Source of the DNA: Thalassospiraceae bacterium LMO-JJ14
Lineage (GTDB): Bacteria > Pseudomonadota > Alphaproteobacteria > Rhodospirillales > Casp-alpha2
Reading direction: 5' to 3'
NCBI GenBank assembly: GCA_021555105.2
Contig: CP134604.1
Coordinates: forward strand, 3,262,501-3,326,500
DNA length: 64,000 nt
Positions 1-64,000 of this stretch are shown here, one piece after another. Below the pieces are notes generated by a model that saw only the letters and a program-made list of their open reading frames with translations, was not told the DNA's origin and ran no database searches. The stretch's first letter is position 1, and each line of letters opens with the position of its first letter. Position numbers and translations under genes: made by a program.

Positions 1-6203: not shown

Positions 6204-7412
6204 ATGCGCAACGCCGTCATCGGCCTGATTATCGGAATTGTCGCCGGGATCGTTCTCGGCACCACGGTCATCGCGCCCCGACTTGCACACAACGTGAAAC
6301 AGGAAATCGGCCTCACGGACTCCGCCGCCCCGGGCGCACCTGCCGCTGCGACGGACAGCCAGAAAACAGACAAGGAAACAGACCAGAAAAGCACCACGAC
6401 ACCCCCCGCCCCTGCCGTTGTCGCCGAAACAGCGGCCACGGGGCCGGCCCTGCGCGTCAACATGGCCAGCACCTACGCGGAAGCGCTCGCCGGTCACGGC
6501 ACCCTCGCCAGACGTCTCGAGAAAAACGTCTGGCGGATTTCCGACGGATCGCTGGATATCCGCTTCAATCCGCCGGGGGCGCTGGTCAAGGACGGCGAAG
6601 CGCTGGACGCGGTGATATCCGGTGCGATCGACGCCTACTTCACCGATATGGACGTGCTCGCCGCGCGTGACCCGGCCATGTCGCTGCTGGCCGGGCCGCC
6701 TTTCGGCGCCTCGGTCGCGGCCTATCTGGGATGGATGGCAGGCGGCGGCGGGCGTGAAAAACTGAACGAACGGCTGGCCGAGCTTGGCCTCGGCGGCATG
6801 ACCTGCGGAATCGTGCCGCACGCCGCCGGCGGCTGGTTCAAGAAGCCGCTGAAAACGACAGAAGACATCAAGGGCCTGCGCATCCGCGCCAACGGCCTCG
6901 CCGCCGGGATGTACGAACGGCTGGGGGCCGACGTGGTCGATTTCTCCTTTGACGAAACCCTCATCGCCCTGGAATCCGGCCTGCTCGACGGGGCGCAGAT
7001 TTCGGCGCCGCATATCGATCTGGCGCTGGGCGCGGCGCGCGGCGGGTGGACCTATTACATGCCGGGCTGGCGCACACCGGCACGGGTTTTCATTCTGCTG
7101 ATGGCCGAGAAAAAATGGACCTCGTTGTCCGAAGTGCAACGCGCGCAATTGACGACCGCGTGCAGCGACAATATTCGCCATGCCATTGCCGAGGGTGAGG
7201 CCCTGCAGTTCGAAGCGCTCAAGCAGATCATCAAATCCGGCGCCGATGTGCAGCCCTGGCCCGTCGAGATCACCGACGCCATGCACAAGACCTGGGACGA
7301 GATGGCCCAGGAAATGCAGAAATCCAGCCGGCCCTATTCACGGGTCCAGAAATCCTGGCGGCAATTCATCAAGGGACAGTCGATCTGGGAAGAGCTGGTG
7401 CGGCCGAAGTAG
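6204..7412 (+). CDS. Membrane-anchored DctP-type TRAP substrate-binding protein (orphan)
   Basis: 402 residues. An N-terminal hydrophobic helix (NAVIGLIIGIVAGIVLG, about 3-19) without a clear cleavage site is followed by a Pro/Thr/Lys-rich linker to about residue 80, then a DctP fold: IVPHAAGGWFKKPLKTTEDI then GLRIRANG is the characteristic ligand-binding region with the conserved Arg. So it appears to be a binding protein tethered to the inner membrane rather than free in the periplasm. No DctQ/DctM permease of its own family is adjacent; the convergent TRAP permease next door is of the TAXI type. The start at 6204 is chosen because AAGGGGGA lies just before it; an upstream ATG (6156) has no such signal. 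Confidence 0.82.
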   Translation: MRNAVIGLIIGIVAGIVLGTTVIAPRLAHNVKQEIGLTDSAAPGAPAAATDSQKTDKETDQKSTTTPPAPAVVAETAATGPALRVNMASTYAEALAGHGTLARRLEKNVWRISDGSLDIRFNPPGALVKDGEALDAVISGAIDAYFTDMDVLAARDPAMSLLAGPPFGASVAAYLGWMAGGGGREKLNERLAELGLGGMTCGIVPHAAGGWFKKPLKTTEDIKGLRIRANGLAAGMYERLGADVVDFSFDETLIALESGLLDGAQISAPHIDLALGAARGGWTYYMPGWRTPARVFILLMAEKKWTSLSEVQRAQLTTACSDNIRHAIAEGEALQFEALKQIIKSGADVQPWPVEITDAMHKTWDEMAQEMQKSSRPYSRVQKSWRQFIKGQSIWEELVRPK

Positions 7413-7417
7413 CTGCA

Positions 7418-7433
7418 CGCGTCTCGAAGGATG
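7418..7433. repeat. 16-bp dispersed repeat, copy 2 (inverted)
   Basis: CGCGTCTCGAAGGATG, the reverse complement of 3851-3866, starts 6 bases after the DctP-like gene's stop. See copy 1. Confidence 0.55.
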
Positions 7434-7451
7434 AACTTCCAGCCCTGAAAA

Positions 7452-7479
7452 AAACGCCGCCCCCGAAGGAGCGGCGTTT
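7452..7479. terminator. Bidirectional intrinsic terminator between convergent genes
   Basis: AAACGCCGC (7452-7460) pairs with GCGGCGTTT (7471-7479), with an A run before and T bases after. It lies between the DctP-like gene and the convergent TRAP permease gene, so it can end both transcripts. Confidence 0.8.
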
Positions 7480-7501
7480 CGCATGGAACCGTAAGACGTT
7501 A

Positions 7502-10096
7502 TCACGCTTCGGCTTTAGCCCGTCTGCGTTGCATGACGATGATCAGCCCCAACAGACCGAGCGCCGGCAGCCAGAAGACTTCCTTCGGCAGGCGGTCGGT
7601 CGGCAATTCAACGATCAGGACCTCCCAGTCGAAATCGATCTTGGCTTTTTCCGCCGGGCTGCCGAAGCCGACATCGGCGACGATCATCTTGCCGTCTTGC
7701 TCCTCGAGACCGAGGCCCGTCTGCGACATCAGCCGCTCGTGACCGTCATCCATCTTTTCACCGAGCGGCAGGACGACGAACTTCTCGACACGTTGTCCGG
7801 TGGCGAGATCCTCGCCGCCAACCTTGATGCGGATATCGGCACCCGACTTCATCTCGGCAGCCAGTTCATCGATCTTCGTCGCGTCGACCTGATGATACGG
7901 CGACCACACCATGTCGAGCCAGAAACCGGGCCGGAACAGGGTAAAGGCGATCAGGATCAGCAGAACCGATTCATACATCTTGGAGCGCGCGAAGAAATAT
8001 CCCTGCGTGCCCGCCGCGAAGACCAGCATGGCCGCCGTGGCGATAATGAAGATCAGGATACCGTCGAGCCACCCGACATCGATCAAAAGCAGATCGGTGT
8101 TGAAGATGAACAGGAACGGCAGCATCACGGTGCGCAGGCTGTAGAAGAATGCGACGAACCCGGTCTTGATCGGGTCGCCCCCGGACACGGCTGCCGCCGC
8201 GAACGACGCAAGCCCCACCGGTGGAGTCACATCCGCCATGATGCCGAAGTAAAACACGAACAGGTGCACCGCGATCAGCGGCACGATCAGACCTTCCTGC
8301 GCGCCCAACTGCACCACGACACCGGCCATCAGGGACGACACGACGATATAGTTCGCCGTCGTCGGCAGGCCCATGCCGAGGATCAGACTGATGATCGCCA
8401 CCAGAATCAGCATCACCATCAGGTGACCGCCGGACAGGAATTCGACCAGTTCCGCCATGACCTGACCGATCCCGGTCAGCGACACCGCACCGACGATGAT
8501 CCCGGCGGTCGCCGTGGCGACACCGATCCCGATCATGTTGCGCGCACCGTCGGCCATCCCGGCCAACAGATCGGCAAAACCGGATTTGAAGGCCCCGGCA
8601 TAATCCCCTTCACCGCGGAAAAACGCCTTCAGCGGTTTTTGCGTCAGCACCTGGAAGATCAGCAGCGCCGTCGCCCAGAATGCCGACAGGCCCGGTGACT
8701 TGCGTTCGATCATCAGGAACCAGACCAGCACCACGATTGGCAGCAGATAATGAAAACCGGTTTTCGCGGTCGGTGCCATTTCCGGCAGTTCGACCACCTC
8801 GGCATTCGGATCGTCCAGTTCCAGATCCGGATACTGCGCGGCAAACCGGACCAGCACGACATAGATCGCGAGCAGAACAACCGTCAGCACCAGCCCCGCG
8901 TTGTCGCCGAAAACATCCTTCATCCAGCCGATGCCGAAATAGGTGACCGTGGCCATTGCGGCGGTTACCGCAATGCCGATCAGGAAACCGTTGACCTTTT
9001 GCATGACCGAACGCATCGGGCCGGATTTCGGCAGCCCCTTCATGCCGTTTTTGGCGGCTTCCAGGTCAACCAGGTAGAACAGCGCGATATAGGAAATGAC
9101 GGCGGGCAGGAAGGCGTGCTTGACGACTTCCTGATACGAGATGCCGACATATTCGACCATCAGGAACGCAGCCGCCCCCATGACCGGCGGCATGATCTGA
9201 CCGTTGACCGAGCTTGCCACCTCGACGGATCCCGCCTTTTCGGCGCTGAACCCGACCCGCTTCATCAGCGGGATCGTGAAGGTCCCGGTCGTCACCACGT
9301 TGGCGATGGACGAGCCGGAAATCAGGCCGGTCATGGCCGAGGCCAGAACGGCCGCCTTGGCCGGGCCGCCACGCAGGTGGCCCAATGCAGCGAACGCGAC
9401 CTTGATGAAGTAGTTGCCGGCGCCGGCCTTGTCCAAAAGCGCGCCGAACAGCACGAACAGGAAGACGAAGCTGGTGGAAACACCGAGCGCAATACCGAAC
9501 ACGCCTTCCTGGGTGATCCAAAGGTGCGACATCGCCTTGTTAAACGACGCCCCCTGCCAGGCAATAATATCCGGCGCGTATTCGCCGAAGAAGATATAGG
9601 ACGCAAAAACCATGGCGACGATCATCAACGGCGGACCGAGCGCACGGCGCGTGGCTTCCAGCAGACAGACCAGGCCAATCGCGGAAACCGTCAGATCAGC
9701 GGTATTCGGCAGTCCCGGGCGGTCGGCGAGCGAGGTCGCGAATACCGCCAGATACGCCGCGCAGCAGGTGCCGACGATGGCCAGCACCCAATCGATGACG
9801 GGAATGCGGTTCTTCGGCGAGTTGGCGAACGCCGGGTACGCCATGAAGGCCAGGAAGATCGCGAAGCTCAGGTGCGTCGGGCGCGTGTGCGAGTTGTTCG
9901 GGATCGGAATGATATCCGCAAAGATGTACGGCAGCGGCGAAGCGATCCAGAGCTGATAAACCGACCATGAAATTGCGATGATGGTCAGAAACTTCCCGAC
10001 ACCGCCTTCGGGATTACGGCCCCCGGTATCGGATGATGCAACAAGCTCGTCGAGATCGATTTCCGGCTTTGCCGCCGTTGAATTCTGTTCGCTCAT
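7502..10096 (-). CDS. TRAP transporter fused permease (DctQ-DctM, TAXI type)
   Basis: 864 residues, a multi-spanning inner-membrane protein. The small-permease-like part is at the N terminus, followed by the 12-helix DctM-like part; the DctM signature GMGLPTTANYIVVSSLMAG is present. The last ~190 residues form a polar segment and a final helix before MQRRRAKAEA, like the DUF3394 tail of fused TRAP permeases. With the TAXI binding protein encoded upstream it should import an organic acid or amino acid using a sodium or proton gradient. The start at 10096 (MSEQNST) is chosen because AAGGAAA lies just ahead; an extra 17 codons upstream look untranslated. Confidence 0.92.
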   Translation of the reverse strand: MSEQNSTAAKPEIDLDELVASSDTGGRNPEGGVGKFLTIIAISWSVYQLWIASPLPYIFADIIPIPNNSHTRPTHLSFAIFLAFMAYPAFANSPKNRIPVIDWVLAIVGTCCAAYLAVFATSLADRPGLPNTADLTVSAIGLVCLLEATRRALGPPLMIVAMVFASYIFFGEYAPDIIAWQGASFNKAMSHLWITQEGVFGIALGVSTSFVFLFVLFGALLDKAGAGNYFIKVAFAALGHLRGGPAKAAVLASAMTGLISGSSIANVVTTGTFTIPLMKRVGFSAEKAGSVEVASSVNGQIMPPVMGAAAFLMVEYVGISYQEVVKHAFLPAVISYIALFYLVDLEAAKNGMKGLPKSGPMRSVMQKVNGFLIGIAVTAAMATVTYFGIGWMKDVFGDNAGLVLTVVLLAIYVVLVRFAAQYPDLELDDPNAEVVELPEMAPTAKTGFHYLLPIVVLVWFLMIERKSPGLSAFWATALLIFQVLTQKPLKAFFRGEGDYAGAFKSGFADLLAGMADGARNMIGIGVATATAGIIVGAVSLTGIGQVMAELVEFLSGGHLMVMLILVAIISLILGMGLPTTANYIVVSSLMAGVVVQLGAQEGLIVPLIAVHLFVFYFGIMADVTPPVGLASFAAAAVSGGDPIKTGFVAFFYSLRTVMLPFLFIFNTDLLLIDVGWLDGILIFIIATAAMLVFAAGTQGYFFARSKMYESVLLILIAFTLFRPGFWLDMVWSPYHQVDATKIDELAAEMKSGADIRIKVGGEDLATGQRVEKFVVLPLGEKMDDGHERLMSQTGLGLEEQDGKMIVADVGFGSPAEKAKIDFDWEVLIVELPTDRLPKEVFWLPALGLLGLIIVMQRRRAKAEA

Positions 10097-10247
10097 TCTC
10101 GTTTTTTCCTTCTCGCCCCGACCGGTCCTGCCGGCCTCGTGAAGCACCCCTGTAGCGCCTGTATGCGGCGGTTATTGCCGCTTGTTCTTCGAAATCAAGA
10201 TGCCGGTTGTTCCGGCTTTTGTTTGATGTCGGTAAAATGTCTTAACG

Positions 10248-10284
10248 AAAAAGGAACCGGGGGCGGACCGAAGCCCGCCCCCGG
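10248..10284 (-). terminator. Terminator/attenuator between binding protein and permease genes
   Basis: A perfect 10-bp stem (10257-10266 with 10275-10284) is followed on the minus strand by TTCCTTTTTC. It sits directly after the binding-protein stop and about 150 bases ahead of the permease start. Partial termination here would give more binding protein than permease, a common need in TRAP operons. Confidence 0.75.
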
Positions 10285-10293
10285 CCTGCCCGA

Positions 10294-11268
10294 TTACTTA
10301 ACCAGGCCGGCTTCCTTGTAGTACTTGGCGGCACCACCGTGCAGCGGTGCGGAAAGTGCGTCTTTCACCATTTCTTCTTTTTTCAGATTGGCGAAAGCCG
10401 GGTGCAGTTTCGTGAACGTTCCGAAGTTCTCGAACACAGCCTTGACGACGGCATAAACGGTGTCGTCCGGGGTTTTGGTCGAGCTGACGAACGTTGCGCC
10501 GACACCATAGGTCGCGGTGTCGTTCGGCGTACCGGTGTACATGCCGCCGGGGATCGTCGCTTTACGATAGAACGAGTTGTCGGCGACCAGTTTGTCGATG
10601 GCCGGACCGTCGACAACGACCATGTTCGCTTCGCACGACGTGGTCGCTTCCTTGATCGAACCCGACGGGTGACCGACGAGGAAGAAGAAGGCGTCGATCT
10701 TGTTATCGCACAGCGCCTGCGACTGTTCGGACGACTTGAACTCGGTGGCCAGCGCCAGCGCGTCGGAACCGAAACCAAGCGAATCGGCCATGACTTCCCA
10801 GGATGCACGGGTACCCGAACCCGGGTTGCCGATGTTGACGCGCTTGCCCTTGAGGTCCATGACCTGCTTAACATTGGCGTCCTTGCGGGCGACGATGGTC
10901 ACCGGCTCGGCATGCACGGAGAACACCGCGCGAAGTTCCTTGAACGGGCCCTGGTCCTTGAACTTCGACGTGCCGTGATAGGCGTGATACTGCCAATCGG
11001 ACTGAGCAACGCCCATGTCCAGCTCGCCGGCGCGGATGGTGTTGATGTTGTAAACGGAACCGCCGGTGGATTCCACCGAGCAACGGATACCGTGTTCCTT
11101 GCGGCTCTTGTTCACCAGACGGCAGATCGCGCCGCCGGTCGGATAATAAACCCCGGTGACACCGCCGGTACCGATCGAGATGAATTTCCCTGCTGCGTCA
11201 GCAGAGCCCGCGCAGAGCGAGATGCCGATAACGGCGGCACTAACCGCCAGTGTTTTTTTGAAGTACAT
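10294..11268 (-). CDS. TAXI-family TRAP solute-binding protein
   Basis: 324 residues, with signal peptide [20 protein letters not shown] and probable cleavage after SADA. The mature start reads [20 protein letters not shown], the hallmark of TAXI receptors, and [16 protein letters not shown] is the matching ligand-side motif. It is a periplasmic binding protein working with the fused permease downstream. The ligand is unknown; studied TAXI proteins bind glutamate-like or dicarboxylic compounds. AAGGAGGAG just before the ATG is a strong ribosome binding site. Confidence 0.93.
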
Positions 11269-11370
11269 ATGTGACTCCTCCTTGAGATTTTGATTCAGTT
11301 AAGCTCTCCAAATCACTTAAGGCATCATGTTCTTGCCGGGTTATCCCCGAAACTGACACTGCCGAATGAC

Positions 11371-11416
11371 GGCCGGTCTTCTTGACCGGCCATACAACGA
11401 CCGGGCTAACGCCCGG
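11371..11416 (-). promoter_or_regulatory. Two hairpins in the 5' leader of the TAXI operon
   Basis: GGCCGGTC/GACCGGCC (11371-11378 with 11384-11391) and CCGGGC/GCCCGG (11401-11406 with 11411-11416) form two adjacent GC hairpins. They lie inside the ~250-base leader between the promoter near 11530 and the binding-protein start. They are not followed by T runs, so they look like RNA structure (stability or regulation) rather than terminators. No known riboswitch consensus is recognised. Confidence 0.5.
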
Positions 11417-11519
11417 CCAATCGCCCGCTGCAACTCCCTGCCGAAAACGCTCCCTGCACAGGGGGCAGCCAACGTACGAATTCTGATATGGGTTTGATAA
11501 CAGGGCGCCTCCCAACACC

Positions 11520-11560
11520 ATGATTCATGATATAATGCACATCATGATCCATGCTGTCCA
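11520..11560 (-). promoter_or_regulatory. Promoter with 12-9-12 inverted-repeat operator candidate (TAXI operon)
   Basis: On the minus strand TGGACA (11555-11560), 17 bases, then CATTAT (11532-11537). An inverted repeat with arms 11520-11531 (ATGATTCATGAT) and 11541-11552 matches at 10 of 12 positions around a 9-base spacer and covers the -10 region. That is the footprint expected of a dimeric repressor such as a GntR-type regulator. The regulator gene is not in the vicinity. Confidence 0.55.
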
Positions 11561-11693
11561 CTGTGTTGGCAGAATCCCCGGTTTTCATGCTCCCTGACGC
11601 GGTCATTTTCATCCCGTCTGTCATTATTGAGAAAAAGTGTAACACAGCATGGGGGGCGTGCAAGCCAACCCTTGCCGTGTCAAAAAGGCCCGC

Positions 11694-13049
11694 TCAGGCC
11701 TTGATTTCCGCCAGCGATATCTCAACCGCCCCGGACAGTTTGTCGACCAGCTCATCGAGCTGGGCATCGGTGATGATGAATGGCGGCGCCAAAAGCACAT
11801 GATCGCCGCGTGCGCCATCCGCCGTTCCGCCGCCCGGGTAGCAGATCAGGCCGGCCTCGAAGGCGTGCTTCTTGATCCGTGCATTGAGCTTTGCCGACGG
11901 ATCGAAGGTCTCCTTGGTGGCCCGGTCCTTGACCAGTTCGATGCCCTGGAACAGACCGCGGCCGCGGATATCGCCGACATGCGCGTGGTTGCCGAAACGC
12001 TCATGCAGCTTGTCGACCAGCAGCGCCCCCTGACGCTTGACGGCATCGAGCAGGTTCCGGTCTTCGATTTTCTTCTGCACCGCCAGCGCCCCGGCACAGG
12101 CCGTCGGATGGCCCATGTAGGTATGGCCGTGCTGGAATGCACCCGAGCCCTGAATGAAAGTGTCATAAACCTTGTCGGTGACCAGTGTCGCACCGATCGG
12201 CTGGTAGCCCGCGCCGAGCCCCTTGGCGATACAAACGATGTCTGGCACCACACCGTCCTGCTCGTAGGCGAACAGGGTCCCGGTACGGCCCATGCCGCTC
12301 ATGACCTCGTCGAGGATCATAATGACGCCGTACTGGTCGCAGATCTCGCGGATGCGCTTGAAGTAGCCGGCAACCGGCGGCAGCACCCCGGCAGTGGCGC
12401 CGCCGACCGTTTCGGCGATAAAGGCGGAAACGTTTTCCGGGCCGAGGCGGAGGATTTCCGTCTCCAGTTCGTTGGCGATGCGCAGCCCGTATTCTTCCTC
12501 GCTCTCGCCCGAGCCCTGATCGCGGTATGGGTAGCACGGCGCGATCAGCGAGGTTTCGACCAGCAAGGGCGCATAAGGCTCGCGCCGCCACACGTTGCCG
12601 CCGACCGCCAGCGCGCCCAGCGTGTTGCCGTGATAGCTCTGGCGCCGCGCGATGTAGCGGCCACGCGACGGCTCGCCGCGTTCCAGATGATACTGACGCG
12701 CCATTTTCAATGCCGCCTCGACCGCTTCCGAACCGCCGGACACGAAATACGCCGCGCGCATGGCGCGGGTCTCGTCGCCGGGCGCACGGTCGATCAGGAA
12801 ATCGGCCAGCTCCTCGGCCGGTGCCGATGTAAAGAAGCCGGTATGCGCAAAGGCGATCTCGTCGAGTTGCGCCTTGATCGCGGCGATCACGTCCGGGTCG
12901 GAGTGTCCGAGGCACGACACGGCGGCACCGCCGGAGCCGTCCAGATAACGCTTCCCGGCGCTGTCGATGACATAGATGCCGTCACCCTTGACCGCCGTCG
13001 GCATCGACGATTTCGGCGCGCGGTGAAAAACGTGTGTGCTGGATGACAT
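11694..13049 (-). CDS. Class III PLP-dependent aminotransferase
   Basis: 451 residues. SYHGNTLGALAVGGN (about 138-152), LDEVMSGMGRTG (Asp247, which contacts the pyridine nitrogen) and CIAKGLGAGY (Lys276, Schiff base) are the class III hallmarks. Family members act on omega-amino acids such as beta-alanine, GABA, taurine or diamines with pyruvate or 2-oxoglutarate; the exact donor cannot be read. It is encoded upstream of the TAXI transporter on the same strand but about 425 bases away and with a separate promoter. The start at 13049 is chosen for GGGAGG 8 bases ahead. Confidence 0.9.
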   Translation of the reverse strand: MSSSTHVFHRAPKSSMPTAVKGDGIYVIDSAGKRYLDGSGGAAVSCLGHSDPDVIAAIKAQLDEIAFAHTGFFTSAPAEELADFLIDRAPGDETRAMRAAYFVSGGSEAVEAALKMARQYHLERGEPSRGRYIARRQSYHGNTLGALAVGGNVWRREPYAPLLVETSLIAPCYPYRDQGSGESEEEYGLRIANELETEILRLGPENVSAFIAETVGGATAGVLPPVAGYFKRIREICDQYGVIMILDEVMSGMGRTGTLFAYEQDGVVPDIVCIAKGLGAGYQPIGATLVTDKVYDTFIQGSGAFQHGHTYMGHPTACAGALAVQKKIEDRNLLDAVKRQGALLVDKLHERFGNHAHVGDIRGRGLFQGIELVKDRATKETFDPSAKLNARIKKHAFEAGLICYPGGGTADGARGDHVLLAPPFIITDAQLDELVDKLSGAVEISLAEIKA

Positions 13050-13101
13050 GGTCCGGGCCTCCCTACCCAATGAACGCTAGATCAGAGGCAATCATGTTTG
13101 G

Positions 13102-13130
13102 CAGGGGCTTGCAACACCAGGGGCTTGCAA
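13102..13130. repeat. Short direct duplication
   Basis: CAGGGGCTTGCAA occurs twice with a 3-base separator between the aminotransferase start and apt. It is a small local duplication with no obvious function. Confidence 0.5.
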
Positions 13131-13204
13131 TACCCAGTCCCCACGCCAGGATTGCGCACCGATCCGGTCATGCTAGGATGCGCGCACATTTCATGGAGAC
13201 GTAG

Positions 13205-13720
13205 ATGGACCTTAAAGAACATATTCGCGGCGTACCGGACTTCCCCAAGCCCGGGATTCTGTTTTACGACATTTCGACGTTGCTGGCGCATCCCGATGCC
13301 TGGCAGGTGGCGCTGGGAAGGCTGGCCCGGATCGTTTCCGCCTATCAGCCGGACGTGCTGGCAGGCGTGGAATCGCGTGGCTTCCTCGTTGCCGCACCGC
13401 TGGCCGCGAAGCTCGGCCTCGGGTTCTGCATGATCCGCAAACCGGGCAAGCTGCCGGGCGAGGTGATCAGCCATGACTATGAACTGGAATACGGCACCGA
13501 CACGATCCAGATTCAAAGCGACGCCGTGGCGCCCGGCCAACGCGTTGTCGTGCTCGACGATCTTTTGGCGACCGGCGGCACCATGGGTGCGTCGCTGGCC
13601 CTGTTCGACAAGGTCGGTGCCAAGGTCGTCGGTGCCGCCTGCATCATTGAATTGACGTTTCTCGGCGGCCGCGAAAAAGTAGGCGTTCCGTTCGAAGCCC
13701 TGATACAATATGACGACTGA
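13205..13720 (+). CDS. apt: Adenine phosphoribosyltransferase
   Basis: 171 residues, the family's usual size. It salvages adenine with PRPP to AMP in the cytoplasm. The PRPP-binding loop [14 protein letters not shown] is at 114-127, and GVESRGF (55-61) and IRKPGKLPG (77-85) are specific to Apt among type I phosphoribosyltransferases. The start at 13205 has GGAGACGT ahead. Its stop overlaps the start of the next small gene as ATGA. Confidence 0.96.
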
Positions 13721-14100
13721 TGAGCATGAACGAAAATTTCACCTGGGACCTGCTCGACCGCCGCGCCGTCGATGACCTCGTGGCGAAGGACGGTGCCGAG
13801 CATGTACTGGGCGCGCTGATGAGCGAGGACCCCGACCCCGAAAGCCGGGCCCGGCAGATGTGCGCGCTTGCCGTCGCCGGGAACGTCCTGTCCTTGACGC
13901 GCGAGGCGCGTGCCTTTCAGGCATGGGCTGAGCGGCACGGGTTGTGCCGTCAGGTCAACGCCCTCGTCGAACTGGACCGGGTCCTGGCCCTGCCCGAGCG
14001 CGGCCAGGCGATCCTGCAGGCGCAGGCCTTGACCCGTTTTATCGAACAGAACCTCGCCGCCGACATCGCCGTTTTCAAACGCGCGGTCACTGCAAGCTAA
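13720..14100 (+). CDS. Conserved-looking small protein of unknown function downstream of apt
   Basis: 126 residues, mostly helical by composition, no signal peptide or membrane segment. No family recognised. It starts on the ATGA overlap with apt (13720), so it should be translated from the same message and perhaps coupled to it. A histidine-phosphotransfer fold was considered because of the helical pattern, but no suitable conserved histidine context is seen. Confidence 0.65.
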   Translation: MSMNENFTWDLLDRRAVDDLVAKDGAEHVLGALMSEDPDPESRARQMCALAVAGNVLSLTREARAFQAWAERHGLCRQVNALVELDRVLALPERGQAILQAQALTRFIEQNLAADIAVFKRAVTAS

Positions 14101-14108
14101 ATCACTGT

Positions 14109-14253
14109 CCGTCATCCCGGACGTCAGCCGAGCCCGAAAACGTACGTTTTTGGTTGCGAGACTTACGATCCGGGACCCATGGCGCATGATTGACTGCGTA
14201 TCAAAATGGGTCCCGGGTCTTTGCGGCTAACGCCGCACCGCCCGGGATGACGG
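14109..14253. repeat. Nested inverted-repeat intergenic element
   Basis: The outer arms CCGTCATCCCGG (14109-14120) and CCGGGATGACGG (14242-14253) are perfect 12-bp complements. An inner pair, CCGGGACCCAT (14170-14180) and ATGGGTCCCGG (14206-14216), is also perfect. The whole 145-bp unit fills the space between the small gene after apt and the mutY stop. It looks like a REP/MITE-type element and may help terminate both convergent transcripts. Confidence 0.75.
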
Positions 14254-14259
14254 GATTGA

Positions 14260-15345
14260 TTATTCGCCTTCCAACACCAGCCTCATCGCCTTCTTGATGA
14301 CCGTCGGCAAGGCGTGCTGGGCGAAATCCTTTTGGCGGACCCAGAAACCGTCGGCATTGGCGCCGGCACGGCATTCACCTCTGAGCACACGGATCGTCAG
14401 GCGGAAGTGGGTAAAGACATGCACCGCCTCGCCGTCGACCGCGTGCCAGTCGATATCCAGCGGCCGATGCGCCGAAATCTCGTCCGCTTCCGGCCAGTCC
14501 TGTTCGCGCCCGAATTCGACCCAGGGCGTCGACGGCAGTTCCGTCATGCCGCCGAGCAAGCCGGTTTCGGCCCGTTTCCTGAGCAACACCTCGCCTTTCG
14601 GGTTCTCCAGCCAGAACATGACACAGCGGCGCTCCGGGCGTTTCGCTTTTGGCGCACGTACCGGCAGGCGCTCCGGGTTGCCCGACGCCCTGGCCTGGCA
14701 AAATTCACTGAGCGGGCAGACGAGACACTTCGCAGACGCCGGCGTGCATACCGTGGCGCCCAGATCCATCATCGCCTGCGCGAAATCGCCGGGCCGGTGC
14801 GGATCGGCGAAGACTTCCGCCCGGGCCGCGATCGCCGCCTTGCCTTTGGGCAGCGGGGTATCGATGCCGAACAGCCGCGCCATGACCCGTTCGATATTGC
14901 CGTCGACCGGCATTACCGGCACCTCGAAGGCAATCGCGGCAATAGCCGCCGCTGTGTACGGACCGATCCCCGGCAACTGCAACAAGCCTTCGCGGGTATC
15001 GGGAAACACGCCGCCATGTTCCGCCGCCACGACGCGCGCGCATTTGTGCAGGTTCCTGGCCCGCGCGTAGTAGCCGAGCCCCTGCCACGCCACCAGCACT
15101 GCGTCGAGATCGGCCGCCGCCAGCGCAGCGACATCGGGCCAGTGCGCCATAAAATCGCCAAAATACGGGCCGACCGTCGCCACCGTGGTCTGTTGCAGCA
15201 TGATTTCCGACAGCCACACCTTGTAAGGATCGGGCCGAGCGCCCGGACCGGCGCGCCACGGCAGATCGCGGCGGTGCGCATCGTACCAGCGAAGGAGCGC
15301 CTTTCGGATATGTCCGGTATCGGTTTTCACGGTTTCTGTTCGCAT
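14260..15345 (-). CDS. mutY: A/G-specific adenine DNA glycosylase MutY
   Basis: 361 residues. It removes adenine mispaired with 8-oxoguanine. Glu47 in WLSEIMLQQT and Asp148 in VDGNIERV are the catalytic pair, the helix-hairpin-helix is LPGIGPYTAAAI, and the [4Fe-4S] loop has Cys200, 207, 210 and 216 in the C-X6-C-X2-C-X5-C pattern. A C-terminal Nudix-like 8-oxoG recognition domain follows from about 240. Upstream in-frame ATGs (15372, 15426) exist, but the start at 15345 (MRTETVKT) fits the family's N terminus. Divergent from dciA. Confidence 0.94.
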   Translation of the reverse strand: MRTETVKTDTGHIRKALLRWYDAHRRDLPWRAGPGARPDPYKVWLSEIMLQQTTVATVGPYFGDFMAHWPDVAALAAADLDAVLVAWQGLGYYARARNLHKCARVVAAEHGGVFPDTREGLLQLPGIGPYTAAAIAAIAFEVPVMPVDGNIERVMARLFGIDTPLPKGKAAIAARAEVFADPHRPGDFAQAMMDLGATVCTPASAKCLVCPLSEFCQARASGNPERLPVRAPKAKRPERRCVMFWLENPKGEVLLRKRAETGLLGGMTELPSTPWVEFGREQDWPEADEISAHRPLDIDWHAVDGEAVHVFTHFRLTIRVLRGECRAGANADGFWVRQKDFAQHALPTVIKKAMRLVLEGE

Positions 15346-15536
15346 CGCCCTGTTGCCATGGTCTCTGGCCATACTGCGCCAGACCGGCGAACACAAGGAA
15401 GCGAACACAAGATCGCGAGCAGACATGCTGCCCCTTGCCCCGGCGCAATCCGGCCCCTACCATTTGCCGCGCCCACAGCACCCGGGCGCTTAACAACTGC
15501 ATGACCACGCAACGGTTACAGGAACCCTCACCCGCC

Positions 15537-16055
15537 ATGTCGCAATCCGGTTACACTAACGGCATTCAGGCCGCGCGGCGCGCCCGCACGCAGCCGCTTG
15601 GGCGGATGATATCCGGGCTGACGCGCAAGGCGCTGGACAAGCGGGGCTTCGTCGACGCCGCCATCGTCACCGAATGGCCGAGCATCGCCGGCGAGCTTAT
15701 CGGCGCGCACAGCCTGCCCGACCGTATCCGTTTTCCGCGCGACCGTTCGCAGCCCGGCACGCTGTACCTGATCCTGGAAAACGGCGCGCTGGCGACGGAG
15801 GTCATTCACTTCCAGCCGATCCTGCTGGAACGGATCAACCGCTTCTTCGGCTTCAAGGCCGTCGGCGACATCAAGATCATTCACGGCCCGTTGCCTAAAC
15901 CGCGCGGCGACAAACGTCCGCCGCTGCCGGCGATCCGCCCCGAACGCCGCGCCGAGATCGAACAAAGCCTGACCGGTGTCGGCGATGACGAGCTCAAGGA
16001 CGCGCTGATCCGTCTCGGCGAGCATGTTTCCCGCCGCCGCGCCGCGGACAAATAA
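15537..16055 (+). CDS. DciA-like DUF721 protein (replicative helicase loading)
   Basis: 172 residues from ATG 15537. The N-terminal half contains the DUF721 core (ALDKRGFVDAAIVTEWPSIA, then ATEVIHFQPILLERINRFFG), related to DciA, the ancestral partner that helps load the DnaB helicase in bacteria lacking DnaC. The C-terminal ~50 residues are basic and probably flexible. It is divergent from mutY, and a DsbA-like gene and smc follow, a string I know from related alphaproteobacteria. Upstream ATGs in the same frame lack a better ribosome site. Confidence 0.82.
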   Translation: MSQSGYTNGIQAARRARTQPLGRMISGLTRKALDKRGFVDAAIVTEWPSIAGELIGAHSLPDRIRFPRDRSQPGTLYLILENGALATEVIHFQPILLERINRFFGFKAVGDIKIIHGPLPKPRGDKRPPLPAIRPERRAEIEQSLTGVGDDELKDALIRLGEHVSRRRAADK

Positions 16056-16167
16056 CAAGAGCCGCGCAACAGGAAAAGACTAAGTGCCGCGCAGCGTATA
16101 AATGGACAACACAACCGTTAACAAGATACATGACACACGAATTCGCCCAAGGAATGGAGACCCCCTC

Positions 16168-16791
16168 ATGACGATGCCCCGCCGCACCCTTCTGGCCCTT
16201 TGCGCCGCCGTCCTCGCAGTCGGCCTTGCGCCGGTCGCAGAGGCCAAGATCGTCGACACCGAAGCCGCCATGACCGAGCTTGTGATCGGCAAGGCCGACG
16301 CGCCGGTCGAGATGATCGAATATGCGTCGTTGTCGTGCCCGGCCTGTGAACATTTCCACAGCGCCGTCTATCCGATCATCAAGAAAGAGTACATCGACAC
16401 CGGCAAGGTGAAGTTCATCTTCCGCGACTTTCCGACCAACTCGCCGGGCCTCGCCGCCGCCATGATCGCGCGCTGCGCCGGGCCGGAACGCCACGAAGGC
16501 ATGGTCGATATTTTCTTCGATACCCAGAAGCAGTGGGGGCATGCGGAAAATCCGTTGCAGGCGCTCGGCATGGTCGCCCGCATGGCCGGCCTCGGGCCGA
16601 ACGATGTCGATCAGTGCATCCGCAACTCGACACTGATGAACGCGATCAATGAAAAGGCGCGCAAAGCGAATGAGGAACTCGGCGTTGCCGCGACACCGAC
16701 CATTTTCGTCGCCGGCAAGGAAGTCGAGCACGCCCAGGACGTCGACAAACTGAAGGCCGTCATCGACGCCGCCCTCAAAGCCGCGCAATAA
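16168..16791 (+). CDS. DsbA-family thiol-disulfide oxidoreductase (secreted)
   Basis: 207 residues. A twin-arginine-free signal peptide (RRTLLALCAAVLAVGLAPVA, cleavage near AEA) leads to a thioredoxin fold with the active site CPAC at 57-60 in EYASLSCPACEHFH. AATPTIFVAGKEV carries the cis-proline that faces the active site. It probably oxidises or isomerises cysteines of periplasmic proteins. The start at 16168 is chosen for the GGAGA just before it and because it gives a proper signal peptide. Confidence 0.9.
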   Translation: MTMPRRTLLALCAAVLAVGLAPVAEAKIVDTEAAMTELVIGKADAPVEMIEYASLSCPACEHFHSAVYPIIKKEYIDTGKVKFIFRDFPTNSPGLAAAMIARCAGPERHEGMVDIFFDTQKQWGHAENPLQALGMVARMAGLGPNDVDQCIRNSTLMNAINEKARKANEELGVAATPTIFVAGKEVEHAQDVDKLKAVIDAALKAAQ

Positions 16792-16805
16792 CCGCCCTTA
16801 CCTGC

Positions 16806-16832
16806 CCTCTCCCCCGCGTTGCAGGGGAGAGG
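16806..16832. terminator. Hairpin after the DsbA-like gene
   Basis: CCTCTCCCC/GGGGAGAGG with a 9-base loop, 14 bases behind the stop. No T tract follows, so it may be a dispersed palindrome (compare 20566-20585, same CTCTCCC core) that slows decay or termination rather than an intrinsic terminator. Confidence 0.5.
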
Positions 16833-17047
16833 TTAGCTGTGGGGTTGGCAAAAACTTATCCCCAGATATGTGCGCTGAAACTGCTCGACTCGGGGTGAAG
16901 CGCCCCCCTATAGTCCCACCACATATTGTGCAAATGTGACAAAAAAACGCCATATTTGCATATTATGCGGTATAGTCAGGGCCTTAGGCCTTGTGTATAT
17001 GGCCCCGTCACGGGCCGCCGGCCGGGTTTATGGGAGCGAAGACAAGC

Positions 17048-20000
17048 GTGCTGCATTTCAAGAAATTGCGCCTGAGCGGTTTCAAGTCCTTTGTCGAACC
17101 GACGACACTGGACATCGACGCCGGTCTGACCGGCGTTGTCGGCCCCAACGGCTGCGGCAAGTCGAACCTCGTCGAGGCCCTGAAATGGGTCATGGGCGAG
17201 ACCTCGGCCAAGCAGATGCGCGGCGGCGAAATGGACGACGTCATCTTTTCCGGCACCGACCGCCGGCCGCCCCGTAATGTCGCCGAAGTGGTGCTGACCC
17301 TCGATAACGCCATGAAAGGCGCGCCCGTACAGTTCGGCGAAGGCGATGATCTCGAGATCGCGCGCCGAATCGAGCGCGAAAAAGGCTCATTATATAAGAT
17401 CAACGGCGCCGACGTGCGTGCGCGCGACGTACAGTTGCTGTTCGCCGACCAGGGCAGCGGCTCGCGTTCGACCGCGCTGGTCTCGCAGGGCAAGATCGGT
17501 GCGGTGATCGCCGCCAAGCCGACCGAACGCCGCTTGCTGCTCGAAGAAGCGGCCGGCATCCGCGGTCTGCATTCGCGCCGCCACGAGGCCGAGCTGCGGC
17601 TCAAGGGGGCGGAGACCAACCTCGAGCGCCTCGACGATATTCTCGTCACCCTTGAAGCGCAGATGAACGGCCTCAAGAAACAGGCCCGCCAGGCAACCCG
17701 CTACCGCAATCTGTCGGATCTGATCCGCACCGCCGAGGCAACCCTGTTCTATCTCCGCTGGACGACCGCCGAGAAAGACCTTGAGCAGTACCGGATGCGC
17801 CTCAGCGAAGTCGAGGCCGAGGTCAACAAGCTCGGTGTACTGGTCGCCGAATCCGGCACCGAACAGGCCGAGGCCGCCGCCGACATCCCGGCGCTCCGCG
17901 ACAGCGAAGCCGCCGCCGGGGCTGCACTGCAGCGTCTTGTCATCGCCCGCGACGGTCTCGACGAGGAAGAACAGCGGATCGAAGCCCAGGCCGCAGATAC
18001 CCGTCTGCGCATCGAGGAAACCATCGCCGATACGACGCGCGAGCAGTCGCTCATTGCCGATGCCGAAGCGGCGCATACTCGCCTTGCCGAGGAACATGCC
18101 GCCATCGAAGCGGCGCGCGAGGGCGAAGAGGAAAACCGTGCCCGCGCGGGTACCGAGTTGAGCAACGCCGGCACTGCGGTCGAAGCACATGAAGCGTCCC
18201 TGTCGGAACTGACGCAGCGCGTTGCCGACAGCGAAGCCAGGCGGGGTTCCCTGCAGCGCCGCCTTGAAGACCTGACCCAGCGCCAGAACCGCCTTGGCGG
18301 CCGTCTCGAAGAACTCAGCGCCGAGCGCCAGCGCCTTGAGGCCGACGCCCCCGAAGCCGACGCGCTTTCCGATGCCGAGGCCGACCTTGTCCGCACCCAG
18401 ACCGCCGTCGACGATGCGCACGCCGTTCTCGAAGCCGCCGAAGTCACCCATAAGACCGCCGAGGCCGAACGCGAAACCCTGCGCGCGACACTGAACGAGG
18501 CCCGCGACGCCGCGACCAAGATGGCCGCCGAACGCGAGGCGCTGTCGAAGCTTCTCGATACCGGCGATCCGGACATGTTCCCGCCGCTAATCGATGCGAT
18601 CACCGTCGAGCCGGGTTTCGAGGTTGCGCTGGGCACCGCGCTCGGCGACGAAATCGAAGCACCGATCGACGAGGCCGCCGACATACACTGGCGCGCCCTG
18701 CCGCCGCTCACCGACGCCCCGGCCCTGCCGCACGGTGCGACCCCGCTCAGCCAATGGGTGCAGGCCCCCCCGGCGCTGGCCCGGCGGCTGTCGCAGATCG
18801 GCGTCGTCGATACCGTGGTGGCGGCACAGCAGATGCTCAGCCAGCTACGACCGGGCCAGCGGCTGGTGACCCGTGACGGCGCGCTTTTGCGCTGGGACGG
18901 CTACACCATCGCCGCCGGCGCCACCACATCCGCCGCACGCCGCCTTGAACAGCGCAACCGGCTCCGCGATCTCGAAGGCCAGGCCGTCGGCGCCAACCAG
19001 CGCCTCGCCGATGCCGACGCCGCGTTCGAACGCGCCCGCGATGCGGTGCAGACCCGCAGCGAAGCCGTGCAGGCCGCCCGCGTCGATGTACGCAACACAG
19101 AACAGGCGTTGACCGCCATTCGCGAAGCGCTGTCACGCATCAAGGAAAAGATGGCCGCGCACGGCTCGCGCCTGGCCGCCGTCAACGAACAGATCACGCA
19201 GCAGGAAGCCGACCTGGGCGAAGCCAGCGGGCAGCTCGAAGAAGCGCGCGCCGAACTGGCGGCGCTGCCGGATGTCGAAGGCGACCGCGCGCAGATCGAA
19301 ACGCTGCGCGCCGAGCTCGGCGAACTGCGCACGCACCTGATGGAATGCCGCGCCCGCCATGACGAGATCGAACGCATGGCCCGTGAACGCGCCCAGCGGC
19401 TCGACGCCATCCAGCGCGAGACGCAATCTTGGGCCAACCGCAAGGAAGCCTCCGGCACACGGCTCGAAGAGCTGACCGGACGCCGCGCCGAACTTGAAGC
19501 CGTGCGCGAGGAACTGGCAGCGAAACCGGCGGCGCTGAATCATAAGCGCCAGGCGCTGCTGGGTGAAATCGAAACCGCCGAGCAGAACCGCCGCGATGCC
19601 GCCGACAAGCTGCAGACCGCCGAAACCCGTCTCGCCGAAGCCGACAAGAAGTTGCGCATCGTCGAGACCGACATGGCGCGCGCACGGGAAAACCGGGTCC
19701 GCGCCGAAGGCAGCGTCGAACAGGCTTTACAGACCTGCCACGCCATTGCCGAGCGCGTCGACGACCGGCTCGAGTGCCGCCCCGACCAGCTTTTCGAAAT
19801 CGCCGGGCTCGATCCGGAAAAGGAACTGCCCGATCTGGAGCCGACGGAACGCAAGGTCGAACGTCTGCAGCGCGAACGCGAGACCATGGGACCGGTCAAC
19901 CTGCGCGCCGAACAGGAAATGCGCGAGCTGGAAGAACAGATCGAGACGCTGACCACCGAACGCGAAGACCTGACCAAGGCCATCGACAAACTGCGCCGGG

Positions 20001-20512
20001 GTATTTCCGAACTGAACCGCGAAGGCCGCCAGCGCCTGCTGCAGTCGTTCGAGGAGGTGAACACCCACTTCCAGGAACTGTTCCAGAAACTGTTCGGCGG
20101 CGGCCAGGCGCACCTTGAACTGACCGAAGCCGACGATCCGTTGGATGCCGGCCTCGAGATCATGGCCAGCCCGCCGGGCAAGAAGATGCAGAACCTGACG
20201 TTGCTGTCGGGCGGCGAGCAGGCCCTGACGGCGTTGTCGTTGCTGTTCGCGGTGTTTCTCACGAATCCGTCGCCGATCTGCGTGCTCGACGAGGTCGACG
20301 CCCCCTTGGATGACGCCAACGTCGACCGCTTCTGCGGCATGCTCGAACACATGTCGAAGCAGGAAAGCACGCGCTTTCTGGTCATCACCCACCACCGCAT
20401 GACCATGGCCCGCATGGACCGGCTCTACGGGGTCACCATGTCGGAACGCGGCGTCTCGCAGTTGGTCTCGGTCGACCTGCAGAAAGCCGAGCAGATCCGG
20501 CAGACGGCCTGA
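17048..20512 (+). CDS. smc: Chromosome segregation ATPase SMC
   Basis: 1154 residues from GTG 17048. Walker A GPNGCGKSN is at 32-40, and the signature LLSGGEQALTALSLLFA with Walker B PICVLDEVDAPLDDAN lies near the C terminus. Between them are two long Ala/Glu/Arg-rich coiled coils flanking a hinge around residues 510-650 (DMFPPLIDAITVEPGFEVAL onward). SMC dimers with ScpA/B extrude DNA loops and separate chromosomes. I prefer the GTG because SMC proteins normally begin close to the FKKLRLSGFKSF strand and GGGAG lies ahead; an ATG at 17030 is possible. No scpA/scpB are in the window. Confidence 0.95.
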   Translation: MLHFKKLRLSGFKSFVEPTTLDIDAGLTGVVGPNGCGKSNLVEALKWVMGETSAKQMRGGEMDDVIFSGTDRRPPRNVAEVVLTLDNAMKGAPVQFGEGDDLEIARRIEREKGSLYKINGADVRARDVQLLFADQGSGSRSTALVSQGKIGAVIAAKPTERRLLLEEAAGIRGLHSRRHEAELRLKGAETNLERLDDILVTLEAQMNGLKKQARQATRYRNLSDLIRTAEATLFYLRWTTAEKDLEQYRMRLSEVEAEVNKLGVLVAESGTEQAEAAADIPALRDSEAAAGAALQRLVIARDGLDEEEQRIEAQAADTRLRIEETIADTTREQSLIADAEAAHTRLAEEHAAIEAAREGEEENRARAGTELSNAGTAVEAHEASLSELTQRVADSEARRGSLQRRLEDLTQRQNRLGGRLEELSAERQRLEADAPEADALSDAEADLVRTQTAVDDAHAVLEAAEVTHKTAEAERETLRATLNEARDAATKMAAEREALSKLLDTGDPDMFPPLIDAITVEPGFEVALGTALGDEIEAPIDEAADIHWRALPPLTDAPALPHGATPLSQWVQAPPALARRLSQIGVVDTVVAAQQMLSQLRPGQRLVTRDGALLRWDGYTIAAGATTSAARRLEQRNRLRDLEGQAVGANQRLADADAAFERARDAVQTRSEAVQAARVDVRNTEQALTAIREALSRIKEKMAAHGSRLAAVNEQITQQEADLGEASGQLEEARAELAALPDVEGDRAQIETLRAELGELRTHLMECRARHDEIERMARERAQRLDAIQRETQSWANRKEASGTRLEELTGRRAELEAVREELAAKPAALNHKRQALLGEIETAEQNRRDAADKLQTAETRLAEADKKLRIVETDMARARENRVRAEGSVEQALQTCHAIAERVDDRLECRPDQLFEIAGLDPEKELPDLEPTERKVERLQRERETMGPVNLRAEQEMRELEEQIETLTTEREDLTKAIDKLRRGISELNREGRQRLLQSFEEVNTHFQELFQKLFGGGQAHLELTEADDPLDAGLEIMASPPGKKMQNLTLLSGGEQALTALSLLFAVFLTNPSPICVLDEVDAPLDDANVDRFCGMLEHMSKQESTRFLVITHHRMTMARMDRLYGVTMSERGVSQLVSVDLQKAEQIRQTA

Positions 20513-20565
20513 TATCCGGTCCGTTCAGCCCCTCTCCCTCCCACGTGCTGACGCCCGCGGGCCCG

Positions 20566-20585
20566 CCCTCTCCCTTGGGAGAGGG
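20566..20585. repeat. CCCTCTCCC palindrome after smc
   Basis: A 9-bp arm, TT, then the exact complement, about 55 bases after the smc stop. It shares its core with the hairpin at 16806-16832. It is a small dispersed palindrome, possibly a transcript end. Confidence 0.55.
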
Positions 20586-20685
20586 AAGAATCCCGCACCC
20601 GCGAAATCAAAGCTTGCGGGGACGGGTTATTTTGATACAACACCCGGGACCAAGGGACGGAAACGGGGTGGCATGGTCGTTTTTT

Positions 20686-20703
20686 GAGGCGGAGTAACGC
20701 CTC
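20686..20703 (+). promoter_or_regulatory. Hairpin abutting the atpI ribosome binding site
   Basis: GAGGCG, loop GAGTAA, CGCCTC, followed at once by GGGGGTT, the likely ribosome binding site of atpI (ATG 20715). A T run (20680-20685) precedes it. The placement could tune atpI translation. A promoter for the operon probably lies in 20600-20650 but its hexamers are not clear. Confidence 0.45.
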
Positions 20704-20714
20704 GGGGGTTACCG

Positions 20715-21116
20715 ATGACATCCGATGACGAGACCTCAAAGCGGTCGCCGAGTGACCTCGACGATTTCGGGCGGAAGCTGAAAAAAGCCCAGGAAACCGA
20801 GGAATCGCGGCGGCTGTGGAAAAGTGACGTAAATAGGCCGCCTCAGACGGCTCTAGGGCTTGCTTTTCGGGTGTCTGTCGAGTTAGTTTCCGCCGTGGCT
20901 GTGGGGCTGGCCATTGGCTGGGTCCTCGACGAGTGGCTGGATACGCGTCCCTGGGTCATGGTGGTGTTCATCATTTTGGGGTTCGCCGCCGGTGTCATGA
21001 ATGTTTATCGCATGGCCTCTGGTATGAGTAACACCATGGGCTATAGAGAAAAAGAAGACGCGTCCGGGAATGAAGCGCCCGCGGCGCCCGAGAAAGGGAC
21101 AGATCGACGTGGCTGA
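20715..21116 (+). CDS. atpI: ATP synthase assembly protein AtpI
   Basis: 133 residues. Two membrane helices (about 50-72 and 77-97) sit between a charged N-terminal segment and a charged tail; GLAIGWVLDEWLDTRPW matches the AtpI/AtpZ family, which helps assemble the c ring. It opens the F0 operon and overlaps the atpB start by 8 bases, so the two are translationally coupled. Confidence 0.9.
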   Translation: MTSDDETSKRSPSDLDDFGRKLKKAQETEESRRLWKSDVNRPPQTALGLAFRVSVELVSAVAVGLAIGWVLDEWLDTRPWVMVVFIILGFAAGVMNVYRMASGMSNTMGYREKEDASGNEAPAAPEKGTDRRG

Positions 21117-21843
21117 GGGACATTCCCCACTCGCACAGTTCGAGATTAAGACGCTCGTGGATATCAATATCGCGGGCATCGACGCATCTTTCACAAACTC
21201 ATCGCTGTTCATGGTGCTGACGGTCGCGACTGTCAGCCTGTTCCTGGTCGGCGGTATGCGCAGGAGCGCGCTGGTCCCCGGGCGATGGCAATCACTGGCG
21301 GAACTCAGTTACGTGTTCATCGCCGGGTTGCTGAAGGATACCGTCGGCAGCGAAGGCCGTCCGTACTTCCCGTTCATCTTCACGATTTTCATGTTCGTTC
21401 TGGTCGGCAACCTGTGGGGCCTGATGCCTTACGCGTTCACCTTTACGAGCCATATCGCCGTCACCTTTGCGATGGCGTTCTTCATTTTCGTCGGCGTGAC
21501 CGTGATCGCCATCGCCAAACACAAGCTGCACTTCCTGGCCTTCTTCATGCCGCCGGGCGTGCCGATCGTGATGGCGCCGCTGCTGGTCCCGATTGAAATC
21601 ATTTCCTATCTGTCGCGCCCGATCAGCCTGAGCGTCCGACTGTTCGCCAACATGCTGGCCGGTCACACGCTCTTGAAGGTGTTCGCCGGCTTCATCATCT
21701 CGCTCGGTATCGCAGCGGGCTGGCTGCCGTTCGTCTTCGTCGTCGCGCTGACGGGCCTCGAATTCGTGATCGCCTTCCTGCAGGCGTTCGTGTTCACCAT
21801 TCTGACGTGCCTTTACCTGAACGATGCACTGCATCTTCACTAA
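21109..21843 (+). CDS. atpB: ATP synthase F0 subunit a
   Basis: 244 residues starting with GTG 21109 (VAEGHSPLAQFEIK), which has AAGGGA ahead and lies inside the atpI 3' end. Several membrane helices are visible. The essential arginine of the proton half-channels is in SRPISLSVRLFANMLAGH, and LTGLEFVIAFLQAFVFTIL is the final helix pair. It conducts protons against the c ring. An upstream ATG at 21070 is rejected because its first codons read through atpI and add an unlikely Arg-rich leader. Confidence 0.95.
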   Translation: MAEGHSPLAQFEIKTLVDINIAGIDASFTNSSLFMVLTVATVSLFLVGGMRRSALVPGRWQSLAELSYVFIAGLLKDTVGSEGRPYFPFIFTIFMFVLVGNLWGLMPYAFTFTSHIAVTFAMAFFIFVGVTVIAIAKHKLHFLAFFMPPGVPIVMAPLLVPIEIISYLSRPISLSVRLFANMLAGHTLLKVFAGFIISLGIAAGWLPFVFVVALTGLEFVIAFLQAFVFTILTCLYLNDALHLH

Positions 21844-21897
21844 GTCACACAGATAACGTTTTTAACTTTTTGAACTAAACTAGAAAGGATCTGACCC

Positions 21898-22122
21898 ATG
21901 GAACTTGAAGCTGCAAAGCTCCTCGGTGCCGGCCTCGCCGTTATCGGCGTTATCGGTTCCGGTATCGGTATCGGTAACATCTTCGCGTCGTTCATCCAGG
22001 CCGTTGGCCGCAACCCGTCCGCTCAGGGCGCGGTGTTCCCGATGACGATGCTGGGCTTCGCCCTCGTCGAAGCCATCGCACTGTTCGCGCTGGTTATCGC
22101 ACTGGTCATTCTGTTCGGTTGA
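21898..22122 (+). CDS. atpE: ATP synthase F0 subunit c
   Basis: 74 residues, a two-helix hairpin. The proton-carrying carboxylate is Glu58 in MLGFALVEAIALF, and the tight glycine pattern GVIGSGIGIG lines helix 1. RNPS at 38-41 is the polar loop touching gamma/epsilon. No sodium-site signature is seen, so a proton ring is inferred. AAAGGA precedes the ATG. Confidence 0.97.
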   Translation: MELEAAKLLGAGLAVIGVIGSGIGIGNIFASFIQAVGRNPSAQGAVFPMTMLGFALVEAIALFALVIALVILFG

Positions 22123-22140
22123 TTTACCGGCTGGTTTCGA

Positions 22141-22171
22141 GGGGGCCGCGGAACGGTATGGTCCGCTCCCC
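22141..22171 (+). promoter_or_regulatory. Hairpin between atpE and atpF'
   Basis: GCGGA (22148-22152) pairs with TCCGC (22162-22166), extended by GGGG/TCCCC across a small bulge. It lies in the 80-base gap behind atpE with no T tract. Such a structure could protect the atpE part of the message, which must be translated most because the c ring has many copies. Confidence 0.45.
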
Positions 22172-22202
22172 TGAGAAGTCCGCCGCTTAAAGCGGGGATG
22201 TC

Positions 22203-22688
22203 ATGCCTCAGTTAGACGTCACCACATTCGCACCACAGCTGGTCTGGCTGGCGATCACGTTTGCCGCGATGTTCTTCATTATGTGGAAGATCGCGGTGCC
22301 GAAGATCTCCGACGCGCTGGAAACCCGGCAGATGCGGTTGGAAGACAATCTGAAAAAGGCCGAAGACCTCAAGCGTGAGGCGGAAGCAACGCTTGCGTCT
22401 TATGAAAAGGCACTGGCCGACGCGCGCGCCGAGGCGCACGCCGACATTCAGAAAATCCAGCAGCAGTTGCACGAAGCCGCCGCCAAGGAAGAAGCCGAAC
22501 TGGGCGATAAACTCGATGCCAAAATCGCCGCGAGCGAAAAAGCCATTGCCGCCGAAGTTACCAAGGCCATGGAAAGCGTTCGCGAAGTGGCCATCGATGT
22601 CGCCGCCGAAGCGGTTCAGAAACTGACCGGTGAAGCGCCTCAGGGCGGCAAGGTCGAGAGCGCCGTCGACGGCGTTCTGAAGGGCTGA
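22203..22688 (+). CDS. ATP synthase F0 subunit b' (AtpF2/AtpG)
   Basis: 161 residues. One N-terminal membrane helix (LVWLAITFAAMFFIMWKIAV) precedes a long charged helical arm rich in Ala, Glu and Lys. It is the first of two divergent b-type genes in a row, the arrangement found in alphaproteobacteria and other phototroph-type F0 operons, where b and b' form a heterodimeric stator. It is called b' by position, before b. Confidence 0.92.
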   Translation: MPQLDVTTFAPQLVWLAITFAAMFFIMWKIAVPKISDALETRQMRLEDNLKKAEDLKREAEATLASYEKALADARAEAHADIQKIQQQLHEAAAKEEAELGDKLDAKIAASEKAIAAEVTKAMESVREVAIDVAAEAVQKLTGEAPQGGKVESAVDGVLKG

Positions 22689-22698
22689 GGGGAACGAT

Positions 22699-23181
22699 AT
22701 GTTACATGATCCCGCATTTTGGGTCGCCGTTGCCCTGGTTGTATTTATCATTGCCGTCACCAAGCCGGTGTCGAAAATGGCGACCAAGGCCCTCGACGAG
22801 CGTGCCGAGAAGATCAAGAAAGAGCTCGACGAAGCCGAACGGCTGCGCAACGAAGCGCAGGATTTGCTGGCCCAGTATCAGCGCAAGCAGCGCGATGCCG
22901 CCGGCGAAGCCGAGGCGATCATCCGCCACGCCAAGGAAGAAGCCGAACGCATGGACCGTGAAGGCCGCGAGCGGATTCAGGCATCGCTGGAACGCCGCGA
23001 AAAGCTGGCGATGGACCGAATCTCGATGGCCGAGCAGCAAGCCATCGATCAGGTTCGTGCCCGCGCCGTCGAAGTGGCTATCGCCGCGACCTCGCAGGTT
23101 CTCAGCGAAAATCTGAGTTCCGAGAAAGCCGACGCGCTGGTCGAAGATGCGATCAATCAATTACCGGATCGCCTGCACTGA
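22699..23181 (+). CDS. atpF: ATP synthase F0 subunit b
   Basis: 160 residues. The short N-terminal membrane helix FWVAVALVVFIIAV is followed by a long coiled stator arm (DERAEKIKKELDEAERLRNE onward). It starts 10 bases after b' with GAGGGGAA ahead. The arm holds the F1 head, via delta, against rotation. The F1 genes are not in the window, as is usual where F0 and F1 operons are separate. Confidence 0.94.
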   Translation: MLHDPAFWVAVALVVFIIAVTKPVSKMATKALDERAEKIKKELDEAERLRNEAQDLLAQYQRKQRDAAGEAEAIIRHAKEEAERMDREGRERIQASLERREKLAMDRISMAEQQAIDQVRARAVEVAIAATSQVLSENLSSEKADALVEDAINQLPDRLH

Positions 23182-23213
23182 TCCGCTTCAACGTGCGAAT
23201 CGAATTCGTTTTT

Positions 23214-23245
23214 AAAAGAGAGGCTCGCGGGCCTCTCTTTTTTTA
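23214..23245 (+). terminator. Intrinsic terminator of the F0 operon
   Basis: AGAGAGGC (23217-23224) pairs with GCCTCTCT (23231-23238), flanked by an A run and followed by seven T. A textbook rho-independent terminator about 35 bases after atpF. Confidence 0.92.
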
Positions 23246-23311
23246 TGCGGGAATGGCAAGCCTTACCGGCTTCCGCTTCTCTTCAACGTGCGATCCGCGT
23301 ATAAGTGAACC

Positions 23312-24268
23312 ATGAAATCAATTCGCTTCCTGTCTGCGTTTACCGTTGCTTTGACCTGCCTCTCCGGGCATGCAGAGGCACAGTCCGCGTTCAACGGCGA
23401 AGTGCTGGTTGCGCCGCCGCCGCCCAACTGGACCGGCGGCACGCCCGAAAAGACAGATAAGGGCGTGAGGCGCGAATGGCGCAGGAATTTCCTGATCGAG
23501 GGCGGCGTTATCGAACGCATCGTCGTGACCCGCAGCGAGAACCAGAAAGACCGCGTCGCACAACTGGCGGCGCGCGAGATCGCCAAGGACATGACCACCA
23601 AGTGCGCCAAGCCCACCGTGTCGGAAATCAAACGCGACAAGGGCGTCATCGGCACCACGGCGTCCTTCACCGCGCAATGCAGCACCGTCAAGGATACCGC
23701 CCCCGGCACCGCGCTTTTCGCCATGGGGAAGGTTTACATCGGCGATTTCTATACCTTCGCCGTCCGGCGGACCTGGCTCGGTCACAAGGACGACCCCGGC
23801 AGCCCGGCCAATTCGCCCCGCACCGGCGAGCAGTGGGCCACTTATTTTGCCCGCATCTCGGTCTGCAATACGCTGAGCGATGCCTGCAATCCGGCGCAGG
23901 CGGAAATTATTCATGCCGACCCCCGCTTCAAGACCATGCGCGCGCTGCCCGTCTCGGTGAAGCCCATGGTGCCGTTGGACGATGCGCTCAAGGCTGCCAA
24001 TGGTTTCGGCACCCTGACCGGCCGCGCCGAAGCCTGTGGCGAGGATGTGGAAGCGCTGACATCGAAAATCCAGCGTATGTTCAAGTACGTGACGGCAAAC
24101 GATCAGGATTCGACCAAGGCCGTGAAAGCCTTCAGGACAGCCCAGGCCCGCGCCAGCAAGGCACAGGACGGCAAATCCAAGGAAAGCTGCGGCCAGGTTT
24201 TACGCGATTTCCGCCAGCACCCGAGCCGGGTCGGTGCCTTTTATCGCTACATCGAACGTTTTTTGTGA
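23312..24268 (+). CDS. Secreted protein of unknown function
   Basis: 318 residues. A signal peptide (FLSAFTVALTCLSGHAEAQS, cleavage near AEA) indicates export. The mature part has six or more cysteines spread over the chain (in KCAKP, AQCST, VCNTL, DACNP, EACGED, ESCGQ), which suggests disulfides formed by a Dsb system, and a helical basic C terminus. No family is recognised. It is followed after 7 bases by the C45 hydrolase gene, so the two may form a pair. Confidence 0.72.
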   Translation: MKSIRFLSAFTVALTCLSGHAEAQSAFNGEVLVAPPPPNWTGGTPEKTDKGVRREWRRNFLIEGGVIERIVVTRSENQKDRVAQLAAREIAKDMTTKCAKPTVSEIKRDKGVIGTTASFTAQCSTVKDTAPGTALFAMGKVYIGDFYTFAVRRTWLGHKDDPGSPANSPRTGEQWATYFARISVCNTLSDACNPAQAEIIHADPRFKTMRALPVSVKPMVPLDDALKAANGFGTLTGRAEACGEDVEALTSKIQRMFKYVTANDQDSTKAVKAFRTAQARASKAQDGKSKESCGQVLRDFRQHPSRVGAFYRYIERFL

Positions 24269-24275
24269 GTAAGCC

Positions 24276-25361
24276 ATGACCTCAACCACGAATAATAACC
24301 TCAAAATCATCGATGCCGCGGGCAGCCCTGCCGAATTGGGCCACGCCATCGGCAGCGCCGTCGCCGCCTCGTTCAATGAAGCCGTGATGCGCAATATCGA
24401 ATTCAGGGAAACACAGAAACACTTCGCCGGCAGCGATTACCTGAAAGCGCTCAGAGACGCCGCCGCCGGCGCTTATCCCCGCCATATGCGCGAACTCGAC
24501 GCCATGGCCGCCGCCATCGGTACCGACACCGAGACCCTGTTCCTGTGGAATTGCCGCGGCGATCTCCGCTTTCCGCCGGAGAGCGCGCAAGCACGCCTCG
24601 ATGCCATGGCGGACGCCTGCACGACGGTGATCTCGGCCGGCGATTTCGCCAACGGCATTCCCGCCGTCATTGCCCATAACGAAGACGGATCCGGCGATTT
24701 CATGGCGCACCGCTACTGGCTCAGGGCGCGGCCCGACGATGCCCCCGCGTTCGAGAGTTATCTTTATCCCGGCATGCTGGCCGGGCACAGCGTCGCCGTC
24801 ACCGACGCCGGTCTGGTGCAGACCATCAACAACGTCCGCGCCGACGACCTGAAGCCGGGCATCCCGCGCCACTTCATCTGCCGCGCGGTGCTTGAAGCGG
24901 AAAACATCGCGGACGTGATCGCGCACCTGCGCCGCCCGGATCGGGCGTCGGGGTTCCATCACGCCATCGCCATGCGCGGGATCGAAACGCCGATGTCCAT
25001 CGAAGCCCCGGCCTCGGCGAGCGTCATTCATACCGTGGACGGCGCCGTCGGCCATGCCAATCATCTGTTGGATGCGCACTTCGCGAAACTGGGCCAGACC
25101 GTGACCGCGTCCTCCGATTACCGGCAAACGGCGGTCGACGCCTACCTGGCCGAAGGCGGCGATCCGAAACAGGCGGAAAATGTCCTCTTCAAACGCGGCG
25201 CAGACGGCGAGGAAAGCGTGTTGCGGCGCCCCGGTGACGGCGGCGACGATTACGGCTGCACACTGGTGACGGCGGTTTTCCGTGCCCATGCCGACAAGGT
25301 CGAATGGGCCGTGCACGCCGACCCGGAAAACCTGAACGCGATTACCGGCACGTTTTCCTGA
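24276..25361 (+). CDS. C45-type N-terminal nucleophile hydrolase/acyltransferase
   Basis: 361 residues with the pattern of the acyl-CoA:6-aminopenicillanate acyltransferase (C45) family: RGDL then DACTTVIS, where Cys115 would become the N-terminal nucleophile after self-cleavage, followed by AHNEDGSGDF and a long alpha-beta-beta-alpha-like body with INNVRADDLKPGIPRHFICR. Family members hydrolyse or transfer acyl groups on amides such as N-acyl amino acids. No signal peptide, so cytoplasmic. The substrate is unknown, and the secreted neighbour gives no clear hint. Confidence 0.78.
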   Translation: MTSTTNNNLKIIDAAGSPAELGHAIGSAVAASFNEAVMRNIEFRETQKHFAGSDYLKALRDAAAGAYPRHMRELDAMAAAIGTDTETLFLWNCRGDLRFPPESAQARLDAMADACTTVISAGDFANGIPAVIAHNEDGSGDFMAHRYWLRARPDDAPAFESYLYPGMLAGHSVAVTDAGLVQTINNVRADDLKPGIPRHFICRAVLEAENIADVIAHLRRPDRASGFHHAIAMRGIETPMSIEAPASASVIHTVDGAVGHANHLLDAHFAKLGQTVTASSDYRQTAVDAYLAEGGDPKQAENVLFKRGADGEESVLRRPGDGGDDYGCTLVTAVFRAHADKVEWAVHADPENLNAITGTFS

Positions 25362-25522
25362 GCTCAATTGCGGGTTCACCGCACAGAAGAAATACCGTCC
25401 CATGTGCGCTGAGCGGTCAAGACCGTGCAGCCACAGCTTCAGCCATGCCGGGATAGCGAGCAGCATCTCGATCACATTCTGAAAACGCAACGATCCTAGC
25501 CCCCCAGGATCATGTCAGCATA

Positions 25523-25867
25523 TCAGTTGGTGTTATAGACTTTCAGAAGCTGCAGGAAATTGGTCTTCACGTCGTCGTCCGCGATACGATCCAGTTCCTT
25601 GGCAAGCTGCAAAGCGCGGCGAGAAATCTTTTCGTCTTCCGATTTCTCGTCGGCAAGTCCTTCAAAGAAAAAGCTGACCGGTACATCGAGAATTCCGCAC
25701 ATGTCCCACAGGCGGCTTGAGCCGATTCGGTTGGTGCCTTTCTCATATTTCTGTACCTGCTGAAAGCTGATACCGAGACGTTCGCCAAGTTGAGTTTGCG
25801 TCAGGCCACGCATAATCCGCACCTCTCTGAGGCGGTGGCCAACATGAACGTCTGTTGGGTGGGGCAT
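25523..25867 (-). CDS. XRE-family transcriptional regulator
   Basis: 114 residues. An N-terminal helix-turn-helix (RGLTQTQLGERLGISFQQVQ, then KYEKGTNRI) is followed by a short helical tail (RRALQLAKELDRIADDDVKT) probably used for dimerisation. This two-part layout is common for regulators found throughout alphaproteobacteria. The start at 25867 is chosen because AAGGAGGACAA lies right ahead; a longer frame to 25948 has none. It is transcribed from its own extended -10 promoter and lies behind ligA. Confidence 0.85.
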   Translation of the reverse strand: MPHPTDVHVGHRLREVRIMRGLTQTQLGERLGISFQQVQKYEKGTNRIGSSRLWDMCGILDVPVSFFFEGLADEKSEDEKISRRALQLAKELDRIADDDVKTNFLQLLKVYNTN

Positions 25868-25907
25868 TCGTTGTCCTCCTTGGAGCAATAACTGCACGTA
25901 ATATGGG

Positions 25908-25916
25908 ATTATACCA
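25908..25916 (-). promoter_or_regulatory. Extended -10 promoter of the XRE gene
   Basis: On the minus strand TGGTATAAT combines a TGn extension with a perfect -10 hexamer, about 40 bases ahead of the start codon. No good -35 is seen, as is usual for extended -10 promoters. Confidence 0.6.
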
Positions 25917-25978
25917 AATTTAAGAATGTGACGGCACGCACAATTCAATATAACCGGCTATTCTTTTATAAAGTTGCA

Positions 25979-29790
<3,812 letters not shown>

Positions 29791-29844
29791 GGCTGGCGGG
29801 TCAACATGCTCGGGCGGGCTCCTGGCGACGGTCGCGCACCGTGA

Positions 29845-30648
29845 TTACCAAACCTTGTACCAGGGCTTTTCCTCGGGCTCGGCGACCGGCTTGCCCTCGA
29901 ACAGGTAATACGAGTCGGTGTACCATTCACTGCTGGGGAAATTGTGTCCCAGCACCGAGGCGGTCTTACGCGCCTCGCTGGTGACGCCGAGCGCCATGTA
30001 GGCTTCGGTCAGCCTGTGCAGCGCTTCCGGAACGTGCGTCGTGGTTTCATACTTCTCAACCACGGTGCGAAAACGGTTGATGGCCGCCAGATAATGTTTC
30101 TGCTTCAGGTAATAGCGGCCGATTTCCATTTCCTTACCGGCGAGGTGATCGTAAGTCAGATCGACCTTGATCTTGGCATCGCGGGCGTACTGGGATTCCG
30201 GAAACCGTTTCATGACCTCGCTCAGGGCATTCAGCGACAATTCCGTCATCTTCTGATCCCGCGCCACATCGGAAATCTGCTCGTAATAGCAAAGCGCCTT
30301 CAGATAGTACGCATAGGCGACATCGCGGTTCGCCGGGTGCAACTGCGTGAACCGGTCGAGCGCGATGATCGCGTCATCGTAGCGGTTGCTCTGGTAATAG
30401 GAATAGGCTGCCATCAGTTGCGCTTTGGTCGCCCAGACGGAATACGGGTGCTGCCGCTCGACTTCGTCGAACTCGCGCGCCGCGTCCTTATAACGCTCTT
30501 CCTGCATCAGGTTCATGGCGCCGTTATAGATGTTCGACACCGGGCGCTCGACATAGTCCGGCTCTTCCGTCGTGGAGCACGCCGCCGTCGTTGCAGCGAC
30601 AAGGGCCGCTGCTGCCGTCAGTTTCAATGAGCGGTAAAAACGCGCCAT
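29845..30648 (-). CDS. bamD: Outer membrane assembly lipoprotein BamD
   Basis: 267 residues. A lipoprotein signal peptide ends in ATTAAC with Cys24 as the lipidated residue. TPR-like repeats follow (YNGAMNLMQEERYKDAAREF, QLMAAYSYYQSNRYDDAIIA, and more). BamD is the essential lipoprotein of the BAM complex that folds beta-barrel proteins into the outer membrane. The start at 30648 is chosen to give a normal lipoprotein leader; 25 upstream codons are unlikely to be used. Confidence 0.94.
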   Translation of the reverse strand: MARFYRSLKLTAAAALVAATTAACSTTEEPDYVERPVSNIYNGAMNLMQEERYKDAAREFDEVERQHPYSVWATKAQLMAAYSYYQSNRYDDAIIALDRFTQLHPANRDVAYAYYLKALCYYEQISDVARDQKMTELSLNALSEVMKRFPESQYARDAKIKVDLTYDHLAGKEMEIGRYYLKQKHYLAAINRFRTVVEKYETTTHVPEALHRLTEAYMALGVTSEARKTASVLGHNFPSSEWYTDSYYLFEGKPVAEPEEKPWYKVW

Positions 30649-30833
30649 CGGTATGTCATTCCCGTCAAGATCAAGGGCTGAAACCTGTACGGAGTATATC
30701 ACGTCCGGGGCGCAAATCCGCAAGGGCTGAGACGTCTTTAGCGGCCTGAAATCCGGATATGTACGGGAAAAAGCACCGCCGATGGCGTGTCTTGACGATT
30801 ACGTGGGAAATCGGCCCGCCGGGCCGGCAGAAA

Positions 30834-31814
30834 TCAGCCGGCGACGGCCATCTGTTCGGCCTGAATGCCGCCGTCGACGGCCAGATTCACCGCATCGCCG
30901 CTCAGCACATCCCAGGTCCAGGCGCTCTCGTCGGCGAGCAGCGTGCGCAGCAGCTTGTTGTTGGCGGCGTGACCGGAGCACACACCTTCAAAACGGCCGA
31001 TGATCGGGGCGCCTGCGAGATACAGGTCGCCGATCGCATCCAGCACCTTGTGACGCACGAATTCGTCGTCATAGCGCAGGCCGTCTTCGTTCATAATGCC
31101 GTCGTGGCCGACGACAATGGCGTTATCGAGCGAGCCGCCTTTGGCCAGTCCCGCTTCCCACAATGCTTCGACTTCGTGCAGGAAACCAAAGGTGCGGGCC
31201 TTGGAAAGCTCCTTGCGGAAGGCGCCGTTGACGACCTTCAGGCTCATTTCCTGACGGTTCACGACAGAACTGTCGAAGTCGATCTCGAAGTCGATGATCT
31301 GGGTATCGCAAGGCGAAATCGCAACATGACCGGAGCCGTAGGAGACTTCAACGCGCTTGAGCACGCGGATCACGCGGCGCGGCGCATCCTGTTCGACGAT
31401 TCCGGCGCATTCGATGAGAAACACGAAAGGCTCGGAACTGCCGTCCATAATCGGCACTTCCGGGCCATTGATCTCGATTTCGACATTGTCGATGCCGCAG
31501 CCGGCAAGGGCCGCCATCACATGTTCGACCGTCCCCACGGTGACCCCGTCTTCATTGCCGAGCACCGAACACAGGCGCGTATCGACGACATGGTCCCAGC
31601 GCGCCGGAATGACCGCGCCTGCACCGCTGATGTCGGTGCGGCGAAAAACCACGCCCGAATTGACCGGCGCCGGTTTCATGGTCATGGAAATCTTGTTCCC
31701 GGAGTGGAGGCCGACCCCGGTGCAGTTGATCGGAGATTTCAGCGTGCGTTGACGAACCACCGGTTCATTTACGTCAGACCCTGTCATCGCGGCTGAAACT
31801 TGCTGATCGAACAT
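30834..31814 (-). CDS. lpxC: UDP-3-O-acyl-N-acetylglucosamine deacetylase LpxC
   Basis: 326 residues. It is the committed zinc-dependent step of lipid A synthesis. RTLKSPINCTGVGLHSG, the zinc ligand in GTVEHVMAAL, the motif IMDGSSEPFVF and the C-terminal KVLDAIGDLYL with SGHAANNKLL are all present. GGGGGTTA precedes the ATG at 31814. It lies downstream of ftsZ behind a 267-base gap with a hairpin, so it probably has its own promoter. Confidence 0.97.
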   Translation of the reverse strand: MFDQQVSAAMTGSDVNEPVVRQRTLKSPINCTGVGLHSGNKISMTMKPAPVNSGVVFRRTDISGAGAVIPARWDHVVDTRLCSVLGNEDGVTVGTVEHVMAALAGCGIDNVEIEINGPEVPIMDGSSEPFVFLIECAGIVEQDAPRRVIRVLKRVEVSYGSGHVAISPCDTQIIDFEIDFDSSVVNRQEMSLKVVNGAFRKELSKARTFGFLHEVEALWEAGLAKGGSLDNAIVVGHDGIMNEDGLRYDDEFVRHKVLDAIGDLYLAGAPIIGRFEGVCSGHAANNKLLRTLLADESAWTWDVLSGDAVNLAVDGGIQAEQMAVAG

Positions 31815-31995
31815 ATTTTTAGTAACCCCCGAGCGTCATGCGCCCCTAAAATCTTTGTAGATTGTTGATGATGTGTGTAGCAAGCGGGCCTGCTCCACTC
31901 AAATCAACATTTGTTTCCGATTGTTACGTTTTTCATCTTTAAAAACAGTTACTTATTCTTCATCTGAAACAGATGCCCCATTCCGTAAACGGCAA

Positions 31996-32019
31996 GAGGG
32001 GCGCCCGAAGGCACCCCTC
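31996..32019 (-). terminator. Hairpin behind ftsZ
   Basis: GAGGGGCGCC (31996-32005) and GGCACCCCTC (32010-32019) form a 10-bp stem with one mismatch and a CGAA loop, about 60 bases past the ftsZ stop. The T tract is poor, so termination may be partial and leave some read-through into lpxC. Confidence 0.55.
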
Positions 32020-32081
32020 TCCCGTCGATAGGAGCGATTCGTTCCGCCGGACCGCACAGCGGCCTTGCGGGCCTTCAGGCC

Positions 32082-33971
<1,890 letters not shown>

Positions 33972-34069
33972 GTCAACCTCCGCTCCTATCGGTTTGATGT
34001 GACCTGGTGACCTCGTTTCCCCGCGTGAATATGCGGGGACGCCGGAATTCCTTGTTGTTAATACTCATG

Positions 34070-35359
34070 TTAAAAATTCTCCCTTAACCAATGCCCGATG
34101 CGGCCCAGCAACCCGGACGGCGGCTGCGCCATGTTCATGTCCGTCTCCATTGGCACTTCGGCGACGGCGACGGCGTACTGCAAAAGCCCCGAAGCGGCCG
34201 AGAACGCCGGCCCGGCGACAGCTTCGGCCAGTCCCTCGATAGGGCGCGGACAGGCCAGCCGGACGTGATGCGAAAACGTCTGTGAGGCCATTTCCACCAT
34301 GCCGGTCAGCTGCGACGTCCCGCCGGTCAGCACGACACGCCCGGCAAGCTGGGCGAACCCGGCTTTCTCCAGACGCTCGTGCGCCAGATCGAGAATTTCC
34401 TCGACGCGCGGACGGATGATGCCGACCAGCATTGAGCGTGGCACTTGCACGGTGCCGGTCTCGTCGTCTTCGCCGACCAGCGGCACCTGGATCACCTCGG
34501 CGTCGTCGGATGCCGACGCCAGGCATGTGCCGTAAAGATTTTTCATGCGCTCGGCGTGACCGAACGGGGTCGACAGGCCGCGCGCGATATCGTTGGTGAT
34601 GTGATTGCCGCCGACGGGAATGATGTCGGTGTGCACAAGCTCGCCATCGAAGAACAGCGCGATGCCGGTGGTGCCGCCGCCGATATCGATACACGCCGCA
34701 CCCATTTTCTTTTCATCGTCGACAAGGCACGCCAGCGCCGAAGCGAACGGCGAGACGACCATTGCATCGACATGCAGATGACAACGCTCGACAACTGCAT
34801 GCAGATTTCTGAGCGGCGCCGTCTGCGCCGTGACCACGTGAACGTTGACGCCCAGCGTTTCGCCGAACATGCCGATCGGGTCGCGGACGCCGCGATTGCC
34901 GTCAACGCTGAAGCCGACCGGCAGTTTGTGGACGATTTCGCGGTCTTCGGGCATGTCCTTCAAAAGCACCGCCGGATCCAACAGCCGGCGCATGTCGTGT
35001 TCGGTAATTCCGTGGCCGCCGATGGAAACATCGCACGCCACCAGCTTCGATTTCGGCTTACCGACGGAAACATTGATGACGACACGCTCGATGTTGTCAC
35101 CGGCCATCTGTTCGGCGCGTTCGACGGCGGCGCGAATGGCGTGCTCGGCGGCGTCCATATCGACGATGGCGCCATTGCGAATGCCGTGTGCCTGGTGCGT
35201 GCCGATGCCGACGATCTTCGGCCCGCCCGTGCCATAGGGACCGCGTTCCACGTTTGGCTTGGCAATCAGGCAACAGATCTTCGTGGTGCCGATATCAAGC
35301 GCGGCGACAAACCCCGATCTCGGTTTCAGCGTTGCGCCGTTTCGTTTCATTCGTGTCAC
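34070..35359 (-). CDS. ftsA: Cell division protein FtsA
   Basis: 429 residues of an actin-like ATPase that ties FtsZ to the membrane. ALDIGTTKICCLI (20-32) is the phosphate-1 loop, AACIDIGGGTTGIALF the phosphate-2 loop, and VLTGGTSQLTGM the adenosine motif. The C terminus (LLGRIGHWLRENF) is an amphipathic helix for membrane binding. It sits 50 bases behind ftsQ and ahead of ftsZ. Confidence 0.97.
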   Translation of the reverse strand: MTRMKRNGATLKPRSGFVAALDIGTTKICCLIAKPNVERGPYGTGGPKIVGIGTHQAHGIRNGAIVDMDAAEHAIRAAVERAEQMAGDNIERVVINVSVGKPKSKLVACDVSIGGHGITEHDMRRLLDPAVLLKDMPEDREIVHKLPVGFSVDGNRGVRDPIGMFGETLGVNVHVVTAQTAPLRNLHAVVERCHLHVDAMVVSPFASALACLVDDEKKMGAACIDIGGGTTGIALFFDGELVHTDIIPVGGNHITNDIARGLSTPFGHAERMKNLYGTCLASASDDAEVIQVPLVGEDDETGTVQVPRSMLVGIIRPRVEEILDLAHERLEKAGFAQLAGRVVLTGGTSQLTGMVEMASQTFSHHVRLACPRPIEGLAEAVAGPAFSAASGLLQYAVAVAEVPMETDMNMAQPPSGLLGRIGHWLRENF

Positions 35360-35409
35360 TCTCTCGTTCCCAACTCAAAACACCGGGTTCTTCCCGGATA
35401 ATTGCCCCG

Positions 35410-36255
35410 TTATGTTTCCTGGCCGCTACCCTTGGGCCCGGTCTTGACAATCAGCCGGTCCGGGATTCGCAAATCCAGAACCGTCACGTTCTTGTCCAGA
35501 ACCCGGTGATTGCGGTGATATGTCGCCAGCCGCGCCCATGCCCCCTGGGCGTCGTCTTCGGGCAGACGCACGTCGATGCCACCCTTGAGATGCAGGTTCC
35601 AGCGCCGTTCGCCGACCCATGTCGCGGCCTTGACCTGCGTCATCAGCGTCGGTTCGGAGCCGATCATCGCGATCAGGGCAGAGGCCTGCGCCTCGGCCCC
35701 CGCGCCGACGACGACCAGCAGGTCGGCATAAGGCTCAAGGTTTTCGGTCTCGATCACCGCGCCTTCGGCATCGATCAGATGCAACTTCTCGTCTTTCTGC
35801 CACAGTGCCAGCGGTTCGCGCTCGACGATGCTGACAAGAATGGTATCGGGCAGCATGCGCTCGATGGTCGAGGCGCGAACCCACGGCAGCGCCTCCAGGC
35901 GTCCCTTCGCTTCGAGAATGTCGAAAGCCAGGATCGGGGCGCCGCGTGAAACGTTCAGCGCCTTGATCAGCACGTCGCGTTTCGTCTGCTGACGGCCGCT
36001 GACCATGACTTCCTGCACCCTAAAGCCCATTGAAGCCGTCGCCGAAATCGCCGACCAGCGCGCGCTGTCATAAAGCCGTTCGGCGCTGCCCGACGAAATC
36101 GCCCACCAACCCGCGCCCGAAGCGGTCCCCATGATCACGGCACCGATTAAAGGAATAAACCAAGTGCGGCGCCATAACGGGCGGACGCGCGGACGCGGCT
36201 GCGAGCGAGTTCCCTGCGCTTCGGCTTTCTTCTTTTGCTTACGCGCAAAAATCAT
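35410..36255 (-). CDS. ftsQ: Cell division protein FtsQ
   Basis: 281 residues. A basic cytoplasmic tail leads to one membrane helix (WFIPLIGAVIMGTASGAGWW, about 31-50), then a periplasmic POTRA domain (GFRVQEVMVSGRQQTKRDVL onward) and the FtsQ beta domain with PWVRASTIERMLPDTI. It links early and late divisome proteins. The start at 36255 overlaps the ddl stop as ATGA, preferred over an ATG 9 bases upstream. Confidence 0.94.
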   Translation of the reverse strand: MIFARKQKKKAEAQGTRSQPRPRVRPLWRRTWFIPLIGAVIMGTASGAGWWAISSGSAERLYDSARWSAISATASMGFRVQEVMVSGRQQTKRDVLIKALNVSRGAPILAFDILEAKGRLEALPWVRASTIERMLPDTILVSIVEREPLALWQKDEKLHLIDAEGAVIETENLEPYADLLVVVGAGAEAQASALIAMIGSEPTLMTQVKAATWVGERRWNLHLKGGIDVRLPEDDAQGAWARLATYHRNHRVLDKNVTVLDLRIPDRLIVKTGPKGSGQET

Positions 36256-37157
36256 GCATCGCACTCCGCGTTATCGACCATCCAGGTCACCAGTTCGGGG
36301 AAGGATATGCCCACGTACTCTGCTTGCTCGGGCACCAGCGACGTCGCCGTCATCCCGGGTTGCGTATTGACTTCCAGGAGATACAGCCGTTCCCCGTCGT
36401 ATCGGAAGTCGGCCCTGGAAACACCCCGGCATCCGAGGGCCCGATGCGCCTGCAATGCATAGTCAAGACAGGCATCTGTGGTCCCCTGATCGATGTCGGC
36501 GGGAATCACATGTTTCGATCCCCCCGTTACATATTTAGCCTCGTAATCGTAAAAATTTCGTTCCGTTGAAATATCGGTGACGGCGAGCGGCCGATCGCCC
36601 ATCACGGCAACGGTGAATTCACGGCCTTCGATGAACTCTTCGACCATGACCCGATCACCGTGCGGCCAGCCGGTGCCTTCGAAGCTGAGCGCATTGTCGC
36701 CCTGACGAACGATATGAACGCCGACGCTGGAGCCCTCGTTACAGGGCTTGATGACATACGGGCGCGGCATCGGATCGGCGGCACGGATATCCTCTTCGCT
36801 GGCGACCACGTGTTTCGCGACCGGCAGCCCGGCATCCTCGAACAACTGCTTGGCCATCGGCTTGTCCATGGCCAGCGCCGAGGCCATCAACCCCGAGTGC
36901 GTGTACGGAATATTCAAAATGTTCAGCAATCCCTGTACGCAGCCGTCTTCGCCCCAGCGGCCGTGGAGCGCGTTGAAAACGGCGTCCGGCTTGGGATACA
37001 GCCGCGTAATCAGTGCCCCCATATCGCGTTGCACGTCGATCGGCGTGACATCGAAACCGGCTTCCTTGAGCGCCTTGGCGCAGGCAGCGCCGCTCGCCAG
37101 CGAGACCTCGCGTTCCGCCGACCAGCCGCCCATCAGTACCGCTACGTGTCTCGTCAT
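36252..37157 (-). CDS. ddl: D-alanine--D-alanine ligase
   Basis: 301 residues of the ATP-grasp fold. [15 protein letters not shown] (9-23) and [14 protein letters not shown] are the N-terminal substrate motifs, [14 protein letters not shown] the ATP loop, and [15 protein letters not shown] the C-terminal metal/substrate motif. It supplies D-Ala-D-Ala to MurF. Overlaps murB (stop) and ftsQ (start) by four bases each. Confidence 0.97.
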
Positions 37158-38101
37158 CGCTCAACCTCCCGGGGGCCGTTGTTGCCGGGAACGCCCAACC
37201 GGCGGATTTCCCATTTCAGTTCGACACCTGAATTTTTCATCACGCGGCGGCGCACTTCCTCGCCCAGGCTTTCCAGGTCGCCCGCCGTCGCATCGCCGGT
37301 ATTGATCAGGAAATTGGTGTGCGCCTCCGACACCTGCGCGCCGCCGACCCTGAGCCCCCGGCAGCCGGCGGCGTCGATCAGCTCCCAGGCCTTGTTCCCC
37401 CAGGGGTTGGCGAAAGTCGATCCGCCGGTTTTTTCACGGACCGGCTGCGAGCGTTCGCGCTGATCCTGGATTTCCTTCATACGCGCCTGAATAATTTCGG
37501 CGTCGCCGGGTGTCGCGTTGAACACCGCACCAGTGAAGATCAAGTCTTCGGGCACATCGGCATGGCGGTAGGTAAAGCCCATTGCCGCCGCATCCAGAGT
37601 TCGGATCCTGCCGTCGGCATCCAGCGCCGTCGCAGTTTCAAAGACATCGCAGATTTCGACGCCGTACGCGCCTGCGTTCATGCGCAGTGCACCGCCGACG
37701 GTGCCGGGAATGCCGACCAGGAACTCCAGCCCGGTCAGGCCGGCCTCGGCGGCGCGGCGCGCGACATTCATATCCGCCGCCGCGGCCCCGGCGTGGATGC
37801 GGTTCCCCTCGATTTCGATGCTGGCAAAGGCCTTGCCGAGACGAATGACGATGCCCGGAATACCGCCGTCGCGAACGAGAATGTTCGATGTGCCGCCGAT
37901 CACGGTCAGCGGGCAATCCGCAGGCTTATGCGACAGGAAGGTTTCCAGATCGGCGAAATCAGCCGGCTCGAACAGTACCTCGGCCGGGCCGCCGACCCTG
38001 AACCAGGTATAGCGCGCCATCGGCTCGTTGGCGCGCAGCCGTCCGCGCACGACGGGCATGCGATCGATCAGATGCGGGGTATTGCGCTCAGCCGCCATCA
38101 T
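37154..38101 (-). CDS. murB: UDP-N-acetylenolpyruvoylglucosamine reductase MurB
   Basis: 315 residues, FAD-dependent and type I-like in layout. [29 protein letters not shown] and [20 protein letters not shown] are the FAD-binding signatures; [19 protein letters not shown] holds the catalytic serine region. The start is the ATG ATG pair at 38101/38098, inside the murC 3' end; a longer frame to 38221 is only overlap with murC. Confidence 0.96.
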
Positions 38102-39527
38102 TCGCCGCCTCCCGCCCCTTGCCGCGCAGATGTTCCAGTTCTTCCGGCAGCGCATTGGCCCACGCCGAAATACTGCCCGCCCCCAGGCACACCACGTAAT
38201 CACCGGCACCGGCGATGGCATTTACGGTCTCGGCCAGCGAGCTTGAATTTTCCAGTGCGATCACGGTCCGGTGCCCGCGTTCACGCAGACCGGCGACGAG
38301 TGAATCCCGGTTGACGCCCTCGATCGGCGATTCGCCCGCCGGATAGACTTCGGTCACGATCACCGCATCGGCGGCGTTGAAGCAGGTGCAGAAATCCTCG
38401 AACAGATCGCGGAGCCGTGTATAGCGGTGCGGCTGCACAACGGCGATGACCTGGTTTTCGGCGACTTCGCGGGCCGCTTTCAGAACCGCGGCAATCTCGA
38501 CCGGGTGATGGCCGTAATCGTCGATGATGGTGATGCCGTCGACGGTGCCGGTATGCGTGAAGCGGCGTTTGACGCCCTCGAAACCGCTCAGCGCCTTGTT
38601 CAGCACATCGTCGGCGAGCCCCATTTCCGAGCCGATGGCCACTGCCGCCAGCGCATTCAGCACGTTGTGCAGCCCGTGCATGGCGAGATTGAGGCTTTTG
38701 ATTTCCCGGCTTTCCCCGGTTTTACGATCCGAAATCGTCACGTCGAAGGTGGTGCCGTCGGGATCGATCGTGACGTTGGCGGCGCGAACATCGGCCTGCG
38801 GGCTGAAACCGTAGGTGACGATGCGGCGGTCCGATACGCGCGGGATCATCGCCTGGACTTCGGCGTGGTCGATACACAGCGCCGCGAACCCGTAAAACGG
38901 AATGTTCTCGACGAAATCGACGAACGCCTTTCTCAGCGCATCGAAGCTGCCGTAATGGTCCAAGTGCTCGGGGTCGATGTTGGTGACGACGGCAATCGCA
39001 GCGGGCAGTTTCAGGAACGTGCCGTCGGACTCGTCGGCCTCGCAGACCATCCATTCGCCGTCGCCGAGCCGGGCATTGCTGCCCCATGCATTGATGATAC
39101 CGCCGTTGATCACGGTCGGGTCCATGTCTGCGGCTTCCAGCACTGCGGCGATCAGGGATGTGGTCGTTGTCTTGCCGTGCGTACCGCCGATGGCGATCGA
39201 CCATTTGAGCCGCATCAACTCGCCCAGCATTTCCGCACGGCGCACCACCGGGATCAGTTTTTCCCGTGCGGCACGAACTTCCGGGTTGTCGGCCTTGACC
39301 GCCGACGAAATGACGACGACCGAGGCGTCGGCAATGTTTTCCGCCGCGTGGCCGATGGCGACATGAATACCCAGATCGCGCAGCCGCTTGACGTTGGCGC
39401 TCTCGGCGATGTCGGAACCCTGCACGGTGTAGCCGAGATTCTTGAGGATTTCGGCGATTCCGCTCATGCCGATGCCGCCGATGCCGACGAAATGAAGCGT
39501 GCCGATGTTCAGGGGGATCGATCTCAT
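38088..39527 (-). CDS. murC: UDP-N-acetylmuramate--L-alanine ligase MurC
   Basis: 479 residues of the Mur ligase fold. [15 protein letters not shown] at the N terminus binds the UDP, the P loop is [12 protein letters not shown], and [12 protein letters not shown] starts the C-terminal domain. It adds L-Ala to UDP-MurNAc. Its start overlaps the murG stop by four bases, and its stop lies inside murB. Confidence 0.97.
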
Positions 39528-40654
39528 GCCGCGGCCCTTTCGTCTCTGCCGTTTTCGCCGCGCAATGTTTCTTCGACCAGTGTCGCCAGCCGTTCCGTGG
39601 CATCGGGGCGCCCGGCCTGGCGTGCCGCCGCGGCGGCTTTTTCCAGAACCATCGGCATGCCGAACATGGATTGCAGTCTTGAAGCCAGGCTGTCTTCGGT
39701 AAAGTCGGTCTCGGGGATCAGCCAGCCCGCGCCGATCTCGTCGACCGCGTGCGCATTCAAGGACTGATGATCGTCGATGGCATAGCGGTACGGCACCAAC
39801 AGCGCCGGCCTGCCGACCGCCAGCAGTTCGGCGACCGTAGAGGCGCCGGACCGCGCGATCACCAGATGCGCCGCCGCCAGCCGTTCCGGCACGTCGTCGA
39901 AGAAACTGTCCAGCACGGCATCGATCCCGAGCCGCTTGTAAGTACCGCGCACTTCTTCAAGGTCTTCGGGGCGGCACTGCTGGGTAATATGCAGGCGGCC
40001 CTTGAGTTGGTCCGTCAGCTTGGAGACGGCCTGCGGAATCACCTCGCTCAGGATGCGCGCGCCCTGCGAGCCGCCCAGCACCAGAATGTTGAACGGCCGG
40101 CCGTCGGTGAAACTCGGATACGGCGTGTCACGCACCGCCAGCACACGGCTGCGGACCGGCATGCCGGTATGCGTCACCTTGCCGTGCGATCTTTGCGGAA
40201 TGCCCCGGCTTTCCGGGAACGATACGGCGATGGCCTTGGCGCGATCGGCAAGCAGCCGGTTGGCGCGGCCGAGAATGGCGTTCTGTTCGTGCAGGACCGT
40301 CGGCATCCCGGCCAGGCTTGCCGCCATCATGGTCGGGATCGAAGCATAGCCGCCGAAACCGACGACGGCGCTTGGCTGCATCTGTTTCAAAAGCCCGCGC
40401 GCCTGCAACGTCCCCAGGCCAAGCTCGGCGATGCTGCGGATTTTCGCCAGCGGTCCCTTGCCGGCAATGCCGCCGGCCCGTATCTGATGCGTCTCGATTT
40501 CGCCCAGCGCGCCGCCATAGGCATCGCCCCGGCGGTCGGTCAGCAGCGCCAGACGATGGCCGCGCCCGATCAGTTCGCGCGCCAGTGCTTCCGCCGGGAA
40601 GACATGCCCGCCGGTACCGCCGGCGGCGAGAACGATCAGGCGATCAGCGGTCAT
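39524..40654 (-). CDS. murG: Lipid II synthase MurG
   Basis: 376 residues of the GT-B fold. [17 protein letters not shown] is the N-terminal glycine loop and [15 protein letters not shown] the second; [18 protein letters not shown] is the UDP-GlcNAc-binding region. It adds GlcNAc to lipid I at the inner face of the membrane. ATG 40654 has GGGAGGTGG just ahead and lies inside the ftsW 3' end; a GTG 9 bases upstream is possible. Confidence 0.96.
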
Positions 40655-41777
40655 ATCCGCCACCTCCCGTCTCTGGCCGTTCGCGGGTCAGCGCCAGCAC
40701 CATCCCCATGCCGACGGCGAGCGCCAGCGTCGACGAGCCGCCGTAGGAAATGAACGGCAGCGTCATGCCCTTCGGCGGGATCAGGCTAACACTCGATGCC
40801 ATGTTGATCAGCGCCTGCACGGCGAACTGCGACAGCAGGCCGGTGACGGCAAGCAGAACGAACAGGTCGTCGCGTTTCATGACCCGCCCGAAACCGCGCA
40901 GCACGACGAAGGCGAACAGGCCGACCAGGATCAGGCAGGCCAGCAGACCGAATTCCTCGCCGGTCACGGCAAAGATGAAGTCGGCATGCGCATCGGGCAG
41001 CACTTCCTTGACCCGGCCCTCGCCCGGTCCGCGGCCGGCGATACCGCCGCGCTGAAAAGCCTCGATCGCGCGCGAAGCCTGATAGCCGATATCCGCATCC
41101 GGACCGAAAAACCTGTCCACACGAAGCTGCACGTGATCGAAAGTAAAGTACGCGCCGATCCCGGCGCCGATAAACAGAACGGCAATCATAGCGACGAAAA
41201 TCAGCGGCAGGCCTGCAACGAAGAACTGCGTGCCCCAGACCACGGAAACGACGATGGTCATGCCGACATCCGGCTGCATCAAAAGGATCGCCACCGTCAC
41301 CAGATAGACGGCGATGGACATCTGGAAACCGGGGAAGCGTTCATCCATGCGCTGGCGCGCGAACAGCCAGGCAGCCACCACGGCAATCCCCGGCTTGACG
41401 AATTCCGACGGCTGCAGCGAAAACCCGGCAATCGACAGCCAGCGCGTCGCGCCCTTGATCTCGGCGCCGAAGAAAAGCGTCAGCAGCATCAGGAACAGCG
41501 AAGACAGCGTACACAGGATGGCGAGCCTGCGAACCCCCTTCAGCGACATCAGCGAAACACCAAAGATGGTTAATGCGGCAAGGCTTAAAAAAACCGCCTG
41601 GCGCTTGATAAAATGAAACGATCCGACGTCGATGCGCTCGGCCACGGCGGGCGAAGCGGCGAGCGTCATCACCGCGCCGAACGCCAACAGCAGCGCGACG
41701 GCGGCAAGGGTCCAGCGGTCGACGGTCCACCACCATTTGCCGAGCAGACTGGTATCGGTACGATGCAGCGCACTCAT
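40644..41777 (-). CDS. ftsW: Septal peptidoglycan polymerase FtsW
   Basis: 377 residues with about ten membrane helices of the SEDS family. FSLQPSEFVKPGIAV holds the characteristic SEF-type motif, and SYGGSSTLALAVGMGMVLAL ends the protein. It polymerises lipid II together with FtsI. The start at 41777 overlaps the murD stop as ATGA; a longer upstream frame merely crosses murD. Confidence 0.96.
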   Translation of the reverse strand: MSALHRTDTSLLGKWWWTVDRWTLAAVALLLAFGAVMTLAASPAVAERIDVGSFHFIKRQAVFLSLAALTIFGVSLMSLKGVRRLAILCTLSSLFLMLLTLFFGAEIKGATRWLSIAGFSLQPSEFVKPGIAVVAAWLFARQRMDERFPGFQMSIAVYLVTVAILLMQPDVGMTIVVSVVWGTQFFVAGLPLIFVAMIAVLFIGAGIGAYFTFDHVQLRVDRFFGPDADIGYQASRAIEAFQRGGIAGRGPGEGRVKEVLPDAHADFIFAVTGEEFGLLACLILVGLFAFVVLRGFGRVMKRDDLFVLLAVTGLLSQFAVQALINMASSVSLIPPKGMTLPFISYGGSSTLALAVGMGMVLALTRERPETGGGGYDR

Positions 41778-43210
41778 GCGGCACCCCGCGATCCCGGGAA
41801 CACGCCCGGTTCCTCGAACGGATCCATGTGTTCGCCGGGCAGCGCCTCGACGACGTCCTTGAACGCGTCGCCGCGCGCTTCGAAATCGGAGAACTGGTCG
41901 AACGAGGCACATGCCGGCGACAGCAGCACCACGGCGCCCGGCAGGCCCGATTTCCTGGCTTCCTGAAATGCATCGCGGGTCGCGGTTTCGATGTCACCGG
42001 ACATGACGAACGGCACCTTGCCGTCGAGTTCCTGGGAAAACTGCAATGCGGCCTCGCCGACGAGAAACGCCTTGCGGACCCGATCGAGATACGGGGCGCA
42101 AGCCATGAGCCCGCCTTCCTTGGGCCGGCCACCGGCGATCCAGTAAATATCGTCGTAACACGCCAACGCGCGGGCAGCCGCATCGCCATTGGTGGCCTTG
42201 GAATCGTTGACGAAGCCGACGCCGTCGACGATCTGGACCGGCTCCTGGCGGTGCACGAGGCCCGGATAGCTGTTGATGCAGGCCATCACCGCGTGCGGCG
42301 CAATCCCGGTCATCTTGCACGCTGCATAGGCGGCGGCCGCGTTCTGCCAGTTGTGCACGCCTTGCAGACTGGCCACCGTCTTCAGGTCCATGACCGGCGT
42401 TTCCTTGCCTTCGGTGTCGTCATGCAGGATGCCGTCGATGACATAAACGCCGCCGTGCACCCGCTCCTTGGCGGAAATACCGACGACGAGCTGCTCGTCG
42501 GCCTCGTAAAGCTCTTCGTAGATTCTCCGGCTGAAATCGTCATCGATACCGATGACCGCTGTTCGCGGCTTGGTCTGACGATGGAAAATCTGCCGCTTGG
42601 CGGCGATGTAACCGTCCATCCCGCCGTGCCGCTCCAGATGATCGGCACTGATGTTCAGCAAAACGCCAACATCGAAGGTGATCGAGAACGTCAGTTCCAG
42701 CTGATACGACGACATCTCGAGGATATAGGTCCCGTCCGGTCCCAACGGTTCCAGCGCGCAGGCCGGCATCCCGAGGTTGCCGCCGATTTCCGCTTCCCGG
42801 CCGGAAACCTGAAAGATATGCCCGATCAGTGCCGTCGTCGTCGACTTGCCGTTGGTGCCGGTGATGCCGACATAGGCGGCGTCACGCTGCGTGCGCGCCA
42901 GCAGTTCAACGTCGCCGATGATCTCGCAGCCCGCGTCTCGCGCCATGCGGACAATCGGGTGCGGTTTCGGATGGGTATGCGGAATGCCGGGACTGAGGAT
43001 CAGAGACGTCACCTCGCGCCAGTCGATGGTCGCAAGATCGACGATCTCGATGCCTTCTTCCTCGGCGGCACGGTTGCGAGAGTCCTCGTTGTCGTCCCAG
43101 GCCCAGACCTCGGCGCCGCCGCGATAAAGCGCACGCGCCGCCGCCAGGCCACTGCGGCCCAGCCCCAGAACCGGGGTCGGCAAACCATCGAACGGGAACA
43201 CTTCAATCAT
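41774..43210 (-). CDS. murD: UDP-MurNAc-L-alanine--D-glutamate ligase MurD
   Basis: 478 residues. GLGRSGLAAARAL at the N terminus binds UDP, the P loop is GITGTNGKSTTTALIGHI, and VNDSKATNGDAAARAL is the ATP/metal motif of the C-terminal half. It adds D-Glu to UDP-MurNAc-L-Ala. It follows mraY by 7 bases and overlaps ftsW by 4. Confidence 0.97.
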   Translation of the reverse strand: MIEVFPFDGLPTPVLGLGRSGLAAARALYRGGAEVWAWDDNEDSRNRAAEEEGIEIVDLATIDWREVTSLILSPGIPHTHPKPHPIVRMARDAGCEIIGDVELLARTQRDAAYVGITGTNGKSTTTALIGHIFQVSGREAEIGGNLGMPACALEPLGPDGTYILEMSSYQLELTFSITFDVGVLLNISADHLERHGGMDGYIAAKRQIFHRQTKPRTAVIGIDDDFSRRIYEELYEADEQLVVGISAKERVHGGVYVIDGILHDDTEGKETPVMDLKTVASLQGVHNWQNAAAAYAACKMTGIAPHAVMACINSYPGLVHRQEPVQIVDGVGFVNDSKATNGDAAARALACYDDIYWIAGGRPKEGGLMACAPYLDRVRKAFLVGEAALQFSQELDGKVPFVMSGDIETATRDAFQEARKSGLPGAVVLLSPACASFDQFSDFEARGDAFKDVVEALPGEHMDPFEEPGVFPGSRGAA

Positions 43211-43217
43211 GTACGGC

Positions 43218-44306
43218 TTACCTCAACTTCAGTGTGGCCAGACCGGCCAGCGCCAGGATTGAGGCGATGATCCAGAAGCGGATAACGATGGTCGATTCCG
43301 CCCAGCCCTTTTTTTCGAAATGATGATGCAGCGGCGCCATCGCAAAGACCCGCTTGCCGGTCAGCTTGAATGACACCACCTGTACGATCACGGAAACCGT
43401 CTCGAGCACGAAAAGACCGCCGACAATGGCCAGCACCAGTTCATGCTTGGTGACGACGCTGACCGCGCCAAGCGCGCCGCCAAGCGCCAACGATCCTGTG
43501 TCGCCCATGAAGACCTTGGCCGGTGGCGCATTGAACCACAGAAACCCGAGCGCACTGCCGACCAGCCCGCCGCACAATACGGCAAGCTCGCCGGCGCCCG
43601 GCACATAATGAATTTGCAGATAGTTCGAGAAGATGGTGTTGCCCGACAGATACGCGATCATGCCGAACACCGCGGCGGCAATCATCACCGGCACGATGGC
43701 GAGGCCGTCCAGCCCGTCCGTCAGGTTGACCGCATTCGACGAGCCGACCATGACGAAAATCGCGAACATAACGAACATCCAGCTGAGATTGATCAGCAGG
43801 TCCTTGAAGAACGGCACGGCGAGGGTCGTCTGCAATCCGGCCGGAAGATGGCTCAGCACCCAGAACGCGGCGACCGCCGAAATCGCCAGCTGCATGGCCA
43901 GCTTGAGCTTGCCGGACAGACCCTTGGTGTTGCGCTTCGAGACCTTGAGAAAATCGTCGAGGAATCCGATCACGCCGAAACCGACGGTCACGCCCAGCAC
44001 TGCCCAGATATAGGGATTGGTCAGGTCGGCCCACAGCAGCGTCGCGCTGCAAACCGCAAACAGAATCAGCACGCCGCCCATGGTCGGCGTACCCTTCTTG
44101 GTCAGCAAATGGCTTTCCGGCCCGTCGTCGCGGATCGGCTGGCCCTGTCCCTGACGCGCGCGCAACAACTCGATCATCACCGGCCCGAACAGGAAGCTGA
44201 CGATCAGTGCCGTCATCATCGCGCCGCCGGTACGGAACGTGATGTAGCGGAATACATTCAGGGCGCTGAATTGTTCGGCAAGCGGGTAAAGAATATGAAA
44301 CAGCAC
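43218..44306 (-). CDS. mraY: Phospho-MurNAc-pentapeptide translocase MraY
   Basis: 362 residues, about ten membrane helices. [32 protein letters not shown] with the catalytic aspartates, [11 protein letters not shown] and [13 protein letters not shown] with the histidine motif are all intact. It transfers phospho-MurNAc-pentapeptide to undecaprenyl phosphate, giving lipid I. It starts 2 bases after murF. Confidence 0.98.
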
Positions 44307-44308
44307 GC

Positions 44309-45748
44309 TCAGGCACCCCCTTCGCCGGAGGTGACGTCACCCATGGCACGGATTTCATCGATGACTTTCGACATGTGTGCGCCCGCCGATCCCTTGACCA
44401 GAACAAGGTCTCCGGCGCGGATTTTGGCAGTGACCATTTTCGCCAGTTGCGCCGATGTGCCGGCACGGCCGCCGTGCAGGTCCTTGGGCAGTTCGTCGAG
44501 GATGTCGGACATATACTGTCCGCAGGCGAAAACCAGATCGAAGTCGAGCTTTTTGATATCCTCGACCAGCCCCATGTGCGCTTCGATAGCATGCGGGCCC
44601 AGTTCCAGCATGTCCCCCAGCACCACGACGCGGCGTCCACCCCGGCCGGGCCTTGTCGCCGCCAGCACATCGAATGCGGCGCGCACGGCGACCGGGCTTG
44701 CATTGTATGTTTCGTCGATGACGCCGAGCGTGCCGTCCGCAAGGGCGACCTGGAAAAACTGTCCGCGCCCGCGGCTCGGCAAGACACCGGCCAAAGCCCC
44801 GGCGGCAATGTCCAGATCCGCGCCGAGCGAGCTTGCCGCCGCCAGCACGGCGATCGAATTCAACGCCCAGTGCTTGCCGCGCATGGCGATGCGGTACTTC
44901 ATATGCTGCGAGCCGACGGTCGCCTCGACCCGGGCGCCGTTGGCATCCGGTTCATACGCCAGAAGCCGGGCGTTGGAGAACGAATGTATACCGAAGCCCC
45001 AGACCATCTTGGCGCCGGCGTCACGTGCCTTTTCCGCAAGCTGATCGAAATGCGGATTATCGCGGCTCAATACCGCGGCGCCGCCTTCGACCAGACCGTC
45101 GAACACTTCCGCCTTGGCCTCGGCGATGCCTTCGACGTTTTCGAAATATTCAATATGCACCGGCGCCACGGTGGTGATGATTGCCACGTGCGGCCGGGCG
45201 ATCTTCGACAGCGGCGAGATTTCACCGGCATGGTTCATGCCCATTTCGAAGACGCCGTAATTGCTGTCGAGCGGCATACGCGCCAGCGACAACGGCAGGC
45301 CGTAATGATTGTTGAGGTTGCCCGCCGTCGCCGTGACCTTGCCCTGCGCGGCAAGGGCGGCGGCGAGCATTTCCTTGGTGCCGGTCTTGCCGACACTGCC
45401 GGTGATGGCACAGATTTTGGCGCCGCTGCGATTGCGCGCCGCCGCTGCCAGATCGCGCAATCCCTGCGCCGTGTCCCTGACCGACAAAAGCTGCTTGCCC
45501 GGCAGATCTGATTCGAAGCGATGTTCGACCATGGCCGCCGCCGCCCCTTTGGCGAGCGCGTCGGCGACATGATCATGTCCATCGTGATTCGGCCCCTTGA
45601 GGGCAGTGAAAAGGTCGCCCGGCTCCAAAGACCGGGAATCGATGGACACGCCGTTTGCGACCCAATCGAATTCCACCTTGCCACCGGTTGCCTCGGCAGC
45701 GTCCTTGGCCGTCCACAGCGGGTCGCGGGCGTTGTCTGCCATGTTCAT
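44309..45748 (-). CDS. murF: UDP-MurNAc-tripeptide--D-Ala-D-Ala ligase MurF
   Basis: 479 residues. The P loop is [19 protein letters not shown], with Lys-Thr in place of the more usual GKT-T spacing of its sisters; MGMNHAGEI (169-177) and [15 protein letters not shown] are typical of MurF. It attaches the D-Ala-D-Ala made by Ddl. The start overlaps the murE stop as ATGA. Confidence 0.96.
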
Positions 45749-47250
45749 ACGCCTCTCTCGCCGGTTCCGAGCGCGCTCTGCACTTCCTTGACGTCATCGA
45801 ACGGCAGTACCTGATCGCCGACGATCTGGCCCTGCTCGTGTCCCTTGCCCGCGACGACCAAAACGTCGCCCTTCTGCAGATTGGAAACGGCCGCGCGAAT
45901 GGCTTCGTGGCGGTCACCGATTTCCGTCGCCCCGGCCGCGCCGGCTATTGCCTGTCTGCGGATTTCCGCTGCATCTTCGCTGCGCGGATTGTCGTCGGTG
46001 ACGATCACCACGTCGGCATAGCGCAACGCGGCACTGCCCATCTCGGGGCGCTTGCCGGGATCACGGTCACCGCCGCAGCCGAACACCAAATGCACGCGAC
46101 CAGAGGCATGCGGGCGCACCGCCTTGAGGACCGTTTCCAGCGCATCCGGGGTATGTGCGTAATCGACATAAACACCGGCACCGCTGTCATGCGCACCACA
46201 GAACTGCATGCGCCCGGGGGCTGCCTGCAGATGCGCCAGCCCCGCCACCGTGCGCGACGGATCGACACCCAACGCAGATACCAACGCCAGCGCCACGAGG
46301 GCGTTGGAGGCCTGGAAAGCCCCGATCAGCGGCAACTGCATGTCGTAACGCACGCCTTCGATTTGAAAATCAAGATCGAGACCCGTCGCCGCCGGCCGCA
46401 CATCGAGAATGCGGAACGGACAGGTTTCTGCCGTGCCGACACCGATCACTTCAAGACCGCGGCGTTGCGCGGCACTGGCGAATGCCTCGGCAAAGCGGGC
46501 ATCCATGTTGACCACGGCCTGTCCGCCTTCGACGGTCAGGGTGTCGAACAGGCGCAGCTTGGCGGTCAGATAGGCGTCCTCGGTGCGGTGATAATCCAGA
46601 TGATCGCGACTCAGATTGGTAAACGCCGAGGCGCGAACGCGGACCCCGTCCAATCTGCGTTGATCGAGACCGTGGCTCGATGCTTCGAGCACCAGATGAT
46701 CGACGCCCGATTGTTTCAGCGTTTTCAGATCGCGATGCAGGTCCGACGGGTCCGGCGTCGTCAACGCGCCCGGCACTTCGGCCAGCACATCCCCGTTGGC
46801 GGACGTCCCCAGCATGCCGAGCGTCCCGGCGCTGGCAGCCGGCAGACCGGCGGCATTCAGCAGCTGACGCGCAAACCAGGCGACGGAAGTCTTGCCGTTG
46901 GTGCCGGTCACGGCGGCGATATGCCCTGGCTGTGCGCCATGGAACGCGGCCGCCAGCTGTGCATAACGGCGGCGCGGGTCGAACGCGCGAACAACGGGAA
47001 TATCAAGTGACGGCAACGCGCTCTCGCCCATCGGCACGATGATCGCGGCGGCGCCGCGCTGCACCGCTTCGTCGATGAACCGCAGACCGTCGGTTTTCGA
47101 TCCCGGCAGGGCGGCGAACACGAAGCCCGGCTCGACACGCCGCGAATCGCAGGTCACGCCTGTGATCTCGATACGGCTGAGTGCGTCGTCCATGGCGTTC
47201 AAAGTGTCTTCATCCCAATTGTCATTCGGCCATAAATCATTGAGCCGCAA
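45745..47250 (-). CDS. murE: UDP-MurNAc-L-Ala-D-Glu--meso-DAP ligase MurE
   Basis: 501 residues from TTG 47250. The P loop is AVTGTNGKTSVAWF, LEASSHGLDQRR is the UDP-sugar motif, and DDNPRSEDAAEI is the DNPR motif that selects meso-diaminopimelate over lysine. I choose the TTG because it yields the family's usual start (LRLNDL), lies 7 bases behind GGAG and sits just inside the ftsI 3' end; the next ATG (47190) would cut off the first strand, and codons upstream of the TTG only cross ftsI. Confidence 0.93.
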   Translation of the reverse strand: MRLNDLWPNDNWDEDTLNAMDDALSRIEITGVTCDSRRVEPGFVFAALPGSKTDGLRFIDEAVQRGAAAIIVPMGESALPSLDIPVVRAFDPRRRYAQLAAAFHGAQPGHIAAVTGTNGKTSVAWFARQLLNAAGLPAASAGTLGMLGTSANGDVLAEVPGALTTPDPSDLHRDLKTLKQSGVDHLVLEASSHGLDQRRLDGVRVRASAFTNLSRDHLDYHRTEDAYLTAKLRLFDTLTVEGGQAVVNMDARFAEAFASAAQRRGLEVIGVGTAETCPFRILDVRPAATGLDLDFQIEGVRYDMQLPLIGAFQASNALVALALVSALGVDPSRTVAGLAHLQAAPGRMQFCGAHDSGAGVYVDYAHTPDALETVLKAVRPHASGRVHLVFGCGGDRDPGKRPEMGSAALRYADVVIVTDDNPRSEDAAEIRRQAIAGAAGATEIGDRHEAIRAAVSNLQKGDVLVVAGKGHEQGQIVGDQVLPFDDVKEVQSALGTGERGV

Positions 47251-49162
47251 AGGCCTGCTCCAGCGCTTCACGGGTCTTTCGGGCAATTCGTTCGTCCGGC
47301 GTTTCGTCCGGTGGCGGTTCGGCACGTTGCTTCGGCACAGACCCCGCCGGGACCTGCTTCGGTGTCTGGGTCGGCGTCGACGCCGGCGGCTTCAACGCCC
47401 CGGACGGCCGGATCACGCCCGACGAGACGGAAGCCTTTTTAACCAGCCCGGTTCTCGCCGCGATCTTCGGTGCCTTGCGCCGTTCATCATCGATCAGCGG
47501 CAGGTGCAGCGGTTCGTCGCCGGTCATATCAGGCGCGATTCCCAGAAGCGGCCCGATTTGCGAAACGACCCGCCCGACCACGGGCGCCGCGACCCAGCCG
47601 CCGGTGGCGTAATTGAAGGTACGCTTGTTGCCGACCGGCTCATCGAGCATGACGAACACCACATAGCGCGGATCCTGTATGGGAAATGCACCGACGAACG
47701 ACGACATCAGCGCCTTCTTGCGATAGCGTCCGCCGAACTGTTTCTCCGCCGTGCCGGTCTTGCCGCCGACGAAATAACCCGGCGCCTCGGCCTTGCGGCC
47801 CGTCCCCTTGGCCACGACCAGACGCATCAGTTGACGCATCTTGTCGGATGTTTCGTGCGACAGAATAGTCTCGCCGGCGACCGGCACCGTATCGTCATGG
47901 CGCAAAAGCGTCGCCGGGCGCAGCACGCCGCCGTTGACCAGCGAGCCGATGGCCGCCGTCAATTGCACCGGGCTGACGGCAATCCCGTGCCCGTATGAAA
48001 TCGTCATGGTGTTGATCTCGCGCCACGTGCCGGGCACCAGCGGGCGGCCGATCTCGGGAAGCTCTAGTGCTGCTTCGCGCAGCAGGCCGAATTTGCGCAA
48101 ATACGCCTGCTGCCCAGCACCGCCGACGTCGACGGCCATCTTGGCGGCACCGATGTTCGACGAGTGCACAATGATCTCGGGCACGCTGAGCCAGCGCTTC
48201 TCGGCGTGGAAATCGGAAATGGTGAAGCGTGCGATCTTGATCGGCTGGGTCGCGTCATAGCCGCCCTTCATATCGACGGTGCCGCTGTCCAGCGCCATCG
48301 CCGCGGTGAACAGCTTGAAGGTCGAGCCCATTTCATAGACGCCCTTGGTGGCGCGGTTGAAACGCGCCTCGCCCTGATAGGTCGAACGGTCGTTGGGATC
48401 GAAATCGGGCAGCGATACCAGCGCCACGGTTTCGCCGGTCCGCACGTCATAGACGACACCGGCACCGCCGAGCGCCTTGAATTCGGACACTGCCGCCGAA
48501 AGCTCGGCGCGCAGGATCGACTGCACACGAACATCGAGCGACAACGCCAGCGGCTTTTCGCTCTGGCGCAGGCGCTGATCGAAATAGGCTTCGATGCCGG
48601 CAATTCCGTTGCCGTCGATATCGGTGGCGCCCAGCACATGTGCGCTCAAAGGTCCATGCGGATAGATGCGGCGCTCTTCGGCGATAAAGTCGAAACCCGG
48701 AAGACCGAGGCGGTTGGCGGCGAGTTGCTGTTCCGGCGACAGGTTGCGCTTGATCCACACGAAGCGGCCCTTGCCGGCAAGTTGTTTGGCCAGCTTCTCT
48801 GTTTCGATTTCAGGAAATACGGAAGCGATCTTTTTCGCCGCTTCCTCGGGATCGATCACATCCTTCGGATCGGCATAAAGCGATGCCGTCGGCAGGCTGG
48901 ATGCCAGCACCACGCCGTTCCGGTCGACGATGTCGGCCCGGCTGACGAGCGGCGGCGGCTGTGTCGTCAGGGTCGCGCGGTCATCGCGTTCGTTTCCGCC
49001 GATCACCGCGAGATCGATCAGGCGCGCGCCGATGCCGCCAAACGCCAGCGCGATTACGGCGGCGGTCACCAGAAGCCGGTTGCGGCCGGTCTCGATCGCC
49101 TGTTTACCGAAACCTTCGATGCGGCGGTGTTCACTCGCGGGTGGCAGTTGGCGGGTGGTCAT
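47237..49162 (-). CDS. ftsI: Septal peptidoglycan transpeptidase FtsI (PBP3)
   Basis: 641 residues. One membrane helix (about 29-55) and a dimerisation domain precede the transpeptidase domain with STFK (Ser280), SSN (334-336) and KTGTAE (468-473). A Pro/Lys-rich tail of nearly 90 residues follows the catalytic domain, longer than in E. coli. It cross-links septal peptidoglycan with FtsW. The start overlaps the ftsL stop as ATGA. Confidence 0.96.
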   Translation of the reverse strand: MTTRQLPPASEHRRIEGFGKQAIETGRNRLLVTAAVIALAFGGIGARLIDLAVIGGNERDDRATLTTQPPPLVSRADIVDRNGVVLASSLPTASLYADPKDVIDPEEAAKKIASVFPEIETEKLAKQLAGKGRFVWIKRNLSPEQQLAANRLGLPGFDFIAEERRIYPHGPLSAHVLGATDIDGNGIAGIEAYFDQRLRQSEKPLALSLDVRVQSILRAELSAAVSEFKALGGAGVVYDVRTGETVALVSLPDFDPNDRSTYQGEARFNRATKGVYEMGSTFKLFTAAMALDSGTVDMKGGYDATQPIKIARFTISDFHAEKRWLSVPEIIVHSSNIGAAKMAVDVGGAGQQAYLRKFGLLREAALELPEIGRPLVPGTWREINTMTISYGHGIAVSPVQLTAAIGSLVNGGVLRPATLLRHDDTVPVAGETILSHETSDKMRQLMRLVVAKGTGRKAEAPGYFVGGKTGTAEKQFGGRYRKKALMSSFVGAFPIQDPRYVVFVMLDEPVGNKRTFNYATGGWVAAPVVGRVVSQIGPLLGIAPDMTGDEPLHLPLIDDERRKAPKIAARTGLVKKASVSSGVIRPSGALKPPASTPTQTPKQVPAGSVPKQRAEPPPDETPDERIARKTREALEQAFAAQ

Positions 49163-49500
49163 TGCACGCCCTCCACCTTGGTGATTTCCCCATCTTTGGC
49201 AGCCTCTTCGGCGCGTTCGGGCAGCGTATCCAGAAGGCGCTCGGCACCGCCGATGCGTTCCGCATCCAGCGGCCCGACTTCCAGATATTTGCCGGCCAGC
49301 AGACGCAGCCGCGCCGGCTGATTGAGGTGCGCCCACTCGGATTTGAGGACGTGAATGTTTTCCTGCGTCGAGACGATTTCACGGCTGAGATCGCGCATCT
49401 GGTCGTCCAGGTCCTGGACCCGGTACTTGATGACGAACAGCGACACGCTGGCCGCGGCGGCCAGCAACAGCAACATAAGCGTGGAGCGTTTGATGATCAT
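49159..49500 (-). CDS. ftsL: Cell division protein FtsL
   Basis: 113 residues. A short cytoplasmic end, one membrane helix (LMLLLLAAAASVSLFVIKYR, about 7-26), then a coiled coil (QDLDDQMRDLSREIVSTQEN) as in FtsL proteins that pair with FtsB/DivIC. It is placed between rsmH and ftsI, the usual position. The start at 49500 has GAGGGGGC just ahead; the upstream frame only crosses rsmH. Confidence 0.9.
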   Translation of the reverse strand: MIIKRSTLMLLLLAAAASVSLFVIKYRVQDLDDQMRDLSREIVSTQENIHVLKSEWAHLNQPARLRLLAGKYLEVGPLDAERIGGAERLLDTLPERAEEAAKDGEITKVEGVQ

Positions 49501-49510
49501 GTCTGCCCCC

Positions 49511-50458
49511 TCATGCCGCTTCCGAAAGCGGCGCCGATGTGCGGACACCCCAGCGCAACCGCGCCGAACGGGCGCGCGGATTGCGCCGAATCTCGTCGTC
49601 CGACGGCACCCTGCCGCGGCGTTCCGGCACATCGAAAACGTTGTCGCCCGCGTCGCTGCTCATCGGCATGTGACGGGACGGCTGCGGGCCAGAACCGCTC
49701 CGCTCCTGAAAGAACGTCTTCAGACGCCGATCCTCCAGCGAGTGGAACGAGACCGCGGCCAGACGGCCACCCTCGCGCAACAGCGCGGCGGCGGCAGCCA
49801 GGCCGCGGTCCAGCTCGGCCAGCTCCTCGTTGACGTAGATCCGGAGCGCCTGAAACGTGCGCGTGGCCGGATCGATGCCATCCTTTGAACGCCGGACCAC
49901 ACGGCGCACCAGTTCGGCCAACTGGCCGGTGCGGGTGATCGGCGATTGTTCGCGTAGTTCGACGATGGCGCGGGCGATCTTCCTGGATGCGCGCTCTTCG
50001 CCGTAGCGATAGATAATGTCCGCCAGTTCCTTCTCGGCGAGGCGGTTGACGGCGTCCGCCGCGCTCAGGCCTTCCTTTTCCATGCGCATGTCGAGTGGCC
50101 CGTCGAAGCGGAACGAAAAGCCCCGGCCCGGTTCGTCGATCTGCATGGAGGAAACACCAAGGTCGAGCGCGATGCCGTCGACCTGCGTGACGCCGACACC
50201 GGCCAGCAGTTCACGCATGTCGCCGAAACGCCCCTTCAGGACCGTCAGGCGCTGGCCGTAATTTGCCGCCATCTCGTTGCCGGCGGCAGCCGCTTCGGGA
50301 TCGCGATCGATACCCCAGACGGTGCAGTCGGCGGCTTCCAGTAATGCACGCGAGTAACCGCCGGCACCAAATGTCGCATCCACGTAAACGGCCCCGTCGC
50401 GCGGTGCCAGAACGTCGACCACGTCATCCAGCAGGACGGGGATATGTTTTTCCGTCAT
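49511..50458 (-). CDS. rsmH: 16S rRNA m4C1402 methyltransferase RsmH
   Basis: 315 residues. HIPVLLDDVVDVL at the start, the SAM loop DATFGAGGYSRALLE, GIALDLGVSSMQID and the C-terminal SFHSLEDRRLKTFF are diagnostic. It methylates N4 of C1402 in 16S rRNA. It lies 3 bases behind mraZ as in almost all dcw clusters. Confidence 0.97.
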   Translation of the reverse strand: MTEKHIPVLLDDVVDVLAPRDGAVYVDATFGAGGYSRALLEAADCTVWGIDRDPEAAAAGNEMAANYGQRLTVLKGRFGDMRELLAGVGVTQVDGIALDLGVSSMQIDEPGRGFSFRFDGPLDMRMEKEGLSAADAVNRLAEKELADIIYRYGEERASRKIARAIVELREQSPITRTGQLAELVRRVVRRSKDGIDPATRTFQALRIYVNEELAELDRGLAAAAALLREGGRLAAVSFHSLEDRRLKTFFQERSGSGPQPSRHMPMSSDAGDNVFDVPERRGRVPSDDEIRRNPRARSARLRWGVRTSAPLSEAA

Positions 50459-50461
50459 CGC

Positions 50462-50938
50462 TCAGCCCTCCCCGCCGTTACCGGCTTGCGAAGGACGGCG
50501 CAGTTTGAGGGTGAGGCCGCACGTCCGCGCGCGCTCGAAAGCGGGCTTGCGGGTGTCCTTATAGGTCCCGGGCGCCCACATCTGGAACGTGCGGCCGCGA
50601 CCGACAAAGGTGATCTCGTCCTTGATCCCGACCTCGCCCAGGAAGTCCTCGGGAATGATGATCCGCCCTTCGGTGTCGAAGGACAGGCGCTGTGCGCTTT
50701 CGACGATGATCGACAGGTCGTCCTGCTCGTCGGAGAACATCGGCAGGTCTTCCAGACTGTCGACGATTCGCTCCATGAAGCTCTCGGCGCAGGCCTCGAG
50801 CGCAGGCTGACGAAACGACGGAAACACGAAAACGCCCTGAAAGCCTTCGCCCTCGAAAAGCGCGCGAAAAGTCTTCGGCACCGAAACCCGGCCCTTTTTA
50901 TCGACTTTATTCGTCTGTGTTCCCGTAAAGACGCCCAT
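50462..50938 (-). CDS. mraZ: Division/cell wall cluster repressor MraZ
   Basis: 158 residues with the two SpoVT/AbrB-like halves of MraZ: FTGTQTNKVDKKGRVSVPKT at the start and LSFDTEGRIIIPEDFLGEVG in the second half. MraZ forms rings and represses its own operon through TGGG repeats; five such boxes lie about 90 bases upstream. It is the first gene of the dcw transcript. Confidence 0.96.
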   Translation of the reverse strand: MGVFTGTQTNKVDKKGRVSVPKTFRALFEGEGFQGVFVFPSFRQPALEACAESFMERIVDSLEDLPMFSDEQDDLSIIVESAQRLSFDTEGRIIIPEDFLGEVGIKDEITFVGRGRTFQMWAPGTYKDTRKPAFERARTCGLTLKLRRPSQAGNGGEG

Positions 50939-51026
50939 TTAGGGCTCCTTAATTCCAACGCGTTATAAACGGCTTCTGCCGTCACCCCCCGGGACGCGCC
51001 GCCTATTTGGCCGCACTTACCCTTTA

Positions 51027-51071
51027 TGGGATAATTTGGGATATCATGGGTTTTTATGGGCGTCAATGGGT
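51027..51071. promoter_or_regulatory. MraZ-box array: five TGGG boxes at 10-bp spacing
   Basis: TGGGA, TGGGA, TGGGT, TGGGC and TGGGT begin at 51027, 51037, 51047, 51057 and 51067, each separated by five bases, on the strand opposite to mraZ. MraZ is known to bind TGGG(N) repeats with 5-base spacers near its own promoter. This fits the operator of the dcw operon. The exact -35/-10 are not clear by eye. Confidence 0.85.
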
Positions 51072-51203
51072 TCTGTTGCCTTATGGTTAACGCAACGCAA
51101 GGATTTCCGCGCTTTCCAGCGTGTCTTTGTCGCAACCTTCGGTGTCAAAATGATGGGTGGATTTGGGTCTTTTCGGGGCGGCTTTAGCGCGCGGATAAAA
51201 ATT
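51072..51203. other. Intergenic stretch upstream of the MraZ boxes
   Basis: No reading frame with a ribosome binding site and no hairpin with a T tract seen; it separates the dcw promoter region from the repeat cluster. Confidence 0.4.
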
Positions 51204-51421
51204 CGTCATTCCCTCGCACGAAGTCTGCCTGTCTGGACCCCGGCCTTCGCCGGGGTGACGAGAACCAAACATCGTCTGTCATTCCGGCGCAGGCCGGAAT
51301 CCAGAAACTGACAAACATGGTGCTGGCAGGATCTATGGCCTGATATCGCTGGGTCCCCGCTTTCGCGGGGATGACGATATAAATATTCAAAGTGTTTCGT
51401 CATTCCCGCACATGCGGAAAC
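51204..51421. repeat. Cluster of short palindromic intergenic repeats
   Basis: Five units of one family: a degraded copy near 51204, then 51234-51260 (hairpin CCCCGGCCTTCGCCGGGG), 51278-51304 (ATTCCGGCGCAGGCCGGAAT), 51349-51376 (TCCCCGCTTTCGCGGGGA) and 51399-51421. Each carries a GTCAT or ATGAC end next to a GC palindrome. Such REP-like units are common behind genes in related genomes; these separate rnpB from the dcw promoter. Confidence 0.8.
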
Positions 51422-51441
51422 TCAAGATAAAAAAAGAAATA

Positions 51442-51822
<381 letters not shown>

Positions 51823-51828
51823 GCGGAC

Positions 51829-51857
51829 ATTATATAAGTGCATGCACGGCGGCAAGT
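51829..51857 (-). promoter_or_regulatory. rnpB promoter
   Basis: A perfect TATAAT (51829-51834 on the minus strand) lies 6-7 bases ahead of the RNA 5' end. Possible -35 hexamers near 51850-51857 are weak. The promoter lies inside the last codons of the upstream amidase gene. Confidence 0.65.
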
Positions 51858-52495
51858 GCGCGCAGGGTTTCCCGGTCCGGCTCACCGTCGAGGCGATGCG
51901 GGGCGAAGTGCCGCTGGAACGCCGTGAGCGCGGCGGTTTCATCGGCGGTATCGTAGCCGATCTCGGTCAGCAGGGCCGGTGCCGCTGCTGCGTCGCACGG
52001 GTCGGCGGTCATATCCGGCCACAGCCCGATGCCTTCGGCCGCCAGCCTTGCCCAGTCGAACAGCTCACCGGGATCGGTTTTGCGCAACGGCGCGACGTCG
52101 GAATGACCGACGACATTGCGGGCCGCAATAGCGTGGCGCGCGACGATGTCGCGGCATAGCGGCATAAGGGCCTGCATCTGTGCTTCGGGGAAGGCGCGGT
52201 AGCCGAATTCATGGCCCGGGTTAACCAGTTCGATGCCGATCGAACGGCTGTTGATATTGCTGCCGCCGCGCCACGATGCGACACCGGCATGCCAGGCGCG
52301 CGCGGCTTCGTCGACCAGTTGATACACCGTGCCGTCTTCGTCGATCAGGTAATGCGCGCTGACCTCGGCTTCGGGATCGCAGAGCTTTTCCAGCGCATCC
52401 CCACAGTTCTTCATACCGGTGTAGTGCAATACCAGCATGTCGGGCGCGACACCGTCGCGGCTGTTGTAATTCGGCGATGCGTAATCCTGCCTCAT
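51830..52495 (-). CDS. N-acetylmuramoyl-L-alanine amidase (AmpD/Amidase_2 type)
   Basis: 221 residues. VLHYTGMKNC, RAWHAGVASW and NVVGHSDVAPLRKTDPGELF give the zinc histidines and the substrate loop of the Amidase_2 fold, as in AmpD, which cuts anhydro-muropeptides during cell wall recycling. The C-terminal ~60 residues (ETAALTAFQRHFAPHRLDGE) look like a peptidoglycan-binding helix bundle. No signal peptide, which supports a cytoplasmic recycling enzyme. It overlaps the EamA gene by four bases. Confidence 0.9.
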   Translation of the reverse strand: MRQDYASPNYNSRDGVAPDMLVLHYTGMKNCGDALEKLCDPEAEVSAHYLIDEDGTVYQLVDEAARAWHAGVASWRGGSNINSRSIGIELVNPGHEFGYRAFPEAQMQALMPLCRDIVARHAIAARNVVGHSDVAPLRKTDPGELFDWARLAAEGIGLWPDMTADPCDAAAAPALLTEIGYDTADETAALTAFQRHFAPHRLDGEPDRETLRALAAVHALI

Positions 52496-53388
52496 GCCGG
52501 CGGCCCCTCAAGGCTTGCCGTCATCCGCCGGCGGCGCGCCAGCACGATCTGGCGGACCGTGATCAACGCCACCCCGCCGAGGATCATGCCGCCGCCGATC
52601 AGCTTGGTCAGCGTCAGTTCGTCACCCATGATCGTCACGCCGCTGGCGACCGCGATCAGCGGCACCAGCAGATTATAAGGCGCCACCGCCGTCACGTCAT
52701 AGCGGTTCAACAGCCAGTACCACAGGCCATACCCGGCGATCGAGCTGGCCAGCGTCATGTATGCCAGACCGTACCAGAACGCAGGCGGCGCCGCTGTCAG
52801 GCGAGCGACCTGATCGGCCTCGAAGGCAAAGGAGAGACCGAGCGCCACCGGCGCGACGATCAGCCCCATCCAGGCAATCAGACTGAACGTCGACACGCCG
52901 GTGATCTGCTTGGCGCGGATCGAGCCGTAGGCCCACATAAAGGCGGCGACGACCAGAACCAGCAGCGACGGCACATCGACACCGGCCGTCGGCACCCCGA
53001 TCAGGATGACGATCCCGGTGAACGCCAGCGCCATGCCCCCCATGCGCCAGACGCCGAACGTCTCGCCCAGCATCAGCCACGCCAGCAGCACGACGAACGG
53101 CGTCCCCAACTGCAACACGATCCCGGTCGTCGAGATATCGAGAAACTGGATCGCATAGAACATGATCGAAAAGTGGCCGACCCCCATGATCAGCGCATAC
53201 CCGGCGATATCCCTGGCGCGCGCCTTCGGCACGCGAAGAAACGGCGCCAGCAGGATCGCCAGCAGGGCGAACCGCATGGACGTGACGAAATAGGGCGGCA
53301 CCGCCGTCACCGCGATTTTGACGGCAACGAAATTGCAGCCCCACAAGGTCACGGTCGCAAGCGCGGCGAGGACGCCGATCAGCGGCAT
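52492..53388 (-). CDS. EamA/DMT-family transporter
   Basis: 298 residues with ten predicted helices in two EamA repeats (LWGCNFVAVKIAVTAVPPYF, and MWAYGSIRAKQITGVSTFSL in the second half). The family exports amino acids and metabolites, but the substrate is not readable. A basic tail LARRRRM follows the last helix. It is coupled to the amidase gene by an ATGA overlap. Confidence 0.9.
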   Translation of the reverse strand: MPLIGVLAALATVTLWGCNFVAVKIAVTAVPPYFVTSMRFALLAILLAPFLRVPKARARDIAGYALIMGVGHFSIMFYAIQFLDISTTGIVLQLGTPFVVLLAWLMLGETFGVWRMGGMALAFTGIVILIGVPTAGVDVPSLLVLVVAAFMWAYGSIRAKQITGVSTFSLIAWMGLIVAPVALGLSFAFEADQVARLTAAPPAFWYGLAYMTLASSIAGYGLWYWLLNRYDVTAVAPYNLLVPLIAVASGVTIMGDELTLTKLIGGGMILGGVALITVRQIVLARRRRMTASLEGPPA

Positions 53389-53443
53389 GGGCTTTCCTTC
53401 TTAGTCACCACCTCGCCCTTCGGGACAGAAGCTTTGTTGAATC

Positions 53444-54199
53444 TCAGTTGAACCCGCGCGCTTTCTTGATGCGGTCATAGGCATCGTTGATCTTGGCCAG
53501 TTTCTCGTTGGCCAGCTCGATGAATTCCTCGGGCATGCCCTTGGCCATCAGCGTGTCCGGATGGTTCTCACGGACCAGATTGCGGTACGCTTTTTTAATG
53601 TCTGCGTCGCTGGCATCCTTGGAAACGTTGAGGATCTCAAAGGCGTCGTCGGCCCGGACCGAGCGCCCACCCTCGCCCTTCCAGCCGCCGAGGTAAATCG
53701 TCTGAAGGCGGTCGAAATCGCGATCGGAAAATCCGAACAGCAGGGCCACCTGGCGTAGATACTGCACTTCGCCGGGATGGATTTTGCCGTCGGCCTTGGC
53801 GATATGGAACAGCGCGCCGATGATCTCTTCGAGCACCCGCCAGTCGCCCCGGAACATCTCACCGATCTGCTCAGCGAACGGCTCGAACCCTTCCGACGTG
53901 CCTTTCGCCTCGTCGAAGATGCTGGCGACCGTCGGCATGTCCTCGGGCTCGATATGAAACAGCTGCTTGAAGGCGTTGACCTCGTCACGGGTGACATGGC
54001 CATCGGCCTTGGCCATCTTTGCCGACAGCACAATTACCGCAGTCGTGAAGGCGACCTGCTTGTCATCCTGGTTGAGCGAACCGGATTGCTTTTTCTTGTC
54101 GACGACATGATGCCCCGCGACGGCACCGATCACGGCACCGATCGGACCGCCGACGGCAAACCCGGCGACGCCCCCGATAACCTTGCCCCATACACTCAT
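53444..54199 (-). CDS. DjlA-like co-chaperone (TerB + J domain)
   Basis: 251 residues. A glycine-rich N-terminal segment (GGVAGFAVGGPIGAVIGAVA) may insert in the membrane, a TerB-like helical domain follows (TTAVIVLSAKMAKADGHVTR and HIAKADGKIHPGEVQYLRQV), and the C-terminal J domain has the HPD motif in RENHPDTLMA. This is the layout of DjlA, which stimulates DnaK at the membrane. Confidence 0.88.
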   Translation of the reverse strand: MSVWGKVIGGVAGFAVGGPIGAVIGAVAGHHVVDKKKQSGSLNQDDKQVAFTTAVIVLSAKMAKADGHVTRDEVNAFKQLFHIEPEDMPTVASIFDEAKGTSEGFEPFAEQIGEMFRGDWRVLEEIIGALFHIAKADGKIHPGEVQYLRQVALLFGFSDRDFDRLQTIYLGGWKGEGGRSVRADDAFEILNVSKDASDADIKKAYRNLVRENHPDTLMAKGMPEEFIELANEKLAKINDAYDRIKKARGFN

Positions 54200-54208
54200 G
54201 ATAAGCGC

Positions 54209-54976
54209 TTATCCCCCGCTCATGTTGTTGTTGCCGATACGCCCGGCCAGCGGCAGCTTGAGCGCCGGTTCGGCCAGATCGACACCGAAGGTAAGGCCGA
54301 GAATATTCACCTCGAAGCCCTCTTCCCTGGCGGCGAGCACACCCAGCAGGCCGAACAGGGACACCTGATAGCCGGTGCCGCTCGGTGCTTCGGCGAACAG
54401 TTTGCCGCCCGGAATGTAATCCTTGCCGATGGCGGTCGGCGGCAGATCGAGCCGCAGTTCCGGCACCGCGCGCGCAACGTGCGCAACGAAGGTGTTGGAA
54501 TTCGGGCCCGGCCAGATGGTGTAGGTCCCGTTATACGGATAGGTCTTCACCGCCGCTTCGATTTTGCCGATCAGGGCATCGACGTCGCTGCCGCGAATAT
54601 CGGCCAGGATCGATGGCGCGGCGCCGAACCAGCGGCCATCGGGGGCGCGTTCGGAAACCGCCACCGCATCGCCACCCCGGCGCGCCCGCCAGCCCATGAC
54701 CTCGTAAACCGTGAAGCGTTCGGCATCGGTCCGTTTCACGGCGATCCACGTGTGAATACCGAAATAGCCGCGCCAGTTATAAGCCCTGGCGCCATACACC
54801 TGAATGATGGCCTCGCGCTGGATCGCGGGGTCGGGCGCGATGCCGGTCGGCTCGCGCGAAGCGGTGCGCCAGTCGGCGTGCACGCTATGCCGGTCCAACG
54901 CCGTCAGGGCGGAACCCGCCACGACGAGAACGAAAATCAAAGCCACCCGGCGCCAGAATTTCCAAGTTCGCAACAT
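54209..54976 (-). CDS. DUF3750 protein
   Basis: 255 residues, with an N-terminal membrane helix or signal anchor (VALIFVLVVAGSALTAL). IQVYGARAYNWRGYFGIHTW and GPNSNTFVAHVARAVPE are the conserved segments of DUF3750, which resemble the His/Cys-like pattern of some periplasmic peptidases, but no activity is established. It follows the DjlA-like gene after a 9-base gap on the same strand. Confidence 0.78.
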   Translation of the reverse strand: MLRTWKFWRRVALIFVLVVAGSALTALDRHSVHADWRTASREPTGIAPDPAIQREAIIQVYGARAYNWRGYFGIHTWIAVKRTDAERFTVYEVMGWRARRGGDAVAVSERAPDGRWFGAAPSILADIRGSDVDALIGKIEAAVKTYPYNGTYTIWPGPNSNTFVAHVARAVPELRLDLPPTAIGKDYIPGGKLFAEAPSGTGYQVSLFGLLGVLAAREEGFEVNILGLTFGVDLAEPALKLPLAGRIGNNNMSGG

Positions 54977-55011
54977 CCTCTCTCCGTGTCCTGTGCCTGA
55001 AGCGTTTCGTC

Positions 55012-55956
55012 TCAGCGCAGCAACCGCCGGAATACCGGCTTTAGAATAATCGGCATTATGTAGATAGGAAACTGTCCGACCGCAAAAAAGAGCGGCAGGT
55101 CGGAATCCACACTGGCCGGCAAAACCGCCAGAATTATGGCAAGATTACGTGTTCCCGATATAAACCCGGCACTAAGTGCGCCGCGCCGTCCGGCAGCCGG
55201 TATGGCAATCAGGAATACCACCGAGCCCAGCACCATCATACCGATATAAACCGCGAACGACAGCGCCGCGACATAGGCGATGTCCGCCGGATCGCCGATC
55301 AGCCTTTCGGTGACGCCGGCCATGATGCCGACGGCAAAACCGATCAGCAAAAGCACCGACAGTCCGTCCATCAGCGGTGCGGCTCGCGCGACACGTCCCT
55401 CGCCGATCACCTTGCGCGTGATGCCGGCCATGACGGCCGCGGAAATCACCAGCACGACCATCCGCACCATCATCATCATCGGGTCGGCACCCATGTCGAA
55501 TCCCATAAGAGTCAGCGCCGCAATCGGCAGGGTAATCGGCACAAGCAGGGTCGCGGCGACTAGAACCAGCAGAAGCAGCGCTCCGTCGAGACCGAACATC
55601 ACGCCGAGCGCCGGGGTCGAGAACAGCGACGACGATGCCGCCGTCAAAATCATCGCCGCTTCCAGGCCGGGACGCAGTTCGACCGTCATCAGGATCAGCG
55701 CCATTGCCACCGGCGAGATCACCAGCATCCACACCAGCAGGGCCAGAACCATCATTGGGCGGCGCATCCGCTCGACCAGGGCCAGCCATTCGATCCTGAG
55801 CATCGCCAGATACAGCAATCCCCACACGGCAGCAGCCAAAAGCGGGCGCAGGGTGTGTGCAAGATCGGGCAGCAGCAGACCGACGAACACCCCTGCCGCC
55901 ATCGCCTGGGGCGCATAGCGTCCCAGAAACGCCAATACCGAATTCAGTAACCCCAA
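55012..55956 (-). CDS. BASS-family transporter (bile acid:sodium symporter-like)
   Basis: 314 residues, about ten helices. SGTRNLAIILAVLP with AVGQFPIYIMPIILKP corresponds to the conserved half-helix region of the BASS fold. Related bacterial proteins move organic anions, pantoate or arsenite-like ions; the substrate here is unknown. Divergent from the DUF898 gene. Confidence 0.78.
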   Translation of the reverse strand: MGLLNSVLAFLGRYAPQAMAAGVFVGLLLPDLAHTLRPLLAAAVWGLLYLAMLRIEWLALVERMRRPMMVLALLVWMLVISPVAMALILMTVELRPGLEAAMILTAASSSLFSTPALGVMFGLDGALLLLVLVAATLLVPITLPIAALTLMGFDMGADPMMMMVRMVVLVISAAVMAGITRKVIGEGRVARAAPLMDGLSVLLLIGFAVGIMAGVTERLIGDPADIAYVAALSFAVYIGMMVLGSVVFLIAIPAAGRRGALSAGFISGTRNLAIILAVLPASVDSDLPLFFAVGQFPIYIMPIILKPVFRRLLR

Positions 55957-56060
55957 AACCTCTCCCCCACCTTGCCGTCACAGACGATTTCGTGCATCGA
56001 TTGCAGATCGCGCAGATACGCCGTTCTCAACGCCGCCGCAAGTGGAGACCGTCCCGGCCC

Positions 56061-57320
56061 ATGGATCAAGCCCCGGAGAATCAATTCAAGAAGGTTCACG
56101 ACCCGGCCGATGCGGAAACGCACGCGTTCGCTTTCAACGGCACGCGGCCTGCGTTCGCAAGGCTGCTGGCGATCAATACACTGCTGACACTGCTGACAAT
56201 CGGTATCTACCGGTTCTGGGCGAAAACCAAAATCCGCCGTTTTTTCTGGCGCAATGTAACCTTCCTCGACGACCCGCTGGAATACACCGGCACCGGCGGC
56301 GAGCTTTTCGTCGGCTTTCTGATCGTCATCGCCGTGCTGTTTCCGCTGGGTCTGATCTACAGCGCCATCGGCGCCGTGGTGCCGCCCGCGCATCCGGAAC
56401 TGGAGATCGCCCTCGAGGTCGCCTATTACATCGTCCTCTTTGCCCTGCTGCAGATCGGCTTTTACCGCATGTGGCGCTATCGCATGAGCCGCACGATGTG
56501 GCGCGGGGTCAGGTTCGGCCTCGACGGATCGACCTGGGCATATCTCAAGCTTTCGGCGGGCTGGTCGGTCCTGACGGCGCTGACGCTGGGCGCCGCGTAT
56601 CCGTGGATGAAAATAGATTTGTGGCGCTATCAGATACGCCATACCCGGCTCGGCGATCAGGCGTTCCGCTTCGAGGGGAATGCCAAGGCCCTGTTTGCTG
56701 CGTGGTCGCCGGTGTTCGTCATCGGCCTGCTCTACATCGCCACGCTTATAACGTTCTTATACAATTTCGGCTTCGAGCCGGCCGAAATCGCCCGCGCGCT
56801 CAGGGAAGATCAAAACGGGCTTTTTAAAACGATCATGTTTGTCTTTGCCGGCCTCGGGCTGCTGTCGATAATAGCGTATTTCCATTACGCCATCCGCCAG
56901 GCCAGATTCCAGATTTCCGGGATACGCCTGGGTGAGGCCCGCTTTCATTCCGGCTTGCCGTTCAAACGGCTTTTCTGGTTTGCCGCTCTGACCATCTTGA
57001 TATTCGTGCTCGCACTGGCAGCGGTTTCAGGCACTTTCGGTATAACCATTTACAGCGGCATCAGCCATTTGCCGGGGGACGGGCTGCAAGCATCAGCGGC
57101 TTCAGCCGTGGTTGGCTTGTATGTCATTGTATTCGTGATGCTGCTGCTGATCGCGCCCTTCGTCTGGGCGCTGGTTTTCAAGTTCGAGCTCATCAAGCAG
57201 ACCGTGAAGACCACCGCCGTAACCGATCCGCATGTGCTTGAGAACGCTGCACAGATAGCGGACCGGGGCCCGCGCACCGGCGAGGGGCTGGCCGATGCGC
57301 TGGACATCGGGGGATTCTGA
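56061..57320 (+). CDS. DUF898 (YjgN-like) membrane protein
   Basis: 419 residues with several membrane helices. The family repeats are visible: AFNGTRPAFARLLAINTLLT with GIYRFWAKTKIRRFFWRN, then FRFEGNAKALFAAWSPVF. The function of YjgN proteins is unknown. It is followed after 2 bases by the M48 protease gene, a pairing known for this family, so the protease may act with it in membrane protein quality control (inference). The start at 56061 gives the expected N terminus. Confidence 0.86.
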   Translation: MDQAPENQFKKVHDPADAETHAFAFNGTRPAFARLLAINTLLTLLTIGIYRFWAKTKIRRFFWRNVTFLDDPLEYTGTGGELFVGFLIVIAVLFPLGLIYSAIGAVVPPAHPELEIALEVAYYIVLFALLQIGFYRMWRYRMSRTMWRGVRFGLDGSTWAYLKLSAGWSVLTALTLGAAYPWMKIDLWRYQIRHTRLGDQAFRFEGNAKALFAAWSPVFVIGLLYIATLITFLYNFGFEPAEIARALREDQNGLFKTIMFVFAGLGLLSIIAYFHYAIRQARFQISGIRLGEARFHSGLPFKRLFWFAALTILIFVLALAAVSGTFGITIYSGISHLPGDGLQASAASAVVGLYVIVFVMLLLIAPFVWALVFKFELIKQTVKTTAVTDPHVLENAAQIADRGPRTGEGLADALDIGGF

Positions 57321-57322
57321 TT

Positions 57323-58411
57323 TTGACCCACGCCATTTCATTCAACGACGGCAAGACGGCGCAGCGACACAAGGCCGCCGCCAGGATCGACGCCGACACG
57401 CTCGTCATCGCCAACGAAGCCGGCGGTGAACTCGCGCGCTGGTCGCTCACGGATATCCGCTATGCCGACCCGGCGCACCGCACGCCGCCGCTCCGGCTCA
57501 GAAATGCCGGCACCGATGCCCGCATCACCCTGCCCGCCGATGACGACGGTGCATGGCTGACGGCGCATTGCGCAAACCTGACCAGGCGCGATGCCGGCGC
57601 CGTCAAATGGCCGACGTGGGTGGCGGCGGGCATTCTCGCGCTTGCCTCGATTACCGGGATATTTATCTATCTGCTGCCGGCCGCGTCGAGCGCCATTGTC
57701 CGGATTGTCCCAGCCGCACTGGAACAGCGCATCGGCGCCGAGGCCCGCGATCATCTTCTGAATATATTCGGCCAGTTGCGAGAGAACGGCACGCCGCTTG
57801 TCTGCCACCACCCCGATGCGCAAGCGATCCTCGACACCCGCGCCAACGAACTGGCGACCTTGATGGAAAGCCCGTTCCCGGTCCGTGTCACGGTGGTGCG
57901 CTTTCCCGTCGTCAATGCCCTGACCCTGCCCGGCGGTGAGGTCATTATCCTTTCGGGGCTTCTGGACAAGGCCGAAAACGCGGACGCTGTAATCGGCGTG
58001 CTGGCGCATGAAATCGCCCACGTCGTGCGCCGTGACCCGCTGCAGGTATCGATCAAGCAGACCGGGGCGGCGCTGATGATCAGCCTTGTCGTCGGCGATG
58101 TCTTCGGCGGCGCCGCACTGGGCGGGCTGGCATCGGGGCTGATCGAAAACGGCTACAGCCGCGATGCCGAGGCGGCGTCGGATTTCCTCGCCGTCACCGC
58201 GCTCAATCAGCTCGGCCTGACGGCGCTGCCACTGGCCGACTTCGTCGCCGGGATGGGCAAGGAAGACCCCATGGCCGGGGTGGTGCCGTCGTTTCTGAAT
58301 ACGCATCCGGGCGGCGATGAGCGTCGGCGCGACATCACCCGCCTTTCGCAAGGCATGGGCCGGGCAATGAGCAGTTACGAGTGGAAGACCGTCAAGAACA
58401 TGTGCCGCTGA
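57323..58411 (+). CDS. M48-family metalloprotease
   Basis: 362 residues. The N-terminal ~95 residues are soluble, one helix follows (WVAAGILALASITGIFIYLL, about 99-118), then the zinc protease domain with HEIAH at 229-233 and the third ligand probably Glu283 in SRDAEAASDF. The family includes HtpX and BepA-like proteases. The start is a TTG at 57323 with GGGGGATT ahead, two bases after the DUF898 stop, so the two genes are coupled. Confidence 0.88.
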   Translation: MTHAISFNDGKTAQRHKAAARIDADTLVIANEAGGELARWSLTDIRYADPAHRTPPLRLRNAGTDARITLPADDDGAWLTAHCANLTRRDAGAVKWPTWVAAGILALASITGIFIYLLPAASSAIVRIVPAALEQRIGAEARDHLLNIFGQLRENGTPLVCHHPDAQAILDTRANELATLMESPFPVRVTVVRFPVVNALTLPGGEVIILSGLLDKAENADAVIGVLAHEIAHVVRRDPLQVSIKQTGAALMISLVVGDVFGGAALGGLASGLIENGYSRDAEAASDFLAVTALNQLGLTALPLADFVAGMGKEDPMAGVVPSFLNTHPGGDERRRDITRLSQGMGRAMSSYEWKTVKNMCR

Positions 58412-58543
58412 CAAGGTTAATTTTTATATCCGGACCCTGTGCGGTTGGTCACAGACAGCAGGCCCGCCTTCACCTTTAATGGTTAACGTCCAGATAGAGA
58501 TCGTGTTCAGAACGAGCACGGCTCCAAGATACAGGAGGCAATT

Positions 58544-58672
58544 ATGAAGTTACGAATGAAAGAAATCATAAACGAAACTGTCGGTGCCGCCCTTGGCACG
58601 AGTGTCGGCGTCTGTGTTATCGGCTACGGTATCCTGAGCCTGGTCACGAACAGCCTCGAAGTTCTTTTCTAA
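58544..58672 (+). CDS. 42-residue single-span membrane protein
   Basis: A perfect AGGAGG lies 5 bases ahead of the ATG. The protein starts MKLRMKEIINE, continues with the hydrophobic stretch GTSVGVCVIGYGILSL (about 18-33) and ends in LEVLF. It is too short for most gene finders. The strong ribosome site and the membrane-like composition support it as a real small protein. No family recognised. Confidence 0.65.
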   Translation: MKLRMKEIINETVGAALGTSVGVCVIGYGILSLVTNSLEVLF

Positions 58673-58727
58673 ATTCCCGCGAGAGCCGGATAGGCGTTGC
58701 CCGCGTGGCATCTGTCCGGCCGATCGC

Positions 58728-59090
58728 TCACCCCTGCAAGCCGCGCGGCCCCAGGACACGAAGCATTTCCGCGACCTCGCGTTCACGTTTTTCATCGTCC
58801 TGGTTCGCGTCGAACTGCAAAGCGAACCCATCCGGGATACGGCGCCTTACATAGCCGCACTGCTGGCCCATGCCGGCCATGTGCAGTTGCACGAACTGAT
58901 CGTTCTCGAAGACGACATCCGCAACGCCGGTAATGGCGGCGCCGGTGGATGAGATATCATGGAGCCGGCCGACGAACGGCTGCTCGCCGACACGGCCCTC
59001 AATCGGGGCGTCGACGAAATAACGTTCCGCTGCACGTTTATCGGCGTCGCTATCGGCCAACGCTGCCTTCCCCCTCAGGCCCCGCATCAT
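58728..59090 (-). CDS. PilZ-domain protein
   Basis: 120 residues from ATG 59090. RAAERYFVDAPIEGRVGEQP with GRLHDISSTGAAITG carries the R-x3-R-like and D/N-x-S-x-x-G parts of a PilZ domain, which binds cyclic di-GMP. The arginine motif is less perfect than in the best-studied members, so binding is likely but not certain. Its start lies right against the 25-bp repeat array. Confidence 0.8.
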   Translation of the reverse strand: MMRGLRGKAALADSDADKRAAERYFVDAPIEGRVGEQPFVGRLHDISSTGAAITGVADVVFENDQFVQLHMAGMGQQCGYVRRRIPDGFALQFDANQDDEKREREVAEMLRVLGPRGLQG

Positions 59091-59183
59091 CCCACGGGCG
59101 CATGCCCGCATTCATCCCACGGGCGCATGCCCGCATTCATCCCACGGGCGCATGCCCGCATTCATCCCACGGGCGCATGCCCG
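59091..59183. repeat. 25-bp tandem repeat, 4 copies, containing the dehydrogenase stop codon
   Basis: CCCACGGGCGCATGCCCG occurs at 59091, 59116, 59141 and 59166 with CATTCAT between copies. Each unit is itself palindromic (CGGGC/GCCCG). On the minus strand each unit reads GHAPVG then stop; the one nearest the dehydrogenase gene supplies its real C terminus, so the array arose by duplication of that gene's end. It separates the gene from PilZ and may act as a hairpin series for transcript ends. Confidence 0.9.
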
Positions 59184-60211
59184 ATGATCCGCGTGTGCCG
59201 CTCGACATACGCATCCCAGCATGACGGATTGACGAGACGCGGCGCGCGCTTGCCGCCCAGAACTTCGACCCACTGCTCGGCCCCCCACTTCGCCATCTTG
59301 TAATTGCAGACGTCGGTGATCCCCGCCGCATGCGGTGTCATCAGGACGTTTTCGAACTGCATCAGCGGGTGGCCGGGGCCTGGCGGCTCGTCATCGAACA
59401 CATCGACGCCGGCGCCGTTCATCTGCCCCTTGGCGAGGGCTTCGACCAATGCCGCCTCGTCATGCACGAAATGCCTGGCCGTGGTGATGAAATACGCCTC
59501 CGGCTTCATCATCGCGAAGGCTTCGGCGCCGATCATCCCGCGCGTTTCAGCGGTCAGCGGGCAGTGCACGGAGATAAAGTCGGACGTCCTGAAAACGGTT
59601 TCGAAATCGGCCTTTTCGGCGTTTCGCTCGGTAAAGTCGGCATCGGAAATATACGGATCATAGGCAATGACGTTCATATCCAGCGCGTGGCGGGCGATCT
59701 TCGCCGTGCGCCGGCCGATGTTACCGAGACCGATGATCCCCAGCGTCTTGCCGGTCGCTTCGAGGCCCGGATAGGCCATGCGGTCGAGACCCGGGGCCTT
59801 ACGCATCATGCGGTCATGGCGGATCATGTTCTTGCCGAGCGCCAGCAGCATGCCGATGGCGTGCTGTGCGACGCTGTCGGAATTGGCACCCGAATTGTTC
59901 ATCACCATGATGCCCATGTCCGTCGCCGCCGCATCGTCGCAGGCATCGTAACCGGCACCGAGGGACGAGATCGCCAGCAGGTTCGGACACTTTTCCATGA
60001 ACGCCCGGTCCGGCCGCCAGCGCGGCTGCATTTCCGTCTTGGCCAGCATCTGATAGCCGTGTGCGCCCTGCATGACCTCGAAGACCCTGGCCTCGTCTTC
60101 ATCCTGATCGAGACGGATCAATTCGATTCCGGGCGCGTTTTCCAGGATTTCCACGGCGACCGGATGCGCCCAGGTATCGAAATAGACAAGACGGCGGGTA
60201 TTGGCGTTCAT
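59162..60211 (-). CDS. D-isomer-specific 2-hydroxyacid dehydrogenase
   Basis: 349 residues. The NAD-binding loop GLGNIG is at 161-166, and the catalytic set Arg246 (TARHFVHDEAAL), Glu275 (DVFDDEPP) and His294 (TPHAAGI) is complete. It reduces 2-keto acids or oxidises D-2-hydroxy acids with NAD(P); substrate unknown. The start at 60211 has GAGGGAGAT ahead. The last residues GHAPVG are encoded by the first unit of the 25-bp repeat. It lies directly downstream of the LysR gene. Confidence 0.9.
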   Translation of the reverse strand: MNANTRRLVYFDTWAHPVAVEILENAPGIELIRLDQDEDEARVFEVMQGAHGYQMLAKTEMQPRWRPDRAFMEKCPNLLAISSLGAGYDACDDAAATDMGIMVMNNSGANSDSVAQHAIGMLLALGKNMIRHDRMMRKAPGLDRMAYPGLEATGKTLGIIGLGNIGRRTAKIARHALDMNVIAYDPYISDADFTERNAEKADFETVFRTSDFISVHCPLTAETRGMIGAEAFAMMKPEAYFITTARHFVHDEAALVEALAKGQMNGAGVDVFDDEPPGPGHPLMQFENVLMTPHAAGITDVCNYKMAKWGAEQWVEVLGGKRAPRLVNPSCWDAYVERHTRIIGHAPVG

Positions 60212-60264
60212 TGATAAATATCTCCCTCGTGAGGGCGATAAAGTGAAACCGCGCCGCCGTTGCG

Positions 60265-61173
60265 TCAAGCCTGTGCCGTGCCGGCAGCCGAAATCGTCTG
60301 CGCCATCTCGGCAACACGGGCCAGGATTGGACGCGAGGGGTCAGCGATATAGGATGCCGTGAAGTTCAGCGCCGTCGGATACCAGTCGCTCTCTATCTCG
60401 ATCAGGCGCCCGTCATTCAGGGCGTTCTCAGCAAACACCCGGGGCAGCGAGCCGATACCGACGCCGCGCTCGACCATGCGCTGGCATGCCGACAGCGAGG
60501 TTGAGGGAAACAGCCGCGGCACTTCGCCGGTTCTGGCCCGCATCGCTTCGGATATTTCGAAATACGGCCGGGTGTTTCTGGGGAACGTCAGGATCGGGTA
60601 TTCCCGCATTTCCTTGAGCGTCATGCGCAGTTTGCCTTTACGGCCCGGTTTCATATCGCTCGGCGGGCGCATCGCCCAGATCAGCGGAAAACTGTTCAGC
60701 GGCGTGTTGGTCACGGTGTATTCCGAAACCGGCCCCATCAGCAGCGCGACGTCGATGGCGTGTTCGACCAGTTCGTTGCGGAGGGTCGCCGTCACATCGA
60801 CGGAAATCTCGACGTCCAGCCCGGGGTAATTTTCGCGCAACTCCGCCAGCAGATCGGACAGCCAGGTCTGAACAATGGTCTCCGAAACGCCGAGGCGCAG
60901 GATCCCGCTGATCTCCGCCGGCACGCCGGCAAGATCGCGCATCGCCTGCACAGCGCCAAGGGCATCCTCGGCCAGTCCGAGCATCTCGAAACCCTTTGCG
61001 CTGAGACGCACTTCTCCGCCTTCCCGATCGAATAATTGCACAAGAAGCTCGGCCTCGAGATTTGCGATCCGGCTTGAGATGGCGGGTTGTGTCGTAAACA
61101 ACCGTTCTGCCGTTTTCGAGAAACTTCCCAGCTTCGCTACCCAGAGAAAAGCTTCCAACTGTTTGAGATTCAT
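60265..61173 (-). CDS. LysR-family transcriptional regulator
   Basis: 302 residues. A winged helix-turn-helix (FLWVAKLGSFSKTAERLFTT then QPAISSRIANLE) is followed by a periplasmic-binding-protein-like effector domain, as usual for LysR proteins. It is divergent from the DUF1445-TRAP genes and upstream of the dehydrogenase, so it probably controls this catabolic cluster in response to its substrate. Confidence 0.93.
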   Translation of the reverse strand: MNLKQLEAFLWVAKLGSFSKTAERLFTTQPAISSRIANLEAELLVQLFDREGGEVRLSAKGFEMLGLAEDALGAVQAMRDLAGVPAEISGILRLGVSETIVQTWLSDLLAELRENYPGLDVEISVDVTATLRNELVEHAIDVALLMGPVSEYTVTNTPLNSFPLIWAMRPPSDMKPGRKGKLRMTLKEMREYPILTFPRNTRPYFEISEAMRARTGEVPRLFPSTSLSACQRMVERGVGIGSLPRVFAENALNDGRLIEIESDWYPTALNFTASYIADPSRPILARVAEMAQTISAAGTAQA

Positions 61174-61206
61174 AATTGTTTTACCCTGGATTTCGATTTT
61201 ATTAGC

Positions 61207-61225
61207 TTATAAATTTTTTTTATAA
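61207..61225. promoter_or_regulatory. LysR box candidate
   Basis: TTATAAA, five T, TTTATAA: a perfect 7-5-7 inverted repeat with the T-N11-A form of LysR sites, 34 bases ahead of the LysR start in the divergent intergenic region. The run of A/T bases makes chance more likely than elsewhere. Confidence 0.45.
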
Positions 61226-61360
61226 CTTTCATTAAAAAATATAAATTCGACTTTTTCCACTCTTTTTTGCATAGATTACTATCGACAGGGACTGCCAGAT
61301 CGGTTGCCATAGCGCCAACTAATTATCCGGCGAGCTCAAAGCCGGATACACGGGGGATAA

Positions 61361-62227
61361 ATGGGAAGCGTTGCCGAAGCCCACGGGTTAAATCAGGGCA
61401 CTCACACGTACATGGATTATACGGACTTTGACGGCCTGAGCGCAGCCGAAGCCCGCAAACATTTCCGCGCCGGCGAATACATCGGACATACCGCCGGGAT
61501 CGCGCCGGGCATGCTGCAGGGCAACGTCGTCATCCTGCCGGCCGAATATGCCCTCGATTTTGCGCGTTACTGCCAGCGCAATCCGCAACCTTGTCCGCTG
61601 ATCGGAGTTTCCGATACCGGCGACGCGATGATGCGCACACTTGGGAACGATATCGACATCCGCTCGGACGTGCCCGCCTACCGGATTTATGAAGACGGTG
61701 AGCTGAAGGACGAGGTTGCCGACATCCGCCACATGTGGCGTGACGATTACGTGGCGTTCGCCATCGGCTGCTCGTTCTCTTTTGAAGATGCGCTGATCGC
61801 CGACGGAATCCGGCTGCGTCATATCGAAGAGAACAGGACCGTCGGTATGTACGTCACCAACATCGAAACGGAGCGGGCGGGTCCGTTTTCCGGCGGCACC
61901 GTGGTTTCCATGCGTCCGCTGAAAATCAAGGATGCCATCCGTGCAAGCGCGATCTGCTCAAGATTCCCGCATGCACACGGCCAGCCCGTGCACATGGGCG
62001 ACCCGGCCGAGATCGGCATTGGCGATATCGACGCCCCCGACTGGGGCGACAAGACTGAATTCAGAGACGGTGAAATTCCCGTCTTCTGGGCCTGCGGTGT
62101 AACGCCGCAAAATGCTGTCAGATCGGCACGTCCGTCGATCTGCATTACCCATGCCCCTGGCAGAATGCTGGTAACAGATGTTCCGGCCTGGGCCACGGAT
62201 TCGAAAATACCAAATTCTTCAAACTAA
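61361..62227 (+). CDS. DUF1445 putative hydro-lyase (D-glutamate cyclase-like)
   Basis: 288 residues. [19 protein letters not shown], then [15 protein letters not shown] and [16 protein letters not shown], are the conserved segments of the DUF1445 family. A mammalian homologue turns D-glutamate into 5-oxo-D-proline; bacterial ones are called putative hydro-lyases. It heads an operon with a TRAP transporter (16-base gap), so it probably acts on the imported compound or its product. Confidence 0.86.
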
Positions 62228-62242
62228 GGGAGACTTATAGTC

Positions 62243-63292
62243 ATGAGACGTCTTACATCAATTGGACTTGCCTGTGCATTCGGCATTGCGGCCATGTCGG
62301 CCTCGACGCCCGCATCGGCTGCCGACGTGACCATCAAGGCCGTCGGCACCTGGGGCAATCTGACCAACTACCAAAAACACGAAGGCCCGTTCTGGAGCGA
62401 CGTCATCGGCAAAGCGTCCGGCGGCTCCATCAAGGGCGAAATCAAGCCGCAGACCGACCTTGGCCTTAAGGGCTTTGAAATCATGCGCCTTCTGAAGCAG
62501 GGTGTGTTCAACTATGCGCACGGCGTCATGGGTTACGTGTCGGCTGAAAACGCCATGTTCGACGGTGTCGATCTGTCGTCGCTGGCGCAGGATATCAAAA
62601 CCGAGCGCAAGGTCGTCGATGCCTACATGCCGATCATGGCCAAGAAGTTCGAGGAAATCTACGACTCGAAGCTGATGCAGCTGTACCCGTTCCCGAGCCA
62701 GAACCTGTGGTGCAACGCCGAGATTAATTCGATTGACGATCTCAAAGGCAAGAAGGTCCGTACCTACACCGCCTCGCTTGCCGACTTCGTGCAGGGCGTC
62801 GGTGGCACGCCTGTCACCGTGGCGTTCGCGGAAGTCATCCCGGCGCTGCAGAAAGGCGTCGTCGATTGCGGCATCACCGGCACCATGCCGGCCTATAACG
62901 CCAAGTGGTACCAGGCCGCAACGCACGCCTACACCATGCGCGTGGGTTGGGGCATCGCGTTCGGCGCCATCAGCCTGAAGACGTGGAACAGTCTGTCTGC
63001 CGATCAGCAGAAAACCCTGCAGAGCGAAATCGACAAGCTGACCGACCGCATGTGGACGGAAACCGCCCAGGAAGACGCGCTTGCCATTCAGTGCCTGACC
63101 GGCAAGGAATGCCCGCTGGGTCCAGTCGGCGGCATGAAGCTGGTAGAGCCGTCCGCCGAAGACATCAAGAAGCAGAAGAAAATCGCTCAGGATGTCGTCG
63201 TCAAGAACTGGGCGGACCGTTGCGACGCCGAATGTGTCACGACCTGGAACAAGGTCGTCGGCCCGATTGTCGGCATCACCGCCAAGAAATAA
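62243..63292 (+). CDS. dctP: DctP-type TRAP substrate-binding protein
   Basis: 349 residues. The signal peptide (RRLTSIGLACAFGIAAMSAS, cleavage near ASA) is followed by a DctP fold; LKGKKVRTYTASLADFVQGV contains the conserved arginine that clamps the ligand's carboxylate. It delivers an organic acid to the DctQM permease encoded next. Symbol used by family. Confidence 0.92.
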   Translation: MRRLTSIGLACAFGIAAMSASTPASAADVTIKAVGTWGNLTNYQKHEGPFWSDVIGKASGGSIKGEIKPQTDLGLKGFEIMRLLKQGVFNYAHGVMGYVSAENAMFDGVDLSSLAQDIKTERKVVDAYMPIMAKKFEEIYDSKLMQLYPFPSQNLWCNAEINSIDDLKGKKVRTYTASLADFVQGVGGTPVTVAFAEVIPALQKGVVDCGITGTMPAYNAKWYQAATHAYTMRVGWGIAFGAISLKTWNSLSADQQKTLQSEIDKLTDRMWTETAQEDALAIQCLTGKECPLGPVGGMKLVEPSAEDIKKQKKIAQDVVVKNWADRCDAECVTTWNKVVGPIVGITAKK

Positions 63293-63307
63293 GAAACGCT
63301 TTATCGG

Positions 63308-63344
63308 GGCCGGGGAGATTTCAGTCTCCCCGGCCACGGTTTTT
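63308..63344 (+). terminator. Attenuator between dctP and dctQ
   Basis: A perfect 11-bp stem (63308-63318 with 63325-63335) is followed, four bases later, by TTTTT. It stands just before dctQ (start 63359). Partial termination here would give excess binding protein over permease, as at 10248-10284. Confidence 0.78.
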
Positions 63345-63358
63345 CAGGGAGCTCACTG

Positions 63359-63925
63359 ATGAATTTTCTCGATAAGACCTTAAAGGGCCTGGACGGGATA
63401 GCCTTACGCCTCGTGTGGTTTGGCGGTGCGCTTCTGATCCTGGCCGCGTTGATCGTCACCGTCGATGTCATCCTGCGGAAACTGTTCGGCATCTCAATGG
63501 CCGGTTCGGATGAACTCAGCGGCTACGCCTTCGGCATCGCCACCAGCCTCTCGCTGACCTATGCCCTATTACACCGCTCCAATATCCGCGTCGATGCACT
63601 GTACCAGCACCTGCCCGAGTGGCTGCGCTGTACGCTCGATATCGTCGGCAATATTTTATTGATCTCTTTCATCGGCTATGTGTCCTGGCGCGCCTCTCTG
63701 CTGCTCGCCGACACCTACGCCAACCAGTCGCGGTCGATTTCACCGCTGCAAACCCCGCTCGCCATTCCGCAGACGGCCTGGTTCGTCGGCCTTCTACTGT
63801 TCGTCGTCACCGGGATCGTCATGATCATTTCGTCGCTGATCTCGTTTTTCAAACGGGACTGGACCGCCATTCAGCAGATGTTCGGCATCAAGTCCCTCGA
63901 CGAACAAATTGAAGAAGAAAGCTGA
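63359..63925 (+). CDS. dctQ: TRAP transporter small permease subunit
   Basis: 188 residues, four membrane helices (ALLILAALIVTVDVILRKLF first). The charged residues between helices 2 and 3 fit DctQ. It pairs with the large permease that follows after 9 bases. Confidence 0.9.
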   Translation: MNFLDKTLKGLDGIALRLVWFGGALLILAALIVTVDVILRKLFGISMAGSDELSGYAFGIATSLSLTYALLHRSNIRVDALYQHLPEWLRCTLDIVGNILLISFIGYVSWRASLLLADTYANQSRSISPLQTPLAIPQTAWFVGLLLFVVTGIVMIISSLISFFKRDWTAIQQMFGIKSLDEQIEEES

Positions 63926-63934
63926 ACCCCCGCC

Positions 63935-64000
63935 ATGATGATACAAGCAATCCTGTTTCTGATGGCGCTGGTCATTATCAGCGTACCGATTGCCGCCGTT
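63935..64000 (+). CDS. dctM: TRAP transporter large permease subunit (N-terminal part)
   Basis: Only 22 codons lie in the window (MMIQAILFLMALVIISVPIA onward), beginning ATG ATG at 63935. Hydrophobic start and position behind dctQ support DctM. It runs off the right edge. Confidence 0.82.
   Translation, partial: MMIQAILFLMALVIISVPIAAV

Follow-up and report, generated by a model that had tools for sequence, protein, structure and literature searches.

A 25-bp tandem array made of the last codons of a dehydrogenase gene ahead of pilZ, probably a private near-neutral minisatellite

Between a D-2-hydroxyacid dehydrogenase gene and the pilZ gene downstream of it, we observe four head-to-tail copies of a 25-bp unit whose first part is the dehydrogenase's own last codons and stop. 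The array is absent from the dehydrogenase ends of all relatives examined, and the conserved start of pilZ lies beyond it. We consider it a private, probably recent and near-neutral minisatellite born by slippage, with a probability of roughly 0.78. All features of the locus are on the minus strand, with coordinates counted in the window, that is, the whole stretch of 64,000 nucleotides analysed:

59162 to 60211, minus strand: D-2-hydroxyacid dehydrogenase gene (PF02826, PF00389), 349 aa, ending ...IIGHAPVG-TGA
59158 to 59182, minus strand: copy 1 of the 25-bp unit, beginning with 21 nt that are the dehydrogenase's last six codons and stop
59133 to 59157, minus strand: copy 2 of the 25-bp unit
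59108 to 59132, minus strand: copy 3 of the 25-bp unit
59087 to 59107, minus strand: copy 4, a 21-nt core without the A present after the other three cores
59087 to 59161, minus strand: predicted mini-ORF of 75 nt (24 codons and stop) made of the three extra copies, from the translated sequence
59066 to 59076, minus strand: Shine-Dalgarno-like stretch GAGGGGGAAGG outside the array, putatively serving pilZ
58728 to 59060, minus strand: pilZ gene (PF07238, E 3e-09), 110 aa from a TTG start placed by N-terminal alignment

Minisatellites repeat a unit of about 10-100 bp head to tail. Here TRF, run over the 64-kb window, reports 4.2 copies of a 25-bp unit at 59081-59183, with 98% matches and a score of 199, the top of 41 rows; the units lie head to tail and the score is far beyond chance, as 50 third-order Markov simulations of the window gave a best score of 79 and a median best of 49. 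An earlier note on this DNA had described four successive 25-bp units, each reading GHAPVG and stop on the minus strand, with the first unit as the true end of the dehydrogenase gene, and all of this is borne out. The 21-mer core GGGCATGCGCCCGTGGGATGA occurs on the minus strand at 59182-59162, 59157-59137, 59132-59112 and 59107-59087, mismatch-free in all four cases, and each copy encodes GHAPVG and a TGA stop, in a reading frame that shifts from copy to copy because 25 is not divisible by 3. Copy 1, read in the dehydrogenase frame, is the real end of the gene, and the C-termini of the two closest relatives are almost the same (IIGHAPVG and IIGHAPEG). The dehydrogenase itself matches PF02826 (E 7.2e-58) and PF00389 (E 2.5e-14), has homologues 80-90% identical in five genomes of the same genus, and finds its closest named matches in Rhodospirillales metagenome assemblies (90% and 87% identity). 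The note had further called the units palindromic, which holds in part: the unit contains an inverted repeat (CGGGC-ATGC-GCCCG), but its arms are of 5 bp, and the fold energy of 59060-59200 is the same as that of its dinucleotide shuffles (z = -0.01). All three internal junctions of the array read TGAATG, with another ATG overlapping the stop (ATGA). The mini-ORF listed above begins with the ATG immediately after the dehydrogenase stop and ends with the stop of copy 4.

The borders of the unit suggest how the array may have arisen. The motif CGGG is found on both of them, in ATCGGGC at the start of copy 1 and in TGCGGGG after copy 4, which fits the slippage expected between short direct repeats. 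Replication slippage between these two words, which flank the dehydrogenase's last codons, would have duplicated the 25-bp segment, and later slippage or unequal exchange would have brought the array to four copies. After the last core we find TGCGGGG instead of ATGCGGG, that is, one A is absent; this single-base difference at the last junction might reflect an A gained in the first duplication or one lost later. The four cores are without point difference, which active homogenisation or a copy number that changes often could explain as well. We infer that the extra copies, which add 75 nt of spacer before pilZ, were not removed by selection. Since the gene still ends with its original codons and stop, those of copy 1, the dehydrogenase protein is unchanged and selection would spare the further copies, in agreement with the note's statement that unit-wise changes of copy number leave this protein unaltered; pilZ, moreover, would have a start and a Shine-Dalgarno-like site of its own beyond the array.

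The core is confined to this place. Searching the 3.89-Mb single-contig genome with up to 3 mismatches, we find only the four matches inside the array, and in 47 other genomes of the family the core gives three single matches with 3 mismatches each, against one for a backward control pattern. An exact 33-mer array pattern has 0 matches in viral_contigs. We also examined how common such arrays are in a 464-kb sample made of the window and 20 sampled stretches, about 12% of the genome, in which TRF reports 35 arrays with a score of at least 50. Only three of them have at least 2.8 copies, a period of at least 7 and at least 90% matches, so near-perfect short arrays are rare in the sampled 464 kb; these three are the 25-bp array, an 11-bp array of five copies at 3874-3928 and a 288-bp array of 30 copies in a long open frame. 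Across 58400-60400, no intrinsic terminator is found (1.7 expected), and the single promoter-like site, on the plus strand at 59883, is at chance level (0.9 expected). Among the matches listed from the open-access literature, none reports an array of a dehydrogenase's last codons before pilZ.

The other two of these arrays are observations in their own right. The 11-bp array is a second perfect short array in the window, GGGATTGCGGG repeated five times near the ends of two convergent genes. At the corresponding place in five loci of the same genus (L139-L143), no array of this type is found at a TRF score of at least 40; L139 has a 2.2-copy 11-bp repeat about 160-180 bp beyond the matched stretch. 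The 288-bp unit (L129:5254-13889), repeated 30 times with 97% matches, lies in an open frame of about 8.7 kb, corresponding to a giant repeat protein elsewhere in the genome.

In an alignment of PilZ N-termini, five of six relatives begin in the column of TTG 59060; the aligner split the PilZ of the sixth, which begins two residues later. For L006 and L007 the start was chosen among several codons, while the other four relatives have one possible start each. The GAGGGGGAAGG stretch sits 5 nt upstream of this TTG, and the last core of the array ends 26 nt before it. TTG 59060 is thus the most likely start of pilZ, which makes the array a spacer and not a start region, contrary to the note's expectation that a change in copy number would alter the start region of pilZ. 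The pilZ frame remains open further upstream and contains ATGs +50, +71 and +74 nt from the dehydrogenase stop, so that PilZ might have a non-conserved N-terminal extension reaching across copy 4 to the end of copy 3. We also considered the array as part of the N-terminus of PilZ (from ATG 59111, 59090 or 59087), which is unlikely given that the six relatives start at the TTG or within two residues of it.

Known marks of c-di-GMP-binding PilZ domains are RxxxR and (D/N)xSxxG. The PilZ of the window shows both, as RAAER and DISSTG, and R26, R30, D52, S54 and G57 are invariant in all seven aligned PilZ sequences. The genome has three PilZ matches and eight GGDEF matches. The presence of both motifs in a genome with eight GGDEF matches makes a role in c-di-GMP signalling plausible, and with it the note's description of a c-di-GMP protein; by its motifs, this PilZ is plausibly of the c-di-GMP-binding type. 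Convergent with pilZ lies a 42-aa ORF (58544-58672, plus strand) with a hydrophobic middle, which is matched in the loci of 5 of the 29 relatives, all of the same genus, with 50-93% identity, and is perhaps a small, easily missed membrane protein.

We compared the locus with its counterparts in related genomes. Some dehydrogenase match is found in all 61 genomes searched, and 30 loci were retained, namely our own and the best match of each of 29 relatives (46-90% dehydrogenase identity). Among 80 matched loci, L039 and L040 (47% identity, no PilZ match) and L041-L114 fall outside these 29, and L035-L038, which match the same-genus loci L006, L007, L009 and L008 in identities and spans, were not counted a second time. 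A PilZ ORF on the same strand lies directly downstream of the dehydrogenase in 17 of the 30 loci, our own and 16 of the relatives', and in the remaining 13 no PilZ is found within about 1.5 kb downstream (phmmer, E 1e-3). This adjacency (58728-60211 in the window), kept in 16 of 29 relatives' loci, suggests a functional link between the 2-hydroxyacid dehydrogenase and PilZ genes; we know of no such link. The array behaves differently: with a TRF score of at least 30 in the interval from -100 to +300 nt around the dehydrogenase stop, our own locus is the sole one of the 30 with an array at the stop (0 of 29 relatives), and L008, L011 and L022 have only 2-copy repeats at least 152 nt past the stop. 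As far as sequence comparison tells, the gene pair is old and the array is private among the genomes examined.

The spacing between the two genes bears on near-neutrality in two ways. Among the relatives that have both genes, the six nearest show distances from stop to pilZ start of 124 (136 by a second ATG), 100, 21, 15, 14 and 20 nt; our own locus has 101 nt, of which 26 nt would remain if the three extra copies were taken away. Both short and long spacers are thus found within the genus, and since the two closest relatives (90% and 87% dehydrogenase identity) have spacers of 124 and 100 nt without repeats, a spacer near 101 nt appears to be tolerated. Nevertheless, four of the six nearest relatives keep 14-21 nt, so a short distance could be important, and a longer one might not be neutral.

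We then considered what a change in copy number would do to the RNA and to the reading frames, by folding and reading in script versions with 1-7 units. The spacing to pilZ follows 26 + 25 x (n-1) nt and increases from 26 to 176 nt, and the RNA structure of the spacer grows with copy number: the total minimum free energy is -101 kcal/mol with one unit and -178 kcal/mol with seven, a step of about 13 kcal/mol for each copy. The note had foreseen both changes, in spacing and in hairpins, and the calculation agrees. By contrast, opening the stretch from -18 to +8 around the TTG is computed to cost a nearly constant 13.6-14.3 kcal/mol, again at odds with an altered pilZ start region. With one copy, the ATG at -4, which overlaps the dehydrogenase stop, is in an open frame with pilZ. 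With two copies, the ATG at 0, right after this stop, takes that place, and an ORF of 21 codons runs from the -4 ATG to 11 nt past the first TTG base. With 3-7 copies, the -4 ATG gives a 17-codon ORF alone, ending 26-126 nt before the TTG.

These results allow us to weigh the phase-variable switch proposed in the note, in which the copy number would set the distance between dehydrogenase stop and pilZ, and hence the translation of PilZ. Such a switch could exist, but we see no sign of it in our results, and we hold this explanation to be quite unlikely. Slippage is conceivable in tandem, near-identical units of 25 bp, each unit would change the spacing by 25 nt, and contraction to one or two copies would place an ATG, at -4 or at 0, in open frame with pilZ. 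In reporter work, about 20 nt between genes is reported to nearly abolish stop-start coupling (PMC10666635). By this same range, 26 nt is already too far, so the TTG would have been hardly coupled even before the array grew, and a single copy would still not couple it. It is only with one or two copies that an ATG opens into pilZ, the 17-codon ORFs of longer arrays all stopping short of the TTG, while access to the pilZ start is computed to be hardly altered across 1-7 copies. Together with the long repeat-free spacers of the two closest relatives and the restriction of the array to one of 30 dehydrogenase ends, this leaves phase variation unsupported.

Another possibility is that the array acts as a MIRU-like translational insulator or relay: ribosomes would restart at a stop-adjacent ATG, read the 17- or 24-codon mini-ORF in the array, and thereby be held back from, or handed towards, pilZ. 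The TGAATG junctions, the ATG overlapping the stop and the exact fit of a 75-nt ORF, stop included, to the three extra copies are in its favour. MIRUs are described as having an ORF whose coupling to the gene downstream is at -4 nt (PMC12548453), and re-initiation in bacteria is reported to be governed by stable RNA structure just after stop codons (PMC7518266), of which each extra copy adds some. From this analysis, an insulating effect of the array on pilZ translation is possible. But the mini-ORF is what repeating a stretch with stop and ATG produces, 26 nt separate the last stop and the conserved pilZ start, shuffled versions of the array fold just as well, and none of the 29 relatives' loci has the array, so we regard such a role as unlikely. 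Very unlikely is a self-made insulator, in which the multiplied stop-start junction would separate dehydrogenase and pilZ by mini-ORFs, and a return to one or two units would reconnect the translation of pilZ, with an N-terminally extended PilZ, to that of the dehydrogenase; if true, this would be a copy-number switch born inside one gene pair, not from a mobile element. Least likely of all is an assembly or sequencing artefact, as the array, at 103 bp, is shorter than an ordinary read, the genome is one contig, and the A absent from the last copy gives a natural-looking boundary, even if exact repeats can be miscounted.

The near-neutral minisatellite, if neutral indeed, would be a clean example of tandem repeats arising at gene ends without cost, since the copied last codons and stop keep the protein intact, and the array could be used as a strain marker if its copy number varies. 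Should copy number alter the level of PilZ after all, the locus would show a switch arising from a gene's own tail.

REP and BIME elements consist of many dispersed palindromic copies. The present array is like them in being G+C-rich, weakly palindromic and beside a gene end, and differs in having no copies elsewhere in the genome, arms of only 5 bp and a folding no better than that of shuffles. We also considered a dispersed element of REP or MIRU type, which is ruled out by the single locus in the genome. Like MIRUs as described in PMC12548453, the array has repeats at a gene junction, contains a small ORF and brings stop and start codons into contact. MIRUs, according to two reports, are interspersed and apparently mobile (PMC12548453; PMC3635867), whereas the present unit occupies one locus and derives from the neighbouring gene; for MIRUs in infected macaques, one study puts the change in copy number at an estimated 2.7e-3 per locus per year (PMC3635867). 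Neither dispersal, with all four matches inside the array, nor coupling at -4 nt, with the conserved pilZ start 26 nt after the last stop, is found here; a PilZ starting from the ATG that overlaps the last stop, in the pilZ frame, would be longer by a non-conserved N-terminal part. The VNTR loci surveyed in Burkholderia pseudomallei (PMC1853098) are likewise short, near-perfect head-to-tail units, mostly between genes, with units of 3-16 bp as compared to 25 bp here. Unlike those surveyed loci, the present unit, known here from one genome, contains a gene's own last codons and stop. Overall, the array looks like a bacterial intergenic minisatellite.
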